DNA from: Sedimenticola hydrogenitrophicus
Lineage (GTDB): Bacteria; Pseudomonadota; Gammaproteobacteria; Chromatiales; Chromatiaceae
Reading direction: 5' to 3'
NCBI RefSeq assembly: GCF_029017505.1
Contig: NZ_JAQGEI010000009.1
Coordinates: 1 to 64,000 of the forward strand
Length of the DNA stretch: 64,000 nucleotides
Below the pieces are notes generated by a model that ran no database searches, was not told the origin of the DNA, and saw only the letters and a list, made by a program, of their open reading frames with translations. How positions within the stretch are numbered: position 1 is the first letter of the stretch; every line of letters starts with the position of its first letter. Made by a program: the position numbers and the translations under genes. Below, in pieces: positions 1 through 64,000 of this stretch.

Positions 1-61
1 TTCAAAGTAGCCGACTTTCATGATTTATACACCCAGTCAAAAAAGCATTGTAGCTAGTAGG

Positions 62-84
62 GTGGGTACGTCTTTTGTGCCCAC
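62..84. repeat. REP-like palindrome, left end of RAYT unit 1
   Basis: Arms GTGGGTAC / GTGCCCAC around a T-rich spacer; one arm base differs from the other copies. It sits just past the 3' end of the minus-strand RAYT gene. Confidence 0.7.
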
Positions 85-88
85 GCGG

Positions 89-637
89 TCATTCGCCATA
101 ACCCTCGGCTGTAATATCATTTCCGATCCCGCCCCAATCCATTGTATAAACACCACCTCTAACATGCCGATGAAAGGTGGAATAGGGCCAATCAACCGCC
201 CGTGCGCACAGACCATGCTTGATCGGGTTGTAATGAATGTAATCCACATGCCGCGAAAAATCCCGATCATCCCGGATACGGTGTTCCCAATAACGCCGCT
301 GCCAAAGAGTCGATTCCCGGTGCTTGCGTTTCGAAGTATTGATCCATTCGGGACGTCTATAATCCGTGCCGTACGCCAGACTCACGGCCCGTTTGATCAT
401 GTTCCATCGCGTCGAATAGTCTGAGTCACCTGGCGGCAGTGTCCAGATGCAATGCAAGTGATCTGGCAACAATACGCAGGCGTCGATTTTGAAGGGCCGG
501 TCCACACGCACCGCCTCGATCGCTTGGCGTAATGCTCGGCGGATATTTTCATTACAAAGCAGGGCTTGACGACGGTAAGTCACCTGGGTGAAAAAATAGC
601 TGGCGCCTTCCGTGTTGGCGCGTCGATATCGGGACAT
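89..637 (-). CDS. REP-associated tyrosine transposase (RAYT), copy 1
   Basis: A 182-residue Y1/HUH-superfamily protein. RAYTs are single-strand DNA nucleases thought to move or maintain REP palindromes. The HUH metal-binding motif is visible in LLPDHLHCIW (about residues 57-66), and the candidate catalytic tyrosine lies in VDYIHYNPIKHG (about residues 136-147). The length is normal for the family and there is no frameshift, so the gene looks intact. It starts at ATG 637 with MSRYRRANTEG and is about 90% identical by eye to the copy at 1499-2047. Flanking inverted REP palindromes support the assignment. Whether it is active cannot be told from sequence. Confidence 0.9.
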   Translation of the reverse strand: MSRYRRANTEGASYFFTQVTYRRQALLCNENIRRALRQAIEAVRVDRPFKIDACVLLPDHLHCIWTLPPGDSDYSTRWNMIKRAVSLAYGTDYRRPEWINTSKRKHRESTLWQRRYWEHRIRDDRDFSRHVDYIHYNPIKHGLCARAVDWPYSTFHRHVRGGVYTMDWGGIGNDITAEGYGE

Positions 638-674
638 CCTTTTTTGTCCATTTGGTTGATTTGATTACATCCGC

Positions 675-697
675 GTGGGCACAAAAGGCGTGCCCAC
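675..697. repeat. REP-like palindrome, right end of RAYT unit 1
   Basis: GTGGGCAC and GTGCCCAC arms in inverted orientation relative to 62-84, lying upstream of the RAYT start. The same flank (CCTACCTGGCT) follows it here and at 2108, so the mobile unit may extend a few bases further. Confidence 0.7.
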
Positions 698-711
698 CCT
701 ACCTGGCTTTC

Positions 712-757
712 TCCATCGCGTCGCGTAATCTGCATCACCCAGTGGCAGCGTCCAAGA
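712..757 (-). pseudogene. RAYT gene fragment (middle part)
   Basis: About 45 bp closely match positions 1813-1857 of the second RAYT unit, coding there for roughly residues 64-78 (…GDADYATRW…). Nothing of the rest of the gene is attached, so this is a debris fragment next to unit 1. It is distinct from the remnant at 974-1187, because the order of gene parts is wrong for a single deleted copy. Confidence 0.6.
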
Positions 758-779
758 GTTTTTCATCTGACCCCAAATA

Positions 780-932
780 TCACCAAATATCATTACCCTT
801 TGTGCTAAGCTCGACACCGTACGTCGGCAGCCCCTCTGAGACAACAGCTACGCCGAGCGGCTCGAGAGCCTTGAGGAAGAACACTTTGCTCGCTGCATAG
901 TTGCTGACTCCGAATTTGACGTGGTCAAACAT
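780..932 (-). pseudogene. Truncated VOC-family (glyoxalase/dioxygenase fold) gene
   Basis: An ATG at 932 preceded by a good Shine-Dalgarno (CAGGAG) opens a frame reading MFDHVKFGVSNYAASKVFF, a typical N-terminus of VOC/glyoxalase-like proteins. After 50 codons the frame stops at 780, beside RAYT debris. Family members are about 120-130 residues, so the C-terminal half with most metal ligands is gone. It was probably cut by rearrangements among the repeats on both sides. A function is unlikely. Confidence 0.65.
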
Positions 933-973
933 AAGTTCTCCTGAAGTGTATGGGGCTGCGCAAGTAGGGTAGG

Positions 974-996
974 GTGGGCACGTCTTTTGTGCCCAC
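974..996. repeat. REP-like palindrome beside the RAYT remnant
   Basis: The same 23-bp palindrome as at 62-84 and 1472-1494, here marking the 3' end of the truncated RAYT copy. Confidence 0.65.
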
Positions 997-1000
997 GCGG

Positions 1001-1187
1001 TCATTCGCCATAACCCTCGGCTGTAATATCGTTTTCCATCCCATCCCATCCCATCCCATCCCAATCAATCATATAAACACCATCCCTAACCTGCCGATGA
1101 AAGGTGGTATAGGGCCAATCAACTGCCCGTTCGCACAGGTCATGCTTGATCGGATTGTAATGAATGTAATCCACATGCCGTAAAAAA
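1001..1187 (-). pseudogene. RAYT remnant (C-terminal third)
   Basis: This encodes the last third of a RAYT, including the tyrosine motif VDYIHYNPIKHD and the end ITAEGYGE. Homology to the intact copies begins abruptly at about 1187 and runs to the flanking REP palindrome at 974-996. The HUH half is absent, so it cannot work. A pentanucleotide run at 1036-1060 expands the region just before the C-terminus. Confidence 0.7.
1036..1060. repeat. CCATC pentanucleotide microsatellite
   Basis: Five perfect CCATC units inside the RAYT remnant. Intact copies have only a diverged single-unit sequence here. On the minus strand it reads as repeated GMGWD in one frame. This is likely replication slippage in a sequence no longer under selection. 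Confidence 0.85.
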
Positions 1188-1436
1188 TTAAAGGCTATCA
1201 AGGTAATTGTGTAATGCATTACGAACTAGCCAATCATTACCAGGATCATTGTTTTTGATGGAAAGCAATCCGTAGCCGACAACATATGGTAAGGATTTGA
1301 ACTCTTCCCATTGTTCACCTGTGATTTTCTGGAGAATTCTAAAATTAGGCTGTCCTGTCTTACTATCTCTTTCTTCACTTTGAACTACTTTGTAATGAAT
1401 ATACTCGTCATGCCATTCGACAATGCATTTTTCCAC
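1188..1436 (-). CDS. Small hypothetical protein
   Basis: An 82-residue protein of unrecognised family, hydrophilic, with no signal peptide or membrane segment. It starts at a GTG preceded by GGAG at a suitable distance, and its TAA stop lies immediately before the point where RAYT homology starts. It therefore seems complete although hemmed in by mobile DNA on both sides. The base composition (AT-rich, lysine- and asparagine-rich) differs from the GC-rich neighbours, which suggests recent acquisition. Confidence 0.5.
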   Translation of the reverse strand: MEKCIVEWHDEYIHYKVVQSEERDSKTGQPNFRILQKITGEQWEEFKSLPYVVGYGLLSIKNNDPGNDWLVRNALHNYLDSL

Positions 1437-1471
1437 TTTTTGACTCCGCTTCGCTAAGATAGACCGGTAGG

Positions 1472-1494
1472 GTGGGCACGTTGTTTGTGCCCAC
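1472..1494. repeat. REP-like palindrome, left end of RAYT unit 2
   Basis: Arms GTGGGCAC / GTGCCCAC, at the same distance from the RAYT stop as in unit 1. Confidence 0.7.
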
Positions 1495-1498
1495 GCGG

Positions 1499-2047
1499 TT
1501 ATTCGCCATAACCCTCGGCTGCAATATCAATTTTGACATAGCCCCAATCCATCGTGTAAACGCCGTTCCTAACATGCCGATGAAAGGTGGAATAGGGCCA
1601 ATCAACCGCCCGTACGCACAGACCATGCTTGACCGGATTGTAATGAATGTAATCCATATGCCGCGAAAAATCCCTATCATCCCGGATACGGTGTTCCCAA
1701 TAGCGCCGCTGCCATAGAGTTGATTCACGATGTTTGCGTTTCGACGCATTGATCCATTCGGGACGTCCATAATCTGCGCCACATGCCAGGCTCACGGTTC
1801 GCTTGATCATGCCCCATCGCGTCGCGTAATCTGCATCACCCAGTGGCAGTGTCCAGATACAATGCAAGTGATCCGGCAGCAATACCCAGGCATCGATTTC
1901 GAAGGGCCGATCCACACGCACCGCCTCTATCGCTTGTCGCAATGCCCGGCGGATTTTTTCATTACAAAGCAGGGTTTGGCGGCGGTAAGTCACCACGGTG
2001 AAAAAATAGCTGGCACCTTCCGTGTTGGCGCGTCGGTATCGGGACAT
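1499..2047 (-). CDS. REP-associated tyrosine transposase (RAYT), copy 2
   Basis: A 182-residue sister of the protein at 89-637. The HUH motif in LLPDHLHCIW and the tyrosine motif VDYIHYNPVKHG are both kept, as are start and stop. Differences from copy 1 are scattered substitutions (for example CVLLPD against WVLLPD) with no indels. That pattern suggests both were maintained for some time rather than being a very fresh duplicate. Its expected role is cleavage and strand transfer at the flanking REP palindromes. Confidence 0.9.
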   Translation of the reverse strand: MSRYRRANTEGASYFFTVVTYRRQTLLCNEKIRRALRQAIEAVRVDRPFEIDAWVLLPDHLHCIWTLPLGDADYATRWGMIKRTVSLACGADYGRPEWINASKRKHRESTLWQRRYWEHRIRDDRDFSRHMDYIHYNPVKHGLCVRAVDWPYSTFHRHVRNGVYTMDWGYVKIDIAAEGYGE

Positions 2048-2084
2048 CCTTTTTTGTCCATTTGGTTGATTTGATTACATCCGC

Positions 2085-2107
2085 GTGGGCACAAAAGGCG
2101 TGCCCAC
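2085..2107. repeat. REP-like palindrome, right end of RAYT unit 2
   Basis: GTGGGCAC / GTGCCCAC arms, upstream of the RAYT start, mirror image of 1472-1494. Confidence 0.7.
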
Positions 2108-2122
2108 CCTACCTGGCTGCAG

Positions 2123-2413
2123 CTAATGGCTGGATTGTGGTGGAGCTTCCTTTTTTTCGAGCATGTGCCAGCTATCCCCAGTTAGCTCTCCCCAATATTC
2201 ATCACCAAGTTTTGTAATTATGTGCTTTCCGATTGTGGGATGATGTCGCTTAATTGCCTCAGCCAAGAATCTAGCGGTGCTATTAGACAAAATGTAGAAG
2301 CAAACGGCCGTATCATAACGCCATGAATACACTTCTGGAATTTTGTTCAGAACCTCAACAAGTTTTTCTCTTTCTTGAGCGCCGCCTGTATACACAAAGA
2401 CAAAAGACTTCAT
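2123..2413 (-). CDS. Hypothetical protein, possibly Cas2/SinR-like small fold
   Basis: A 96-residue soluble protein. It opens with a beta-strand-like MKSFVFVYT and closes with WGELTGDSWHMLEKK. The short length and this layout recall the SinR-like or Cas2-like ferredoxin-fold proteins found in accessory regions, but this is only a visual resemblance. Its ATG overlaps the end of the upstream membrane-protein gene by 4 bp, so the two are probably translationally coupled. Like its partner it is AT-rich compared with the core genes. No function is assigned. Confidence 0.5.
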   Translation of the reverse strand: MKSFVFVYTGGAQEREKLVEVLNKIPEVYSWRYDTAVCFYILSNSTARFLAEAIKRHHPTIGKHIITKLGDEYWGELTGDSWHMLEKKEAPPQSSH

Positions 2414-2784
2414 TTTGCACCTCCTTCAAGGAGCTTTCCTTGGATAGGAGGTGGAATTAATTCATCTTCATTTATTGGGCTTGGTAACGCCTGACCTTTT
2501 TGTTGCATAAATTCGAGAGTTTGTTTTCTTAATTGATATTCTTCCGATTGGAGTTTGTCTCGATCGACTACAAGCAAGAAGAAGAAACCGAAAATTGCAG
2601 TTACAACTGGCATCGCTGCTAGTGCGAATAGCCAGGTTTGAAGAGACTCAAAAAAAGGCACGAGGATAAGACATGGAATAGAGACAATAGCGCATAACCA
2701 CAATATCGGGTTCAATGCACTCTTTACCGTTAATTTTCCGCCAGCATCGACGACTTTTGCCGCGAGCGATTCTTTCATATCCAT
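2410..2784 (-). CDS. Hypothetical two-TM membrane protein
   Basis: A 124-residue protein with two adjacent hydrophobic segments (about residues 27-45 and 49-73: LNPILWLCAIVSIPCLIL and a following stretch rich in F, A and L). A charged, Q/E-rich cytoplasmic tail follows with a proline-rich end. It is the first gene of a two-gene operon with the 96-residue protein (4-bp ATGA-type overlap). I do not recognise the family. A small membrane protein tied to a small soluble one next to transposable elements could be a toxin-like or defence-like pair, but nothing in the sequence proves this. Confidence 0.5.
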   Translation of the reverse strand: MDMKESLAAKVVDAGGKLTVKSALNPILWLCAIVSIPCLILVPFFESLQTWLFALAAMPVVTAIFGFFFLLVVDRDKLQSEEYQLRKQTLEFMQQKGQALPSPINEDELIPPPIQGKLLEGGAK

Positions 2785-2969
2785 ATATTGTCTCTTGGCA
2801 ATCTACGCGGATTATGCGTCTTCCTCGCCTGCATAAGTAAATATCACAGTAAGCCCGCTCGGTTAAGTAAGTTATACGACTTGGTCGTGTTGATTGAATT
2901 TTGCCTGCAGGGGGGCGATTCGAATATGAAAGCGTATCGCCGGCAAACCGTATTCCCTATGGAACCCAA

Positions 2970-3000
2970 GGCTACCAGACTCCGGTTCGTGCTGGTAGCC
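2970..3000. terminator. Hairpin, possible terminator
   Basis: A perfect 9-bp inverted repeat GGCTACCAG / CTGGTAGCC with a 13-nt loop, in the space between the unknown operon and the 3' end of mobA. Only a short T-run (TCTTT) follows on the plus strand. It may end transcription or just be a structured spacer. Confidence 0.4.
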
Positions 3001-3050
3001 TCTTTCGCGGCGGGGCTACGCTGATCGTCACTGGGCGGTGAAGGGACGGG

Positions 3051-3641
3051 CTAGCCGCTCTCGGCCAGGAACCGTGCCCGGTCCTCGGGGGTGTTGATGT
3101 TGAGAAAGGTCTCGGGGGCGTCGGAGAAGTCGACGTTGACGGTGTGGTGCTTGGCGTACCACCAGTCGATCTTGCGTTCGCCCGCCTGCAGGTAGGCTTC
3201 CAGGCTCGGTTGCAGGTGGGTGGCGATGAGGGCGTAGACCGGTTGCATGCGGTTGCCGTCGTGGGCTACGGCGATGTCGGCGCCGGCAGCCTGTTGCGCC
3301 TGGCGCAGGCGTTCCACCAGGTTGTCCGGCAGGCAGGGGCCATCGCAGGGCAGGGTGACGATGAAATCGCTGTCCACCTGTTGCATGACGGCGAGGAAGC
3401 CGGCCAGCGGGCCCTGGAAGTCGCTCAGGGTGTCGCTGATCACCGGGTGGCCGAAGGCGGCGTAGCGTTCCAGGTTGCGGTTGGCGTTGATCACCACCTG
3501 GGCCACCTGGGGCCGGATGCGCTCCAGCACGTGGGCGATCAGCGGCCGGCCGTCCAGGTCGATCAGCCCCTTGTCCTCTCCGCCCATGCGCCGGGCCTTG
3601 CCGCCGGCGAGGATCACGGCGGTGATTTTCGGTTCGCTCAT
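3051..3641 (-). CDS. mobA: Molybdenum cofactor guanylyltransferase
   Basis: This enzyme attaches GMP to molybdopterin, making the guanine dinucleotide cofactor used by formate dehydrogenases and related DMSO-reductase-family enzymes. The protein has 196 residues, the usual MobA length. The nucleotide-binding signature LAGGKARRMGGEDKGL is at residues 11-26, and LPCDGP, the metal/substrate loop, is near residue 100. I place the start at ATG 3641, which overlaps the stop of fdhD (ATGA), rather than further upstream where the frame runs inside fdhD. Coupling to fdhD fits a joint role in formate dehydrogenase maturation. Confidence 0.93.
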   Translation of the reverse strand: MSEPKITAVILAGGKARRMGGEDKGLIDLDGRPLIAHVLERIRPQVAQVVINANRNLERYAAFGHPVISDTLSDFQGPLAGFLAVMQQVDSDFIVTLPCDGPCLPDNLVERLRQAQQAAGADIAVAHDGNRMQPVYALIATHLQPSLEAYLQAGERKIDWWYAKHHTVNVDFSDAPETFLNINTPEDRARFLAESG

Positions 3642-4507
3642 GCCTTGCTGCTCACGGGTGTCCGTTTTGGGGGTTGATCGTACACGAACTGCTCCTGACC
3701 GTGGTAGAGCAGGAAGTGCTGACCCTTGGCGCGGGCCACCAGGGTGACGCCGAGGCGCTGGGCCAGTTCCAGGCCCATCTGGGTGACACCGGAGCGGGAG
3801 AGCAGGATGGGGATGCCCATCTGCGCCACCTTGATCACCATCTCCGAGGTGAGCCGGCCGGTGGTGTAGAAGATCTTGTCGTGGCCGGCGGTCTCGTTCA
3901 TCCACATGTGACCTGCGATGGTGTCGACGGCGTTGTGGCGGCCCACCTCCTCGACGAAATGGAGGATCTCGGTGCCCCGGCAGAGGGCGCAGCCGTGCAC
4001 GGCGCCGGCGCGCCGGTAGATCTGGTTATGCTGGTCCAGGGCCTTGAGCAAGCCATAGACGAGCGACTGCCGGAGTTCGGTTTTCGGCAGGGTGATCTTC
4101 TCCAGATCCTCCATCAGGTCGCCGAACATCGTGCCTTGGCCGCAGCCGGTGGTGACGGTCTTGCGGCCGAGGCGGGCCTCGAGATCGGGGATCTCCTCGT
4201 GAGTCTGGATGGCGGCGGCCTCGGTCTCCCAGTCCACCTGGATGGCGGCGATCTGCTCGATCCGCTGCACCAGCCGCTGGTTGCGCAGCCAGCCGAGCAC
4301 CAGCATCTCGGGCTGGGAGCCGAGGGTCATCAGGGTGACGAGTTCGCGCTTGTTGAGGTACAGGGTGAGGGCGCGCTCGGCCGCCACGTGGCCCTCGCGC
4401 GGCTCGCCGTACTCGTCCAGCGAGGTGACCGCCAGGGTGGAGTCGAGGCCGGCATCGCTCAGGATCAGACGGGCGGATGGGGTGGCGTGTATTGATTCAA
4501 CATTCAT
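3638..4507 (-). CDS. fdhD: Formate dehydrogenase accessory sulfurtransferase FdhD
   Basis: FdhD passes sulfur from IscS to the molybdenum cofactor and is needed for active formate dehydrogenase. The 289-residue protein keeps the functional CxxC pair in HGCALCRGTEIL and the GRLTSEM segment typical of the family. Start ATG 4507 (MNVES) gives a family-like length. An upstream ATG at 4588 would add 27 unlikely residues. The gene is followed directly by mobA with a 4-bp overlap. No formate dehydrogenase structural gene lies in this window, so the target enzyme must be encoded elsewhere. Confidence 0.92.
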   Translation of the reverse strand: MNVESIHATPSARLILSDAGLDSTLAVTSLDEYGEPREGHVAAERALTLYLNKRELVTLMTLGSQPEMLVLGWLRNQRLVQRIEQIAAIQVDWETEAAAIQTHEEIPDLEARLGRKTVTTGCGQGTMFGDLMEDLEKITLPKTELRQSLVYGLLKALDQHNQIYRRAGAVHGCALCRGTEILHFVEEVGRHNAVDTIAGHMWMNETAGHDKIFYTTGRLTSEMVIKVAQMGIPILLSRSGVTQMGLELAQRLGVTLVARAKGQHFLLYHGQEQFVYDQPPKRTPVSSKA

Positions 4508-4630
4508 GAAGCTCGGTATCCTGGTGTTATCTATCTGCCCGGCCGGGATCGACGGCATTATGCCACAGATCCGTTTTGTTCCAGTCATGATGGTTAACCG
4601 TCTATAGACAATATTAGCCCACCCGGTTAA

Positions 4631-5026
<396 letters not shown>

Positions 5027-5051
5027 CCGGCGGCGCATCGGATAGTCCGCC

Positions 5052-6719
5052 ATGACGCGTCCGCGCCCTTTTCCCTGGCTGTTCCTGCTGCTCCTGTTCC
5101 TGCTGCCCGGGCTGCCGGCGGCCCAGGGGCAGGGGGCGATCGCCTCGGCCCATCCCCTGGCCACCGAAGCGGGCCTCGACATCCTGGCCGCGGGGGGCAA
5201 CGCCTTCGACGCCGCCGTCACGGTGGCGGCGGTGCTGGCGGTGGTGGAGCCCTACAGCTCCGGCATGGGCGGCGGCGGTTTCTGGCTGCTGCACCGGGCC
5301 AGTGACGGTTACGAGGTGATGCTGGATGGCCGCGAGCGGGCACCGCTGGCGGCGCATCGCGATCTCTATCTCGATGACTCGGGCGAGGTGGTCCCCGGCC
5401 TGTCGGTCAATGGGCCGCTGTCGGCGGGGATTCCCGGGCAACCGGCGGCGCTGGCCCATCTGGCCACCCGCTATGGCCGTCTGCCGCTGGCCCAAACCCT
5501 GGCACCGGCGATCCGCCTGGCCCGGGAGGGTTTCCCGGTGGACGCCCACTACCGGCGCATGGCGGAATGGCGGCTGGAGCAGCTGCGCCGCTGGCCGGCC
5601 GTCAGCGCCCAGTTCCTGGCGGCGGGGGAGGTGCCCCTGCCAGGCGCCATCATCAAACAGCACGATCTGGCCGAGACCCTGGAACGGCTGGCGGAGCAGG
5701 GACACGACGGCTTCTATCGCGGGACGCTGGCGGAGCGGCTGGTGGCCGGCGTGCAGGCCGCCGGCGGTATCTGGAAGGCGCAGGACCTGGCCGACTACCA
5801 GGTGGTGGAACGGAAACCGGTGCGCGGTGAATATCGCGGCATGAAGATCACCAGCGCGGCGCCACCCTCGTCCGGCGGTATCGTGCTCATCAGCATGCTC
5901 AACCAGCTGGCCCGTTTCGACCTGGAGATCTACTCCCCGCTGCAGCGCAAGCACCTGCTGGTGGAGGTGATGCGCCGCGCCTATCGGGACCGGGCCGAGT
6001 ACCTGGGTGACCCCGATTTTGTCGACATGCCGGTGGTGCGGCTGATCGACCCCGATTACGCGGCCGGGCTGGTGCGGGATATCCAGCTGGATGCCGCCAC
6101 CCCCAGCCGCCACACCCCGGCCGGAGAGCATGGCGAGGGGCAGGACACCACCCACTACTCGATCATCGATGCCGAGGGCAACCGGGTCTCCGCCACTCTG
6201 AGCATCAACTACCCGTTCGGCTCCTGCTTTGTGGCTCCCGGCACCGGTGTGCTGCTGAACGACGAGATGGATGACTTTTCCGCCCGTCCCGGCACGCCCA
6301 ATGTCTATGGTCTGGTGGGGGGCGAGGCCAACGCCATAGCCCCGGGCAAACGCATGCTCTCCAGCATGACCCCCACCTTCGTCGAGACCGGGCGGGGCGT
6401 GGCCGTGTTGGGCACCCCCGGCGGCAGCCGCATCATCAGCATGCTGCTGCACGGTATCCTGGCGATGGCGGAAGGTGAAGGTCCCGATGCCTGGGTCGCC
6501 CGGCCGCGCTACCACCACCAGTACCTGCCCGATGCGATCCAGTTCGAGCCCGGCGCGCTGAGTGCCGGTGAACAGCAGCAACTGCAGGCCCTGGGACACC
6601 AGCTGAAGCCCCTGGACTCCACCTACGGCAATATGCAGGCGCTGTACTGGGACCGCCAGGCGGACCGCCTGAGCGGCGCCAGTGACCCGCGCGGCATGGG
6701 CAGTGCCCGGGTGGAGTGA
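5052..6719 (+). CDS. ggt: Gamma-glutamyltranspeptidase precursor
   Basis: A 555-residue periplasmic enzyme that removes the gamma-glutamyl group from glutathione and related compounds. A hydrophobic signal peptide occupies about residues 8-26 (FPWLFLLLLFLLPGLPAA). The proenzyme cleaves itself before the catalytic threonine, here T366 in QDTTHYSI, giving large and small subunits. The glycine-rich GTPGGS motif and the GNAFDAAV start of the large subunit are present. The length is normal. The gene lies close behind the ferredoxin gene but no strong RBS is visible. It could feed glutathione sulfur and amino acids back into the cell. Confidence 0.93.
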   Translation: MTRPRPFPWLFLLLLFLLPGLPAAQGQGAIASAHPLATEAGLDILAAGGNAFDAAVTVAAVLAVVEPYSSGMGGGGFWLLHRASDGYEVMLDGRERAPLAAHRDLYLDDSGEVVPGLSVNGPLSAGIPGQPAALAHLATRYGRLPLAQTLAPAIRLAREGFPVDAHYRRMAEWRLEQLRRWPAVSAQFLAAGEVPLPGAIIKQHDLAETLERLAEQGHDGFYRGTLAERLVAGVQAAGGIWKAQDLADYQVVERKPVRGEYRGMKITSAAPPSSGGIVLISMLNQLARFDLEIYSPLQRKHLLVEVMRRAYRDRAEYLGDPDFVDMPVVRLIDPDYAAGLVRDIQLDAATPSRHTPAGEHGEGQDTTHYSIIDAEGNRVSATLSINYPFGSCFVAPGTGVLLNDEMDDFSARPGTPNVYGLVGGEANAIAPGKRMLSSMTPTFVETGRGVAVLGTPGGSRIISMLLHGILAMAEGEGPDAWVARPRYHHQYLPDAIQFEPGALSAGEQQQLQALGHQLKPLDSTYGNMQALYWDRQADRLSGASDPRGMGSARVE

Positions 6720-6850
6720 CCGGGACGTCCCTGATGACTTTGGGTTGATAAATCCGGCATATCCGGGTTCAATGCCCGGTCAGGCCCGGGTGTCGTCGCT
6801 ACGCCGCCCGCCCCGTGGTGGTAACAGTCACAGTATCAGGAGAGCGTTTT

Positions 6851-7105
6851 ATGCAATTCAGTCCTTGCAAGGGTGGTGATTTCTGCAGTCAGGAGGGTAC
6901 CCACTGCTCCGGTTGTGGCCGCAGCCACGAAGAGATCGCCAAGACCCGTGACCTGGTGTTCGCCGTCACCCGTTTCGCCATCGAGATGGGCTATGAGAAC
7001 GTCGAGGATTTCACCGCCTTTGTCGGCGACAAGGCCGCCAAGAACGTGCGCAAACAGCAGCAGATGAGCCAGCCGGGCGGTATCGGTATCCCGATCGGCA
7101 AGTGA
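6851..7105 (+). CDS. Small cysteine-rich protein (DUF1289-like)
   Basis: An 84-residue protein with an N-terminal cysteine cluster (SPCKGGDFCSQEGTHCSGC, then GRSHEEI). This resembles the PC…C…CxGCGRT-EEI pattern of DUF1289 proteins, though with an unusual spacing. ATG 6851 has an AGGAG Shine-Dalgarno; upstream in-frame codons have none. The four cysteines could bind zinc or an Fe-S cluster. A C-terminal helical part and a glycine/proline tail follow. The function is unknown. Confidence 0.65.
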   Translation: MQFSPCKGGDFCSQEGTHCSGCGRSHEEIAKTRDLVFAVTRFAIEMGYENVEDFTAFVGDKAAKNVRKQQQMSQPGGIGIPIGK

Positions 7106-7432
7106 CATTGCCCCGGTCTTGACCGGAGGGTGGATATTTATCCGCGAATGCACGCGAGAAGTGGTGCAGGAGGAGTGGTACAGGGATGTACCGTTTACGG
7201 AGCCGAGGATGCAATGCACCGTTTACGGACCTAAGGATGGAATAAACGCAAATCAAGTCGTTGAGGCTTTTTACTGATGCCAAATTGTAGGGTGCCGGTG
7301 AGGTACGAACCGCACCATCCTGGATAAGAAGCATCCTCCATGATGCGGTTCGTTTTACTCACCGCATCCTACGTTTCCAACGAGTCACAATATCGTCATT
7401 CATGTTCATTCGCGGCTAAATACAAATCCCAC
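7106..7432. other. Intergenic region with repeats
   Basis: 327 bp without a gene. It holds a 12-bp direct repeat ACCGTTTACGGA (7190-7201, 7218-7229) and the palindromic element at 7287-7372. It also holds a short piece of the 'ttcattcgcggctaaat' type that recurs near 58490 and 63360. Transcripts of the gene before it and of mutM converge here. Confidence 0.6.
7287..7372. repeat. 86-bp imperfect palindromic element
   Basis: Outer arms GTAGGGTGCCGGTGAG (7287-7302) and CTCACCGCATCCTAC (7358-7372) and inner arms GAACCGCA (7307-7314) / TGCGGTTC (7344-7351) form a long cruciform-capable structure. This is the type of extragenic palindrome scattered through many gammaproteobacterial genomes. Confidence 0.65.
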
Positions 7433-8245
7433 TCACCGCTGGCAGCGACCGCAGAAGAAACTGGAGCGCTGGCCGATGCGCTGCTGCCTGACCGGCGTTC
7501 CGCAGCCCGGGCAGGGCGCCCCCGCCCGGCCGTAGACCTGCAGCTCCTGGGCGAAATAGCCGGGCTTGCCATCCTCCTGCTGGAAATCCCGCAGGGTGGT
7601 GCCGCCCCGGGCGATGGCCGCGGCAAGCACCTCTTTTATCTCCCCGCTGAGCCGGGCGTAGCGGGCGGCCGAGATTCGGTTGGCGGCACGGGTCGGCAAT
7701 ATGCCGGCCCGGTACAGCGCCTCGTTGGCATAGATATTCCCCACCCCCACCACCACCCGGCCGTCCATGATCAGGCTCTTCACCGCCACCCGGCGCTTTT
7801 GTGCCTGCCGGTGCAGGTAGTCGCCATCGAACGCTTCCGACAGGGGTTCCGGCCCCAGGTGGGCGATCAGTGGGTGCTCGGCCACCGGCCGGTCGGTCCA
7901 GAGCACGGCGCCGAAGCGGCGCGGGTCGCGCAGCCGCAGGCAGCAGTCGCGGAACTGCAGGTCGAAGTGGTCATGCTTGCCCGGTTCGCTGTCGCGCGGC
8001 AGGATGCGCAGACTGCCGGACATCCCCAGGTGCAGGATCAGGGTGCCGTTGGCGAGGTTGAGCAGCAGGTACTTGGCGCGCCGCTCCACCGAGCGCACGG
8101 TGCGGCCGGTCACCAGCCCGGCCAGGTTGTCCACCACCGGCCAACGCAGGTTGGGCTGGCGTACCGCCACACCGCTGATCCGCCGCCCCTGGATATGCGG
8201 GGCGATGCCGCTGCGGGTGGTCTCGACTTCGGGCAGTTCCGGCAT
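7433..8245 (-). CDS. mutM: Formamidopyrimidine-DNA glycosylase
   Basis: A DNA repair glycosylase/AP lyase removing 8-oxoguanine and formamidopyrimidines. The 270-residue protein starts with the catalytic N-terminus PELPEVETTR (after Met removal, Pro is the nucleophile). It carries the conserved lysine in RRAKYLLL (about residue 58) and ends with the zinc finger CPGCGTPVRQQ…FCGRCQ. It lies one base behind the DUF4340 gene at the end of a five-gene minus-strand run, so it probably shares that transcript. Confidence 0.97.
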   Translation of the reverse strand: MPELPEVETTRSGIAPHIQGRRISGVAVRQPNLRWPVVDNLAGLVTGRTVRSVERRAKYLLLNLANGTLILHLGMSGSLRILPRDSEPGKHDHFDLQFRDCCLRLRDPRRFGAVLWTDRPVAEHPLIAHLGPEPLSEAFDGDYLHRQAQKRRVAVKSLIMDGRVVVGVGNIYANEALYRAGILPTRAANRISAARYARLSGEIKEVLAAAIARGGTTLRDFQQEDGKPGYFAQELQVYGRAGAPCPGCGTPVRQQRIGQRSSFFCGRCQR

Positions 8246-8246
8246 C

Positions 8247-9104
8247 CTATTCGTTGTCTCCCGGCGGCCGCAGCAGGGCGTCGCTGTTGAGCCCGTAGGC
8301 CAGCCCCAGCGTCCGGTTGACCAGCAGGGTCTGGGATTTCTGTTTGATCACCTCCAGAACCAGCGGCTCCACCTGGTCCGCCAAGCGCACGCTCACGGTC
8401 GTATCCCCCGGGGTGGCGGGCGCCTTGATCACCCGGGCCACCCAGGTGTGCTGCCAGGCGGAGGCCTTGTCTTGCAGTAGTTCGCGCCCGACCGCTGGAT
8501 TGGCGGGCTCCAGGTTCCAGTCGCCCTGGTCGTTGTAGAGGCGCCAGTCTGGGGTGCTGATCTCGCGGATCTCCGCATCCTCGGCGAACAGGGCGTGGCT
8601 GATGAACTCCTCGGCGCGTGCCAACGCGTGGTGCGGGAAGATGTCGTTGGTCAGGTAGAGCCGGTCGTCGATGCGCAGGTAGCGGCGGTAGTTGTAGGGG
8701 TGGGTGCCGCCGAATGTGATGCGCGTCTGGTTGAAGGTGAGCTCGGCCAGCGGCCGGTCCAGGCCGAACTCGGCCAGCCGCTCCGCCGGCAGCGGGAAGG
8801 ATTCGATCTGCGGGGTGGAGAGCAGATCCAGCAGGATGTCGATGCGCGGCGCATTGGCGCGCACCTGGTGGGGCTCGGTCATCCGCCACTCCCGGCCGTC
8901 CCGTTGCATGACGAACCGGGGACCGTTGTTGTTGCGGATCTCGATCCGCTGGATGGCCGCCGGGTCGAGCCGGGTGAGCGGCTCGCTCGGCGCGCCGGAT
9001 GGTTCTTCCGGGGTGAGCCAGACCCACAGGCCCAACAGCACCACCAGTAGTAACAGGAACAGATTGACCAGGCGCTGTCTGCGCATACGCGGTGTCTCCA
9101 TCAT
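8247..9104 (-). CDS. DUF4340 domain protein of a Gld-like ABC system
   Basis: A 285-residue protein with one N-terminal membrane anchor (about residues 13-30, LVNLFLLLLVVLLGLWVWL) and a large beta-rich periplasmic part of the DUF4340 type. I choose ATG 9104 because it overlaps the preceding stop (ATGA). A longer start at 9122 is possible. DUF4340 proteins commonly follow GldA/GldF/GldG-like ABC genes and are taken as parts of that exporter. The substrate is unknown. Confidence 0.8.
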   Translation of the reverse strand: MMETPRMRRQRLVNLFLLLLVVLLGLWVWLTPEEPSGAPSEPLTRLDPAAIQRIEIRNNNGPRFVMQRDGREWRMTEPHQVRANAPRIDILLDLLSTPQIESFPLPAERLAEFGLDRPLAELTFNQTRITFGGTHPYNYRRYLRIDDRLYLTNDIFPHHALARAEEFISHALFAEDAEIREISTPDWRLYNDQGDWNLEPANPAVGRELLQDKASAWQHTWVARVIKAPATPGDTTVSVRLADQVEPLVLEVIKQKSQTLLVNRTLGLAYGLNSDALLRPPGDNE

Positions 9105-10459
9105 GCCCTGCGGCGTCGCCACCAGATGAACAGGCCGGTGGCGATCAGCAGTAGCGGTAGTATAAACAGGAAGCCGAGCCCGATGGCGGCCCCGGCGGTG
9201 CGGCTCAGTTCGAGCCGGGTGTCGGGCGCGGTCCGGGCCGGAATGTCCAGCAGGTTGTCATCACCGCTGAGCCAGCGGATCAGGTTGAGGCCCAGGTCGA
9301 GGTTGCCGCCGTTGCCCAGGTAGCTGTTGGAGAGAAAATCGCCGTCACCCACCACCATCAGCCGCTGCGATGTCCCTTCCAACTGACGGCTGAAGGCGTA
9401 TCCCAGGGTCAGGGGGCCGGGCTCCTCGCCCAGCGCGGCATTACGCCGCAGTTCGCCGCTCAGCGTGCTGGTCTCGTTCCAACTGCCCGGCTGGGTCTGC
9501 AACAGGGAGATGGCCTGCCAGCCGGCGCCCGGGCTGGCCTTCAGCGCGGCGGCGAAGGGGTAGAGCGTCACCCGCTCCAGGCGCTGCGTGGCGGGGTGGT
9601 CGGGAAAACGGGTCACCAGCGCGATGGCGGGATTGTCCAGGCCCATTCCGGCGGCGTTGGCATCCACCACCGTGCCCGGCAGTATCTCCAGGTCGAGCCC
9701 CGGGAACAGTTCCGGCAGGGCGTGTTGCGGGCCGGGATCGGTCAGCCACAACAGGTTGCCGCCGCGGTCGAGGTAGTCCCTGATCACCTGCCGCTCCGCC
9801 GGCAGCAGGGCAACCTGGGGACCGGCCAGCACCAGCAGCGCGATATTGCGCGGTATCAGCGGCTGCTCGCTCAGCTGCAGGGCCTGAATCCGGTAGCCCT
9901 TGCGCTGCAGTTCGGCGCCGAACTCGCCCAGGTCGTGGTTGGCCTTGCCGATGAGTCGGCGTTCGCCATGCCCCTCGATGCCGGCGATCCAGCGCTGACC
10001 CCGCTGGATCAGCCGCTGGATGCTGTTGCTGATCTGCTGCTCCGTCAGGGTGTCCAGGTTCTCGCTGCGCTCCTGGTAGCTGAGCTGCAGCTCACCGGCG
10101 CGGCGGATGCCGGTTTCACGGGTCAGTTCGGGCTGCAGCGCCGGGTCGATGAATTCCAGGGTGATGTCGAGTCGGTGTCGCTGGTAGGGTTCGATGACGG
10201 CGCGGATCTGTTGCCGCAGTTGCGGATTGGCCGGGGCAAAGGAGCGGATCAGCAGCGGTGCTTCCAGTCTCTCCAATAGCTGCCGACTGGCGCCGGTGAG
10301 ACTGTTCCGGGCCCGGTCGGTCCAGTCGTACACGCCCTGGTAGCGTTGGCTGAGCCAGCCGGCCAGGCCGATGGCGAGGAGCAGCAAAAGATAGAAGAGC
10401 AGGCCCTCCAGGCGCTGCCGGAAACGGTGGCGGTTGGCGGCGGACAATTCAGCCCCCAC
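9101..10459 (-). CDS. GldG-like auxiliary component of ABC transporter
   Basis: A 452-residue protein with a TM helix near the N-terminus (about residues 19-37), a large exoplasmic ABC-type_uncharacterised-transport domain, and a C-terminal TM helix (about residues 425-447) ending in basic residues. The order matches GldG of gliding bacteria and its many relatives in non-gliding proteobacteria. The start is a GTG overlapping the end of the permease gene by 11 bp. It is tightly coupled to both neighbours and probably forms one complex with them. No gliding genes are nearby, so the gliding name should be taken as family only. Confidence 0.8.
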   Translation of the reverse strand: MGAELSAANRHRFRQRLEGLLFYLLLLLAIGLAGWLSQRYQGVYDWTDRARNSLTGASRQLLERLEAPLLIRSFAPANPQLRQQIRAVIEPYQRHRLDITLEFIDPALQPELTRETGIRRAGELQLSYQERSENLDTLTEQQISNSIQRLIQRGQRWIAGIEGHGERRLIGKANHDLGEFGAELQRKGYRIQALQLSEQPLIPRNIALLVLAGPQVALLPAERQVIRDYLDRGGNLLWLTDPGPQHALPELFPGLDLEILPGTVVDANAAGMGLDNPAIALVTRFPDHPATQRLERVTLYPFAAALKASPGAGWQAISLLQTQPGSWNETSTLSGELRRNAALGEEPGPLTLGYAFSRQLEGTSQRLMVVGDGDFLSNSYLGNGGNLDLGLNLIRWLSGDDNLLDIPARTAPDTRLELSRTAGAAIGLGFLFILPLLLIATGLFIWWRRRRA

Positions 10460-11195
10460 GGCGTCGACTCTCCAGGTGATGAATGGCCATCAGCAGGCTG
10501 GCGATGATCAGCAGCAGGAAGTAAGCCAGATCGCCGCTGCGTACCACACCGTCGAGAAAGGGCCGGTAGTGGCTGGTCAGGGAGAGCCACTCGAACAGGC
10601 CGCTGCGATCGTCGGAACCCGACAGGTTGACGATCCAGAGAAACAGCAGCAGTCCGTAGCTGCTGATGGCGGCCACCGCCGGTTGCTCGGTCAGGCTGGA
10701 GAGAAACAGGCCGATGGCGCTGTAGCAGGCCAGCAGCAGTCCCATTCCCAGCAGGGTGGCGGCCAGACGACCCAGGTCCAGGGTGCCGCCCAGCAGCAGC
10801 GACAGCGGCAGCAGCGCGATCAGCAACAGCAGCAGCCCGAACACCCCCAGCATGGCCAGGTATTTGCCCAATACGATCTGGGCGGTGGAGATCGGCGCCG
10901 AGAAGAGCAGCCGGATGGTGCCGCTGCGCTGCTCTTCACTCAGCAGGCGCATGGTCAGCAGCGGGGTCAGCAGCAGCAGGACCATGGCGCCGGAATCGAA
11001 CAGCGGTGCGACCACCAGATCGGTGACCCCCAGCTCCGAGGCGCCGGCGATCAGCTTCGGTTGCAGCTGCATGAAGCTCTCGATCTGCACCAGGAACAGC
11101 CAGGCGAGGATGATCATGGCGACACCCAGCAGGCTCCAGGCGAGTGGGGAGAGGAACAGGGCTCGCAGCTCTCGACCGGCCACGGCGCGGATCAC
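10449..11195 (-). CDS. ABC-2 type permease (GldF-like)
   Basis: A 248-residue permease with six hydrophobic segments; the first is around residues 17-36 and the last ends near residue 240 before SRRRGG. SEEQRSGTIRLLFSAPIS at about residues 90-107 is the typical intracellular loop of ABC-2 permeases. ATG 11195 overlaps the ATPase stop by 4 bp. It works with the ATPase at 11192-12136 and the GldG-like protein to export an unknown substrate or remodel the envelope. Confidence 0.85.
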   Translation of the reverse strand: MIRAVAGRELRALFLSPLAWSLLGVAMIILAWLFLVQIESFMQLQPKLIAGASELGVTDLVVAPLFDSGAMVLLLLTPLLTMRLLSEEQRSGTIRLLFSAPISTAQIVLGKYLAMLGVFGLLLLLIALLPLSLLLGGTLDLGRLAATLLGMGLLLACYSAIGLFLSSLTEQPAVAAISSYGLLLFLWIVNLSGSDDRSGLFEWLSLTSHYRPFLDGVVRSGDLAYFLLLIIASLLMAIHHLESRRRGG

Positions 11196-12136
11196 TGGAC
11201 CCGCTCCGCGAGTGTGGCTTGATCGAATGCAATCTGGCCGAGCGTGACTTGGCTGAAAATCCGTTCCAGGTCGTCCTGATCGTCACGCAGTTCGCACAGC
11301 CGCCCGCCCTGGCGCACGATCGCCTCGGCAATGTCCGCCGGGCCGTGGCTCCCGGCAAGGGTGAGGCGGAATTGCCGCGGATCCAGCGGTTCAACCGCGC
11401 TCACCCCCGGCAGATCGGCCAGCAAAGCGCCGTCGCCATCCGTCCCCAACGTCACCAGCAACCGGTTCTGCTGCCGTTGACTGACCGGTCCGGAATAGAC
11501 CAGCCGGCCCTGGTGCAGGATCAGCACCCGATCGCAGAGCGATTGCACCTCGGGCAGGATATGGGTGGAGAGCAGCACGCCGCAGGCCTCCGCCAGGTCG
11601 CGGATCAGGCTGCGAATCTCCCGGACCTGGTTCGGGTCCAGGCCGCTGGTGGGTTCGTCGAGGATGATGATGCGCGGATTGTGGATGATCGCCTGGGCGA
11701 TGCCGACCCGCTGCTGATAGCCCTTGGAGAGGTTGCCGATCACCCGCGAGCCCATCGGGCTCAGACCGCAACGCGTCTTGGCCCGCGCCACGGCACGCTC
11801 ACTGTCTGCCGCGCTGATCCGGTGTATCCGGGCGCAGAAGCGGAGGTATTCATCCACCCGCATCTCCGGGTAGAGTGGCGGGGTCTCAGGCAGATAGCCA
11901 AGGGCGCTTTTGGCCTGGATGGGGTCTTGGCGCAGATCGATACCGTCCAGCCGCACGCGGCCGCTGCTGGGTGCCAGCACGCCGCTGATGATCTGCATGG
12001 TGGTGGATTTTCCGGCCCCGTTGGGGCCGAGAAATCCCAGCACTTCGCCCGGTTGCAGCTCGAAGCTGAGATCCTCCACGGCGCAGTGATCACCATAGCG
12101 CCGGGAGAGATTTTCAATGTGGATTAATGCGGCCAT
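11192..12136 (-). CDS. ABC transporter ATPase (GldA-like)
   Basis: A 314-residue nucleotide-binding subunit. Walker A is GPNGAGKST (about residue 38), the signature is LSKGYQQRVG, and Walker B is RIIILDEPTSGLD; the rest is a C-terminal regulatory region typical of ABC-2 exporters. ATG 12136 is preferred over an upstream TTG (12175), because MAALIHIENLSRRYG is the standard start of such domains. It is the first gene of the run ATPase-permease-GldG-DUF4340-mutM, all overlapping or nearly so. Confidence 0.88.
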   Translation of the reverse strand: MAALIHIENLSRRYGDHCAVEDLSFELQPGEVLGFLGPNGAGKSTTMQIISGVLAPSSGRVRLDGIDLRQDPIQAKSALGYLPETPPLYPEMRVDEYLRFCARIHRISAADSERAVARAKTRCGLSPMGSRVIGNLSKGYQQRVGIAQAIIHNPRIIILDEPTSGLDPNQVREIRSLIRDLAEACGVLLSTHILPEVQSLCDRVLILHQGRLVYSGPVSQRQQNRLLVTLGTDGDGALLADLPGVSAVEPLDPRQFRLTLAGSHGPADIAEAIVRQGGRLCELRDDQDDLERIFSQVTLGQIAFDQATLAERVQ

Positions 12137-12232
12137 TGGGCCAGCAAGGTACAGGAGATCGGGTCGTAAGATCAAGATGCCCCGGCATCGGTTGGCGAAG
12201 TCGGGTATGGGGCGTGCGGGCCCTTAGTCCGT

Positions 12233-12260
12233 GAGTCTGTCGGTCAAGTCCGACAGACTC
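12233..12260. terminator. Strong hairpin behind the 55-residue ORF
   Basis: A perfect 11-bp stem GAGTCTGTCGG / CCGACAGACTC with a 6-nt loop, 10 bp past the stop of the small gene. No clear T-run follows on the minus strand, so it may be a transcript-end stabiliser rather than a classical terminator. Confidence 0.55.
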
Positions 12261-12269
12261 CGTGGATTT

Positions 12270-12437
12270 CTAGTGGGATGCCTGCTCCGGTACGCCGCCA
12301 TCCTGGCAGACACAGCTGCTGGTCCAGCGGGAAAAGGTGTGCTCGGAAGGGGGCTCCACGCCGATGTAAGTGGCCGAGATGGCGATAAACTCGGCGATCC
12401 GCTCCCGCTCCTGGCATTTGATGTTCTGATGTTCCAT
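12270..12437 (-). CDS. Short 55-residue protein of unknown function
   Basis: A small gene with a strong Shine-Dalgarno (CCAGGAGGATT) 6-8 bp before ATG 12437 and a TAG stop just ahead of a perfect hairpin. It reads MEHQNIKCQERERIAEFIAI at the start, then ATYIGVEPP and SSCVCQDGG. It has three cysteines, no signal peptide and no membrane helix. The good RBS and the hairpin make it more credible than an overlapping frame of 77 codons with no RBS. No family is recognised. Confidence 0.55.
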   Translation of the reverse strand: MEHQNIKCQERERIAEFIAISATYIGVEPPSEHTFSRWTSSCVCQDGGVPEQASH

Positions 12438-12597
12438 GACGAATCCTCCTGGATAATGATCTGCTGGTGAATACCATACTGATTTACTCGGTTATTATCA
12501 AGCCTACAGATTACGCTGGCATTGATAGTGTGAACGGCGTTGGTTTCCGTTTGATGACGCTTACGGGTCAGTGGTTGCCAGTGAGGAACTTGAACCC

Positions 12598-12648
12598 GAG
12601 TCGCAATAACCCCTCGGGGCGCCGCGCCGGCGCGGGTTATGTCGACTC
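12598..12648. terminator. Hairpin overlapping the end of the GGDEF-EAL gene
   Basis: Arms GAGTCG-CA-ATAACCC (12598-12612) and GGGTTAT-GT-CGACTC (12634-12648) pair over 13 of 15 positions. The stop codon of the minus-strand gene lies inside the right arm. It may end the long GGDEF-EAL transcript. Confidence 0.5.
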
Positions 12649-15618
12649 GGGGTTTGGGGAGTGTTGCCGCGCGTAGGGCGCGATGGCGTACTGTGCCAGG
12701 AGTTGGCCGAGCTCCATGGCGGGAACCGGTTTGCTGATCAGGTAGCCCTGGATGTTGTCGCAGCCGCAGCGTTTGAGAAACGCCATCTGCGCCTCGCTCT
12801 CCACCCCCTCGGCGATCACCTCCAGTTTCAGGCTTTTGGCCATGGCGCCGATGGTCATGGCGATGGCGGCGTCATCCTCGGACTGGATGATGTTGCGGAT
12901 GAACGCGCGGTCGATCTTGATCTTGTCGAACGGGAAACGCTGCAGATAGGAGAGCGACGAATGACCGGTGCCGAAGTCATCCAGGGCCAGCCGCACACCC
13001 TGTCGCTTCAGGGCACCGAGGGCCTCGATCATGTGCTCCGGATCCTCCATCATGGTGCTCTCGGTGATCTCGATCTCTAGCGAGGCGGGATTGATACCGG
13101 TGCGGTCGATCACCTGCTGGACGATCTCCGCCATGTCCTGGCCTTCCAGCTGGCGCACCGACACATTCACCGCCACGATCAGCTGCGGGTAACCGTTGCG
13201 CTGGAAATGCTTCAGCTGCCGGCAGGCGGTCTCCAGCACCCACTCGCCGATGGGCAGGATCAGTCCGGTCTCCTCGGCCAGCGGGATGAAACGGTCCGGG
13301 CTGACCAGCCCGCGTCGCGGATGGTGCCAGCGTAACAGGGCCTCCATGCCGGTGATCCGGTTGGTCCGCTGATTGAACTGGGGTTGGTAATAGAGCTCCA
13401 GCTCATTGTCGCGCAGCGCGTTGCGCAAGTCGTTCTCCATCTCCATGCGCTGCTGAACCTGGTGGTTCAGCTCCTCGGTGAAGAACTGCAGCTTCTCACC
13501 GTTGCGGTTCTTCGCCTGGTACATCGCGGCATCGGCATTGCTCAGCAGATTGTCCAGCCTTTTGCCATCCTGGGGCCAGAGCGCCACCCCGATGGCACAA
13601 CTGACGTGCAGCAGGCGTTCACCCACCGCTATCGGCTGGCTGATTTTCTGGGTGATGCGGCGGGCGAAATCGGTCACCACGTCGGGCGAATCGATTTCGG
13701 TCAGCAGGATGACGAATTCGTCACCGCCATAACGTGAGACGGTGTCGCTGGCACGGGCCAGATTCGACAGCCGGTTGCCCACCTCCACCAGCACCTGATC
13801 ACCGGTTTCGTGGCCGAGGCTGTCATTGATCAGCTTGAAGCGGTTCAGATCCAGCATCAGCAGGGCGGTCTGCTTCATCTGCCGCCTGGGGTGGCCGATC
13901 AGTTGGATAAAGCGCTCGGCCAGCATGCTGCGGTTGGGCAGGCCGGTCAGCTCGTCGTGATAAGCCAGGTAGTTGAGCCGTTCCTCCATCGCCTTGCGCT
14001 GGCTGATGTCGTGATGCATGCCGATGAAGTGGCTGATCTCGCCCTGCTTGTTCCTGACCGGCGAGATACTCACCAGCTCCCAGAACAGTTCGCCGCTCTT
14101 CTTGCGGTTGAGCAGTTCACCCTCCCAGATCTCTCCGGACTTGATGGTCTGCCACATGGCCTCGTAGACCGCCTGCGGGGTCTGATCCGAGCCGGTCTTG
14201 TTGAACTTGCACCCGATCACCTCCTCCTGCCGGTAACCGGTGGTGATCTCGAAGCGGCGGTTCACATACTCGGTGACACCCTCGGCGTTGGTGATTACCA
14301 GGGAGCTGACGCTCTGCTCGATGGCCTGGTGCAGCTTGCGCAGCTCCTGTTCCACCAGCTCGCGCTGTTCCCGGTCCGCCAGCAGGCTCAGGCGCATCGA
14401 CTCGAAGCTCAGGCCCAGACGGCCGAATTCGTCCCGGGCATTGATCTGGAGCGGTTGTCTGAGATTGCCCGACTCGATGGTTCTGGCGGCATTCTCCAGC
14501 AGATTCAGGGGGAACAGGATGCGTCGATAGGTGATCAGATAGGTGACGATGAACAGCACAAACACCAGCAGCACGGTCGCCATCAGGGCGACCACGGTCT
14601 GGTTGGCCTGCTGTTGAATGGCCGCGATATCCTGCCCGTTGTGGATGCTGGCGGCCTCGGAGAGAGCGGTGATGGTGTCGATGGCGCGCGAGGCCTCGGA
14701 AAACCAGACCAGCTCGGTTACCGGATAGGGTTTGCCGTCCCGGCTGGCCCCCAGGACCCGGTTGCGGATTTCTTCATAGCTGCCCTTGAATATCGCCCGG
14801 TAGCGGGCCATTGCGGCCTTGATCTCCGGGGTTTCCGGGTAGAAGGCCAGTACCTCAAGACTCTTTTTCTCGCCGAACTCCAGCGCCTCCCGATACTGTA
14901 TCAGGTGATGCAGTTCATCCACGCTGAGCGATCTGTTTAATGCGATAGCCCTGCCGATATCGGCCCGTTCGCGACCGGCATACTCGGCCATGGTATAGAA
15001 GGAGTCACGCAGCATCTGCCCATAATAGATGACATGACCAATCTCTTCGGTCGGCGCCGTGATGGCGCGCTGCAGCTTGGCGATATCTTCTATTTTTCCG
15101 GTCACCAGACCAAACCAGCGCAGGGAGATCCGCGGATCCTTGTTACCAAGAAAGGCCCGGTCCACCTCGCGGCGCAGCTGCTGCAGCTGATCGTAGAGCT
15201 GCTGCATGGACGTGTAGGCGCGCTCGAGCGGGGTTAAGCCTTCAGGGGCGTGATATTGCTGGAGAATCCGCGCGAACTCCCGGTATCTGTGGTCGGTGCG
15301 TTTGCGCTGGTCATTCAGGCGGATCAGCTGATCCGCCTCCAGCGTGCCGGGGATAGCCAGGAGGGTTGAGGTGAGTCCGCGTTCCACGGCCAGCTCGGTG
15401 GTCAGTTGCAGCGACCGGTCCGCCAGCAGATTGATCAGCCCCAGGTGGCTGGCGGATTGATGTTGGCGGATGACACCGATACTGTTCCAGGCAATGGCGG
15501 AGACCGCGATCGCACAGAGCAGGCCCAGCACCATGAGCAGGAGCCGGCGGATCTTGATGTGGCAGATCAGATTCTGAAGCCAGGGCAACTTATCACCTTC
15601 GTTATTTTGCGACGGCAT
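12637..15618 (-). CDS. Membrane GGDEF-EAL protein with NIT-like sensor, HAMP and PAS
   Basis: A 993-residue cyclic-di-GMP enzyme. TM1 is at about residues 28-48 and a roughly 280-residue helical periplasmic region, resembling the nitrate/nitrite-sensing type, follows. TM2 (about 340-362) leads to HAMP, then a PAS-PAC module with the usual GMHHDIS end. GGDEF is intact (RYGGDEF, about residue 630) with an RxxD inhibition site five residues before it (RASD). EAL is intact (GMEALLRW, about residue 756), with DDFGTGHSSLSYL further on. Both synthesis and hydrolysis motifs are kept, so it may switch between activities. It is a single gene with hairpins on its 3' side. Confidence 0.9.
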   Translation of the reverse strand: MPSQNNEGDKLPWLQNLICHIKIRRLLLMVLGLLCAIAVSAIAWNSIGVIRQHQSASHLGLINLLADRSLQLTTELAVERGLTSTLLAIPGTLEADQLIRLNDQRKRTDHRYREFARILQQYHAPEGLTPLERAYTSMQQLYDQLQQLRREVDRAFLGNKDPRISLRWFGLVTGKIEDIAKLQRAITAPTEEIGHVIYYGQMLRDSFYTMAEYAGRERADIGRAIALNRSLSVDELHHLIQYREALEFGEKKSLEVLAFYPETPEIKAAMARYRAIFKGSYEEIRNRVLGASRDGKPYPVTELVWFSEASRAIDTITALSEAASIHNGQDIAAIQQQANQTVVALMATVLLVFVLFIVTYLITYRRILFPLNLLENAARTIESGNLRQPLQINARDEFGRLGLSFESMRLSLLADREQRELVEQELRKLHQAIEQSVSSLVITNAEGVTEYVNRRFEITTGYRQEEVIGCKFNKTGSDQTPQAVYEAMWQTIKSGEIWEGELLNRKKSGELFWELVSISPVRNKQGEISHFIGMHHDISQRKAMEERLNYLAYHDELTGLPNRSMLAERFIQLIGHPRRQMKQTALLMLDLNRFKLINDSLGHETGDQVLVEVGNRLSNLARASDTVSRYGGDEFVILLTEIDSPDVVTDFARRITQKISQPIAVGERLLHVSCAIGVALWPQDGKRLDNLLSNADAAMYQAKNRNGEKLQFFTEELNHQVQQRMEMENDLRNALRDNELELYYQPQFNQRTNRITGMEALLRWHHPRRGLVSPDRFIPLAEETGLILPIGEWVLETACRQLKHFQRNGYPQLIVAVNVSVRQLEGQDMAEIVQQVIDRTGINPASLEIEITESTMMEDPEHMIEALGALKRQGVRLALDDFGTGHSSLSYLQRFPFDKIKIDRAFIRNIIQSEDDAAIAMTIGAMAKSLKLEVIAEGVESEAQMAFLKRCGCDNIQGYLISKPVPAMELGQLLAQYAIAPYARQHSPNPEST

Positions 15619-15820
15619 CCCCGGCGTGAAATAATGGGGCTATGCTGTGTTCAGCCTTTTAGTTATGTGGTATTGGCGAATCAGCGCGGTGGTCGCGATG
15701 CCTACAGGCTACTTGTCGGCGCCAACTAGTGATTCTTTAAAAAGATTTTATCGAATCTACAGTAACCTCAGGGTTTTTATGGTATTAACCCTCCATTTTT
15801 ACTTTATATAGAGACATTTC

Positions 15821-16312
15821 ATGCAGATCAGCGATTTTAAGGCCGTCATCCTCGACTATGTCACCCGCGATCAGAGTGGCGAGATCATCGACAGCTCCGC
15901 CAACGATGGCTACCTGACCTATATCCACGGCACCGAGAGCCTGATACCGGCCCTGGAGCGGGCACTGACCGGGCACCGGCAGGGCGATAAGCTGTCGGTC
16001 AGCATCCCCTGCGAAGAGGCCTATGGCGAGCGGGACGAGAGCCTGATCGAAGGGGTGCCGCGGGAGAACTTCCCCTGCGTCGAGCAGATCGCGGTGGGCA
16101 TGCAGTTCCAGACCGAGATGGAGGAGGGGGTTCCGTTCCTGGTCACCGTGGTGGAAGTGGACGAGGCGACCGTCACCGTGGACGGCAATCATCCGATGGC
16201 CGGCAAGGAGCTCAATTTCGATCTGGAGATCATCGAGGTGCGCGAGGCCAGCGCGGATGAGATCGAGCACGGCCATGTGCATCACGATGGTGACCACTGC
16301 CAGACCCACTGA
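15821..16312 (+). CDS. SlyD-type FKBP peptidyl-prolyl isomerase
   Basis: A 163-residue cytoplasmic folding helper with an FKBP core interrupted by an insert-in-flap domain (about residues 68-128). SANDGYLTYIHGTESLIPAL is near the N-terminus. The C-terminal tail is rich in His and acidic residues (HGHVHHDGDHCQTH), as in metal-binding SlyD, and could carry nickel or copper. The start is ATG 15821. It is followed after 18 bp by a GNAT gene, probably on the same transcript. Confidence 0.88.
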   Translation: MQISDFKAVILDYVTRDQSGEIIDSSANDGYLTYIHGTESLIPALERALTGHRQGDKLSVSIPCEEAYGERDESLIEGVPRENFPCVEQIAVGMQFQTEMEEGVPFLVTVVEVDEATVTVDGNHPMAGKELNFDLEIIEVREASADEIEHGHVHHDGDHCQTH

Positions 16313-16330
16313 TCCGGGGGCGCGCGCATC

Positions 16331-16843
16331 ATGCCCTACCGGATACCCGAACGGCTGGAGACGGAAAGGCTGATACTGCGTACCTTCCGCGAGGCCGATT
16401 GGCGGGATCTGCACACCTATTATTCCGACCCGGAATGCACCCGCTACACGGTGGGGAAGCCGCTGAGCGAGGGCGGGACCTGGCGCACCATGGCGGGCAT
16501 GATGGGGCACTGGCTGCTGCGGGGTTATGGTCCCTACGCGGTGGAGGAGCGCGGCACCGGCCGGGTGATCGGCCCGGTGGGGCTCTGGTATCCGGTTGAC
16601 TGGCCGGAGCCGGAGATCAAGTGGGCCCTGGCCCGGGACTGTTGGGGCCGGGGCTACGCGCTCGAGGCGGCCGTGGCGGTGCGGGAGATGGCCAGGGTGT
16701 CGTTGCCCGGGCTCCATCTGATCAGCTTTATCCAGGCGGAAAACAGCACCTCTATCGCCCTGGCGGAACGCATGGGGGCGACCTTTGAGAAGGTCCTGCC
16801 GTTCCGCGGCGGGGAGTGGTGTCTCTATCGCCATCAACGGTGA
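16331..16843 (+). CDS. GNAT acetyltransferase, RimJ-like
   Basis: A 170-residue member of the RimJ/RimL subgroup of GNAT enzymes, which acetylate protein N-termini or small amines. ETERLILRTFREAD is the standard opening. The acetyl-CoA loop is read as RDCWGRGYALEAAV (R/Q-x-x-G-x-G/A type), followed by AENSTSIALAERMGA. It lies between slyD and the DUF924 gene with short spacers. The substrate is not predictable. Confidence 0.85.
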   Translation: MPYRIPERLETERLILRTFREADWRDLHTYYSDPECTRYTVGKPLSEGGTWRTMAGMMGHWLLRGYGPYAVEERGTGRVIGPVGLWYPVDWPEPEIKWALARDCWGRGYALEAAVAVREMARVSLPGLHLISFIQAENSTSIALAERMGATFEKVLPFRGGEWCLYRHQR

Positions 16844-16860
16844 AACATGGGGGGAGTGCG

Positions 16861-17409
16861 ATGGCTGTCGAACCACGGGATATTATCGAATTCTGGTTCA
16901 CCGAGCCGGTTTCACGGCACTGGTTCGCCGCCACGCCGGAGCTGGACCAGACCATCGCTGACTGCTTCCAGCCCCTCTGGGCGCGGGCGGCCGAGGGGCA
17001 TCTGGATCAATGGATGACCAGCGCCGAGGGCTGCCTGGCACTGGTCATCCTGCTGGATCAGTTTCCGCTGAACATGTTCCGCGGTCGGCCCGAGAGTTTC
17101 CGGACCGAGGCCCAGGCCCGGGAGATCGCCGGATTCGCCATCAAACGCGGCTTCGATCAATCCCTGAACGGCGCCCGGCGCGCCTTCCTCTACATGCCGT
17201 ACATGCACAGCGAGGAACTGCGGGATCAGGAGACCTCTGTCGAACTCTTTGCGCAGGCCGGGCTACAGGACAATCTCACCTTTGCCCGGCACCACCGGGA
17301 GATCGTGCGCCGTTTCGGACGCTTTCCCCACCGCAACGCCATCCTCGGCCGTACCAGCCGCCCGGAAGAGCTGGAATATCTCGTCTCGGATGGGGCCTTC
17401 ACCGGCTGA
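16861..17409 (+). CDS. DUF924 family protein
   Basis: A 182-residue protein of a widespread but uncharacterised TPR-like family. The hallmarks are EFWFTEPVSRHWF near the start, LILLDQFPLNMFRG in the middle and HRNAILGR near the end. ATG 16861 has a GGGGAG Shine-Dalgarno and begins MAVEPRDII; a start further upstream would overlap the GNAT gene. It is the last gene of the slyD-GNAT-DUF924 run. Confidence 0.88.
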   Translation: MAVEPRDIIEFWFTEPVSRHWFAATPELDQTIADCFQPLWARAAEGHLDQWMTSAEGCLALVILLDQFPLNMFRGRPESFRTEAQAREIAGFAIKRGFDQSLNGARRAFLYMPYMHSEELRDQETSVELFAQAGLQDNLTFARHHREIVRRFGRFPHRNAILGRTSRPEELEYLVSDGAFTG

Positions 17410-17570
17410 TGTTCGCCTGCGCCACCGGCGGATGTCGATTGGCATAGGGTGCCCCGTGGGCGCCGTGCCTGCGGGCGCGGCCCGCCCTATAGCCTGACGT
17501 GTAGTTTGTAGGGTGGGTTAGGCGCGCCCTGCGCTGGGGGTGGGCGTTTGTATCGTAACAAGCGCGTGCC

Positions 17571-17608
17571 GTAACCCACCGTTGGCGCTCGGAGAGTCGG
17601 TGGGTTAC
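17571..17608. repeat. Inverted repeat in a repeat-rich spacer
   Basis: A perfect 11-bp pair GTAACCCACCG / CGGTGGGTTAC with a 16-nt loop. The surrounding 17.41-17.70 kb holds further 'gtagggtgggtta'-type sequence and no gene. The same motif class recurs near 38330 and 38391. It lies between the convergent DUF924 and ppnP genes and may also act as a bidirectional terminator. Confidence 0.6.
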
Positions 17609-17706
17609 GCGGCGCCCGGGGGGTGGTCGTGGTCCGGAAGTGTGGTGCCTGTGCGCCGCTAATCCACCCGTCAATGGCCCACCCTGCGAACCCCCACCAT
17701 TCGGTG

Positions 17707-17988
17707 TTATTCGTAGGTGCAGAGGTAGGCGCTCTCCTCGGCCACCTTGAGCTGGAATTTCTCTCCCGCCGCGACGATGAACTGCTCCCCCTGAGGGAAA
17801 TCCTGCCAGTCGGCGGCACCGGGAAGCTTCACCGTCAGGCTACCGCTGACCACGGTGATGGTCTCCTTCTGGCTGGTGCCGAATTCGTACTCGCCCACGG
17901 CCATGACGCCGACGGTGGCCGGCAGGGTGGCGGTCTGGAAGGCGATTGAGGCGACGTTACCGTCAAAGTACTGGTTGATCTTGAACAT
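17707..17988 (-). CDS. ppnP: Pyrimidine/purine nucleoside phosphorylase PpnP
   Basis: A 93-residue single-domain cupin (formerly DUF1255/YaiE). The family phosphorolyses several nucleosides to base and ribose-1-phosphate. [20 protein letters not shown] and the end AYLCTYE are characteristic, and the length is right. It stands alone, convergent with the DUF924 gene. Confidence 0.9.
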
Positions 17989-18109
17989 CAGGGTGACTCC
18001 CGGGGATGAAAAAGGGCGCTAAAGGTGCCCCGGTTCAGGCCGGGCGTCAACTATTAATTCAGCGGGCAGGATGATATTGGCGGTGATCGATGAGCCCACG
18101 CGCGGGCCC

Positions 18110-19468
18110 TTAGATCAGGAACAGGGTGGCCAGGCCGAGGAAGGAGAGGAAGCCGACGATATCGGTCACGGTGGTGAGCAGCACCGAGCCGGCCAGGGCC
18201 GGATCGATGCCGATCTTCTCCAGCGCCATCGGCAGCACCGTGCCGACCAGGGATGCCACGATCAGGTTGATGCACATGGCGGTGGCGATCAGCAGTCCGA
18301 TATTCACATCCTGGAACCAGAAGCCGGCGATCACCGCCACCACCGCGGCCCAGATCAGGCTGTTGAGGCTGCCGACGGCGAGCTCCTTGAGAATCAGCCA
18401 GCGGGTGTTTTTGCTGGAGAGCTGACCCAGGGCGATGCCGCGTATGGTCAGGGTCAGTGTCTGGCTGCCGGCGATGCCGCCCATGCTGGCGACGATCGGC
18501 ATCAGTACCGCCAGCGCCACCACTTTCTCTATCGTGGCCTCGAAATTGCCGATCACCCAGGAGGCGAGCAGGGCGGTGAGCAGGTTGATGCCGAGCCACA
18601 GCGCCCGCCGCCGGGTGGAGATCAGCACCGGGGCGAACATATCCTCGTCCTCGGAGAGACCGGCATGGCCCATGAACTGGTGCTCGCCCTCCTCGCGGAT
18701 CACGTCAACCACGTCATCGATGGTGATGCGGCCGATCAGTCTGCCGTCCTCATCCACTACCGGGGCGGAGATCAGGTCGTGCTGCTCGAAGCGGTTGGCC
18801 ACCTTGCCATCGTCCCAGCCGGCGGGTATACCGCGCACATCCAGCGACATCACCTCCGCCACCGTCTCATCCAGGGCATGGGTCACCAGCACCGTGAGTG
18901 GCAGCACCCCCAGGTACTTGCCGTCCCGGTTGACCACCATCAGGATATCGGTCTGTGGGGGTATCTTCTCCTTCAGGTGGCGCAGATAACGCATCACCAC
19001 GTCCAGGGTCACCTCCGGGCGCACGGTGATGGTGTCCGGGTTCATCAGGCCGCCGGCGGTATCTTCCGCATAGGGGAGGACCGCCTCCAGGCGCTCCCGG
19101 CGCTGGTGATCGAGGGAGTCAAGGATCTCCTGGGTAATGGCCTGCGGCAGTTCCTGGATCAGATCGGCGAGGTCGTCGGTATCCAGCCCCTCGGTGGCGG
19201 CCAGCAGCTCCTCCCGGTCCATGCGGCTGATGAGGTCCGCGCGCACCTCGTCGGCCACCAGGATCAGCACCTCACCGTCATTCTCCTCGCTGACCAGCCC
19301 CCAGACGATATCGCGCTGGGCGAGTGGCAGCGACTCCAGCAGGTGGGCTATTTCCCCCGGATGGAGGGCGTTGAGCATCCGCCGCGCCTGTTGCAGGGTG
19401 CCGCTCTCCAGGGCCGTGTGCAGCCGGTCCAGGCGGGTGCTGGTTTGTACGGGTGCCTGCTCAGACAT
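18110..19468 (-). CDS. mgtE: Magnesium transporter MgtE
   Basis: A 452-residue Mg2+ channel. The N-terminal helical MgtE_N domain (about residues 10-130) is followed by two CBS domains (about 138-260) that sense cytoplasmic Mg2+, then a plug helix and five TM helices (about 285-450) including MPIVASMGGIAGSQTLTLT in the pore. The gene follows ptsI on the same strand after 133 bp, an order also known from xanthomonads. Confidence 0.95.
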   Translation of the reverse strand: MSEQAPVQTSTRLDRLHTALESGTLQQARRMLNALHPGEIAHLLESLPLAQRDIVWGLVSEENDGEVLILVADEVRADLISRMDREELLAATEGLDTDDLADLIQELPQAITQEILDSLDHQRRERLEAVLPYAEDTAGGLMNPDTITVRPEVTLDVVMRYLRHLKEKIPPQTDILMVVNRDGKYLGVLPLTVLVTHALDETVAEVMSLDVRGIPAGWDDGKVANRFEQHDLISAPVVDEDGRLIGRITIDDVVDVIREEGEHQFMGHAGLSEDEDMFAPVLISTRRRALWLGINLLTALLASWVIGNFEATIEKVVALAVLMPIVASMGGIAGSQTLTLTIRGIALGQLSSKNTRWLILKELAVGSLNSLIWAAVVAVIAGFWFQDVNIGLLIATAMCINLIVASLVGTVLPMALEKIGIDPALAGSVLLTTVTDIVGFLSFLGLATLFLI

Positions 19469-19601
19469 GGCCGATAGGGTTCCTCGCCGGGTAATGGGTG
19501 ATCGGGTCGCGGCCGATTCTAGCAGTTGCGGATGACAAGCGGGAGACAGCGGACGCGAATAACCGGTGATGGGTGATATTCGGCGTTATGCAACGCGGGG
19601 T

Positions 19602-21323
19602 TTATCGGCGGGTGCAAATCTTGAGCAGCTGTTGCTCGAAGTCGTGCTCGCCCAGGCGCTTCATCAGCTTGCGGGTCTGTCTGGCCAGTTTTGCCGCATC
19701 CAGTTGCAGCAGCAGCTCCTTGGCGATCAGCAGCGACCCGGGCTGCATGCTGAACTCCCGCAGTCCCATGCCGATCAACAGGGGAATGTAGCGTGGGTCG
19801 CCGGCCATCTCCCCGCACATGCTGACCGGGATGCCGGCCTGCTGGCCGGCCGTGATCACCATCTGGATCAGCCGCAGGATCGCCGGGTGCAGCGGATCGT
19901 AGAGGTAGTTCACCTCGTCGTCGATGCGGTCGATCGCCAGGGTGTACTGGATCAGGTCGTTGGTACCGATGGAGAGGAAATCCAGCTCGCGGCTGAAGGC
20001 GTCGGCGGCCAGGGCGGCGGCCGGCACCTCGATCATCCCGCCCAGGGGGATACCCTTGGCGAACGCCACGCCATCGGCGCTCAGGGCCGCCTCGGCTTCG
20101 GCAATAAGCACCTTCAGCTTCCGCACCTCATGGAGGGTGGAGAGCATCGGGATCATGATGCGTACCGGTCCGTGGACGGCGGCGCGCAGGATCGCCCGCA
20201 ATTGGGGCTGGAACATCTTCGGTTCCTTCAGGCAGAGGCGGATGGCGCGCAGCCCGAGTGCCGGATTGCAGCTGGAGGCGGTGCAGCCGTCGACCTGCTT
20301 GTCGGCGCCCAGATCCAGGGTGCGAATGGTGATCGGGATGCCGTCGAGTCCTTCCACCACCTCGCGGTAGGTCTGGTAGTGCTCCTCTTCATCCGGCATC
20401 TCCTGGCGGTTCATATAGAGAAACTCGGTACGGTAGAGGCCCACCGCATCGGCCTGGAGTTCACGGGTGGTCTGGATATCCTCGGGCAGTTCGATATTGG
20501 CCATCAGCTGTACCCGAACCCCTTCACGGGTGGTGGCCACCTTGCCGATCAGGCTGCGCAGCTGGGTATCCCGTCCCCACGCGGCGTCGATCCGCTCCTG
20601 ATAGTGGGAGAGGATGGTCTGATCGGCCCCCGCAAGCACCACCCCCTGCTCCCCATCCACCACCACCAGTTCACCGTGGCGCAACAGCCGGGTAATGCCG
20701 TGCACACCGACCACCGCCGGAATGCCGAGGCTGCGGGCGAGGATCGCGGTATGGGACATGGGGCCGCCGAATTCGGTGATGAAGGCGGCGATACCCTGGT
20801 GGCGCATCACGATGGTGTCGGCCGGGGTGAGATCCAGGGCCAGGATCACCTTGCCGTCGAGATCCTCGTCGTTGTCGTCGTCCAGCTCCAGCAGGCTCAC
20901 CTGGATCTGGTTTACCACGTGCTCCACGTCGTCCTTGCGGGTCCGCAGGTAGGGGTCGTCCATGGTGTCAAACACCTGTACCAGCGATTGGCGCTGCAGC
21001 TGCAGCGCCCATTCGGCGGCATAGGCGTGTTTGCGGATCAGCTCGATCGGTACCTCAACCAGGGCCGCGTCGTTCATCATCAGGAGATGGGTGTCGATGA
21101 AGGCGATGATGTCGGAGCGGGTGTTTCCGGGGATCCGCTGGCGGATCTCCTGCAGACGCTCCCGGGCGCCGTTGACCGCCAGCCGAAAGCGTTTGATCTC
21201 GGCCGGGATGCTGGCCTTGTCGATCAGGCGCGGGCTGATATCCAGCAGGCCGCGCTGCATGATATGGGCCTCGCCGATGGCGATGCCCCGGGTAATGCCG
21301 ATGCCGTTGCCGGCGAAGGTCAT
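19602..21323 (-). CDS. ptsI: PTS enzyme I
   Basis: A 573-residue phosphoenolpyruvate-protein phosphotransferase, which takes phosphate from PEP and passes it to HPr. The phosphohistidine is H191 in GGPMSHTAILA. LYRTEFLYM and the PEP-site cysteine in SMCGEMAGD are present. The protein lacks an N-terminal GAF domain, so it is a classical EI rather than EI-Ntr (PtsP). Its start overlaps ptsH by 4 bp. With HPr and EIIA-Ntr nearby and no sugar permease, it most likely drives a regulatory relay. Confidence 0.95.
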   Translation of the reverse strand: MTFAGNGIGITRGIAIGEAHIMQRGLLDISPRLIDKASIPAEIKRFRLAVNGARERLQEIRQRIPGNTRSDIIAFIDTHLLMMNDAALVEVPIELIRKHAYAAEWALQLQRQSLVQVFDTMDDPYLRTRKDDVEHVVNQIQVSLLELDDDNDEDLDGKVILALDLTPADTIVMRHQGIAAFITEFGGPMSHTAILARSLGIPAVVGVHGITRLLRHGELVVVDGEQGVVLAGADQTILSHYQERIDAAWGRDTQLRSLIGKVATTREGVRVQLMANIELPEDIQTTRELQADAVGLYRTEFLYMNRQEMPDEEEHYQTYREVVEGLDGIPITIRTLDLGADKQVDGCTASSCNPALGLRAIRLCLKEPKMFQPQLRAILRAAVHGPVRIMIPMLSTLHEVRKLKVLIAEAEAALSADGVAFAKGIPLGGMIEVPAAALAADAFSRELDFLSIGTNDLIQYTLAIDRIDDEVNYLYDPLHPAILRLIQMVITAGQQAGIPVSMCGEMAGDPRYIPLLIGMGLREFSMQPGSLLIAKELLLQLDAAKLARQTRKLMKRLGEHDFEQQLLKICTRR

Positions 21324-21589
21324 TCAGGTTCTCCAAAGCGGTCGATGATCAGCGCCTCAAGGGCATTGGCCGCCTCGATCTCATCCTCGCCCTCGGTCAT
21401 GAGTGTCAACTCGGTTCCCTGACTGGCCGCCAGCATCATCACCTCCATAATACTCTTTCCATTGGCCGGCCTGGCGTCGCGGATCAGCTGAATGGTGCAG
21501 CTGTACTGTCCCGCCTCGGTTATGAACTTGGCCGCCGCGCGGGCGTGCAGTCCCAGCCGATTGATGATTGTAATCTGTTTCTTGACCAT
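21320..21589 (-). CDS. ptsH: Phosphocarrier protein HPr
   Basis: An 89-residue HPr. The phosphorylated histidine is H15 in NRLGLHARAAA. The Ser46-region reads GKSIMEVMMLA, so a serine for HPr-kinase-type control is present although no hprK gene is seen nearby. Start ATG 21589 (MVKKQITI) is chosen; the open frame extends further upstream but without family match. It is coupled to ptsI by ATGA. Confidence 0.94.
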   Translation of the reverse strand: MVKKQITIINRLGLHARAAAKFITEAGQYSCTIQLIRDARPANGKSIMEVMMLAASQGTELTLMTEGEDEIEAANALEALIIDRFGEPE

Positions 21590-21705
21590 AAATAGCGCAC
21601 ATCCCCTGCCATGGGAAACCAATATCGCACAATCCGCACGTTTGATAAAACATCCGTTACCGGCATGCGCTGCCGACGGATAAACAACTTCGGACGGGCG
21701 GGCCA

Positions 21706-22575
21706 TTAGGTGGTTTCGCGGGGCAGGTCGCGGTGGCGGGTCTGGATCTGCCGACCACAGGAGCGGAAATGGGCGGCCAGCTGTTCCACCAAGTAGACCG
21801 AGCGGTGCTGTCCGCCGGTGCAGCCGATGGCGATGGTCAGGTAGCTGCGCCCCTCGGCCTCGAAGCAGGGGATCCACTGCTCCAGGAAGCGGATCAGGTC
21901 CTCTTTGTAGCGCTGCACATCGCCGTTCTCCTCCAGGTAAGCCTGAACCGGAGCATCCTTTCCCGTGAGCTGGCGCAGTGCCGGCTGCCAGTGCGGGTTG
22001 GGCAGGCAGCGTGCGTCATAGACAAAGTCGGCGTCCCGCGGCACCCCCTGCTTGAAGCCGAAGGACTGTAACAGCAGGGATATCTTGGTGCCCAGCCGCT
22101 CGGTGATCCGCGAGCGGATGAGGTGACGCAGTTCGTGCAACGTCGTCTGGCTGGTATCGATGCGCAGGTCGGCGACGCGCAGAAACGGTGCCATCAGCTC
22201 CCGCTCATAGCTGATCGCCTCGGCCAGCGGGCGGGCGCCACCGGTCAGGGGGTGACGCCTTCGGGTCTCGCTGAAGCGTTTGATCAGGGTCTCGTCCTGG
22301 GCCTCGAGAAAGATCACCTCATAGCGGATGTTCCGTGTCTTCAGCGGCTGTAGCAGTCTGGCGATGCTTTCGAACTCATCCGGTGCGTTGCGCGCATCGA
22401 TACTGATGGCGACCAGCTCGAAGCGTTTGTCCCGTCGGCTGACCAGTTCGCTGGCGAAGGCGGGGAGCAGGAAGACGGGCAGATTATCGACGCAGTAGTA
22501 ACCCTCGTCTTCCAGGGTATGGAGTGCAACGCTCTTGCCGGATCCGGAGAGTCCGCTGATGATGGCCAGCTTCAT
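21706..22575 (-). CDS. rapZ: RNase adapter protein RapZ
   Basis: A 289-residue P-loop protein. In enterobacteria it targets GlmZ sRNA to RNase E and so controls glucosamine-6-phosphate synthase. Walker A is ISGLSGSGKS at residues 6-15. The C-terminal domain contains IGCTGGQHRSVYL, the conserved binding pocket. A 116-bp spacer without a gene separates it from ptsH; related clusters carry a mannose-type EIIA gene there. Confidence 0.95.
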   Translation of the reverse strand: MKLAIISGLSGSGKSVALHTLEDEGYYCVDNLPVFLLPAFASELVSRRDKRFELVAISIDARNAPDEFESIARLLQPLKTRNIRYEVIFLEAQDETLIKRFSETRRRHPLTGGARPLAEAISYERELMAPFLRVADLRIDTSQTTLHELRHLIRSRITERLGTKISLLLQSFGFKQGVPRDADFVYDARCLPNPHWQPALRQLTGKDAPVQAYLEENGDVQRYKEDLIRFLEQWIPCFEAEGRSYLTIAIGCTGGQHRSVYLVEQLAAHFRSCGRQIQTRHRDLPRETT

Positions 22576-22919
22576 GGGTTTCCGTTGGCTCTGTCCAAAT
22601 TATTGGTTGGTGTTGATGTATTTTGGTGAATGACCCTTAGGAACGGCTCCGCCGCGAACAATGCCGTGGTTTTGTAGGAGCGCCTCTGGCGCGAAGGCTT
22701 GTCGCGGTCAAGCCACTCCTACAGGCCCCACCCAGCGGATCGGGATACCCCCTGTAGGAGGCCCGCCCCCGGGCCGATATCGCGGCGGGGCGCCGCTCCT
22801 ACAGGTGGTTGTTTCCATACGCGGGGGTGTGGATCTGATAGGAGCACCTCTGGCGCGAAGGTTTTCGCGGCAAAGCCACTCCTACAAAAGCACTGTCCCT
22901 CATGCAATACCTCAGCCGA
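22576..22919. other. Gene-free spacer between rapZ and ptsN
   Basis: 344 bp holding only palindromic repeats. In beta-proteobacteria and xanthomonads this position holds hprK (HPr kinase/phosphorylase). No hprK remnant is recognisable. Confidence 0.6.
22673..22886. repeat. Array of three 51-bp palindromic repeats
   Basis: Three units of equal length, 22673-22723, 22753-22803 and 22836-22886, each opening with TGTAGGAG (GATAGGAG in the third) and closing with CTCCTACA. Units 1 and 3 share most of their interior (CCTCTGGCGCGAAGG…), unit 2 differs. This is a REP/BIME-like cluster of a kind frequent in pseudomonads and relatives; it could form stable RNA hairpins. Confidence 0.8.
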
Positions 22920-23396
22920 TCAGCCGTTGGCGCTGATCGGTAGCGGCTCCTGCTGTATGAACTCCCGCAGCAGTGCCGCGCTGTCCCCGGCCTTGCGCAG
23001 CCGCTGGCAGAAGGCTTCGTCACTGAACAGGGTGGCCAGTTTCGCCAGCAGCTGCAGATGCTCTTCGGTGGCCGCCTCCGGAACCAGCAGGCCGAACACC
23101 AGGTCGACCGGCTGCCCGTCCATGGCGTCGAAATCGGCCCCGGACTGGAGTTGGAGAAAGGCGCCACGGGCCTGGGTGACGCCGGCAACACGGGCATGAG
23201 GCAGGGCGATACCATGCCCCAGCCCGGTGCTGCCCAATCGTTCCCGCTCGAGTAGTTTGTCGAACACGGTGCCTTGGTTGAGCTCCTCCGATGCGGTTGC
23301 CAGCAGTCCGGCCAGCTCTTCAAGAATACGCTTTTTACTGCCCGCGGGATTCGCGGCACTGATGCGTTCGGCACTGATAAAGTTTGCGGGAAACAT
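22920..23396 (-). CDS. ptsN: Nitrogen regulatory PTS protein EIIA-Ntr
   Basis: A 158-residue mannitol/fructose-type EIIA. The phosphorylated histidine is H67 in GHGIALPHAR. PtsN accepts phosphate from HPr/NPr and regulates potassium uptake, nitrogen metabolism and envelope stress by protein contacts. It lies behind hpf with a 15-bp spacer. Confidence 0.95.
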   Translation of the reverse strand: MFPANFISAERISAANPAGSKKRILEELAGLLATASEELNQGTVFDKLLERERLGSTGLGHGIALPHARVAGVTQARGAFLQLQSGADFDAMDGQPVDLVFGLLVPEAATEEHLQLLAKLATLFSDEAFCQRLRKAGDSAALLREFIQQEPLPISANG

Positions 23397-23411
23397 GGTT
23401 TTGCCTGTTAT

Positions 23412-23747
23412 TCAGATTTCGGCGTTGGCCGGGTCGATACCCTTCATGCCCACACCGTTGCGATGGTTGGTGCTCTTCTCTTTGAGCTTTTTGACCTGGC
23501 GGTCCACCTTGTCGACGAGTCCGTCGATGGCGGCATACATATCCTCTTCTACACAGTCGGCAAAGACATCGGCGCCATTCACATGGAGGGTGGCTTCGGC
23601 CTTCTGGCGCAGCTTCTCAACGCTCAGAATGACGTGGATCTTGGTGACATGATCGAAGTGCCGCTCCAGACGCTCGAATTTTGTCGAGACATAGTTGTTC
23701 ATGGCTTCGGTGATGTCCACATGGTGACCGGTGATGCTGATTTGCAT
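23412..23747 (-). CDS. hpf: Ribosome hibernation promoting factor (short HPF type)
   Basis: A 111-residue protein with the beta-alpha-beta-beta-beta-alpha fold of HPF/YfiA. It starts MQISITGHHVDITEAM and shows the basic helix KVDRQVKKLKEK near the end. It binds the 30S decoding region in stationary phase and favours inactive ribosome dimers. The position directly after rpoN is conserved across proteobacteria. Confidence 0.93.
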   Translation of the reverse strand: MQISITGHHVDITEAMNNYVSTKFERLERHFDHVTKIHVILSVEKLRQKAEATLHVNGADVFADCVEEDMYAAIDGLVDKVDRQVKKLKEKSTNHRNGVGMKGIDPANAEI

Positions 23748-23771
23748 GGTTTGCTCCTTGGTTACAGGCCT

Positions 23772-25274
23772 CTAGACGAGGCGCTTGCGCTCGTTTGATG
23801 GCGGAATCGCCATGGACTCGCGGTATTTTGCTACTGTCCGCCGCGCGACCTGGATACCCTGATCCGCGAGTATGCTCGCGAGTTTGTTGTCGCTGAGCGG
23901 CTTGTTCGGCTTCTCCGCAGCGACCAGTTTCTTGATCAGTGCGCGTATCGCGGTGGCGGAACACTCTCCGCCCCCAGCCGTGCTGACATGGCTGGAGAAG
24001 AAATACTTGAATTCCAGTGTACCCCGGGGGGTATGCATGTATTTTTGCGTGGTGACCCGTGAAATGGTGGATTCGTGCAGTTCCAGGGCCTCGGCGATAT
24101 CCCGCAGCACCAGCGGCTTCATCGCCTCCGCACCGTGTTCGAAGTAGCCCCGCTGCAGCTCGACTATCTTGGTCGCCACCCGCAACAGGGTCTCGTTGCG
24201 GCTCATCAGGCTTTTGATGAACCAGCGCGCCTCCTGCAGGTGGTTCTTCAGATAGTTATTGTCGTCGCTGTTGTCGGCACGGCGGATCAGCCGCGAATAT
24301 TCCGGGTTGACCCTGAGTTTGGGGGCGGCCTCGGCATTCAGGTCCACATGCCAGGTGCCGTCACGCCGGGTCACGAACACATCCGGGATGACATACTGGG
24401 GTTCGGTCTCGGCCACCAGGCTGCCGGGGCGGGGAATCAGTGAGCGGATCAGCTGGTTGATCGATTTCAGGGTGTCGTCATCGATCTTCAGCTTGCGTTT
24501 GATCTGATTGTGGTCCTGCTGGGCCAGCAGGTCGAAGTGATCGCTGATCAGGCGGGTGGTCAGGGCCGCCGCCGGATGGGGCTCCGGCAGCTGGCGCAGC
24601 TGGATCAGCAGGCACTCCCGCAGGTCGCGGGCGCCCACGCCGGGCGGATCGAACTGCTGAATGCGGTGCAGCACCGCCTCGATCTCGTCCTGCTCGACCG
24701 CTTCGTCGGCCATGCCGTCAAGAATCTCGTTCAGATCCATCCGCAGGTAGCCATCCTCATCGATGCCGTCGATGATGGCCACCGCGATGCCGCGATCCAG
24801 GTCGCTGAACGGGGTCAGGTTGAGCTGCCAGGTGAGGTAGTCGTAGAGGGTGCGGGCGCTGCGGCGCTGCGCCAGGTAGTCGCCGTCACCCGATTCCCGG
24901 GATGCCAGGCCGGATGAGGGGGGGAGTGTGCTGTCATAGACATCGTCCCAGCCGCTGTCCACCGGCAGCTCTTCCGGCATGGCGTTGGCCTCGCCGTTGA
25001 TCTCTTTTTCGTTGTTGAGGTCGTTGCTGGTGGTTTTTTCCCCTTTCAGGCCCTCGCCATTGAGCCGTTCCAGGGTCGATTGCCGCTCATTCGGGCCGGC
25101 CTCTTCGCGGGCACTGTTATCCTCTTCGGTCTCCAGCATCAGGTTGGAGTCGAGCGCTTCCTGGATCTCCTGCTTGAGATCCAGGGTCGACAGTTGCAGC
25201 AAGCGGATGGCCTGCTGCAGCTGCGGCGTCATGGTGAGGTGTTGGCCAAGGCGAAGCTGGAGCGTTTGCTTCAT
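23772..25274 (-). CDS. rpoN: RNA polymerase sigma-54 factor
   Basis: A 500-residue sigma factor. The glutamine-rich region I (LRLGQHLTMTPQLQQAIRLL) is at the N-terminus. An acidic region II (about 50-120), the core-binding region and the HTH precede the RpoN box ARRTVAKYRE near residue 484. It transcribes from -24/-12 promoters with activator ATPases. In pilus-bearing relatives these often include pilin and motility genes. The neighbourhood lptB-rpoN-hpf-ptsN is standard. Confidence 0.97.
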   Translation of the reverse strand: MKQTLQLRLGQHLTMTPQLQQAIRLLQLSTLDLKQEIQEALDSNLMLETEEDNSAREEAGPNERQSTLERLNGEGLKGEKTTSNDLNNEKEINGEANAMPEELPVDSGWDDVYDSTLPPSSGLASRESGDGDYLAQRRSARTLYDYLTWQLNLTPFSDLDRGIAVAIIDGIDEDGYLRMDLNEILDGMADEAVEQDEIEAVLHRIQQFDPPGVGARDLRECLLIQLRQLPEPHPAAALTTRLISDHFDLLAQQDHNQIKRKLKIDDDTLKSINQLIRSLIPRPGSLVAETEPQYVIPDVFVTRRDGTWHVDLNAEAAPKLRVNPEYSRLIRRADNSDDNNYLKNHLQEARWFIKSLMSRNETLLRVATKIVELQRGYFEHGAEAMKPLVLRDIAEALELHESTISRVTTQKYMHTPRGTLEFKYFFSSHVSTAGGGECSATAIRALIKKLVAAEKPNKPLSDNKLASILADQGIQVARRTVAKYRESMAIPPSNERKRLV

Positions 25275-25389
25275 GCGGGTATCTGGATCTGGTACGTAAT
25301 TTGTATGATTTTCACGATTTCATTTTAGCGTAAAAAATGGCCAGGCGCACAAGGGTAAAATGGTTTATTGCCGTGTATCAACGGATGCG

Positions 25390-26115
25390 CTACAAACTGA
25401 ACTCTTTTCCCAGATAGACCGAGCGCACCTCGTCGTGGGCCAGAATGTGTTCCGGTTCCCCCTCCGCCAACACCTGACCCTCACTGATGATGTAGGCGCG
25501 CTGACAGATTCCCAGGGTCTCCCGGACGTTGTGATCGGTGATCAGTACGCCGATGCCACGGGAAGCGAGTGTACGGATAATATTCTGGATGTCCTTGACC
25601 GAGATCGGGTCGATACCGGCGAACGGCTCGTCAAGCAGGATGAAACGGGGCTCCATGGCCAGCGAGCGGGCGATCTCCAGGCGCCGGCGCTCGCCCCCGG
25701 AGAGGCTCATCGCCTGGTTGTTGCGCAGGTGGGTAAGGTGGAAATCCACCAGCAGCGCCTCGCACGCCTCGAGCTGTTCGGGCCGTTTCAGATCCTTGCG
25801 GGTCTCCAGAATGGCGAAGATATTGTTGAATACGGTCAATTTGCGGAAGATCGAGGGCTCCTGGGCCAGATAGCCCAGCCCGAGTCGCGCCCGGGCATGC
25901 ATCGGCAGGGCCGTGATGTCGTGCCCATCGATCCGGATGGTCCCGCCTTCCGAGGGGACCAGTCCGGCGATCATGTAGAAACAGGTGGTTTTGCCGGCGC
26001 CATTGGGACCCAGCAGCCCCACCACTTCACCACTGGAGACATGCAGGGAGACGCCGTTCACCACGGCCCGGCGGCGATAATGTTTCGCCAGCTTGTCGGC
26101 AGACAGGACGGTCAT
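25390..26115 (-). CDS. lptB: LPS export ABC ATPase LptB
   Basis: A 241-residue cytoplasmic ATPase powering lipopolysaccharide extraction with LptFGC. Walker A is GPNGAGKTT (about residue 37), the signature [13 protein letters not shown], and Walker [17 protein letters not shown] 26115 lies 6 bp past the lptA stop, so the two are co-translated. Its 3' side is separated from rpoN by 115 bp. Confidence 0.97.
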
Positions 26116-26121
26116 GGGTGG

Positions 26122-26799
26122 TTACTTTTTTCCGCCGATGGTGACCCGGACGCGCTCTTTGCCCTGGGCGCTGGCACCGGCCTTGACCACGGCCCGGGCG
26201 CGATCATAGATGATTCGGTCGCTCTTGAAGGTATCCTGGCCCTGGGTGAGGACGGCGTCTCCGGTCATGTTGATGATTTCGCTGTTGGCGGAGTATTCCG
26301 CCTTCCTGGCGCGACCCTTGATGGTACCCTTGTCGCCCTCGGTCTCCTGGCGGAAGGTGGCCGGATTGCCGATCGCCTCGATCTGGTCGTTCTTGTCCGG
26401 GCGCTGGGTGACGGTCACCTGGTCGGCCGTGATGAGGATGCTTCCCTGGGTCAGCTCGACATTGCCCTTGTAGGTGCTGATGCCGCTGCGGTCATCAATA
26501 TCCACGGCATCCGCCTCTATATAAATGGGCTGGTCCTTGTCCGACTGCAGGGCAGCGGCGACTCCCGGCAGGATCAGCAGCAGGGCGATGGCCAGCCAGC
26601 GGCAGCGGGCGTGCGGGTCCTTAGGACCCGCACAAGAATAAGTTCCTGTATTCGGTCGCCCCTGGACCCCGCTGGTGGCGTTACGCTTTTTGGCAAGGGA
26701 ACAGCCATTGCCTGCAAAGCGTGCCTTGCCAGCGTGGCCCAGGAACGCCCTCGGTACTACGGAATTATTCTTGCGCGGGCCCTTAAGGGTTGACTTCAT
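26122..26799 (-). CDS. lptA: LPS transport periplasmic bridge protein LptA with unusual N-terminal extension
   Basis: LptA forms the beta-jellyroll bridge that carries LPS across the periplasm. The OstA-type domain begins after the signal peptide: DQPIYIEADAVDIDDRSGIS. The hydrophobic core of the signal (WLAIALLLILPGVAAA) starts only at residue 68. The first 67 residues are basic, low-complexity-like and encoded mostly by a 170-bp palindromic element (26619-26788). No in-frame ATG, GTG or TTG exists between ATG 26799 and the hydrophobic core, so the extension is probably translated. ATG 26799 overlaps the lptC end by 17 bp. The mature part (about 142 residues) is near normal size. Confidence 0.88.
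   Translation of the reverse strand: MKSTLKGPRKNNSVVPRAFLGHAGKARFAGNGCSLAKKRNATSGVQGRPNTGTYSCAGPKDPHARCRWLAIALLLILPGVAAALQSDKDQPIYIEADAVDIDDRSGISTYKGNVELTQGSILITADQVTVTQRPDKNDQIEAIGNPATFRQETEGDKGTIKGRARKAEYSANSEIINMTGDAVLTQGQDTFKSDRIIYDRARAVVKAGASAQGKERVRVTIGGKK
26619..26788. mobile_element. 170-bp MITE-like element at the lptC/lptA junction
   Basis: Terminal inverted repeats of about 28 bp (26619-26646, beginning CCTTAGGACCCGCACAAG, and 26761-26788, the complement beginning CCTTAAGGGCCCGCGCAAG) with few mismatches. The left end is part of a perfect 23-bp palindrome (26611-26633, arms GTGCGGGTCCT). The core (GCCATTGCC, GCGTGCCTTGCCA) resembles the cores of the elements at 39429 and 48170, although the ends differ. 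No transposase is encoded. Its right end contains the lptC stop codon. Confidence 0.75.
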
Positions 26800-27352
26800 A
26801 GCGTCCTCGTACATTGGCAAGTAGTTTGATGCGGATCGGCTGCTGGAGCCAGATCTGCATGCCTTTGGCGTCGATGCGGTCCTGGTTGCTGCGCGCGTGC
26901 ACGTCAGCATCGGTCTCAACGTAATTGTCCCGTGGCTGTACCCTCAGGTCACGGGTGCGAATATGCATGGGTCGTACTCCAGGCGCCGCGGAACGGTCGA
27001 TTTTAACCGCACCCTGCAAAAGAAGCACCTCCCCATCCCCGGAGAGCCAGCCGGTTTCCGAATTGACCCGCCAGGGTGGGCGGTCCAGATCGTACAGGGT
27101 GAGGCGTGGCAATTTCAGCTCGGTACTGTCATCGTCCATGAAATGGGTCATGCGTTCCGCAACCAGGCGTTTCCCGGGCCTCCCCGAGAGCTCCATCAGG
27201 GTGGAGTCGACCCCCTCCAGGTAGTAATCGACACGGTGTTCCCGGACGCGGTGCGGCGGCGCTTCCTGCGCGCTCTGCCGGGCCAGCCAGAGGGTGCCGG
27301 CAACGAGCAGCAGCAGGAGCGCGCCGATCACCAGATTTCTCTGTTCAATCAT
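26783..27352 (-). CDS. lptC: LPS export protein LptC
   Basis: A 189-residue bitopic inner-membrane protein that links LptB2FG to LptA. One N-terminal TM helix (LVIGALLLLLVAGTLWLA, about residues 8-25) and an OstA-like periplasmic domain are seen. The TAA stop (26785-26783) lies inside the terminal repeat of the MITE-like element, so the gene's exact end was set or reset by that insertion. Confidence 0.92.
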   Translation of the reverse strand: MIEQRNLVIGALLLLLVAGTLWLARQSAQEAPPHRVREHRVDYYLEGVDSTLMELSGRPGKRLVAERMTHFMDDDSTELKLPRLTLYDLDRPPWRVNSETGWLSGDGEVLLLQGAVKIDRSAAPGVRPMHIRTRDLRVQPRDNYVETDADVHARSNQDRIDAKGMQIWLQQPIRIKLLANVRGRYEVNP

Positions 27353-27406
27353 GCGGTTGGGTCTTCCATGCGCAAGCCCGGCGGGGGGCGGTCGGGGGCC
27401 GGCGCA

Positions 27407-27940
27407 TTAGCGGAGATATTTCTCATAGGCCTGCCCCAGGGTGCCTTGGGCCTCCATCAGCAGCTCGCAGATCTCGCGTGCCGCGCCGCGGCCACCGCCG
27501 GCGCGGCTCTGCCAGTGGGCATGGGCCCTGACCAGGGGGTGGGCATCCTGCACGGTGATCGCCAGGCCCACCTGGCGCATGACGGGCAGGTCCACCACGT
27601 CGTCTCCGACAAAGGCGATCTGCTCGTTGCGGAGGTCCAGTTTGTCCCGCAGCTCCTCGAAGGCCGGGACCTTGTGGCGTTGGCCCTGGTAAACGTGGCG
27701 GATACCCAGGCTCTCCATGCGGATGGTGACCACGTTGGAGGTGCGTCCGGTGATGATGCCGATCTCGACGCCGCTCTTCTGCAGCAGTTTCATGCCGAGC
27801 CCGTCCTTGGAGTTGAACGCCTTGTACTCCTGTCCGTCATCCCCCAGGTAGAGGCGGCTGTCGGTCAGCACGCCGTCCACGTCAAAGATGATCAGGCGGA
27901 TCTGCTTCGCCCGGTTCAAGGTCTCCTGCATCGTATCCAT
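27407..27940 (-). CDS. kdsC: 3-deoxy-D-manno-octulosonate 8-phosphate phosphatase
   Basis: A 177-residue HAD-family phosphatase that dephosphorylates Kdo-8-phosphate in the Kdo branch of LPS synthesis. Motif I is IFDVDGVLTD, motif II GIITGRTS and motif IV VGDDVVDLPVM. There is no cap domain, as in other tetrameric KdsC enzymes. It sits between kdsD and lptC. Confidence 0.96.
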   Translation of the reverse strand: MDTMQETLNRAKQIRLIIFDVDGVLTDSRLYLGDDGQEYKAFNSKDGLGMKLLQKSGVEIGIITGRTSNVVTIRMESLGIRHVYQGQRHKVPAFEELRDKLDLRNEQIAFVGDDVVDLPVMRQVGLAITVQDAHPLVRAHAHWQSRAGGGRGAAREICELLMEAQGTLGQAYEKYLR

Positions 27941-27980
27941 CCTTCAAACTGCATGAGTGGGTTAGGTAGGTACGCGCGGC

Positions 27981-28979
27981 TCAGACAATGCCGGCCAGCA
28001 GCAGGGTGTGCATATTCAGGGCGCCGATCGGCACCTGCCGCTCGTCCACCACAAACAGGGAGTTGATCTTCTTCTCCTGCATGATCTTCAGCACCTCGGC
28101 CGCCAGCATGTCGGCGGTGGCCGTAGTGCTGCCGTGGGTCATCACCTCCGCTACCAGGCAGTTGCGTATATCGACCGGCCGGTCGAGGGTGCGGCGCAGG
28201 TCACCATCGGTGTAGATCCCCTTGAGACGGCCCTGATCATCGATCACCGCCGTCATCCCCAGCCCCTTATCGGTCATCTCCAGCAGAGCGTCTTTCAGGC
28301 TCGCCTGCTCGGATACCCGGGGAATTTGTTCACCGGTCACCATCACGTCACCGACCAGCAGCAGCAGCCGACGACCCAGGCTGCCGCCGGGGTGGGAGCG
28401 GGCAAAGTCCTGCTCGGTGAAACCCCGCGCCTCCAGCAGTGCGATGGCCAGGGCATCCCCCATGGCCAGGGTGGCGGTGGTACTGGAGGTGGGCGCCAGA
28501 TTGAGCGGACAGGCCTCCTGCTTGACGCTGACGTCGAGATGCACATCGGCCTGGCGCGCCAGGTTGGAGGTGGGATTCCCGGTCAGGGCTATCAGCGGCA
28601 CACCCAGGCGCTTGATCAGCGGCAGGATGGTGAGCAGTTCGGCGGTCTCTCCCGAGTTGGAGAGCGCCAGCACCACGTCCTTGGCGGTGATCATCCCCAG
28701 GTCGCCGTGGCTGGCCTCGCCGGGGTGTACGAAGAAGGCCGGGCTGCCGGTACTGGCCAGGGTAGCGGCGATTTTACTGCCGATGTGGCCCGATTTACCC
28801 ATCCCGGTGACGATGATGCGGCCGTCACAGTTCAGCATGAAGCCGCAGGCATGGGCAAAATCGCCATTGATCCGGTCGGACAGCGCCTGGATCGCGGCGG
28901 CCTCGTTATGAATGACGGCCAGACCCAGGGCCTGGAGTTTTTCAGCCTCTTCGGGCGAGGGTTTGCAGTTCTTGTTCAT
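27981..28979 (-). CDS. kdsD: Arabinose-5-phosphate isomerase
   Basis: A 332-residue enzyme converting ribulose-5-phosphate to arabinose-5-phosphate for Kdo. The SIS domain (TGMGKSGHIGSKIAATL, then GEASHGDLGM and SNSGETAELL) is followed by two CBS domains (about residues 210-330). I start at ATG 28979 (MNKNCKPS). The longer open frame upstream is inside yrbG and looks like low-complexity readthrough. The start lies within the last 38 bp of yrbG. Confidence 0.95.
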   Translation of the reverse strand: MNKNCKPSPEEAEKLQALGLAVIHNEAAAIQALSDRINGDFAHACGFMLNCDGRIIVTGMGKSGHIGSKIAATLASTGSPAFFVHPGEASHGDLGMITAKDVVLALSNSGETAELLTILPLIKRLGVPLIALTGNPTSNLARQADVHLDVSVKQEACPLNLAPTSSTTATLAMGDALAIALLEARGFTEQDFARSHPGGSLGRRLLLLVGDVMVTGEQIPRVSEQASLKDALLEMTDKGLGMTAVIDDQGRLKGIYTDGDLRRTLDRPVDIRNCLVAEVMTHGSTTATADMLAAEVLKIMQEKKINSLFVVDERQVPIGALNMHTLLLAGIV

Positions 28980-30012
28980 GTGAGGTGTTGTTCTGCATCT
29001 GTTGGTATGCCGTGGGTTGGTATGCCGCGGGTGCGGAGACCGGGGCATCATCTGTGTGCATAAAGAGTACTCCCTGATAGGCGAGAAAGGCCAGCACCAG
29101 GAGCAATCCTTCGAAACGGTTGATTCGCCCGGCGCCGCCGAAGCCGTAGCTGATGACGAACAGGGCCAGGGTCAGGCCGATCATCATGGTCATATCCCGG
29201 CTCAGCACCAGCGGGTCGAACGGCCCGGGGGCCATCAGCCCCGGCACCGCCAGCACCGCCAGCAGGTTGTACATATTGGAGCCGATGATATTGCCGATGG
29301 CGATATCGTGCTCATTCTTCACCGCGCTGGCGATACTGGCGGCCAGTTCCGGCAGGCTGGTGCCCAACGCCACGATGGTCAGGCCGATGATCAGGTCGCT
29401 GACTCCGAAGGTGGTGGCGATGTTGACGGCGCCCCAGACCAGGATCCGGGAGCTGAACAGCAACAGGGCCAGCCCCAGGCAGAAATTGAACACCGCCTTG
29501 CCGGTGGTCATCTCCCCGGGCAGCTCGTCGATAATTTCCGCGGTGATCGGGTCGCCGACCAGACTGCGCATGCCGATGCGCACCATGGCGAACAGCATCG
29601 CCACCAACCCTGCCAGCAGTACCAGGCCGTCGATTCTGCCCAGGTTGCCGTCCAGCATCAGCAGCAGGGTGCCGAGACAGACCGCCAACAGGATCGGGTA
29701 TTCGCGGCGCAGGGTCTCCGAGCGCACGTTCAGCGGCGCAATCAGCGCGGTGACGCCGAGGATCAGGCCGATATTGGCGATGTTCGAACCCAGGGCGTTG
29801 CCGATGGCCAGTCCGCTGTTTCCCTGATACGCCGCCATGCCTGAGACCAGTATCTCGGGTGCCGAGGTGCCGAAACCGACAATGGTCAGTCCGATAATCA
29901 TCGGCGGCAGCCCCAGATTGCTGGCGATGCCGGAGGCGCCGATGACAAAACGGTCGGCACCCCACACCAGAAGAGAAACCCCGGCAACGATGGCGATAAT
30001 ATCTAGCAGCAT
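28942..30012 (-). CDS. yrbG: Calcium/sodium antiporter, YrbG family
   Basis: A 356-residue CaCA exchanger with about ten TM helices in two inverted halves. Alpha-1 reads GFGTSAPEILVSGMAAYQGN and alpha-2 ALGTSLPELAASIASAVKNE, both with the ion-binding acidic residue. After the last helix (about residue 318) there is a polar Q/A/P-rich tail containing the duplicated motif PTAYQ. This makes the protein about 30 residues longer than usual and makes its end overlap kdsD by 38 bp. Confidence 0.93.
   Translation of the reverse strand: MLLDIIAIVAGVSLLVWGADRFVIGASGIASNLGLPPMIIGLTIVGFGTSAPEILVSGMAAYQGNSGLAIGNALGSNIANIGLILGVTALIAPLNVRSETLRREYPILLAVCLGTLLLMLDGNLGRIDGLVLLAGLVAMLFAMVRIGMRSLVGDPITAEIIDELPGEMTTGKAVFNFCLGLALLLFSSRILVWGAVNIATTFGVSDLIIGLTIVALGTSLPELAASIASAVKNEHDIAIGNIIGSNMYNLLAVLAVPGLMAPGPFDPLVLSRDMTMMIGLTLALFVISYGFGGAGRINRFEGLLLVLAFLAYQGVLFMHTDDAPVSAPAAYQPTAYQQMQNNTSHEQELQTLARRG
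29001..29030. repeat. 15-bp tandem duplication in the yrbG tail
   Basis: GTTGGTATGCCGTGG followed directly by GTTGGTATGCCGCGG. It lies in the polar C-terminal tail of YrbG and adds five residues in frame. It also lies just upstream of the kdsD start. Confidence 0.8.
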
Positions 30013-30399
30013 AGAGAGAATGAAGGGGGATGAGTCGGTTAATATTCCGCCGTCTTTTACGGCGCAGGCATTGTTTCAGACCTGGCGGGAATTGTCCAAG
30101 TTTGTTGCCATCGGCCAGCAATTCTAAATTCCTGGGGTAATCCCGACTCAGTCGGGGGACTCGTCAGGTTTGACCTGTCCATGGAACACGCGTCTCTGGC
30201 GGACAGATGGCAAATGAACTCTCGCCAAGACGCCAAGAGCGCAAAGTTTAAAGGCAGAAATCGGTTTTGCTTGGCGTCTTGGCGTCTTGGCGAGAGTAAT
30301 GAACCTTTTTAACCAGTTTGGGATAATTAAACAGCTATGTGAAAGCCATGTTTAGAGCTGCGGGTCGTCGACATGGTGGGGGCGCCACCCGGCGAGTCG
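30013..30399. other. Intergenic region upstream of yrbG
   Basis: 387 bp without a convincing gene. It holds the yrbG operon promoter region, a short palindrome CCCGACTCAGTCGGG at 30142-30156 and the long inverted repeat at 30218-30297. The part next to yrbG is AT-rich. Confidence 0.55.
30218..30297. repeat. Perfect 20-bp inverted repeat
   Basis: The arms are ACTCTCGCCAAGACGCCAAG (30218-30237) and its exact complement (30278-30297), with a 40-nt centre containing GTTTAAAGGCAG. Inner duplication of GGCGTCTT makes slipped pairing possible. It resembles widespread 'cgccaagacgccaag' extragenic repeats. Confidence 0.85.
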
Positions 30400-30585
30400 T
30401 TATTCGGCCCGGTTACGGGTGGCGCCGCAGCGGCTGCAGCGGTAGCGGTTGACCAGCCGCCCCTGCTTGACATCGAATACCTGGGATTGATCGAGCACCC
30501 ACTTGTGGTGGCCGTGCCGGCACAGCGTGTTGCCCTTGTGGCGTTCACCGGCGCTGGGCTTTCTGAACGGGAGTATGCGGCCCAT
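30400..30585 (-). CDS. Small zinc-ribbon-like protein
   Basis: A 61-residue protein with two metal-site-like halves, TLCRHGHHKW and RYRCSRCGATRNRAE. The pattern suggests a zinc ribbon with ligands from Cys and His. It begins MGRILPFRKPSAGE and follows the DUF4426 gene by one base, so the two are co-translated. The role is unknown. Confidence 0.65.
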   Translation of the reverse strand: MGRILPFRKPSAGERHKGNTLCRHGHHKWVLDQSQVFDVKQGRLVNRYRCSRCGATRNRAE

Positions 30586-30586
30586 T

Positions 30587-31033
30587 TCAGTCGATATAGA
30601 AATCCTGGGTCAGGGTCGCTTCGATCTGGCGATTGGTGTCTTCCGGCGTCACTTCAAGGATGAACTTCAGGGACTCCCGGTCGACAATCGGGAAGTCGCC
30701 GATATAGTAGATGGCGCCGCTCTCGCGAATCTCCCGCAGCTCGATCCCTTGGCGTCTGCCGATCAGGTTCAGGGCATAGGCCGTCACCTTGGCCGTGACC
30801 GGCTGGCCGGTGGTCCCCGGGACATCCTTGATCACGCTGACATTCAACAGTCCCCGGTATTTACTGCGCACAATCTGGTAACCGCGGGCGACTTCGGGGC
30901 TCAGTATCGCGGTCGGTATGGCGTTGTGGTGGATGGTGTAACCGTTGAATCGGGTGCTGTTCTCGGCGACCGCCAGTGGGCTGGTCAACAACAGGAACAG
31001 GATAGTGCTGATGGTGGAAATCCGGACTTGCAT
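30587..31033 (-). CDS. DUF4426 periplasmic protein
   Basis: A 148-residue exported protein with a signal peptide (STILFLLLTSPLAVA, about residues 7-21) and the DUF4426 domain (GYTIHHNAIPTAILSPEVAR…). ATG 31033 follows AGAGAGG, a fair Shine-Dalgarno. In pseudomonads related genes lie near metW/proC. The function is unknown. Confidence 0.8.
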   Translation of the reverse strand: MQVRISTISTILFLLLTSPLAVAENSTRFNGYTIHHNAIPTAILSPEVARGYQIVRSKYRGLLNVSVIKDVPGTTGQPVTAKVTAYALNLIGRRQGIELREIRESGAIYYIGDFPIVDRESLKFILEVTPEDTNRQIEATLTQDFYID

Positions 31034-31195
31034 GGTACTGCCTCTCTTCTGGATCAACCGGTATCGGTCTGACGGATGACGTGTTCTTGCCTTAAGAATA
31101 GCCTTAAATTGATTGAATCACAGCTCGCCGCGGTCGCATCCCACACTTATCCCTGTCCATCCGCGGTTGTTCCCCAAGGCCGGGCGCTGTCCGGC

Positions 31196-33178
31196 TCAAC
31201 TGGCGGTTCTTCTCGCCGCCACCAGTTTGGGTTTCGGCCGGGCCTCTTCCGCCAGGGGGTAGCTGGCATTCAGGGTGTGGTGGATATTGCGCAAGATGGT
31301 CAGCTGCTTGGCCACCGCGTTGTGCTGCTGCTCCAGTTCGCTCAGCCGTGACTCCAGGGTATCCCGTGAGCGGCTGATCTTCTGCAGGTCCAGCAGCCGG
31401 CGTTCCATCTGCTCCTTATGGTCGCGGATCTGGAAAGTGAGGGGTTCCAGCGCGGTGCTGAGCCAGGAGTCCACCTCCTGTCGGGCCTGAAAGAAGATAT
31501 CCCGGGCCCGGCTTACCATGGCGACAAAGAAGCGCTTCACCACAAAGTGCTTTTCGGTCATGGCGGTGACCGGGCTCTTGCGGAAGATCTCCGCCTCCTG
31601 GTAGAGCATCTCCAGTTCCACCCGGTAACGCATGATCGAGAACATCTTAGGCTGCACCACCGAGAAGCCGTGTTCATTCTGAAAGCGCCGGTAGATACTG
31701 CGGATCAGCTTGCGTGCCTGTTCGCTCTGCTCCACCACCAGCTGCATATTGCCGCGCATGTCATCAAACAGGGAGCGCATGCTCGACTTCAGGCCGAGGG
31801 TGGTCCAGTTATCGGTCATGGCGTTGTGGGTGGTGGTGATGGAACGCTCCAGCTTCTTCAGGTCCAGGGCCTCCCGCAGGGTGTTGGCCTGCTCTTTCAG
31901 GATCTTGCGGCTGGCCTGGAAGCTGCTGACGTTGCGCATGTAATCCGCTTGTTCGGAGCGGGTCTTGGTCATCATGTGCTCGATCATGTCCTGGCTCTTG
32001 CCGCTGAGCTGGCGCAGTTCATCCAGTTGCGTCTGGATGCCGTTCAGCTTGGTGGCGACGATACCCCGGGTGTTCTCCACCATCTGGCTGATCTCGGCGG
32101 TGACCGTATCCTTGATGATCTCCTGGCGTGAGTCGAGGATGTCGTTGGAGAGATAGTGCTCCAGCTGCAGCAGGCGGCTCTGCTCCATCAGCTGGTGGTC
32201 GCCCTTGATCTTGCCCAGCAGACCCTTGTGGGCCGACACCGGAAATATCGCCTGGCGGCCGACCCCCAGGATCTGGGCGGTGTGGTTGCACTGGCGGTTG
32301 ATGGCGTCGTTGATACTTGTCTCGTCCTGCAGTTCATCCCAGAGCGTATCGATCTTGTTCAATACCACGATCAGGCCGCGCCGGCGGCTGCGCTGAAAGC
32401 CCTTGATATGGTTCTGCCACATCTCCAGGTCGCTGCGGGTGACCCCGGCATCAGCGGCCAGTACGAACAGCACCGCCTGGGCCGAGGGAAGCATTTTCAG
32501 GGTCAGCTCGGGCTCGCTGCCGAGGGCGTTCAGGCCCGGGGTGTCGAGGATGGTCAGCCCCTGCTTCAGCAGGGGATGGGGGAAACTGATCATGGCGTGA
32601 CGCCACTTGGGTATCTCGACAAAATCGGGTGGCCGGCTCTGGTTGGGGTGCTGCTGGGGGTCGTACATGCCCAGGCGCAGCGCCTCCGCCAGGGTCACCT
32701 TGCGGGTCTTGATCACCTCCTGCAGGCACTCTTCGACCTGGTCCGCCGACTCCAGGTTCAGCGGGTAGGTCACCCAGAGGGCCGGTTTCCGCTTCAGGTC
32801 GCGGATGCTGGTGTCCTGCAGCCGGGTCTCGATCGGCAGCAGCCTGACATAGGCTTGTCCCGCCTGTTGGTCGTAGAACAGCTCGGTCGGGCACATGGTG
32901 GTGCGGCCGGCGGTGGAGGGGAGCAGGCGGCGGCCGAAGTCGGAGAAGAAGATGGCATTGATCAGCTCGGTCTTGCCGCGGGAGAACTCGGCCACGAAGG
33001 CGATGGTCAGGCGATCGCTGTAGAGCGCTGCGAGACATTCGCGGATGCGTTTTTCACTCTCGTCGGTGGCCAGGCGGTGCTTGCCGAGCCAGCTGTAGTA
33101 GAGCTTGACCGTACGGATAATGTCCGCCTTCCATTGCTCGTAGGCCTTCAGCTGTGATTCCAGTCGCGATCGCTCCAC
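31196..33178 (-). CDS. Bacterial dynamin-like GTPase
   Basis: A 660-residue large GTPase. G1 is AEFSRGKTELINAI (about residues 63-76), G2 is the threonine region RTTMCPTEL, G3 is LDTPGLN (about 216) and G4 is LNKIDTLWDEL (about 272). A long coiled-coil stalk (about 350-640) follows with many Q/E/L heptads. No TM helix is seen, so membrane binding would be peripheral. Dynamin-like proteins remodel membranes, and some act in envelope stress or phage response. It stands alone between short spacers, so no partner gives a hint. Confidence 0.88.
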   Translation of the reverse strand: MERSRLESQLKAYEQWKADIIRTVKLYYSWLGKHRLATDESEKRIRECLAALYSDRLTIAFVAEFSRGKTELINAIFFSDFGRRLLPSTAGRTTMCPTELFYDQQAGQAYVRLLPIETRLQDTSIRDLKRKPALWVTYPLNLESADQVEECLQEVIKTRKVTLAEALRLGMYDPQQHPNQSRPPDFVEIPKWRHAMISFPHPLLKQGLTILDTPGLNALGSEPELTLKMLPSAQAVLFVLAADAGVTRSDLEMWQNHIKGFQRSRRRGLIVVLNKIDTLWDELQDETSINDAINRQCNHTAQILGVGRQAIFPVSAHKGLLGKIKGDHQLMEQSRLLQLEHYLSNDILDSRQEIIKDTVTAEISQMVENTRGIVATKLNGIQTQLDELRQLSGKSQDMIEHMMTKTRSEQADYMRNVSSFQASRKILKEQANTLREALDLKKLERSITTTHNAMTDNWTTLGLKSSMRSLFDDMRGNMQLVVEQSEQARKLIRSIYRRFQNEHGFSVVQPKMFSIMRYRVELEMLYQEAEIFRKSPVTAMTEKHFVVKRFFVAMVSRARDIFFQARQEVDSWLSTALEPLTFQIRDHKEQMERRLLDLQKISRSRDTLESRLSELEQQHNAVAKQLTILRNIHHTLNASYPLAEEARPKPKLVAARRTAS

Positions 33179-33285
33179 AGGATGCTCCTTCTGTTACGTT
33201 GGTCGATCTTACTCCGGATGTTCGAGAAATTATAGGCAGTTTCACGGCTACTGCATTGAAATTTCAGATAAACCGCGGCTTTTTC

Positions 33286-33576
33286 TTACGCTTTTGTGAG
33301 GGAGATTGGGAATTTGCGTGGTCTCTGGATGCGGAATTGCTTGTGCTTGCCGCTGTCGCCGCTGATCAGGCTGACCTGGTCACGCCCGACCCCGAAGGCC
33401 TTGGCGAGGAAACGCACCAGGTGTTCGTTGGCCTTGCCCTCCACCGGTGGGGCGGTGATGCGCACCTTGTACCGGTCGCCATAGGGGCCGACAAACTGGT
33501 CTTTTCCGGCCCGCGGCTGGACCCGCAGCCAAAGCAGCAGGTCCTCCCCCTCCCAGCGGTACCAGTCAGCACTCAC
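33286..33576 (-). CDS. yggU: DUF167 family protein YggU
   Basis: A 96-residue protein. VQPRAGKDQFVGPYGDRYKV and the conserved APPVEGKANEHLVRFLAK define the family, which has a known fold but no known function. The usual partner order yggS-proC-yggT-yggU is kept, and it follows yggT by 18 bp. Confidence 0.92.
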   Translation of the reverse strand: MSADWYRWEGEDLLLWLRVQPRAGKDQFVGPYGDRYKVRITAPPVEGKANEHLVRFLAKAFGVGRDQVSLISGDSGKHKQFRIQRPRKFPISLTKA

Positions 33577-33594
33577 GGACGCGATGTTCCGCCG

Positions 33595-34173
33595 TCAGAG
33601 GAGCAGGCCGGCGGTGAGCATCTGCAGCGGCGGGAGCAGCAGCATTTTCAGCAGCTGCAGCCCCACCAGCACCGCCATGGGCGAGAGGTCCAGGCCGCCG
33701 ATGGGGGGGATCAGGCGCTGGGCCGGTCGCAGCAGGGGCGCGGTGACGCTGTGCAGCAGGTCGGTGAGAGGACTGTAGCTGTCCGGATTGACCCAGCTGA
33801 GGATCACCTGGATCAGGATGGCGAACAGGAAAAAGTTGATGGCCAGGCCGATCAGCTCGGGTATGGCGATGGCCATGGCGGCCAGGAGCTGGGGCGCCTG
33901 TGCCGAGACCAGCATGATCAGCACCAGCTCCAGGGTCTTGAGCAGGAACATCAGCACAATGGAGGCGATGTCGATGCCGCCCACTCCCGGTATGACCCGG
34001 CGTAGCGGGCGCAGCAGCGGTGTGGTCACCTTGACCGTGAACTGGGAGATCGGGTTGTAGAAGTTCGCCCGTACCAACTGCAGGATGAAGCGCAACATCA
34101 CCACCAGGATCAGCAGGTCGAAGACGACCTGGATGAGGAACGCCAGTGGCTCGGTCAGATAATTGCTCCCCAT
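33595..34173 (-). CDS. yggT: YggT family membrane protein
   Basis: A 192-residue protein made of two YggT repeats, each with two TM helices; FYNPISQFTVKVTTPLLRPLRRVIPG in part and its later copy (SYSPLTDLLHSV…APLLRPAQRLIPP) show the duplication. Its ATG shares a base with the proC stop (TGATG). The role may be in osmotic or membrane homeostasis. Confidence 0.9.
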   Translation of the reverse strand: MGSNYLTEPLAFLIQVVFDLLILVVMLRFILQLVRANFYNPISQFTVKVTTPLLRPLRRVIPGVGGIDIASIVLMFLLKTLELVLIMLVSAQAPQLLAAMAIAIPELIGLAINFFLFAILIQVILSWVNPDSYSPLTDLLHSVTAPLLRPAQRLIPPIGGLDLSPMAVLVGLQLLKMLLLPPLQMLTAGLLL

Positions 34174-35009
34174 CAGTGGTTACCCAGCATCTCGGAGAGC
34201 TCCCGGGAGCGTTCGCAGGCCCCGGTGACGGCCTTTTCGAACAGTGCCCGGAGTTCGCCCTGTTCCAGGATCGACAGGGCGCGCTCGGTGGTGCCGCCGG
34301 GCGAGGTGACCTTCTGGCGCAGGGCAGCCGGGCCGTCGCTGCTCTCGATGGCCATGCGTGCGGCGCCGAGGGCGGTCTGGATGGTGAGCAGGCGGGCCGT
34401 ATCGGCGGTCAGGCCGTTGGCGATGGCGGCCGCCTCCATGGCCTCCATGACCAGGAAAAAGTAGGCCGGGCCGCTGCCGGAGAGGGCGGTGACGACGTCC
34501 ATCAGCGCCTCGTCATCGACCCAGCGGGTGAGGCCCACCGCGCGCAGGATCGATTCCGCCAGATCCCGCTGCGCCGCGGATACGCTGCCGCCGGCATGCA
34601 GCACGGTGGCACCGGCCTGCAGCATCGCCGGAGTGTTGGGCATGCTGCGTACCAGGGTGATGTCGCCACCCAGCCACGCCTGCAGGTCCGCCTCGCGGAT
34701 ACCGGCGGCGATCGAGACGACCAGGGGATGGCGCTGTTGCACGGCGGCCCTGATGTCCCCGCATACCTGCTCCAGGGCCTGCGGTTTGACCGCCAGCACC
34801 ACCACGTCCGCCCGCTGGACGGCGTCGATGTTGTCCGTCGCCGACTGGATGCCGAAGCGGGCCGAGAGATCGGCCAGCTTGCCGTTGTCGGGGTCGCTGG
34901 CAACGATCTTTTTCGGTGCATAACCGTCCGCCACCAGGCCGCCGATCAGGCTGGAGGCCATATTGCCGGCACCGATGAATGTGATTGTCTTGCTGCTCAT
35001 GTCGCTCAT
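34173..35009 (-). CDS. proC: Pyrroline-5-carboxylate reductase
   Basis: A 278-residue enzyme making the last step of proline synthesis with NAD(P)H. The Rossmann start is FIGAGNMASSLIGGL, and LSGSGPAYFFLVMEAM and TSPGGTTERAL are diagnostic. ATG 35009 is used; an internal ATG at 35000 is an alternative. It lies in the yggS-proC-yggT-yggU series. Confidence 0.97.
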   Translation of the reverse strand: MSDMSSKTITFIGAGNMASSLIGGLVADGYAPKKIVASDPDNGKLADLSARFGIQSATDNIDAVQRADVVVLAVKPQALEQVCGDIRAAVQQRHPLVVSIAAGIREADLQAWLGGDITLVRSMPNTPAMLQAGATVLHAGGSVSAAQRDLAESILRAVGLTRWVDDEALMDVVTALSGSGPAYFFLVMEAMEAAAIANGLTADTARLLTIQTALGAARMAIESSDGPAALRQKVTSPGGTTERALSILEQGELRALFEKAVTGACERSRELSEMLGNH

Positions 35010-35123
35010 AGTAATTGTTTGTGGTGGTTGATGGCAGCCCGGTTGGCTGGAGTTCCTATCCTAGCGCATTCGCATCGGCTGATATATCCCTGATCAGATT
35101 TGGCCTGATCACATTTGGCCGGC

Positions 35124-35822
35124 TCAGGTTTGACCGGAATAATCTCTCGGACCGAAGATGGCGGTGCCGATGCGCACCAGGGTCGCGCCTTCGGCGATGG
35201 CCGCCTCCAGGTCGTCGGTCATGCCCATGGAGAGGGTGGTCAGCGGCAACCCGGCGGTGGCCAGTTCATCCCTGAGTTGCCGCAGTCGCCGGAACGGCAG
35301 GCGTTGCGCGTCCAGTTGTGCGGCGGGTGCCGGCAGGGTCATCAGGCCCTGCAATGCGAGCCGCGGGTATTCCGGCATCGCCTCGATCAGCCCCCGGACT
35401 TCGCCCGGGGAGATCCCCGATTTGCTCTCTTCGTCATCGATCTTGATCTGCAGGCAGATCTTCAGCGGCGCCAGCCGGGCCGGCCGCTGGTCGTTGAGGC
35501 GGCGGATCTGGCGGAGAGTGTCGATACTGTGAACCCAGTCGAAATTTTCCGCTATGGCGCGCGTCTTGTTTCCCTGTATCCTGCCGATGAAGTGCCACTC
35601 CAGGCCCAGATCCCGGAGCTGTCCGATCTTGTCGAGGGCCTCCTGGATATAGCTCTCGCCGAAACAGCGCTGACCCGCCGCCACCGCCTGGCGAATATCC
35701 TCCGCCGGCCGGGTTTTGCTGACCGCCAGCAGCTGCACGGAACCCGCTTCGCGCCGGTAGGTCTGTTCCGCCTGACGGATGCGTTGGCGGACGGCGTTGA
35801 GGCGGGACTGGATGGCGGACAT
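35124..35822 (-). CDS. yggS: PLP homeostasis protein YggS
   Basis: A 232-residue alanine-racemase-like barrel binding pyridoxal phosphate on K36 (LLAVSKTRP). FGESYIQEAL, LEWHFIGRIQGNKTR and LSMGMTDDLEAAI match the family. It keeps free PLP in balance rather than catalysing a known reaction. It is divergent from pilT. Confidence 0.95.
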   Translation of the reverse strand: MSAIQSRLNAVRQRIRQAEQTYRREAGSVQLLAVSKTRPAEDIRQAVAAGQRCFGESYIQEALDKIGQLRDLGLEWHFIGRIQGNKTRAIAENFDWVHSIDTLRQIRRLNDQRPARLAPLKICLQIKIDDEESKSGISPGEVRGLIEAMPEYPRLALQGLMTLPAPAAQLDAQRLPFRRLRQLRDELATAGLPLTTLSMGMTDDLEAAIAEGATLVRIGTAIFGPRDYSGQT

Positions 35823-35991
35823 GATCTTGTTGGGCCTGTGTGTCTATAATAGGGTGGTAGCGGGGCGCGCTAGGATATTACAACAAAAAACGCCAGATTC
35901 CCCAACAATGGTCGCTAATCCATCAGGGGCGGTACCGGGAATGCCGGTGAGCTGGTATCACGACGTGCCATACCGATAACAAAATGACGGG

Positions 35992-36035
35992 AGAGGGGTT
36001 GTATGGATATTGCAGAGGGGTTGTATGGATATTGC
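35992..36035 (+). repeat. 22-bp tandem duplication of the pilT start region
   Basis: Two perfect back-to-back copies (35992-36013, 36014-36035), each with the Shine-Dalgarno-like AGAGGGG and the start ATGGATATTGC. The shift of 22 bp puts the first ATG (36003) out of frame with pilT (36025). Confidence 0.9.
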
Positions 36036-36038
36036 TGA
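36003..36038 (+). other. Overlapping upstream mini-ORF (decoy start) of pilT
   Basis: The ATG in the first copy of the duplication reads MDIAEGLYGYC and stops at TGA 36036-36038, after overlapping the true pilT start. It has the same AGAGGGG signal as pilT, so ribosomes could start at either site. This would lower or couple PilT production. It is seen in sequence; the effect is inferred. Confidence 0.5.
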
Positions 36039-37065
36039 GCTGCTTGCCTTCAGCGTCAAGCATGAGGCGTCCGACTTGCATATTTCGGCGGGCTTGCCGC
36101 CGATGATCCGGGTGGATGGGGATATTCGCCGGATCAACGTGCCGGCACTGGATCACAAGATCGTTCATGGTCTGGTGTACGACATCATGAATGACAAACA
36201 GCGGAAGGATTACGAGGAGTTTCTGGAAACCGATTTCTCCTTCGAGATTCCGGGGCTGGCCCGCTTCCGTGTGAATGCCTTCAACCAGGATCGCGGCGCC
36301 TCGGCGGTGTTCCGTACCATCCCCTCCAAGGTGCTGAGCCTGGAAGACCTGGGCTGTCCGGAGACCTTTAAGGATATCGTCAATGTCCCCCGCGGACTGG
36401 TGCTGGTGACCGGGCCGACCGGCTCGGGCAAATCCACCACCCTGGCGGCGATGATGGATTACAAGAACGACAACGAGTATGCCCACATCCTCACTATCGA
36501 GGATCCGATCGAGTTTGTGCATACCAGCAAGAAGTGCCTGATCAATCAGCGCGAGGTGCACCGCGATACCCTGGGCTTCTCCGAGGCGTTGCGTTCGGCG
36601 CTGCGTGAGGATCCGGATATCATCCTGGTGGGCGAGCTGCGCGACCTGGAGACCATCCGTCTGGCATTGACGGCGGCCGAGACCGGCCACCTGGTGTTCG
36701 GCACCCTGCATACCAGTTCGGCGGCCAAGACCATCGACCGTATTATCGACGTGTTCCCGGCCGGCGAGAAGTCGATGGTGCGCTCCATGCTGTCCGAGTC
36801 GCTACGTTCGGTGATCGCCCAGACCCTGCTGAAGAAGGTGGGGGGCGGCCGTACCGCCGCCTGGGAGATCATGGTCGGTACCCCGGCGATCCGCAACCTG
36901 ATCCGCGAGGACAAGGTGGCACAAATGTATTCGGCGATCCAGACCGGGCAGGCCCACGGCATGCAGACCCTGGACCAGCATCTGCAGGAGTTGGTGAAGA
37001 AAGGGATGATCAGCCGGCTGGATGCCCGCGCCAAGGCGGCCAACAAGGCGATATTCAGCGGTTGA
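36025..37065 (+). CDS. pilT: Type IV pilus retraction ATPase PilT
   Basis: A 346-residue hexameric motor that pulls pilin subunits back into the membrane. Walker A is TGPTGSGKSTTLA (about residue 131), and the Asp box and Walker B follow (IILVGELRDLETI). The PilT-specific motif is AIRNLIREDK near residue 290. The true start is ATG 36025 (MDIAELLAFSV), matching family N-termini. It is followed by pilU after 48 bp. Confidence 0.97.
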   Translation: MDIAELLAFSVKHEASDLHISAGLPPMIRVDGDIRRINVPALDHKIVHGLVYDIMNDKQRKDYEEFLETDFSFEIPGLARFRVNAFNQDRGASAVFRTIPSKVLSLEDLGCPETFKDIVNVPRGLVLVTGPTGSGKSTTLAAMMDYKNDNEYAHILTIEDPIEFVHTSKKCLINQREVHRDTLGFSEALRSALREDPDIILVGELRDLETIRLALTAAETGHLVFGTLHTSSAAKTIDRIIDVFPAGEKSMVRSMLSESLRSVIAQTLLKKVGGGRTAAWEIMVGTPAIRNLIREDKVAQMYSAIQTGQAHGMQTLDQHLQELVKKGMISRLDARAKAANKAIFSG

Positions 37066-37113
37066 GGCAGGCATGAATCATGGAGCCGATGGATATCGGC
37101 AGCGAGGTAGAAA

Positions 37114-38238
37114 GTGGACTTTAATGCAATCTTGAATCTGATGGCCCAGAAAAAGGCCTCCGACCTCTTTGTCACCGCGGGCATGCCGCCCTGTATCAAG
37201 GTGAACGGTCGCATCATGCCGGTGGCCAAGGGCAAGTTCAACGACGAGCAGTCGCGGGAGCTGGTGATGAGCATCATGTCACCGGCCCAGCGCGAGGAGT
37301 TTACCCAGACCAACGAGTGCAACTTCGCGGTCAGCTCCAAGGGGGCCGGCCGGTTCCGGGTCAGCGCCTTCGTGCAGCGCGACGCGGTGGGCATGGTGCT
37401 GCGGCGTATCGAGACACGGATTCCGGAGATCCAGGACCTGCTGCTGCCCCCGGTATTGAAGGAGCTGGCACTGGCCAAGCGCGGCATCGTCTTCTTTGTC
37501 GGCGCCACCGGCACCGGCAAGTCCACCTCGCTGGCCTCCCTGGTGGGTTACCGCAACCGCAACAGTTCCGGACATATCGTCACCATCGAGGATCCGATCG
37601 AGTTCATCCACAACCATGACGGCTGCATCATCACCCAGCGCGAGGTGGGGATCGATACCGAGTCCTACGAGGTGGCGCTGAGAAACACCCTGCGCCAGGC
37701 CCCGGACGTGATCCTGATCGGCGAGATCCGCACCCGCGAGACCATGGAACACGCCATCGCGTTTGCCGAGACCGGCCATCTGGTGCTCTCCACCTTGCAT
37801 GCCAACAACGCCAACCAGGCACTGGACCGGATTATCAATTTCTTTCCCGAGGACCGCCGCGACCAGGTGTTAATGGACCTGTCGCTGAATCTGCGCGCGG
37901 TCATCGCCCAGCAGCTGATCCGGCGTCCCGATGGCAAGAGCCGGCGTCCGGTGGTGGAGGTCCTGATCAATACCCCACTGGCCTCCGACCTGATCCGCAA
38001 GGGCGAGGTGCACAAGCTGAAGGAGCTGATGAAGCGCTCCTCGGAGCAGGGCATGATCACCTTCGATCAGGCGCTCTACAAGCTCTACACCGAGGGCGAG
38101 ATCACCTACGAGGACGCCATCCTGTACGCCGATTCGGCCAACGAGGTGCGCCTGATGATCAAGCTGGGCGGCGGCGAGGCGGAACGCCATGCGGCGAGGA
38201 TGAATACGGTCTCACTGCTCGATCAGGGAGATATGTAG
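37114..38238 (+). CDS. pilU: PilT-dependent retraction ATPase PilU
   Basis: A 374-residue paralogue of PilT that aids retraction under load. Walker A is VGATGTGKSTSLA (about residue 130) and Walker B VILIGEIRTRETM. A 30-residue C-terminal tail (…GGGEAERHAARMNT) distinguishes PilU from PilT. Translation starts at GTG 37114 after GAGGT. Confidence 0.95.
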   Translation: MDFNAILNLMAQKKASDLFVTAGMPPCIKVNGRIMPVAKGKFNDEQSRELVMSIMSPAQREEFTQTNECNFAVSSKGAGRFRVSAFVQRDAVGMVLRRIETRIPEIQDLLLPPVLKELALAKRGIVFFVGATGTGKSTSLASLVGYRNRNSSGHIVTIEDPIEFIHNHDGCIITQREVGIDTESYEVALRNTLRQAPDVILIGEIRTRETMEHAIAFAETGHLVLSTLHANNANQALDRIINFFPEDRRDQVLMDLSLNLRAVIAQQLIRRPDGKSRRPVVEVLINTPLASDLIRKGEVHKLKELMKRSSEQGMITFDQALYKLYTEGEITYEDAILYADSANEVRLMIKLGGGEAERHAARMNTVSLLDQGDM

Positions 38239-38300
38239 CAGCCGTGTAGGGTAGGCACGAAAAGCGTGCCTGTATAGGGTCTCTTCCCCTGAACGACGGC

Positions 38301-38461
38301 GTAGGATGGGTGGAGGAGGAACGACGTAACCCATCAATCGGTCCAGCGGTACCCTCACGGCATGTCACCCGTCGCCCGGCTTCATCCGAAGATGGGTTAC
38401 GGCGCGTCCCGACTGTGGAGAGTCTCCAACAACCGAGGATGTGCGCCTCCACCCATCCTAC
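38301..38461. repeat. 161-bp palindromic (MITE-like) element
   Basis: Perfect 15-bp ends GTAGGATGGGTGGAG (38301-38315) and its complement (38447-38461). Nested inside are GTAACCCATC (38327-38336) and GATGGGTTAC (38391-38400). It lies between the convergent pilU and PyrK-like genes, with a shorter palindrome (GTAGGCACG / CGTGCCT near 38250-38270) next to it. Confidence 0.75.
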
Positions 38462-38515
38462 ACGTTGAACATGATCCATAGGGCGCCCCGTGGGCGCCGT
38501 CGGTGGTGTGGCTGA

Positions 38516-39421
38516 TCAGGCGGGAAACACCGCGCGTGCGTCAAACACCGGCCCATCCACGCAGACCCGCTTCATGGCCGGGCCCCGGTCGGTCTGCACC
38601 TCCACCACGCAACCGGCGCAGCCACCCACCCCGCAGGCCATGAACTCCTCCAGCGACACCTGGCAGGGCAGGCCAAACTCGTCGGCCAGCCGCGCCACGC
38701 TCTCCAGCATCGGATGGGGTCCGCAGGAGAAGATCTCCACCTGGGCCAGCGCCTCTGGCGGCAGTGTCCGCAACCAGTGCCGTGCCAGGTCGGTGACATA
38801 GCCTTCGTGGCAGCCGGGGAAGCCCTGCTGGCTGGCCAGCCGGCTGGGGATGTGCCAGTCATCCAGCAGCGGCATGCTGGCGATCACCCCGTCCGGCATC
38901 TCCGGCATGAGCAGGCTGGAGGGCTGGGGCTGGAAGGGAAAGGGCACCTCGGAGCCGAGGATCACCAGCGGCCGGAAGTCGGCATTGCCCGCCAGCGTCT
39001 GGGCGATGAAGACCATCGGCGGCATACCCACGCCGCCACCGATCAGCAGCGGCCGCGAGCGCTCCGCATGGAGCCGGAAGGGCACGCCGATCGGCCCCAG
39101 GAGACTGATCCGCTCGCCCGGCTGGCGCCGGGCCAGCAGGCGGGTACCGTCGCCCACCGCCTTGTAGAGGAGTTCGATCCAACCCTGTTCGGCCGAGGCG
39201 CGCATGATGGAGATGGGGCGGCGCAGCGGCTTGGATGTGTCGCACTGAATATGCGCGAAACTGCCAGGCAGTGCCCGCTCGGCGCAGCGCGGCGCCTGCA
39301 GGCGCAGGATGTACTGGTCACCCGCGAAGGCCTGGTGGGAGAGGATCTCCGCCTCCTCCAGGAAAATGGTTTCGCGATGGCTTCTACGCGCTGTTGTATG
39401 TTGGGTTGTATGCTGGGTCAT
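38516..39421 (-). CDS. PyrK-like dihydroorotate dehydrogenase electron-transfer subunit
   Basis: A 301-residue FAD and [2Fe-2S] oxidoreductase. The FAD domain has RPISIMRA, the NAD-binding part has LLIGGGVGMPPMVFIA and CGPHPML. The cluster motif is CGVGGCAGC with the fourth Cys in KRVCVDGP, as in PyrK. PyrK normally feeds electrons from PyrD to NAD+, but no pyrD lies here. It follows pyrC' across a MITE-like element whose end provides its Shine-Dalgarno (GGAG, 9 nt before ATG 39421). The N-terminus carries a small TQHTTQHTT duplication. Confidence 0.85.
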   Translation of the reverse strand: MTQHTTQHTTARRSHRETIFLEEAEILSHQAFAGDQYILRLQAPRCAERALPGSFAHIQCDTSKPLRRPISIMRASAEQGWIELLYKAVGDGTRLLARRQPGERISLLGPIGVPFRLHAERSRPLLIGGGVGMPPMVFIAQTLAGNADFRPLVILGSEVPFPFQPQPSSLLMPEMPDGVIASMPLLDDWHIPSRLASQQGFPGCHEGYVTDLARHWLRTLPPEALAQVEIFSCGPHPMLESVARLADEFGLPCQVSLEEFMACGVGGCAGCVVEVQTDRGPAMKRVCVDGPVFDARAVFPA

Positions 39422-39428
39422 AGGCTAG

Positions 39429-39692
39429 TGCTCCGGCAATGTGATAAATGCGAGTTCAGTGAGCTTGTCAGCGTTCATGGCAAGGCGCGCCTCGCCGGCA
39501 ATGGTCGGCTCCCTTGGCAAGAGGCGCAACGCAGTCCATGGGCGCTGACAAGCTCACCCTTCGGGCGTCCCTGTGGTGTCCCGCAGCCGCGTTGCAGCGC
39601 TTGACAAGGGAACCCGCCATTGCCTGCGCACTGCGCCTTGCTGCGCAACGCCACAGGGACGCTGAATCCGTAATTATCACATTGACGGAGCA
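39429..39692. mobile_element. 264-bp MITE-like element, copy R1
   Basis: Terminal inverted repeats of about 30 bp starting TGCTCCG(G/T)CAATGTGATAA, with inner paired blocks such as GCGTCCCTGTGG / CCACAGGGACGC. It carries no transposase. It is about 95% identical to R2 (48170-48431) in the opposite orientation. The right end holds the pyrC' stop and the left end the Shine-Dalgarno of the PyrK-like gene. Confidence 0.85.
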
Positions 39693-41002
39693 CTGGTTAC
39701 TGCCTGGGTTGAGCTGGCGGATTGGTAGACGATACGGCCCTCGAACAGGGTATGGGTCACCTGGCCCTGGAACTCCCAGCCGATGAACGGGGTGTTACGC
39801 CCTGCGCTGGGCAGCTCGTCGCGCTTGAGTTCCCAGTGTTTGTTGGGATCGAACAGACAGAGGTCCGCGCTGCTGCCGGGAGTGAGCCTGCCGTAGGGGA
39901 GGTCGAGGATATCCGCAGGTCCACAGGTGATGCGGGCGATCGCCTCGGACAGGCCGAGCACCCCCTCGTCCACCAGCTTGAGGGTCAACGGGAGCAGGGT
40001 CTGCAGCCCGGCCATGCCGGTGGCGGTGGAGGGAAAGGGCGCCTCCTTGGCGTCCGCTTTCAGCGGTTGATGATCCGAACAGATGGCACCGATCACCCCC
40101 TTGGCCACGGCCAGGCGCAGGGCGTCGCGGTCGGCGAGGCTGCGCAGCGGCGGATTCAGGTGGCAGTTGCTGTTGAACTCCTCGATATCCATCTCGGTCA
40201 GGTGCAACTGGTGGGCGGCCACGTTGGCGGAGACCTGGAGGCGCTGCTGCTGGGCCTGTTCGATCATGCGCGCGGCGGTGCCGCTGGAGAGCAGGTGGAA
40301 ATGGATGCGGCAGCCGGTGTGCTCGGCCAGGGCCAGATCCCGCGCCACCGCCACCGATTCGGCCGCTTCCGGGATGCCGGGCAGTCCCAGCCGGGCGCTC
40401 ACTGGCCCCTCGTGGGCGTAACCGTTGTTGCGCAGGTGGCGGTCCTCCGGACGCAGAATCGCGGTGATGCCGAAGGTGGCGGCATACTCCAGGGCGCGCC
40501 GCTCCACCAGGGTATTGGCCAGCGGCGCATAGGCGTTGCTCATGGCGACACAGCCGGCCCGCTTCAGCGCCACCATCTCGCTCAGGTGTTCACCGGCCAG
40601 TTGCTGGGTCATGGCGCCGATCGGCAGCACGCGGGCGCGGGCGGCGCGCTTGGCACGGCGCAGCAGCAGGGTGACCACCGCCGGGGTGTCGATGATCGGG
40701 TCGGTATCCGGCGGGCAGCAGAGGGTGGTGATGCCGGAGCGGGCGGCCACCGCGGTTTCGCTGGCGATGGTGGTGATATGTTCCTGGCCCGGTTCGCGCA
40801 TTCGCGCGCTCAGGTCCACCAGGCCGGGGCAGACGATGAGTCCGTCGGCATCGATGGTGTGCTGGGCGGTAAAGTCGTCCGGCCGTTCGCCGATGGCGAG
40901 GACCCGGCCGTTTTGGATATAGAGGTCGCGGATGGCGTCAATACCGTTGGCCGGGTCGATCAGCCGGCCGCCGAGGATCTGGATGCTGTTCATGCCGCTC
41001 AT
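39677..41002 (-). CDS. pyrC': Dihydroorotase-like protein PyrC' (probably inactive)
   Basis: A 441-residue amidohydrolase-fold protein. Active dihydroorotases carry metal ligands as D-x-H-x-H-L-R; here the segment reads [11 protein letters not shown], so both histidines are lost. This matches the non-catalytic PyrC'/PyrX of Pseudomonas, which holds the PyrB dodecamer together. It overlaps pyrB by 4 bp, in line with an equimolar complex. The final residues TSAPSM and the TGA stop are encoded by the terminal repeat of element R1. A working dihydroorotase must exist elsewhere. Confidence 0.9.
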
Positions 41003-41976
41003 CGTGCCGCCGCTCCCTGGGCCTGGGTTCCCATGGTCATGGACATCACCGCCATGCGCACGGCGATGCCGAAACTTACCTGTTGCAGGATCACCGAGCG
41101 GGGGCCGTCGGCCACCTGGGAGTCCATCTCCACGCCCCGGTTGATCGGGCCGGGATGCATCACGATGGCATCCGGTTTGGCCGCCCTGAGCCGTTTCTCG
41201 GTGAGCCCGTAGAGCTGGAAGTATTCATGTTCGCTGGGCAGCAGGGCGCCGGTCATGCGCTCCTTCTGCAGGCGCAGCATGATCACCACGTCCACGTCGC
41301 GGATGCCCTCCTCGAGATCATGGAAGACATGCACCCCCAGGCTGCGGGTGTCGGCCGGCAGCAGGGTGCGCGGCGCAATCACCCGCACCTCGGAGGTGCC
41401 CAGGGTGTTGAGGGCGAGGATCTGCGAACGGGCCACCCGTGAGTGCAGGATGTCGCCGACGATGGCGACCCGCAGGCCGGCAAAGTCGCCCTTGTGGCGG
41501 CGGATAGTGAACATGTCCAGCATCGCCTGGGTGGGGTGGGCATGCTGGCCATCACCGGCGTTGATGACGCTGATATGGGGGGCGGCGTAGCTGGCGAAGA
41601 AGTGCGCGGCACCGCTGTCCGAGTGGCGGATCACGAACATGTCCACGTGCATCGCCTCGAGATTGCGCAGGGTGTCCAGCAGGGTCTCGCCCTTGGTGGT
41701 GGAGGAGGTGCCGACATTGAGGTTGAGCACGTCCGCCGAGAGTCTTTTCGCCGCCACCTCGAAGGTGGTGCGGGTGCGGGTACTGTTCTCGAAGAACAGG
41801 TTGCAGATGGTCTTGCCGCGCAGCAGCGGCACCTTCTTCACCACCCGTTCCGATACCCCGGTAAAGGATTCGGCGGTGTCGAGGATCTCGGTCAGCATCT
41901 CCCGCTTGAGGCCGTCGATGGTGAGGAAGTGCTTGAGTCGGCCGTGGCTGTCGAGTTGGATATTGGGCTTGCTCAC
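40999..41976 (-). CDS. pyrB: Aspartate carbamoyltransferase catalytic subunit
   Basis: A 325-residue enzyme for the committed step of pyrimidine synthesis. The carbamoyl-phosphate motif is [10 protein letters not shown], and [10 protein letters not shown], the active-site lysine loop and [12 protein letters not shown] are present. An N-terminal extension ([19 protein letters not shown]) is of the kind seen in class A ATCases working with PyrC'. It overlaps pyrR at its start (4 bp) and pyrC' at its end. Confidence 0.97.
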
Positions 41977-42518
41977 GATGTTCCCCTGGTCTCCTGTTTG
42001 GAGGTGCCGATGATCAGGTTGAGCGGGTCCGGCCCGGTCAAGGTTATCTGTTGTTCATGGGTCAGGGGTGGCCGCACGCCCACCACGCTGGGTTGAATCG
42101 GCAGCTCGCGGCCGCTGCGCTCCACCAGGGTGGCAAGCAGGATCGAGGCCGGACGTCCATAGTCGAAGATTTCGTTCATCGCCGCGCGGATGGTGCGGCC
42201 GGTCTGCAGCACGTCGTCCACCAGGATGATGTGACGGTCCTCGACCTCGAACGGGATCTGTGACGGTTTGACCTTGGGGTTCATGCCGATGCGGGTGAAA
42301 TCGTCCCGGTAGAAGGAGATGTCCAGGGTGCCCAGCGGCTGTTTGATCCCCAGCAGTTTGTGCAGGCGCTCCGCCAGCCAGACTCCGCCGGTGTGGATGC
42401 CGATCATCACCGGGTCCCGGGCCTGCTGCACCTCCAGGCGGGTTTTGATGGCTTGTACCATTTCGCCGATCAGCCCATCAATCGCTTCGGCCTGCATATA
42501 GATTTTATCGTTGTTCAC
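41973..42518 (-). CDS. pyrR: PyrR bifunctional regulator / uracil phosphoribosyltransferase-like
   Basis: A 181-residue PRTase-fold protein with the PRPP loop [17 protein letters not shown]. In pseudomonads PyrR helps control pyr gene expression; in Gram-positives it binds RNA. It starts at ATG 42518, overlapping ruvX by 14 bp, and is coupled to pyrB by 4 bp. No attenuator structure was recognised upstream. Confidence 0.94.
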
Positions 42519-42906
42519 TTAACCAGGTTTCCAGGATCAGTTTTGCGGCAATCGCATCAAGTTCATCGTATTTTTTCACGGCGCGCCCCAGCTCCAGCCG
42601 GGCCACCTGTGAGGTCAGCCGCTCGTCGGCCAGGTAGACGGGGAGCCGGTAGCGGCCCTCCAGCTGCCGGGCAAAGCGGCGGGCCAGCGGGGCGATCTCG
42701 GCTTCGCTGTCGTCCATGTCGTAGGGCAGGCCCACCACCAGTGCTTGCGGCAACCACTCGTCGATCAACCGGCCGATGCGCTCCCAGTCCGGCTTTTGGC
42801 GCACCGCCCGCAGGGTGGTCAGCGGGTTGGCGGTGCCGGTCTCCGTCTGGCCGACGGCGATGCCGATCTTGGCGGTGCCGTAGTCAAAGCCCAGTAGTGT
42901 ACCCAT
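42505..42906 (-). CDS. ruvX: Putative Holliday junction resolvase RuvX / YqgF
   Basis: A 133-residue RNase-H-fold nuclease, also linked to 16S rRNA processing. The catalytic Asp is in GFDYGTAKIGIAVG, and further acidic residues are in DERLTS and ELDAIAAKLIL. The length is normal. Its 3' end overlaps the start of pyrR by 14 bp, and algH lies upstream after a 126-bp GC-rich spacer. Confidence 0.95.
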   Translation of the reverse strand: MGTLLGFDYGTAKIGIAVGQTETGTANPLTTLRAVRQKPDWERIGRLIDEWLPQALVVGLPYDMDDSEAEIAPLARRFARQLEGRYRLPVYLADERLTSQVARLELGRAVKKYDELDAIAAKLILETWLSEQR

Positions 42907-43032
42907 TTTTCGGTGCCAGATCAGCGTCGCGTGCGGCAGGCGCCCCGGTACCCGGCCGGTGCCGCGCGCCGTCCCGCTGCGGGTGGCGTGGAGTCGGGGC
43001 GGGCGGTCCGTTGCGGTGAGACGGGGGTCGGG

Positions 43033-43596
43033 TCAGGCATGTCCGGCATCACCCGACAGCAGATTCAGGTCGATGCCGATGGCCTGGGCGGCGGCCTCCC
43101 AGCGCGCCTCCGCCGGCAGGTCGAACAGCACGCTCTCCGGGGCCGGCCCGTTCAGCCAGGCGTTGGCGCTCATCTCCTGCTCCAGCTGGCCTACCCCCCA
43201 ACCGGCATAACCCAGGGCGATCAGGCTCTTCGCCGGTCCCTTGCCCCGGGCGATGGCGTCGAGAATGTCGCGCGAGGTGGTGATGCTGATGCTGGAGGTG
43301 ATGCGCAGGGTCGATTCCCATGTACCGCCGCTGGTGTGCAGCACGAAACCGCGGTCGGTCTGCACCGGTCCACCGATAAAGATGGGTTGTTCGGCGCTGG
43401 GCAGGGTGCTGTCGTTGATGTCCAGCTGATCGAGTATGTCGTTGAGGCGCAACCCGGAGGGGCGGTTGATGACGATGCCCATCGCGCCCTCCTCGCCATG
43501 CTGGCAGAGATAGGTCACGGTGTGGTGAAAATTGGCGTCATCCAGCCGTGGCATGGCGATCAGGAACTGATTGGTCAGGGATACGGGGCTGTTCAT
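43033..43596 (-). CDS. algH: YqgE/AlgH family protein
   Basis: A 187-residue protein of the DUF179 family. NQFLIAMPRLDDANFHHTV and GAMGIVINRPSGL are diagnostic. AlgH is tied to alginate regulation in Pseudomonas, but the biochemical role is unclear. The gene order tonB-algH-ruvX-pyrR is shared with pseudomonads. Confidence 0.95.
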   Translation of the reverse strand: MNSPVSLTNQFLIAMPRLDDANFHHTVTYLCQHGEEGAMGIVINRPSGLRLNDILDQLDINDSTLPSAEQPIFIGGPVQTDRGFVLHTSGGTWESTLRITSSISITTSRDILDAIARGKGPAKSLIALGYAGWGVGQLEQEMSANAWLNGPAPESVLFDLPAEARWEAAAQAIGIDLNLLSGDAGHA

Positions 43597-43646
43597 AGCT
43601 ATATAGTATCGGATGCGGGGATTCGCTCCGCAACCATCGGCGAAAG

Positions 43647-44549
43647 CTATTTTGAAAAAAGTTGGTCGTTATTGCGGAACTGCCAGGTGCGGATGATATC
43701 GAGGATATCGGTCTCCTTGCGGATCTCGGCCGGAAACGGGGCGAACGGGGAGGAGAGCTTGACGATGCGGATGGCGGCGTCATCCAGCAGCTTGTGGCCG
43801 GAGGATTGGCGCACATTGATGGTCTTGACACTGCCGTCGGCACGGACCTCCACGTGCAGCACCAGGTTGCCGTACAGCCTGCGCCGCTTCGCCTCGTCCG
43901 GGTAGTTGAGGTTGCCGACCCGCTCCACCTTGCGCCGCCAGGCATCCAGATAGTTGGCGTACTTGTACTCCTGGGTGCTTGCCGACAGGGTCTTGCGCCG
44001 GGGGCGCTTGGCATAGGCGTGGGTTTTCCTGTCCAGTTCGGCGGTGAGTCGTTTGATCTCCTGGGTGGTGCTCGCCAGCAGCTGCGCCGCGGTCACCTTT
44101 TGCTCCACCGGCGGAGTGGGCTGTTTCTCCGGCGCGGTCTCGATCTTCTGCCTGTCCGGCTGCTGTTTGGTGAGCACCTTTTTCGGTTTTTCCGCCTTCG
44201 GCTTCGGTGCCGGCGGTGGGGTGGGCGCCGTCGCCTGCACCGAAGCCTCCCGCAGGGGTGGTGTCGGCGGCGTGATCTCGGTTGTGGGGCGAACCTTCTC
44301 GGCTTGGTCGCCGCCCCCTTCCTGGCTGGACTGGGCGAGGAAATCGGCCTTTTCGATGGGCTGTTTCGGATCGTGCTTTTGCGGATTCTGCACCACCATG
44401 ATCTCCAGGGTGCGATCCGGGGTGGGTGGCTTTTCCGGTGTTTCCAGGGTAAAGCTGACGCCCAGAATGGCGGTGGCATGCAGGGTGACCGCCACAAACA
44501 GCGTCAGTCCCAGCCGGTCTATCGAGGTCGTCATGCCAGTCCGCTTCAT
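43647..44549 (-). CDS. tonB: TonB-family energy transducer
   Basis: An approximately 300-residue bitopic protein with one N-terminal TM helix (LGLTLFVAVTLHATAILGV), a long Pro/Lys/Thr-rich periplasmic spacer, and a C-terminal TonB domain (YLDAWRRKVERVGNLNYPDE, then YGNLVLHVEVRADGSV). It would couple ExbBD energy to outer-membrane receptors. No exbB/exbD is here. In P. aeruginosa the TonB at this locus (TonB3) is needed for twitching motility, which fits the pil/chp surroundings. The start is uncertain: ATG 44549, ATG 44534 or TTG 44567. Confidence 0.88.
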   Translation of the reverse strand: MKRTGMTTSIDRLGLTLFVAVTLHATAILGVSFTLETPEKPPTPDRTLEIMVVQNPQKHDPKQPIEKADFLAQSSQEGGGDQAEKVRPTTEITPPTPPLREASVQATAPTPPPAPKPKAEKPKKVLTKQQPDRQKIETAPEKQPTPPVEQKVTAAQLLASTTQEIKRLTAELDRKTHAYAKRPRRKTLSASTQEYKYANYLDAWRRKVERVGNLNYPDEAKRRRLYGNLVLHVEVRADGSVKTINVRQSSGHKLLDDAAIRIVKLSSPFAPFPAEIRKETDILDIIRTWQFRNNDQLFSK

Positions 44550-44563
44550 CTCTCTTCGATGGA

Positions 44564-45619
44564 TCAACGCCCGGGTTCAGGTTTGAGCGGCGGGCTCAGC
44601 TGGATGCTGTAGCCGGCGTCAGTCAGTTCAACGCGCTCCTGCATGGCCGGATTCATGTGCAGGTTGCCGTCGGTGTCCACCAGCAGGACATAGTCTACCC
44701 CCATACGCCGGGCGATTTCATACCAGCGCGACGGGCCGGCGATAAACAGCGCGGTCGCCGCCGCATCCGCAGTGGTGGCGTTATCGTCGATCACCGTCAC
44801 CGAGCGGGTGCCGACGGCGGGGTAGCCGGTCCTGGGGTCGATGATGTGGTGGTAACGCTTGCCTTCCCAGGTGAAATTGCGTTCGTAGTCACCCGAGGTG
44901 AAGATGCTCTCGCTGCCGCTGGTGCGGATGATCCCAAGCACCCCCTCGCCGCTGGGGTGGCGTATGGCAATGCGCCAGGGCTCGCCATTCTTGCTGCCGA
45001 TCGCCCGCAGGTCGCCGCCGGCGTTGAGAATGGTGTTTTGTACGCCCAGCTCTTTCAGGTGCTCCACCGCCAGATCGATCCCGTAACCCTTGCCGAAGGC
45101 GCCAAAATCGAGCTGGACCGCGGGATTGGAGCTGCGCATGCGGATGCCGTCCAGGTGCAGGTCGCTCATCTTCGGCGCGGCGGCCAGCAGGCGGTCGATG
45201 GTCTCCTGCGGGGGCGGCCGGTGCCCGCTCGGGTCGTTATTGTGGAAGCCCCAGGCATCGATCAGCTGGCCGATGGCCGGATTGAACAGTCCGTCGCTTT
45301 TTTCCGACAGTTCGGCGCCGCGCACGATCAGCGGCAGCACGGATGGCGGGGCGGCAAAGGTCTCGCCGGTCTGGATCAGCCGGTTGATCCGACCCAGCGG
45401 GCCCGGGTCCCAGGCGTGCCAGGCGCGGTGCATGCGTTTGAAGTCATCCTCGATGACGTCGGTCGCCGCCCGGGCCTCTCGGGTGGGGAGCCCGGCGATG
45501 GAGATATCCACCAGGGTGCCGAAGGCGAGGAATTGTCCCTTGTAGACCGGGGGCTGGGTGTCGCAGCCGGCCAGCAACAGCAGTGCCAGCAGCCAGACGA
45601 CGCTTGCAAGGTGCTTCAT
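44564..45619 (-). CDS. apbE: FAD:protein FMN transferase ApbE, lipoprotein
   Basis: A 351-residue lipoprotein (lipobox LLLAGC, Cys about residue 19) that attaches FMN to threonines of periplasm-facing flavoproteins such as NqrB/C and RnfG/D. DFGAFGKGYGID, NAGGDLRAIG and FTSGDYERNF followed by the HHIIDPRTGYPA motif are all present. ATG 45619 overlaps the gshB stop (ATGA), deciding the start. No Rnf/Nqr gene lies in the window. Confidence 0.94.
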   Translation of the reverse strand: MKHLASVVWLLALLLLAGCDTQPPVYKGQFLAFGTLVDISIAGLPTREARAATDVIEDDFKRMHRAWHAWDPGPLGRINRLIQTGETFAAPPSVLPLIVRGAELSEKSDGLFNPAIGQLIDAWGFHNNDPSGHRPPPQETIDRLLAAAPKMSDLHLDGIRMRSSNPAVQLDFGAFGKGYGIDLAVEHLKELGVQNTILNAGGDLRAIGSKNGEPWRIAIRHPSGEGVLGIIRTSGSESIFTSGDYERNFTWEGKRYHHIIDPRTGYPAVGTRSVTVIDDNATTADAAATALFIAGPSRWYEIARRMGVDYVLLVDTDGNLHMNPAMQERVELTDAGYSIQLSPPLKPEPGR

Positions 45620-46566
45620 GGAGCGAGTTTCTCTTCTATACAATCCATCAGTTGGGCGCTGATATTGAGTCCGAACTGGCTGTCCAGTTCCCGGATGCAG
45701 GTCGGGCTGGTGATATTGATCTCGGTGAGGAAATCACCGATCACATCCAGGCCGGCAAACAGTATGCCGCGCTGGCGCAGGCTGGGGCCGACCTGCAGGG
45801 CGATCCAGCGATCCTGATCGGACAGCGGTAGTCCCTGGCCGGTGCCGCCGGCCGCCAGGTTGCCGCGGGTCTCTCCCGGTTTGGGGATGCGGGCCAGGGC
45901 ATAGGGGACCGGCTCGCCGTCCACCATCAGGATGCGTTTGTCGCCCTGGCTGATCTCGGGTACGAAGCGCTGCGCCATGGTCAGTCGCCGGCCGTGGCTG
46001 GTCAGGGTTTCGATGATCACGTTGGCGTTGGGGTCGGCCTGGCGTACCCGGAAGATCGAACTGCCGCCCATGCCGTCCAGCGGCTTGAGGATGATATCCT
46101 TGTGCCGGTCCATAAAGCTGAGGATCCGTTCCCGGTCACTGGTCACCAGGGTGGGGGTGCAGCACTGCGGGAACCAGGCGGTGAACAGCTTTTCGTTGCA
46201 GTCGCGCAGGCTGGCGGGGCGGTTGACGACCAGTACGCCGCGCTCCTCGGCCTTTTCCAGCAGATAGGTGGTGTAGATGTAGTCCATGTCGAACGGCGGA
46301 TCCTTGCGCATCAGAATGACGTCCAGTTCATCCAGCGGGATGGTCTCCTTGCCGACGAAACGGAACCACTCCTGGGGATTCTCTTCAACCAGCAGATTGC
46401 GCACCCGGGCGTGGGCCCGGTCGTTATCCAGATAGAGGTCCTGCTGCTCCATATAGCGCAGGTCCCAGCCGCGCCGCTGGGCCTCCAGCAGCATGGCGAA
46501 AGTGCTGTCCTTTTTTATCTTGATGGAATCGATGGGATCCATCACGACACCGAGAGTAATAGTCAT
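45616..46566 (-). CDS. gshB: Glutathione synthetase
   Basis: A 316-residue ATP-grasp ligase joining gamma-glutamylcysteine and glycine. It starts MTITLGVVMDPIDSIKIKKD, and DPPFDMDYIYTTYLLE, KPLDGMGGSSIFRV and GLDVIGDFLTEINITSPT are the family landmarks. It heads the minus-strand run gshB-apbE-tonB-algH-ruvX-pyrR-pyrB-pyrC'. Confidence 0.97.
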   Translation of the reverse strand: MTITLGVVMDPIDSIKIKKDSTFAMLLEAQRRGWDLRYMEQQDLYLDNDRAHARVRNLLVEENPQEWFRFVGKETIPLDELDVILMRKDPPFDMDYIYTTYLLEKAEERGVLVVNRPASLRDCNEKLFTAWFPQCCTPTLVTSDRERILSFMDRHKDIILKPLDGMGGSSIFRVRQADPNANVIIETLTSHGRRLTMAQRFVPEISQGDKRILMVDGEPVPYALARIPKPGETRGNLAAGGTGQGLPLSDQDRWIALQVGPSLRQRGILFAGLDVIGDFLTEINITSPTCIRELDSQFGLNISAQLMDCIEEKLAP

Positions 46567-46610
46567 TTTTCAATCATACCTGAGGAGGCCCGGCTTGTCG
46601 GTGACCTTGT

Positions 46611-46636
46611 TGCAACTTTCCCACTATAAAGTTGCA
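46611..46636. promoter_or_regulatory. Inverted repeat between divergent genes
   Basis: A perfect 9-bp pair TGCAACTTT / AAAGTTGCA with an 8-nt spacer, 45 bp upstream of gshB and about 190 bp upstream of the gene at 46829. It could be an operator for the gshB operon or a hairpin. No regulator is identified. Confidence 0.45.
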
Positions 46637-46828
46637 GTGGCGGTTATCTGTTGTTATTTTCTCTCAGGTTATGATCCTAATAAAGTGTCGCAGCTAGAAA
46701 AATCAGATTCATACAGGGACCCTATTATTACAACTACCCTCATTGGACGAGCGTCCGGAGCGGCCCGAGGTCACCGGATGAGGGATGATGAATCTCTGGA
46801 TATGTGCGGTTTGGGAGGTGTGTGAGTT

Positions 46829-47224
46829 ATGAGGATGTGGCGATATCGGAGTGGAGCAGGTGGCGGTATTCGGGCGCTGGGGAGATTTTGTCTGGGCGGA
46901 TGCTGTCTGGCGATTTTTGGTTTTGTGACCCCGTTCTCAGTGATGGCGGCCGGGGAAGATGATTATTTGAGCGCGCTGCACCAGGAGGTCGACAAGGTCG
47001 ATGGGGGTGTCGACAAGCCACGGGGCGCGGGCGGCGAAGCGGCGGACAGCCGGCTTTCCCGTGAATCCTTCGAGAGTGAATTGAAAGAAAAATATGCCGG
47101 GAGTGCGGTGTTTTACGGTAAATTGACACCCGGCAGCCAGGAAGAGATCTATCAGGAGTACCAGTCGGGCGCCTCCATTTCGGAACTGAGAAAAAAGATC
47201 ATGGATCGGTTCCTGCATCGCTGA
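46829..47224 (+). CDS. Hypothetical exported protein
   Basis: A 131-residue protein with an arginine-rich start and a signal peptide-like core (CLGGCCLAIFGFVTPFSVMA, ending near residue 40). A polar linker follows, then a compact C-terminal helical part: FESELKEKYAGSAVFYGKLT and ISELRKKIMDRF. The C-terminal segment looks conserved in type and could bind another protein. It precedes the exported rhodanese by 120 bp on the same strand, just ahead of the Chp cluster. Confidence 0.65.
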   Translation: MRMWRYRSGAGGGIRALGRFCLGGCCLAIFGFVTPFSVMAAGEDDYLSALHQEVDKVDGGVDKPRGAGGEAADSRLSRESFESELKEKYAGSAVFYGKLTPGSQEEIYQEYQSGASISELRKKIMDRFLHR

Positions 47225-47344
47225 CCGTAATAAAACAGCAGAAAATATTCAGGTTAGGCGACGACCGGACGATATACCCGGAAGTAACAGTGAAGTTTCA
47301 ACAATAAGCTACGTCAGATAGCGGGTCTCTTTAGGGGGGTAATA

Positions 47345-48073
47345 ATGAGGAAGTCAATAGCCTTTGCGGCTGTTTTTGCTGTTCTGTCGATTATCGCGGG
47401 ACAGGCGGTTGGCGCGGAAGATGAAGTAAAGGTCGGTGCCGAGGGCGGCGTGATCCCGCTCTATCAGGGCAAGCCCTATCTTCATGTGATGCACCAGGGC
47501 CGCTCGGTAAAGGTACAACGGGTGCAGGACCACGACTTTGAGCTGCGGGGCTATTTTGCCAAGACCAGCCGGCAGTGTCCGCCCTTCTGTATCGGGCCGA
47601 TGGAGGTGGACCCCGCGGTCAGGACCATAGGCGAGATTGAACTGTTCCACTTCATGGAGAACCAGTTGCGGGACGGCCTGGGGGTGCTGATCGATGCCAG
47701 GACACCCGAGTGGCACGCCAAGGGCACCATTCCGGGATCGGTCAATATTCCGTTCACGGTACTGAGCCTGGGGCCGGATGACCTGGAGATGGAAGAGGCG
47801 CTGCTCTCGTTCGGGGCCAAACCAAGAGAGTCGGCGGCTGGGCTGACCCGAACACTGGAGCAGTGGGGCGTGATGGATGCCGGGCCGGTGACCGATAAGT
47901 GGGACTTCACCGAGTGCAAGGAGCTGGTGCTCTGGTGTAATGGACCGGCCTGCGGGCAGTCACCAAGAGCGATACGGGGGCTGCTGGCCGTCGGCTATCC
48001 GGCGGAGAAGATACATTATTACCGGGGCGGGATGCAGGTATGGCAGATGTTTGGCCTGACCACGGTGAACTGA
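47345..48073 (+). CDS. Exported rhodanese-domain protein
   Basis: A 242-residue periplasmic protein with signal peptide (AFAAVFAVLSIIAGQAVGA, about residues 5-23). A preceding region contains CPPFCIGPM, and the rhodanese domain spans about residues 95-240 (VLIDARTPEWHAKGTIPGSV, then LVLWCNGPACGQSPRAI). The active-loop cysteine is present, so persulfide transfer is possible. The extra CxxxC in the N-part may be redox-active. Related proteins occur in sulfur-oxidising gammaproteobacteria, but the substrate is unknown. Confidence 0.82.
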   Translation: MRKSIAFAAVFAVLSIIAGQAVGAEDEVKVGAEGGVIPLYQGKPYLHVMHQGRSVKVQRVQDHDFELRGYFAKTSRQCPPFCIGPMEVDPAVRTIGEIELFHFMENQLRDGLGVLIDARTPEWHAKGTIPGSVNIPFTVLSLGPDDLEMEEALLSFGAKPRESAAGLTRTLEQWGVMDAGPVTDKWDFTECKELVLWCNGPACGQSPRAIRGLLAVGYPAEKIHYYRGGMQVWQMFGLTTVN

Positions 48074-48169
48074 ATAGGCCGCTGGTCAGAAGTGCCGGGG
48101 TTGAAAGTGGAACGGCAGGGACGTCACTGTATCCCCGCGCCAGGGGCTGTGCGAATCAGAGGAAGCTAG

Positions 48170-48431
48170 TGCTCCGTCAATGTGATAATTACGGATTCAG
48201 CGTCCCTGTGGCGTTTCGCGGCAAGGCGCAGTGCGCAGGCAATGGCGGTTCCCTTGTCAAGCACTGCAACGCGGCTGCGGGACGCCACAGGGACGCCCGA
48301 AGGGTGAGCTTGTCAGCGCCCATGGCGGCGTTGCGCCTCTTGCCAAGGGAGCCTACCATTGCCGGCGAGGCGCGCCTTGCCATGAACGCTGACATGCTCA
48401 CTGAACTCGCAATTATCACATTGACGGAGCA
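48170..48431. mobile_element. 262-bp MITE-like element, copy R2
   Basis: An inverted copy of R1 (39429-39692), about 95% identical with a dozen differences including small indels. The ends are TGCTCCGTCAATGTGATAAT and its complement. Its right end sits 6 bp before the pilG start and provides GGAG (48426-48429) as pilG Shine-Dalgarno. No transposase or obvious target duplication is seen. Confidence 0.85.
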
Positions 48432-48437
48432 CAAGTA

Positions 48438-48833
48438 ATGAATGAAGACGTCGATATCTCCGGTCGAAAGGTGATGGTCATCGATGATAGCAAGACCATC
48501 CGCCGCACGGCCGAGAGCCTGCTAAAAAAGGCCGGCTGCGAGGTGTTTACCGCCAACGACGGCTTCGAGGCGCTGTCGGTCATCGCCGACACCCACCCGG
48601 ACATCATCTTCGTGGATATCATGATGCCGCGTCTGGACGGTTATCAGACCTGCGCCCTGATCAAGCATAACAGTGAGTTCAAGAAGACCCCGGTCATCAT
48701 GCTCTCCTCCAAGGATGGCCTGTTCGATCGCGCCCGGGGACGTATTGTCGGTTCCGAAGAGTATCTCACCAAGCCGTTTACCAAGGATGAGCTGCTGGGC
48801 GCCATACGCAAGCACAGTGTCAAGGCCGCCTGA
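48438..48833 (+). CDS. pilG: Pilus response regulator PilG
   Basis: A 131-residue single-domain CheY-like receiver that promotes pilus extension when phosphorylated by ChpA. The acidic pocket is VIDDSKTIRRTAE, the phospho-Asp is in IIFVDIMMPRLDGY, and the lysine is in YLTKPFTKDEL. Its Shine-Dalgarno is formed by the end of element R2, 8 nt before ATG. Confidence 0.95.
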   Translation: MNEDVDISGRKVMVIDDSKTIRRTAESLLKKAGCEVFTANDGFEALSVIADTHPDIIFVDIMMPRLDGYQTCALIKHNSEFKKTPVIMLSSKDGLFDRARGRIVGSEEYLTKPFTKDELLGAIRKHSVKAA

Positions 48834-48882
48834 GCGGCCGTCGCTAAACCCGTACCTTACCCAAGCCGCAGAGATTGTGATT

Positions 48883-49305
48883 ATGAGAAGTTTTTTTAAG
48901 AAAAACAGCGCAGGACAATCCGATGAAGCCAGCGCCGTCGATGTGACCATCCTGATCGTTGATGACTCCCCGACCGAGACGCACATTCTTAAGGGAATTG
49001 TCGAGAGTGGGGGTTACCGGGTGATCACCGCTGCCGACGGTGAGACCGGTGTCGCCATGGCGAAAGAGTCGAAACCCGATCTGGTGCTGATGGACGTGGT
49101 GATGCCGGGGCTGAACGGTTTTCAGGCGACACGCCAGCTGAGCAAGTTACCGGAGACCCAGGACATACCGGTCATTGTGGTCACCACCAAGGATCAGGAG
49201 ACGGATCGTGCCTGGGGATTGCGCCAGGGCGCCAAGGAGTATGTGGTCAAACCGGTGGCGGCGGAAGAGCTGCTCGGCAAGATCAGGGCCGTACTTGCCG
49301 GCTGA
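48883..49305 (+). CDS. pilH: Pilus response regulator PilH
   Basis: A 140-residue CheY-like protein that counteracts PilG or serves as phosphate sink. The receiver starts at about residue 20 (VTILIVDDSPTETHILKGIV), the phospho-Asp is in LVLMDVVMPGLNGF, and the lysine is in YVVKPVAAEEL. A 19-residue basic/polar N-terminal extension (MRSFFKKNSAGQSDEA) is longer than in classical PilH, which is about 120 residues. ATG 48883 is the first good start after pilG. Confidence 0.94.
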   Translation: MRSFFKKNSAGQSDEASAVDVTILIVDDSPTETHILKGIVESGGYRVITAADGETGVAMAKESKPDLVLMDVVMPGLNGFQATRQLSKLPETQDIPVIVVTTKDQETDRAWGLRQGAKEYVVKPVAAEELLGKIRAVLAG

Positions 49306-49315
49306 TTGGGATATC

Positions 49316-49858
49316 ATGAGCGAAACCACATCAGCCGACCTGCTGCAGCTGCTGCAGAAAATCGAACGCCGGAGTCACCAGCATGCGGTGGGCCTGCCGA
49401 AGCAGAAGGTCCAGGAGTATTGGGAAGGGGTGCTGTTCAACATCACCGGGCTGGGTGTGATCGCACCCCTCCAGGAGGTCAGGGAGATCCTCAACTATCC
49501 GGATGGGCTGACCCAGGTGCCGGGGACCCAGGCCTGGCTGCTCGGCATGGCGAATATCCGCGGTAACCTGCTGCCGATTATCGATCTTCAACAATTCCTG
49601 GGTGGGGCGCCGGTAGTGGTCGGGCGACGCAGCCGGGTGCTGGTGATCAATCACCAGGGGCTCTATTCGGGACTGCTGGTCGGTGAAGTTCAGGGCATGC
49701 GTCACTTCCTTGCGGAGCAGCGTACCCGGGTTCCCATTCTGCCAGAGTATATCCGCCAGTTCGTGCAGGGAGCGTACGAATATGAGGGCACCGTCAGGCC
49801 GGTATTCAGTATGAATCTGCTGGCGGAGAATACCGAATTCAGGGTGGCTTCACTATGA
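49316..49858 (+). CDS. pilI: CheW-like adaptor PilI
   Basis: A 180-residue adaptor joining PilJ to the ChpA kinase. The CheW domain covers about residues 35-175, with LGMANIRGNLLPIIDLQQFL as the conserved centre. It starts 10 bp after pilH. Confidence 0.94.
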   Translation: MSETTSADLLQLLQKIERRSHQHAVGLPKQKVQEYWEGVLFNITGLGVIAPLQEVREILNYPDGLTQVPGTQAWLLGMANIRGNLLPIIDLQQFLGGAPVVVGRRSRVLVINHQGLYSGLLVGEVQGMRHFLAEQRTRVPILPEYIRQFVQGAYEYEGTVRPVFSMNLLAENTEFRVASL

Positions 49859-49955
49859 TTCTGATTTTTTTCCAGGCGATTTCTGTGTGCGAACTTTTGT
49901 CTTTCGTGGCAACGGAAACCTTACAAGAACAAGCCTCTTGCGGGAGAGAGACTAA

Positions 49956-52010
49956 ATGAATACCAGGGTTACCAGACGTACGGGTGGTGGCACCGCCTCA
50001 AACAAGCTTGCCATTGTGCTGTCGATCGGATTGCTGGTCACGCTGCTGGCGACCTTGCTGGCATTCGCCAATGTGTCGAAGTGGGCGGCGAATGACGAAA
50101 TCTACATTATCCGTTCCGAGGAGCAGCGGGTGGTTTCCCAGGAGATCGCCAAAAGCGCGCTCTCGGCGGCGGCCGGTAACCCGGCGGCATTCGGTCAGTT
50201 GCGCGAGTCCCGGGACAAGTTCGAACGCCTCATGTCGGAGTTGAAACAGGGCGACCCGGCGGTCGACCTGCCGCCGTCGCCCGAACCGGTGGCCGCGCAA
50301 TTGCGCGAGGTGGAAAACGCCTGGCTGGAGTTGCGCCAGAATGCCGATGACATCCTGACAAACCGGGATGCCATTCTCTCGGTGCAGGAGTTTATCGGGG
50401 TGATTACCGAGTTCATGCCGCAGTTGCAGGAGCTCTCGGAACAGGTGGTCGGCGACCTGGTGGCAACCAGGGCGGACCCGGCGCAGATCGCCATCGCCTC
50501 GCGCCAGCTGATGCTGTCCGAGCGAATCGATAAAAACGTCAACAAGGTGTTGGCGGGCGGACAGGCCACGGCGGCGGCCATCGACCAGTTCAGCCGTGAC
50601 TCCGACCATCTCGGCCGGGTGCTCGACGGCATGCTGGAGGGCAGCGAATCGCTCGGCATCGCCAAGATCACCAATCCGGAGGTGGTGCAGAAACTGCGTG
50701 AGGCGGCGATGCTGTTCAGCTCCATCAATGATCACGCCGACGAGATCATCGAGACGGTTCCGGCGGTACTCCCGGCACTCGAAGCGGCCAGTCAGGTGAC
50801 CGCCGTATCGGACCGGGTGAACGACGCGGCGCAGCAGCTGGTGGAGGCCTACGGCGACAACCCGGGGCTGATCAGCATCCTGGGCGTCAAGGCGGGACCG
50901 GTGCTGATCGTGCTGCTGGGTGGTCTCTCCATTCTTCTTATGCTCTCGCTGGGTTATCTGCAGATTCAGACCGCCCGCCGTCGTGAGCTGGAGAGCAGCC
51001 AGTTGAACGAGCGAAACCAGCAGGCCATTCTGCGCCTGCTCGACGAGATGGGCGACCTGGCCGACGGTGACCTGACGGTAACCGCCACGGTGACCGAGGA
51101 CGTGACCGGCGCCATCGCCGACTCCATCAACTACGCCATCGAGGCGCTGCGCAGCCTGGTGACCACCATTAACGAGATCTCCGAGCAGGTATCCAGCTCC
51201 GCCCAGGAGAGCCGTGCTACCGCCATGCACCTGGCGGAAGCGAGTGAACATCAGGCCGATCAGATCACATCGGCAACCGCGGCCATCAACAAGATGGCCT
51301 CGGCGGTTGATCAGATGTCCCAGGAGGCAACCGAATCCGCCACGGTGGCGCAGCACTCGGTTGAGATCGCCGCCAAGGGCAATGAGACGGTACGCCGGAC
51401 CATCAAGGGCATGGACACCATCCGCGAGCAGATCCAGGAGACCTCCAAGCGCATCAAGCGGCTCGGTGAAAGCTCCCAGGAGATCGGCGATATCGTGGAG
51501 CTGATCGACGACATTGCCGACCAGACCAACATCCTGGCACTGAATGCGGCCATGCAGGCGGCCATGGCGGGTGAGGCCGGGCGTGGCTTCGCGGTGGTGG
51601 CCGACGAGGTGCAGCGACTCGCGGAACGTTCCGGTAACGCCACCAAGCAGATCGAGGCGCTGGTGAAGACCATTCAGGCGGATACCAACGAGGCGGTCTC
51701 CTCCATGGAGGCGACCACCACGGAAGTGGTGACCGGTGCCCAGTTGGCGGAGGATGCCGGTGAGGCGCTGAAGGAGATCGAAAGCGTTTCCAATCACATC
51801 TCCGAGCGTATTCAGCGGGTTGCCGACACGGCACAGACTCAGTCCGATGAGGCCTCCCGGGTGAACGACACCATGAGCGTCATTCAGGAGATTACCACCC
51901 AGACATCGGATGGTACCAATCAGACGGCCGCGGCGATCGGCGCCCTGGCGGATATGGCGGATGAGCTGCAGCGGTCGGTTGCTGGTTTCCGCCTGCCGGA
52001 ATACAACTAA
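49956..52010 (+). CDS. pilJ: Methyl-accepting chemotaxis protein PilJ
   Basis: A 684-residue transmembrane receptor. TM1 lies at about residues 18-38, followed by a helical periplasmic PilJ domain, TM2 at about 314-338 ([20 protein letters not shown]), HAMP, and a cytoplasmic signalling hairpin. The tip carries [20 protein letters not shown], with methylation-type helices on both sides. It is thought to sense pilus tension or PilA in the periplasm. Confidence 0.95.
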
Positions 52011-52039
52011 CGGCGCACTGCCCTGGATGAAGGCCTGGT

Positions 52040-55000
52040 ATGAGTGATGTCCAAGATCATAGTGTGCTGAAATGGATCAGGGGTGAGCTTGACTCATCCC
52101 TGGACGCGGCCCGGCATGCGCTGGAGTCCTACGTGGAGGGGACCGGTCCGGAAACCGAACTGGACCGCTGCATCACCCAGCTGCACCAGGTACGCGGCAC
52201 CCTGCAGCTGATGCAGCTGTACGGTGCGGCGATGCTGGCGGAAGAGATGGAGCTGGTGGCCAAGGTGCTCGGTTCGCTCGGCGAGCAGCGCCGCAAGGAG
52301 TCGGCCGAGGCCCTCATGGTCGGTCTGGTACAACTGCCCGAGTATCTGGAAAAGATCGAATCGGGCACGGCGGACAACCCGATCCTGCTGCTGCCGCTGA
52401 TGAATGAGCTGCGGGCGGCACGGGATGTCTCCCTGTTGTCCGAGGTGGCGCTGTTCGCGCCGGATCTGGAGCGCAAGCTGTTGCCTGCCGACGGGTCCCA
52501 GGAGGCCAATCCCGAGTTGCCGGCGCTTACCAGAAAACTGCGCTACCGGTATCACAAGGCGCTGCTGGACTGGTACCGGGGTAGCGACAGCGCGGGTGGT
52601 CTGGAGCGCATCGGCGGAATATTCCGGGAGCTGGAGCAGGCGGCCTGGACGGATCAGGTGCAGCGCCTGTTCCGGGTCGGTCAGGCGGTGGTCAACGCCC
52701 TGCGTGACGGCGGCCTCGGCTCCGGCATTGCCACCAAGTTGCTGGTGGGCAAGATCGACCGGGAGATCAAACGGATCATCGATGCGGGTGAACAGCCCGT
52801 CGCGGCCGCGCCCTCCAATGACCTGGTGAAAAATCTGCTTTACTACACCGCCTGCGCGGATTCCTCCGATCCGGTGGTGGCGCAGGTCAGGCAGGAGTTT
52901 GATCTGACCCAGGGTCCGCTCGGCCAGGCGGATCTGGCCGGCGAACAGGCCGACCTGCACGCGCCCGGCCGGGAACTGCTCGAATCGCTGCGCTGCGCCA
53001 TCAGTGCCGACCTGACCGCCATCAAGGACCAGCTCGACCTGTTCATCCGCGGCAAGCGGGAGGATCTCGGTCGGCTGCAGGCGCAACAGGAGCCGCTGAA
53101 GAAACTGGCCGATACCCTCGGCATGGTCGGCCAGGGCGAGCTGCGGTCACGGCTGATGCGCCAGGCCGACAAGCTGGCCGAGATCGTCGCCGCCGGCACC
53201 CAGCCCGACGAGCAGGACCTGATGGCCATGGCCAGCGACATCCTGTTTATCGAAACCTCGCTGGACAACCTCTCGGTGGTTCGCCGCTATGCCCGGCCGC
53301 AGAGCGATCAGGTAAGCTCCATGCTGCCTGAAGGCGAGTTCGAGCGGCTGGTCGACTCGGTGATGCATGAGGCGGGAATCGACATGGCCCGCAATAAAGA
53401 GGCCATCATCAACTTTATCGAAACACCCGACAACCGGGCGCTGCTGGCGGACGTGCCGCGCCGCTTCAACGGCATCGCCGGTGCCTTCAGCGTGCTGTCG
53501 CTGAGTGATGCGGCGGTCTCGATGCGGCGCCTGAACCGTTATGTGGAACAGACCCTGCTCGGTGAGACCGAAGTGCCCAGCGCCGCCGATCTGGACGCCT
53601 TTGCCGATGCCGTCACCGGAATTGAATACTTCATGGAGGCGGTCAGCGAGGGGCGCGGTATCCATCCGGAGATTCTCGATGTCACCCGGGATGCCCTGGC
53701 GCGTCTCAAGGTGCCCGAATCCGCGCACGGCGATGAGCCGCCAGCGCTCGAAGAGACGCCAGAACAGGCCCCCTTGACGGCACCCGTCACCGACAGCGCG
53801 GCACTGGAGGAGGCGGTAGAAAGCCGCGCCGCCGGCGAGCCGGCGGAAGCCGCGCCGGCGCCCACCCCATCGGCGGACAAGCCCGCCCTGGAGGATATCG
53901 ACGCCGAGATACTTGAAATCTTCATCGAGGAGGCGGAAGAGGAGCTGGCGGCCATCCAGGAGTACCTGCCGCGCTGGTGCAAGAACCGCGACGACCGGGA
54001 TGCATTGACCACCTTCCGGCGCTCTTTCCACACCCTCAAGGGGAGCGGGCGGCTGGTGGGGGCCAAGACCATCGGCGAGTTTGCCTGGGCGATTGAGAAC
54101 CTGCTCAACCGGGTGATCGACGAGACCATCGAGGTATCACCGGGTGTTATTGAGCTGCTGAATGAGGCGGTCGGGATACTGCCCGAACTGATCGAGTGCC
54201 AGAAGCGTGGTGTCGCTGCCACCGTCGACCCCCAGTCGCTGATGGATCGGGCCGAGGCCCTGGCGCAGCCGGGGCGCGCCGCGCCGCCGGTCCCGCGCTC
54301 CTCCGAGGCTTTCGTGGCGTCGGAAGCGCCGCTGTCGGCGGAACAGCGACTGGATGCGCTGGAGGAACAGATTGCCGAAGACGAGTCGATGGGGTTCGCC
54401 GCGGCGGATGCAGCGGCCGATGAACCAGAAGCGGAACCGGTCCTGGAGTCGCTCCCGGAGCCGGTTTCCGAGCTGGCGGCGGTCGATGAGACAACCCCGG
54501 CAGCCGCCGCCGAGACCGTCCCGGCCCCGATCAACATGGACGAGACGCTGCTGGAGATCTTCGAAGCCGAGTCCAGGACCCACATCGAGACCCTGAGTCA
54601 GTTTCGTGAAGCCTGCAGCGGTAATCCCCTCGCCTGCCGCATCGGCAAGGAACTGGTGCGGGCGCTGCATACCCTGCACGGCAGCGCGGAGATGGCCGGG
54701 GTCGATTCCATCGCCCAGGTCAGTACCGCGCTGGAATCCCTGGTGGCGGACCTCAACAGCCTGGGTCGCCATGCCGATGGGGCGGCGCTGGAGCTGATCG
54801 GCCGCAGTGTCGATCTGTTCAACACTGTCCTCGGGGTGATCAATGTCCCCGGCGCGCAACTGCCGGACTGGCAGGCACTGGTGGGGGATATACACGCCTA
54901 TGGGCGCGCGGCCGAACAAGCCACCCCGTCCACCGGCGCGGTGGTGCCGAACGAACTGCCCGAGCCGGCTGCCCCGGCCGCCGGGGAACCAACCGCCCGC

Positions 55001-57919
55001 GAGGAGCTCCTGGACAGCCCGATCGCCGAAACGGTGGTCGAAGTTGCCCAAGTTGCCGAAGAGCCGGTCGCCGAGCCCCCGGCGGCGGTGACCGAAGCGC
55101 CGGCGGCCGTGGAACCGGAGATCGAAACCGAAGCCGAGTCCGTCGGACCGGCGGGTATGACGGATCGGTCGCTAGCCGAGTTGTCGGTTGAGACGATCTC
55201 CGCGGAGCCTGCGGATGAGCCACTGCAGGCGGAACCGGAGATCGCCACGGAGCCGCCCGTTGTAGGCGGCGGGACTGCAGTGGCGAGCAGCGCTCCCTCG
55301 ATGGTGGATCTGGAGGGTGACCCCGAACTGGTGGATATCTTCCTGGAAGAGGCCAGGGAGCTGCAGGAAGCCCTCGAGAACACCCTCCAGGCGGCGGCTT
55401 TCGAGCTCTCCGACAAACAGGTTTCAGAAGAGCTGCAGCGTATCCTGCACACCCTCAAGGGGGGCGCGCGACTGGCGGGGGCCATGCCGATTGGCGATCT
55501 GAGTCACGCTTTTGAATCACTGCTGACGGCCGTGGATCAGGCCAGAGTGGCCCCCGGTGATGCCTTGGTCACCCTGACCCATGAAGTGATGGACCGTCTG
55601 GCGGAGCAGATCGACGATCTCTCCAGCGCCCCCAGGCTGCGTGTCGCGGATGATCTGGTCGACAAGATGGAGGCGTGGCTGATTGCGGGTGGGCCACCAC
55701 CGGCGGCCACCGCGCTGCTCGCCGACGAGCCGGCCGTGACTGAGAGCATTGGCGAGGCGGCAGCGGCGTCCCCCCCGAGTGGCGTCGCCCCGGAGTCTCG
55801 GAGCACCGAAGCCGTTTCCGCGGCGCCGTTGGCCGGGCCGACCCTGGAGCCGGCCGAAACGGTAGCGGCCGATCTGTCGGCGGAACAGCCCGGAGAGGCC
55901 GTGGCGGAGATTGCCGATCAGGCCGAACCCGAACCTGATACCGAAACTGAAACCGAGTTCGAGCCTGATGCGGCGGCGCTGGATGATGCCGCGGCGCTGG
56001 CTGATACCACGGTGCGCGCCGGTACCGCGACGGGCATGGCCGCCGAGGAGCCGGGATTGTTGCCGGGTCGCGGTCAGCGCGAGCAGGTACGCGTCCGCTC
56101 GGACCTGCTGGACCGGCTGGTCAATTACGCGGGCGAGGTGAGTATCTACCGTACCCGTATCGAACAGCAGAACGGGCAGCTGGGATTCAACCTGTCCGAG
56201 CTGGAACAGACGGTCAGCCGGCTGCGTGATCAGCTGCGCCAGCTGGAGATCGAAACCGAGGCGCAGATCCTGTTCCGCTATGAGCAGGACCGGGGCGACG
56301 AGCCGTCCCACGACGCCTCGTTCGACCCCCTGGAACTGGATCGATTCTCCGCCATGCAGCAGGTCTCGCGCAGTCTGATGGAGACGGTCAACGACCTGGC
56401 CAACATCAACGGCTTCCTGGAGGAGCTGCAGGCGGAGACGGATACCCTGCTGCTGCAGCAGTCCCGCATCACCACCGATCTGCAGGATGGCCTGATGCGC
56501 ACCCGCATGGTGCCGTTCTCGCAGATTGTGCCGCGCCTGCACCGGGTGGTACGGCAGACCTGCAACCAACTGGACAAGCGCGCCGAACTGGTGATTCAGG
56601 GGGCCGGCAGCGAGATCGACCGCGGCATCCTGGAGCGCATGATCGGTCCGCTGGAGCATATCCTGCGCAACGCCATCGCCCACGGCATCGAGTCCCCCGC
56701 GCGGCGCGCCGAGCAGGGCAAGGCCGAGACCGGCCAGATCCGCCTGCAGCTCTCCCGCGAGGGCTCGGACGTGCAGCTGGTCATCTCGGATGATGGGGCC
56801 GGAGTGGATATGGCCAGCATCCGCGAGCAGGCGATCAAGAGCGGCCTGCTCGATCCCCAGGCAGACGTGGCTGACGCCGATGTGCTGCCGTTCGTGCTGG
56901 AACACGGCTTCACTACCGCCCAGGAGGTGACCCAGATCTCCGGGCGCGGTGTCGGGCTGGATGTGGTGGTGAGCGAGGTCAAGCAGCTGGGCGGCTCGCT
57001 GGACATCACCTCGCAGGCGGGTCAGGGAGCCAGTTTTATTATTCGTCTGCCGCTGACGCTGGCCATTACCGATGCCCTGCTGGTGGAGCTGGGCGGGGAG
57101 ATCTACGCCATTCCCCATACCAGCGTCGAGGGTGTGGTGCGGGTCTCCCGGCAGGAGCTCGAGGCCTGCTACAACGGCCGGCAGACGGCCTACAGCTATG
57201 CCGGCAAGGATTATCAGGTACGCTACATGGGCAATATGCTCAATGTGGGCCAGGTCAATCTCTCCGACCAGCGCAAATGGTTCCCGCTGCTGCTGGTGCG
57301 GGCCGGCGATCACCATGTGGCGATACAGGTCGATGGGCTGCTGGGTAATCGCCAGATCGTGGTGAAATCGGTCGGGGTCCAGGTCTCCACCGTGCGCTGG
57401 ATCTCGGGCGGGACCATCCTCGGCGATGGGCGCGTGGCGCTGATCCTGGATGTGACCGCGCTGGTGCGTTCCGATGTGGCCCAGACTGCCGCTCCGCACC
57501 CGGAAGTTGCCCGGGTCGACGTGGCGGCACCGGCGCCGGGAGTGGGGCGCATGGTCATGGTGGTGGATGACTCGATCACGGTGCGCAAGGTGACCGGGCG
57601 GCTGCTGGAACGGCACGGCATGAATGTACTGACGGCCAAGGATGGGGTGGACGCCGTTGCCATGTTACAGGAGCAGCGCCCAGATATCATGCTGCTGGAT
57701 ATCGAGATGCCGCGCATGGACGGCTATGAGCTGGCCCGTCACATGCGTAATTCCGACGACCTGAAACAGATTCCGATCATCATGATCACCTCGCGTACCG
57801 GCGACAAGCATCGTAAGCTGGCCATGGAACTGGGCGTGCGGCGCTACCTCGGCAAGCCGTATCAGGAGAGTGAGTTGCTGGACAATATCTATTCGGTACT
57901 GAATGAGGAGGCCGGATGA
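52040..57919 (+). CDS. chpA: Hybrid chemotaxis kinase ChpA (PilL)
   Basis: A 1959-residue histidine kinase of the pilus chemosensory system. Several Hpt modules are seen: an N-terminal degenerate one (LHQVRGTLQL, about residue 47) and three with good motifs, FHTLKGSGRL (about 662), LHTLHGSAEM (about 876) and LHTLKGGARL (about 1137). Long Glu/Pro/Ala linkers separate them. Then come the dimerisation and ATPase parts (LEHILRNAIAHGIES about 1538, GRGVGLDVV about 1635), a CheW domain (about 1672-1810), and a C-terminal receiver (LLDIEMPRMDGYEL). This is shorter than the P. aeruginosa protein. It phosphorylates PilG and PilH. Confidence 0.95.
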   Translation: MSDVQDHSVLKWIRGELDSSLDAARHALESYVEGTGPETELDRCITQLHQVRGTLQLMQLYGAAMLAEEMELVAKVLGSLGEQRRKESAEALMVGLVQLPEYLEKIESGTADNPILLLPLMNELRAARDVSLLSEVALFAPDLERKLLPADGSQEANPELPALTRKLRYRYHKALLDWYRGSDSAGGLERIGGIFRELEQAAWTDQVQRLFRVGQAVVNALRDGGLGSGIATKLLVGKIDREIKRIIDAGEQPVAAAPSNDLVKNLLYYTACADSSDPVVAQVRQEFDLTQGPLGQADLAGEQADLHAPGRELLESLRCAISADLTAIKDQLDLFIRGKREDLGRLQAQQEPLKKLADTLGMVGQGELRSRLMRQADKLAEIVAAGTQPDEQDLMAMASDILFIETSLDNLSVVRRYARPQSDQVSSMLPEGEFERLVDSVMHEAGIDMARNKEAIINFIETPDNRALLADVPRRFNGIAGAFSVLSLSDAAVSMRRLNRYVEQTLLGETEVPSAADLDAFADAVTGIEYFMEAVSEGRGIHPEILDVTRDALARLKVPESAHGDEPPALEETPEQAPLTAPVTDSAALEEAVESRAAGEPAEAAPAPTPSADKPALEDIDAEILEIFIEEAEEELAAIQEYLPRWCKNRDDRDALTTFRRSFHTLKGSGRLVGAKTIGEFAWAIENLLNRVIDETIEVSPGVIELLNEAVGILPELIECQKRGVAATVDPQSLMDRAEALAQPGRAAPPVPRSSEAFVASEAPLSAEQRLDALEEQIAEDESMGFAAADAAADEPEAEPVLESLPEPVSELAAVDETTPAAAAETVPAPINMDETLLEIFEAESRTHIETLSQFREACSGNPLACRIGKELVRALHTLHGSAEMAGVDSIAQVSTALESLVADLNSLGRHADGAALELIGRSVDLFNTVLGVINVPGAQLPDWQALVGDIHAYGRAAEQATPSTGAVVPNELPEPAAPAAGEPTAREELLDSPIAETVVEVAQVAEEPVAEPPAAVTEAPAAVEPEIETEAESVGPAGMTDRSLAELSVETISAEPADEPLQAEPEIATEPPVVGGGTAVASSAPSMVDLEGDPELVDIFLEEARELQEALENTLQAAAFELSDKQVSEELQRILHTLKGGARLAGAMPIGDLSHAFESLLTAVDQARVAPGDALVTLTHEVMDRLAEQIDDLSSAPRLRVADDLVDKMEAWLIAGGPPPAATALLADEPAVTESIGEAAAASPPSGVAPESRSTEAVSAAPLAGPTLEPAETVAADLSAEQPGEAVAEIADQAEPEPDTETETEFEPDAAALDDAAALADTTVRAGTATGMAAEEPGLLPGRGQREQVRVRSDLLDRLVNYAGEVSIYRTRIEQQNGQLGFNLSELEQTVSRLRDQLRQLEIETEAQILFRYEQDRGDEPSHDASFDPLELDRFSAMQQVSRSLMETVNDLANINGFLEELQAETDTLLLQQSRITTDLQDGLMRTRMVPFSQIVPRLHRVVRQTCNQLDKRAELVIQGAGSEIDRGILERMIGPLEHILRNAIAHGIESPARRAEQGKAETGQIRLQLSREGSDVQLVISDDGAGVDMASIREQAIKSGLLDPQADVADADVLPFVLEHGFTTAQEVTQISGRGVGLDVVVSEVKQLGGSLDITSQAGQGASFIIRLPLTLAITDALLVELGGEIYAIPHTSVEGVVRVSRQELEACYNGRQTAYSYAGKDYQVRYMGNMLNVGQVNLSDQRKWFPLLLVRAGDHHVAIQVDGLLGNRQIVVKSVGVQVSTVRWISGGTILGDGRVALILDVTALVRSDVAQTAAPHPEVARVDVAAPAPGVGRMVMVVDDSITVRKVTGRLLERHGMNVLTAKDGVDAVAMLQEQRPDIMLLDIEMPRMDGYELARHMRNSDDLKQIPIIMITSRTGDKHRKLAMELGVRRYLGKPYQESELLDNIYSVLNEEAG

Positions 57920-58434
57920 GCCGGAGCCAGGAGTCCGCAGAGATCAGGGGCGTGCTGTTGCCGTTGCAGGATGGGGAGTTGTTGCTGCCGAACGCCGCCG
58001 TCTGCGAGGTGGTCAGTTACCGGGCGCCGGATGCCGTCTCCGCGCGTGCCCCGGAGTGGCTGCTGGGTGCCTTTGGCTGGCGCAATCACGCCCTCCCGTT
58101 GATCGCCTTCGAGCGACTGCTGGGTCAGGCGGGCGGTGAAATCGGCCACCGCGCCCGGGTGGCCATTGTCAATACCCTGAACGGCAATGACCGGCTGCCC
58201 TATATCGGCATCCTGCTGCGTTCGGCGCCCCACCTGGTGCGGGTCACGGAGAGCTCGATCGTGCCCTTCGCCGGGGACGAGCCGCCGCCGGGCATGGTTG
58301 CCGACCGGGTCATCATCAACGGGGTGGATGCCCTGATACCGGATCTGGATGCCCTGGAGTCGGCCCTGTCGGAGTTCGACCTCTGGGTCGCGGCGGATAG
58401 GTTGAGGCGGGGCGACGTTACGCATCATCAGTGA
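57916..58434 (+). CDS. chpC: CheW-like protein, ChpC-type
   Basis: A 172-residue single CheW domain (LLPLQDGELLLPNAAVCEVV, then GAFGWRNHALPLIAFERLLG). Its ATG overlaps the chpA stop by 4 bp. P. aeruginosa has the methylesterase gene chpB between chpA and chpC; here it is missing, so ChpC follows ChpA directly. It would link ChpA to other receptors. Confidence 0.85.
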   Translation: MSRSQESAEIRGVLLPLQDGELLLPNAAVCEVVSYRAPDAVSARAPEWLLGAFGWRNHALPLIAFERLLGQAGGEIGHRARVAIVNTLNGNDRLPYIGILLRSAPHLVRVTESSIVPFAGDEPPPGMVADRVIINGVDALIPDLDALESALSEFDLWVAADRLRRGDVTHHQ

Positions 58435-58578
58435 GCCCTCGCTCGTTAAGGGCTCCGACCCCTTAACGAATCCCGCGTTTATTTGCGTTCATTCGCGGCT
58501 GATTTTTACCGAACCTGTTTTTTTCCGGCGGCCGCGTGTAATATCCCCTCTCTTTACCCCCACCGCTGCGATAATCCC

Positions 58579-59454
58579 ATGTCAGAACTCACGGAAAAGA
58601 CCCGAAGCTCCAATAATTTCAACAAGTTGAAAAAGCGCCTGGAGCGCGAGGTCGGTAAGGCGATCGGCGATTTCAACATGATCGAGGCGGGCGACCGGGT
58701 GATGGTTTGCCTCAGCGGCGGCAAGGACTCCTACACCCTGCTGGACATCCTCCTGACCCTCAAGTCGCGCGCGCCGATCGACTTCTCCCTGCTGGCGATG
58801 AACCTGGACCAGAAACAGCCGGGCTTCCCCGCCGATGTGCTCCCCGGCTATCTGCAGCGGCTGGGGGTGGAGTACCGCATCGTCGAGGAGGACACCTACT
58901 CGGTGGTGCAGGAGAAGATCCCCGCCGGCAAGACCACCTGCTCGCTCTGTTCGCGGTTGCGCCGGGGCATCATCTACCGGGTGGCCAGCGAGCTGGGGGT
59001 GACCAAGATCGCCCTCGGTCATCACCGGGACGACATCGTCGAGACCCTGTTCCTGAACATGTTCTTCGGCTCCAGGCTCAAGGCGATGCCGCCCAAGCTG
59101 CATACCGATGACGGCCGCCACGTGGTGATCCGTCCCCTGGCCTATTGTGCCGAGAAGGATATCGCCCGCTACAGCCGAACCCGGGCGTTTCCCATCATCC
59201 CCTGCAATCTCTGCGGTTCCCAGGAGAACCTGCAGCGCCAGCAGATCAAGCAGATGCTGGCGGCGTGGGAACAGCAGTATCCGGGGCGCACGGCCAACAT
59301 CTTCAGCGCCCTCTCCAGCGTGGTGCCGTCCCATTTGGCCGATAACACCCTGTACGACTTCAAGAATCTCGGTGCCGCGGCGAGTGAAGGGGATACGGTA
59401 TTCGATCCCCCCGAGATCGCCGGGCCGGCGCTGGGGATCTACAAGATCGGCTGA
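58579..59454 (+). CDS. ttcA: tRNA 2-thiocytidine(32) synthetase TtcA
   Basis: A 291-residue PP-loop ATPase with an Fe-S cluster that puts sulfur on C32 of some tRNAs. The PP-loop is [13 protein letters not shown], and the cysteine pairs are [10 protein letters not shown] and [12 protein letters not shown] 58579 (MSELTEK) is chosen; the frame extends upstream through a repeat-like sequence with no match. It is convergent with rsmE. Confidence 0.95.
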
Positions 59455-59532
59455 TCCGGCATGTCCGTAGGGGCAACCCCCTGTGGTGGCCTTTGAGGCG
59501 CATCGGGCCCGGCTTTGCTGCTGGTAGTTAAC

Positions 59533-60267
59533 TCAGCGGAAATCCCCCCACAGCGCCTGGATGACGGCGATCGCCGCCAGCGGCGCGGTCTCGGTGCGCA
59601 GCACCCGCGGGCCCAGGCGCACACTACTGAATCCGGCCGTGGCGGCCAGGTTCCGCTCCATCTCCGACAGGCCCCCCTCGGGGCCGATCAGCAGACTTAT
59701 TTCGCCCCGCGGTGGATCGAGTTCGGGTAGGGAGTGTTCACTCCGGTGATCCAGCAGCAGACCTCCCCGGATCTCCCCGGAGGTGAGCCATTCGGAAAGA
59801 TCCACTACCTCGTGGCACAGCGGAATGCGGCGACGGCCCGACTGCTCGCAGGCGGCGATGATCACCTGCCGCCAGTGCTGTAACTTCTTCTCCAATCGCT
59901 CGCCGGGCAGGCGCACCACGCAGCGTTCGCTGATCAGCGGGGTGATGCCGGTGACCCCCAGCTCCACCGCCTTCTGGATGGCGAAGTCCATCCGCTCGCC
60001 CTTGGAGATGGCGATGGCCAGCTGGATCTGCAGGGCGGCGGGGGCTTCCGCGGGCTCCAGCCGCTGTTCAATCCGGGCGCCGGTGCTGCGCTTGGTCACC
60101 TCGCCCAGGCGGGCCCTGTAGTCGTGGCCGTCACCGTTGAACAGGATAATCTCCGCCCCGGGCTTCAGGCGCAGCACCTGGGTCAGGTGGCGCGCCGGTC
60201 CCTCTTCCAGGATCAGGCTGACACCTGATTGAAGTGGCTGGCTGGTGTAGATGCGGTGTTGTTGCAT
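59533..60267 (-). CDS. rsmE: 16S rRNA m3U1498 methyltransferase
   Basis: A 244-residue SPOUT-fold methyltransferase. LIGPEGGLSEMERNLA and LRTETAPLAAIAVIQ form the knot, and the N-terminal PUA-like part begins MQQHRIYTSQPLQ. It follows bioA by one base on the same strand. Confidence 0.95.
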   Translation of the reverse strand: MQQHRIYTSQPLQSGVSLILEEGPARHLTQVLRLKPGAEIILFNGDGHDYRARLGEVTKRSTGARIEQRLEPAEAPAALQIQLAIAISKGERMDFAIQKAVELGVTGITPLISERCVVRLPGERLEKKLQHWRQVIIAACEQSGRRRIPLCHEVVDLSEWLTSGEIRGGLLLDHRSEHSLPELDPPRGEISLLIGPEGGLSEMERNLAATAGFSSVRLGPRVLRTETAPLAAIAVIQALWGDFR

Positions 60268-60268
60268 A

Positions 60269-61621
60269 TCAGTCCCGTGTGGCCAGGTCGATGCCTTCGG
60301 TGGCGATGCGCGCCAGTTCCCGGATCTGCTCCGGGGTGATCACGTAGGGCGGCATGAAGTAGGTGACATTGCCCAGTGGCCGCAACAGTGCACCACGGCT
60401 CAGGGCGTGCTGGTAGACCCGCAGGCCACGCCGCTCCTGCCAGGGGTAGGGGGTGCGGCTCGCCTTGTCCTTGACCATCTCGATGGCCAGGATCATGCCG
60501 TGCTGGCGTACCTCGGCCACATGGGGGTGATCATTCAGGTGGGCGGTCGCTTCTCCCATCACTCGCGCCAGTGTGCGGTTGTTCTCGATCACATCGTCCT
60601 GGCGGAAGATCTCCAGGCTGGCCAGCGCCACGGCACAGCCCAGGGGGTTGCCGGTGTAGCTGTGGGAGTGCAGGAAGGCGGTGAGGTTTTCGTAGTCGTC
60701 GTAGAAGCTCTGGTAGGTCTGCTCGCCGGTCAATACCACCGAAAGCGGCAGGTAACCGGCGGTCAACCCCTTGGACAAGCAGAGAAAATCAGGGGTGATG
60801 CCTGCCTGCTCGCAGGCGAACAGGGTGCCGGTGCGGCCAAAGCCGACGGCGATCTCGTCGGCGATCAGGTGCACCTGATGGCGGTCGCAGGCCTCGCGCA
60901 GGCGTTTCAGGTAGACCGGGTGATACATGCGCATGCCGCCGGCGCACTGCACCAGGGGCTCGACAATGACGGCGCTGATCTCGGGGGCGTGTGCGGCCAG
61001 CAGGGCCTCCATGTCGGCGCAGCGGCGGAGCGAATAGTCCTCCCAGGACTCCCCCGGTTCCCGGGCAAAACAGTCCGGCGAGGGCGCGGTAAAGACCTCC
61101 ATCAACAGCGGCTCGTAGGTCTCCTTGTAGAGCGACACATCACCCACTGCCAGGGCACCCAGGGTTTCGCCATGGTAGCTGTTGGAGAGGGTGACGAAAC
61201 GGTGCTTGCCCTTGATGCCCTGGTTGCGCCAGCTGTGGTAGCTCATCTTCAGTGCCGCCTCGACGGCCGAGGAGCCGTTGTCCACATAGAAGCAGCGCGT
61301 GAGTCCCGGCGGGGCGAGCGCCACCAGCCGCTCGGCCAGCTGGATGGCCGGCTCATGGGAAAAGCCGGCCAGCATCACGTGCTCCAGCTGGTCCACCTGG
61401 GCCTTGAGGGCGGCGTTGATGCGCGGGTTGGCGTGGCCGAACAGGTTGACCCACCAGGAGCTGACCGCATCGATATAGCGGTTGCCGTCGAAGTCCTCCA
61501 GCCAGACCCCCTCGCCGCGTCGGATGGGGATCATCGGCAACCACTCGTGGTCCTTCATCTGGGTGCAGGGGTGCCAGAGTACCGCGAGGTCGCGCTGGGC
61601 GATTTGCTGGTTGCTGCTCAT
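60269..61621 (-). CDS. bioA: Adenosylmethionine-8-amino-7-oxononanoate aminotransferase
   Basis: A 450-residue PLP enzyme making 7,8-diaminopelargonate for biotin. LWHPCTQMKDH and SSWWVNLFGHANP are BioA-specific. The PLP lysine is in CLSKGLTAGYLPLS, and DEIAVGFGRTG holds the PLP-binding Asp. It lies upstream of rsmE, an order also seen in pseudomonads. The other bio genes are not present. Confidence 0.97.
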   Translation of the reverse strand: MSSNQQIAQRDLAVLWHPCTQMKDHEWLPMIPIRRGEGVWLEDFDGNRYIDAVSSWWVNLFGHANPRINAALKAQVDQLEHVMLAGFSHEPAIQLAERLVALAPPGLTRCFYVDNGSSAVEAALKMSYHSWRNQGIKGKHRFVTLSNSYHGETLGALAVGDVSLYKETYEPLLMEVFTAPSPDCFAREPGESWEDYSLRRCADMEALLAAHAPEISAVIVEPLVQCAGGMRMYHPVYLKRLREACDRHQVHLIADEIAVGFGRTGTLFACEQAGITPDFLCLSKGLTAGYLPLSVVLTGEQTYQSFYDDYENLTAFLHSHSYTGNPLGCAVALASLEIFRQDDVIENNRTLARVMGEATAHLNDHPHVAEVRQHGMILAIEMVKDKASRTPYPWQERRGLRVYQHALSRGALLRPLGNVTYFMPPYVITPEQIRELARIATEGIDLATRD

Positions 61622-61777
61622 ACAGTGAATACCGGGTTAAAGCGTCAGAAGAGATAATAACAGTTGTGGTAACTCACGGGGTGATGGTCCTACCTTGCCG
61701 GCCATCGCGTGATGGCTCCATCAAGATCGCCCAACCTGGCAGACCGATCACTTACAGACCGGATAAGTAGTTACCAG

Positions 61778-62018
61778 CTCAAGTTTCGGATTTCATTTCA
61801 TAATGCCTGAATCGCTGAATTCGTAGGGTGGATAAGCGTCAGCGCATCCACCATGATTCGGATGACGGTGGATGCGCAAGCTTATCCACCCTACAGGTAC
61901 TGCGAACCCGAATACCTGGTTTGAACACAAGTATTTTACTATGCCTGAGGCCGGCTTATTTTTTGTAATCAACAGGTTAAGCGATATTTATTGTTGAATT
62001 TGAACTCCGAAGCTTGAG
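61778..62018. mobile_element. 241-bp MITE-like element with 7-bp target duplication
   Basis: Inverted ends CTCAAGTTTCGG (61778-61789) and CCGAAGCTTGAG (62007-62018), extending imperfectly to about 18 bp. They are flanked on both sides by the direct repeat TTACCAG (61771-61777 and 62019-62025). The interior is AT-rich except for a nested 72-bp palindrome. It has no coding capacity. Confidence 0.75.
61823..61894. repeat. 72-bp nested palindrome
   Basis: Arms GTAGGGTGGATAAGCGTCAG… (61823-61852) and the near-complement …AAGCTTATCCACCCTAC (61867-61894), including GCGCATCCACC / GGTGGATGCGC. It lies inside the 241-bp element and is of the common GTAGGGTGG family also seen near RAYT units. Confidence 0.75.
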
Positions 62019-62031
62019 TTACCAGTTGTGT

Positions 62032-63162
62032 TCAGGATTTCGCGAACAGGGAAAAAAGTACCGCGAGGAAGAAGTGGAGCAGACCGAGCAGGACCGGAAT
62101 CAGCCCCCAACCCTGGCCGGCCAGGATGAATAGGCCCCCGCTCAGAAACAGCGCCGCTCGCAGGGCGCTGTAGCGGCCGAGCCGCGCCCGCAGCACCTGC
62201 TCCCGTTCACGGTCGGCGGCGCCGGTGATCCACAGCGGCAGCAGATGCGTGGCCGCCCCGGTCACCAGCGGCAGCAGAAACAGCGGGATGAAGGCCTGGG
62301 TAGTGGCGGCGCCGGCGGGCGGGTCCAGTGCATGGAGTGCGCCGCTGAGCAGCAGGATCAACAGACCCAGGACGGCTCCGGCCAGCGAGATGGTGGCACC
62401 GTGGAGATGCCAGACCGCCTGCCGATGGGTGACCAGCAGGGAGTGCAGGAGCCGCCCCAGGGGGGGCAGCCACAACAGCAGCCCGAGCAGGGCAAGCGGT
62501 GGAGACCCGACCGAGCCGGCCGCGACCAGCAGGGTGCCGGCGGCCGCCCAGGGCCATTGGCGCATCAGCCAGGTGCCCGCCCCGGGGTCGGCATAGCCGC
62601 CGGTGGTGGGGAGCAGGACCCGCAGCGTGCCCAGGGCCGTCAGGCCGACAAAGCCCAGCAGGTTCAGGTGCAGGTGCAGGCGCCGGAAGGCGCTCCAGTA
62701 CTCCGGCAGCAGCTGGCCGGCGAGGATGGCGAGCAACCCCAGGATCAGCGCCAGCAGGGCCAGCTGATACCAGAGCAGTCCGGGATGGGGGCGACCCAGG
62801 GTCTGGCGTTTGCGCCGCTGCATCCAGAGGGAGAGCCAAAGCGCGGCCACCAGCCCGATCAGCGCGGCGAAGGGATAGAGGGAAAAGGAGAAAAACAGGC
62901 TGAAGCTGAGCAACAGTCCGGCACCGAGCGCCAGCAGGGCCGGGGCCAGGGCGAGGGGTTCCGCCGTCCGGGTGCGGGTCAGTACCGGCACGAAGTAGGT
63001 CATGGCGCCCATGATCAGCGGCATGATGCCCAGGGCGAAGACCAGGTGCAGCGGCGGCGCCGGGCGCAGCGGCAGCAGCTGCGGCAGTATCAGTCCGGAG
63101 AAGAATCCGGCCAGGGTGGTCAGCAGCAGAAAAATCAGCAGCGGATGCAGTTTCACCGTCAA
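62032..63162 (-). CDS. Polytopic membrane protein, heme-copper-oxidase subunit I/NnrS-like
   Basis: A 376-residue protein with about ten to twelve hydrophobic helices and almost no soluble part. FRRLHLHLNLLGFVGLTALG and AVWHLHGATISLAG carry histidines inside helices, which recalls heme-ligating proteins of the NnrS and COX1-like families. I cannot assign it firmly to either. It could bind heme and copper and act in nitric-oxide tolerance or cytochrome assembly. It stands alone, between bioA and metF. Confidence 0.6.
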   Translation of the reverse strand: MTVKLHPLLIFLLLTTLAGFFSGLILPQLLPLRPAPPLHLVFALGIMPLIMGAMTYFVPVLTRTRTAEPLALAPALLALGAGLLLSFSLFFSFSLYPFAALIGLVAALWLSLWMQRRKRQTLGRPHPGLLWYQLALLALILGLLAILAGQLLPEYWSAFRRLHLHLNLLGFVGLTALGTLRVLLPTTGGYADPGAGTWLMRQWPWAAAGTLLVAAGSVGSPPLALLGLLLWLPPLGRLLHSLLVTHRQAVWHLHGATISLAGAVLGLLILLLSGALHALDPPAGAATTQAFIPLFLLPLVTGAATHLLPLWITGAADREREQVLRARLGRYSALRAALFLSGGLFILAGQGWGLIPVLLGLLHFFLAVLFSLFAKS

Positions 63163-63226
63163 TCCTTAATATTTACCTGATCCTGATATCCACAAGGCTC
63201 AGTAAGGTTCGAATACCGGTATTAAA

Positions 63227-63380
63227 GCCGCGAATGAACGCAAATGAACGCGAATAATGTCATACCGTAAATATCTGACCGCCGATCTTTAAGGGGATCG
63301 ATTGTTTTCGGCAATAGATCCGCAAGCCGCGTGGTGGTTATCTTTATCCCTATTTGCGTCTATTCGCGTTCATTCGCGGC
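63227..63380. repeat. Long imperfect inverted repeat between NnrS-like gene and metF
   Basis: 30-bp arms 63227-63256 (GCCGCGAATGAACGCAAATG…) and 63351-63380 (…TCGCGTTCATTCGCGGC) pair with about four mismatches. The same 'aatgaacgcgaat' motif occurs near 58480 and 7400, so this is a family of extragenic repeats. Confidence 0.7.
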
Positions 63381-63404
63381 TTAATATTCATGCTGGGTTG
63401 TGGG

Positions 63405-64000
63405 TCATTCCGGCAGTCCGAGATTGTGCCAGATCTTCAGGGTGGCAGTGGATTGATTCATGGTGTAGAAGTGCAGGCCGGGCGCGCCGTGCTCCAGCAG
63501 CCGCTGGCACAGTTCACTGACCACCTCGATGCCGAAGGCGCGGATGCTCTCCACGTCGTCGGCGTAGGCCTCCAGCCGTTTGCGTATCCAGCGCGGTATC
63601 TCGGCGCCACAGGCATCGGAGAAACGGCTGAGACTGCTGAAGTTGGTGATCGGCATGATCCCCGGCACGATCGGGATAGCGATACCCATCTTTTCGCAGC
63701 TGTCGAGGAAGTGGCAATAGGCGTCGGCGTTGTAGAAGTACTGGGTGATGGCGGCGTCGGCGCCGGCCTCGACCTTTCGCTTGAAATTGTTCAGATCCGC
63801 CCGGGCGTTGGCGGCCTGGGGGTGGAACTCCGGGTAGGCGGCCACCTCGATATGGAAGTGGTCGCCGAACTCGCGGCGGATCAGCGCGACCAGTTCATTG
63901 GCGTGGTTGAGCTCGCCGCGGCCGCCCGGCCCGGCGCCGGAGGGCAGATCGCCGCGCAGCGCCACCAGCCGGTGGATGCCCTGGTCTTTATAGCGCTTGA
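63405..64000 (-). CDS. metF: 5,10-methylenetetrahydrofolate reductase (3' part)
   Basis: The C-terminal 198 codons of MetF; the start lies beyond the window end. The enzyme reduces methylene-THF to methyl-THF for methionine synthesis. LVALRGDLPSG, AAYPEFHPQA, AGADAAITQYFY and VPGIMPITNFSSL are family landmarks. The C-terminus FYTMNQSTATLKIWHNLGL is normal. Confidence 0.95.
   Translation of the reverse strand, partial: KRYKDQGIHRLVALRGDLPSGAGPGGRGELNHANELVALIRREFGDHFHIEVAAYPEFHPQAANARADLNNFKRKVEAGADAAITQYFYNADAYCHFLDSCEKMGIAIPIVPGIMPITNFSSLSRFSDACGAEIPRWIRKRLEAYADDVESIRAFGIEVVSELCQRLLEHGAPGLHFYTMNQSTATLKIWHNLGLPE

Follow-up and report, generated by a model that had tools for sequence, protein, structure and literature searches.

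Introduction

Mobile repeats are commonly held to be tolerable through gene avoidance. The locus studied here raises the question of how a repeat can lie between two genes and hold the stop codon of the first in one end and a candidate Shine-Dalgarno (SD) sequence of the second in the other. The window, meaning the whole stretch of 64,000 nucleotides of Sedimenticola DNA that was analysed, had earlier been read from its letters alone. That sequence-only reading placed a MITE-like element, R1, between pyrC' and a PyrK-like gene. Translational-coupling hairpins at gene junctions offer a model for such an arrangement, in which the SD is hidden in a stem and is exposed by the ribosome reaching the upstream stop. 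To our knowledge, the known coupling hairpins are resident sequences, whereas the device proposed here would ride on a mobile-type repeat.

R1 and its flanking genes

The gene order runs from an aspartate carbamoyltransferase-type gene upstream to pyrC', R1 and the PyrK-like gene. The features of the window are as follows.

39427..39694, minus strand: R1, a T1-type palindromic MITE-like element (AGTG...CACT) of 268 bp, from its inverted ends and whole-genome copies
39672..39694, minus strand: R1 terminal repeat on the pyrC' side, containing the final pyrC' codons; the empty SB48 site has a different pyrC' tail
39427..39449, minus strand: R1 terminal repeat toward the PyrK-like gene, from end-sequence matches
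39431..39434, minus strand: GGAG, candidate Shine-Dalgarno, 9 nt 5' of the ATG, with a duplex score of -5.8 kcal/mol with the anti-SD
38516..39421, minus strand: PyrK-like gene (DHODB iron-sulfur domain PF10418), downstream, from ORF and domain match
39677..41002, minus strand: pyrC'-type amidohydrolase gene (PF01979), upstream, with its stop codon within R1, from ORF and domain match
48168..48433, plus strand: second T1 copy, with GGAG 8 nt before the ATG at 48438, located in a leader rather than at a tight junction between genes

R1 is an imperfect, near-palindromic element with inverted ends AGTGCTCCGNCAATGTGATAA and the outermost letters AGTGCTCC...GGAGCACT. It lies where it was first placed, but its limits, given as 39429-39692, had to be moved outward to 39427-39694. 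The last pyrC' codons (AGT GCT CCG TCA ATG TGA), already described as the end of R1, can be read directly in the sequence, so that the pyrC' frame terminates inside the element. On the PyrK side the minus strand reads GGAG CACTAGCCT ATG. The spacing of 9 nt that had been given for GGAGCAC belongs to GGAG, and the longer motif stands 6 nt from the ATG. The 21-nt end has four matches in the window, against 0 expected from 100 shuffles, and these are both ends of R1 and of the second copy. No outward promoter was predicted in the window's R1 copy at the threshold of the prediction tool. Three weak Rfam matches to microRNA families, far under the cut-offs, were set aside.

Copies of T1 and their position relative to start codons

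R1 represents an end type, T1, found at 12 loci in the window's genome (5.13 Mb, 116 contigs), of which seven are full and five are shortened, degenerate or one-ended; three end hits with 3 mismatches (C3:160610, C16:43993, C28:57671) were judged not to be T1 and excluded. In common with MITEs, T1 is short and non-coding, with terminal inverted repeats of about 21 nt, a dozen loci and presence or absence at orthologous sites within the genus. It is called MITE-like because no autonomous element sharing its ends was found in the genomes, viral contigs and plasmids searched. The full copies are 93.6-98.5% identical to each other, and deletion derivatives (33, 57, 128 and 161 bp) are common. One locus of this genome, L018 1499-1659 on C30, is a chimera in which T1 ends flank an interior like that of another repeat, F3, which suggests that the ends themselves are the mobile unit.

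S. hydrogenitrophicus SB48, of the same genus, carries eight T1 loci, seven of them at the same places as in the window's genome; a variant end (GGAGTACT, SB48 C55:13081), lying away from a start, is left out of the eight. At one mismatch or fewer, the T1 end has no match in seven other genomes of the genus and is present in 8 of 194 genomes drawn from the family. A scan of species genomes yielded 39 stretches, and the named carriers of T1 ends include tubeworm endosymbionts, a Methylophaga and several gammaproteobacterial MAGs. Scan loci outside SB48 were judged singly and are counted solely in the orientation tally below.

The position of these copies is narrowly defined. At 11 of the 12 loci in the window's genome, an ATG that begins an ORF of 80 aa or more stands 3-5 nt beyond CACT, and the spacing from GGAG to ATG is 7-9 nt at 11 of 12; the twelfth locus, C8, has a TTG at 4 nt and an ATG at 16 nt. 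All eight SB48 loci have such an ATG at 3-5 nt. Under the same rule, only 2.9% of window positions (either side), 1.9% of T^A sites and 1 of 17 CT^AG sites qualify. The P value is at most 1e-13 under each null, and the binomial P is about 1e-16 at 1.9-2.9% per locus. The window null rules out a target dinucleotide preference as the sole cause of the start bias.

Two other palindromic repeats of the same genome served as controls. T2 is a sister type that terminates in ACAGAGTACT, has ends AGTACTCTGTCAAGGTGATATT without GGAG, and occupies 12 loci (one single end, C2:4113, is omitted). Identity among seven T2 copies of 264-307 bp is 89-98%, and one of 203 bp has diverged further. Just 2 of the 12 have an ATG at 3-5 nt, with one more at 7 nt (Fisher T1 vs T2, 6e-4). 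F3 (L246-L275) is a palindromic repeat of about 207 bp with ends GTAACTACTC, which we take to resemble those of IS66, and with about 40 listed places. Thirty loci were drawn from these and six lacking both ends were dropped; none of the remaining 24 has an ATG at 1-7 nt (Fisher T1 vs F3, 2e-8). A genome-wide comparison of end copies with start codons had been named beforehand as the check on the sequence-only reading, and the enrichment it called for is clear, with 11/12 for T1 against 0/24 and 2/12 in the controls. As a separate observation on T2 (L087-L109 in the window's genome, L229-L238 in SB48), the upstream frame closes in T2's own TGA at L087, L089 and L096.

The start bias could come from selection for the SD, from targeting of the insertion, or from both. 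The contrast between T1 and T2 implicates GGAG, and the loci without a close upstream stop implicate targeting. We lean towards a reading in which R1 is a non-autonomous, MITE-like T1 element whose ends would act as translation signals, with GGAG as a working SD and the reason that copies are kept, and with the whole element as a putative portable coupling hairpin.

Stop codons at the other end

The element starts with AG, so that a preceding T in the flank gives a TAG stop, and another frame gives a TGA at codon 6. Counted from the start of the element, an upstream stop falls between -9 and +15 nt at 7 of the 12 T1 loci. It is a TAG at offset -1, made of the flank T and the element AG, at C1, C3, C8, C13 and C30; it is a TGA at +15 at C9a, the pyrC' locus, and lies at -9 at C35. 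At C4, C9b and C37 the closest upstream stop is 81-149 nt off, at C29 an ORF ends at -107, and at C28 no ORF ends before the element. Palindromic ends that provide both a stop codon and an SD-like GGAG, as first described for R1, are a pattern of the family, far above chance in the window's genome. The pattern extends beyond operon junctions, as five loci of 12 have no nearby upstream stop codon.

Empty sites, insertion footprint and targeting

Counterparts of the joined flanks were found in same-genus genomes for ten T1 loci. At seven of them (C3, C4, C9a, C9b, C13, C30 and C35), taking out AGTG...CACT leaves a sequence as long as that of one or more empty relatives, in alignments judged by eye and, for C9b, on the assumption that the element ends at CAC. 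C1, C28 and C37 gave no clean alignment with empty relatives. SB48 is empty at the pyrC' locus, where it reads AGC CTA TGA overlapping the next ATG. Because this site reads otherwise, the pyrC' tail in the window is element-derived; conservation of the tail in relatives lacking R1, which would have spoken against such an origin, was not seen. C52 shows the reverse: SB48 has the element there and the window's genome does not, and the flanks are 98% and 95% identical. Here CTA TAG TC ATG has become CTA T[AG...CACT]AATC ATG, so that the TAG stop is regenerated exactly and GGAG stands 8 nt from the ATG. At C29, the SD half of the element alone remains, 3 nt before the ATG, and the leader lacks the element in SB48 and four other genomes.

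Flanks match over 0-1 nt at ten T1 loci, as against 8-bp direct repeats around 11 of the 24 F3 copies checked. A 2-bp TA duplication fits C1 and C52 but not most others, and a strict 4-bp CTAG duplication was rejected, as the left and right flanks are unlike. Neither a clean target duplication nor a transposase partner was found for T1.

These sites bear on a different explanation, in which the enzyme that mobilises T1 would prefer the bases before starts, or DNA like the element's own end (GGAGCACT^), and the supply of an SD would be a by-product that makes the insertion harmless. Of the two close species, the window's genome alone has the element at C9a, C29 and C30, and SB48 alone has it at C52. 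These four are probably recent insertions for that reason, and all are at starts, as targeting would predict. The flank preceding C3 reads GGAGCACT, and 5 of the 12 loci are in leaders with harmless room upstream, yet lie 3-5 nt from the start (TTG at 4 for C8). Orientation points the same way. Although both ends carry GGAG, the end turned towards the start is end A in 17 of 21 start-adjacent T1 cases (hand count; P 0.007), a tally that includes C8 and excludes other rows with only a TTG. Against this, the Sedimenticola sites share no consensus except a T before the insertion (14/18, hand tally), related elements elsewhere favour CT^AG, and T2, which probably uses the same chemistry, is start-adjacent in just 2/12. 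On balance we regard targeting by itself as rather unlikely.

The SD and predicted RNA folding

The T1 end scores -5.8 kcal/mol in the anti-SD duplex and the T2 end -2.4, with a median of -3.2 over 47 long window ORFs (first ATG, a crude choice). The empty sites score between -0.7 and -7.8, so that the SD gains strength from insertion at only some of the genes; at C1, C3 and C29 the native SD of the empty site scores equal to or stronger than the T1 end.

According to the sequence-only reading, the ends by themselves keep downstream translation possible. The folding results do not bear this out as stated, since the prediction for a read-through transcript is that GGAG pairs with CTCC at the opposite end. 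The pairing is with element nt 5-8 in ten of ten folded loci (4-7 at C37; three of four bases at C13). The predicted fold is very stable in transcripts with the seven full copies (-165 to -213 kcal/mol), and the probability that GGAG is unpaired is 0.000-0.001 in nine of ten loci and 0.25 at C13. The SD is thus probably masked in read-through mRNA and would function only once that stem is opened. When 14 nt of the left end and the preceding 15 nt are blocked, the unpaired probability of GGAG rises to 0.005-0.69, with poor release at C9b (0.07) and C37 (0.005). As in a coupling hairpin, and by prediction only, the SD is paired with sequence at or near the upstream stop.

From the sequence, we infer that the downstream gene may use GGAG at the outgoing end as its SD, which would be why T1 copies are kept there; with less confidence, and on the folding model, T1 may act as a portable translational-coupling hairpin. 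In read-through mRNA the two ends would pair and bury GGAG. A ribosome terminating at the upstream stop, which is at or in the other end at 7/12 loci, would then open the stem and expose the SD. The idea of coupling comes from this geometry, as a ribosome that terminates at a close upstream stop would sit on the arm predicted to mask the SD. Loci without such a stop would need another way of exposing the SD, and at C29 the loss of the opposite arm may be one. A wider statement can be offered tentatively, namely that T1 may be targeted to translation-initiation regions when it integrates, or persist almost nowhere else, because its ends would regenerate the stop that it interrupts and replace the SD that it displaces, making it a portable coupling switch between operons.

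The stable fold also suits the idea that the hairpin is mainly an mRNA stability or attenuation module, with nearness to starts being secondary. We consider this very improbable, since it explains neither the 3-5 nt rule nor the difference between T1, T2 and F3, the last two being palindromic too.

Retention of GGAG differs between the arms. In the two genomes it is intact in the start-facing arm at 13 of 13 loci and lost from the other arm at 4 of 13 (C8, C13, C29 and C52), with a one-sided P of 0.048 and a two-sided P of 0.096 (hand count). Together with the frequent deletion derivatives, this is what would be expected if T1 inserted at random and most copies were lost, those at starts remaining because their deletion would cost the SD. 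Such survivorship is improbable, in our judgement, as the full T1 copies have kept 93.6-98.5% identity and T2 copies that have diverged to a similar degree persist off starts. Mere tolerance leaves unexplained why T1 is absent from the ordinary intergenic sites that T2 and F3 occupy. The 33-bp remnant at C13 retains the stop, the stem and the SD; it is no proof of selection, because a 33-bp T2 remnant (L089) exists as well.

Related elements and the mobilising partner

Four other gammaproteobacterial genomes (G194-G197) hold related elements, with an ATG at 1-5 nt in 9 of 80 loci (expected 2.3; P 5e-4). The 80 regions come from 126 end hits, with an ORF limit of 70 aa; omitted loci are mainly at contig ends, and ends with more than 3 mismatches were dropped. 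Of 115 ends, 82 are directly followed by AG, and CT^AG is found at 16 of 35 two-ended loci. In these data, a target like CT^AG and a slight bias towards starts extend more widely, and the near-exclusive start position is a feature of Sedimenticola T1.

Paired T1 ends of an autonomous partner were found in none of the window's genome, the 194 family genomes, the species-genome scan, the viral contigs or the plasmids. Two IS630-type transposases were found in five genomes, neither with T1 ends in the available DNA. An IS630 origin for T1 found no support, as most loci lack an exact TA duplication, IS630-type ends are absent and only a TA-like target preference is shared.

Comparison with known systems

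T1 was compared with the accessible parts of PMC3049150, PMC6382973, PMC2170065, PMC2229807, PMC3189936, PMC10969869 and PMC9796809. Like the bacterial MITEs (MITEAba12, Chunjie, Correia, RUP), T1 is short and non-coding, with inverted ends and many copies; however, ends used as an SD or a near-exclusive position at start codons are not described in the passages on those elements. The open-licence literature searched, as far as its accessible text goes, holds no report of a MITE end serving as SD. ERIC sequences are described in the text available of PMC2229807 as imperfect palindromes in transcribed regions, with RNA-structure effects alterable by ribosomes. T1 shares the imperfect palindrome and the RNA-structure route, but the ERIC effect reported in that text is mRNA decay through an exposed RNase E site, and not the supply of a stop and an SD. 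IS630 prefers CTAG, according to a title cited in PMC2170065. The IS630/Tc1-mariner group has a TA-centred target, as do the T1 relatives with their 16/35 CT^AG loci, and C52 fits a TA duplication; in contrast, most Sedimenticola T1 copies have no matching TA pair, and the genome's one IS630-type transposase lacks T1 ends.

The pattern suggests a repeat able to enter the tightest part of an operon, its ends replacing the signals that it breaks. If confirmed, T1 would be an element whose termini have evolved into translation signals, and would offer operon junctions a way of gaining new control. The filled and empty junction pairs in close species form a natural set for tests of translational coupling.

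Other repeats

Two further sequences were seen alongside T1. Many places, among them C28:10309, C43:7918 and C45:6677, carry a motif of about 54 bp that corresponds to element nt 52-106 at about 82% identity and is possibly another repeat family. A further end type, GTRCTACTTCAATTTGATAA, occurs in both species, at C28:57671 in the window's genome and at C61:34850 in SB48.
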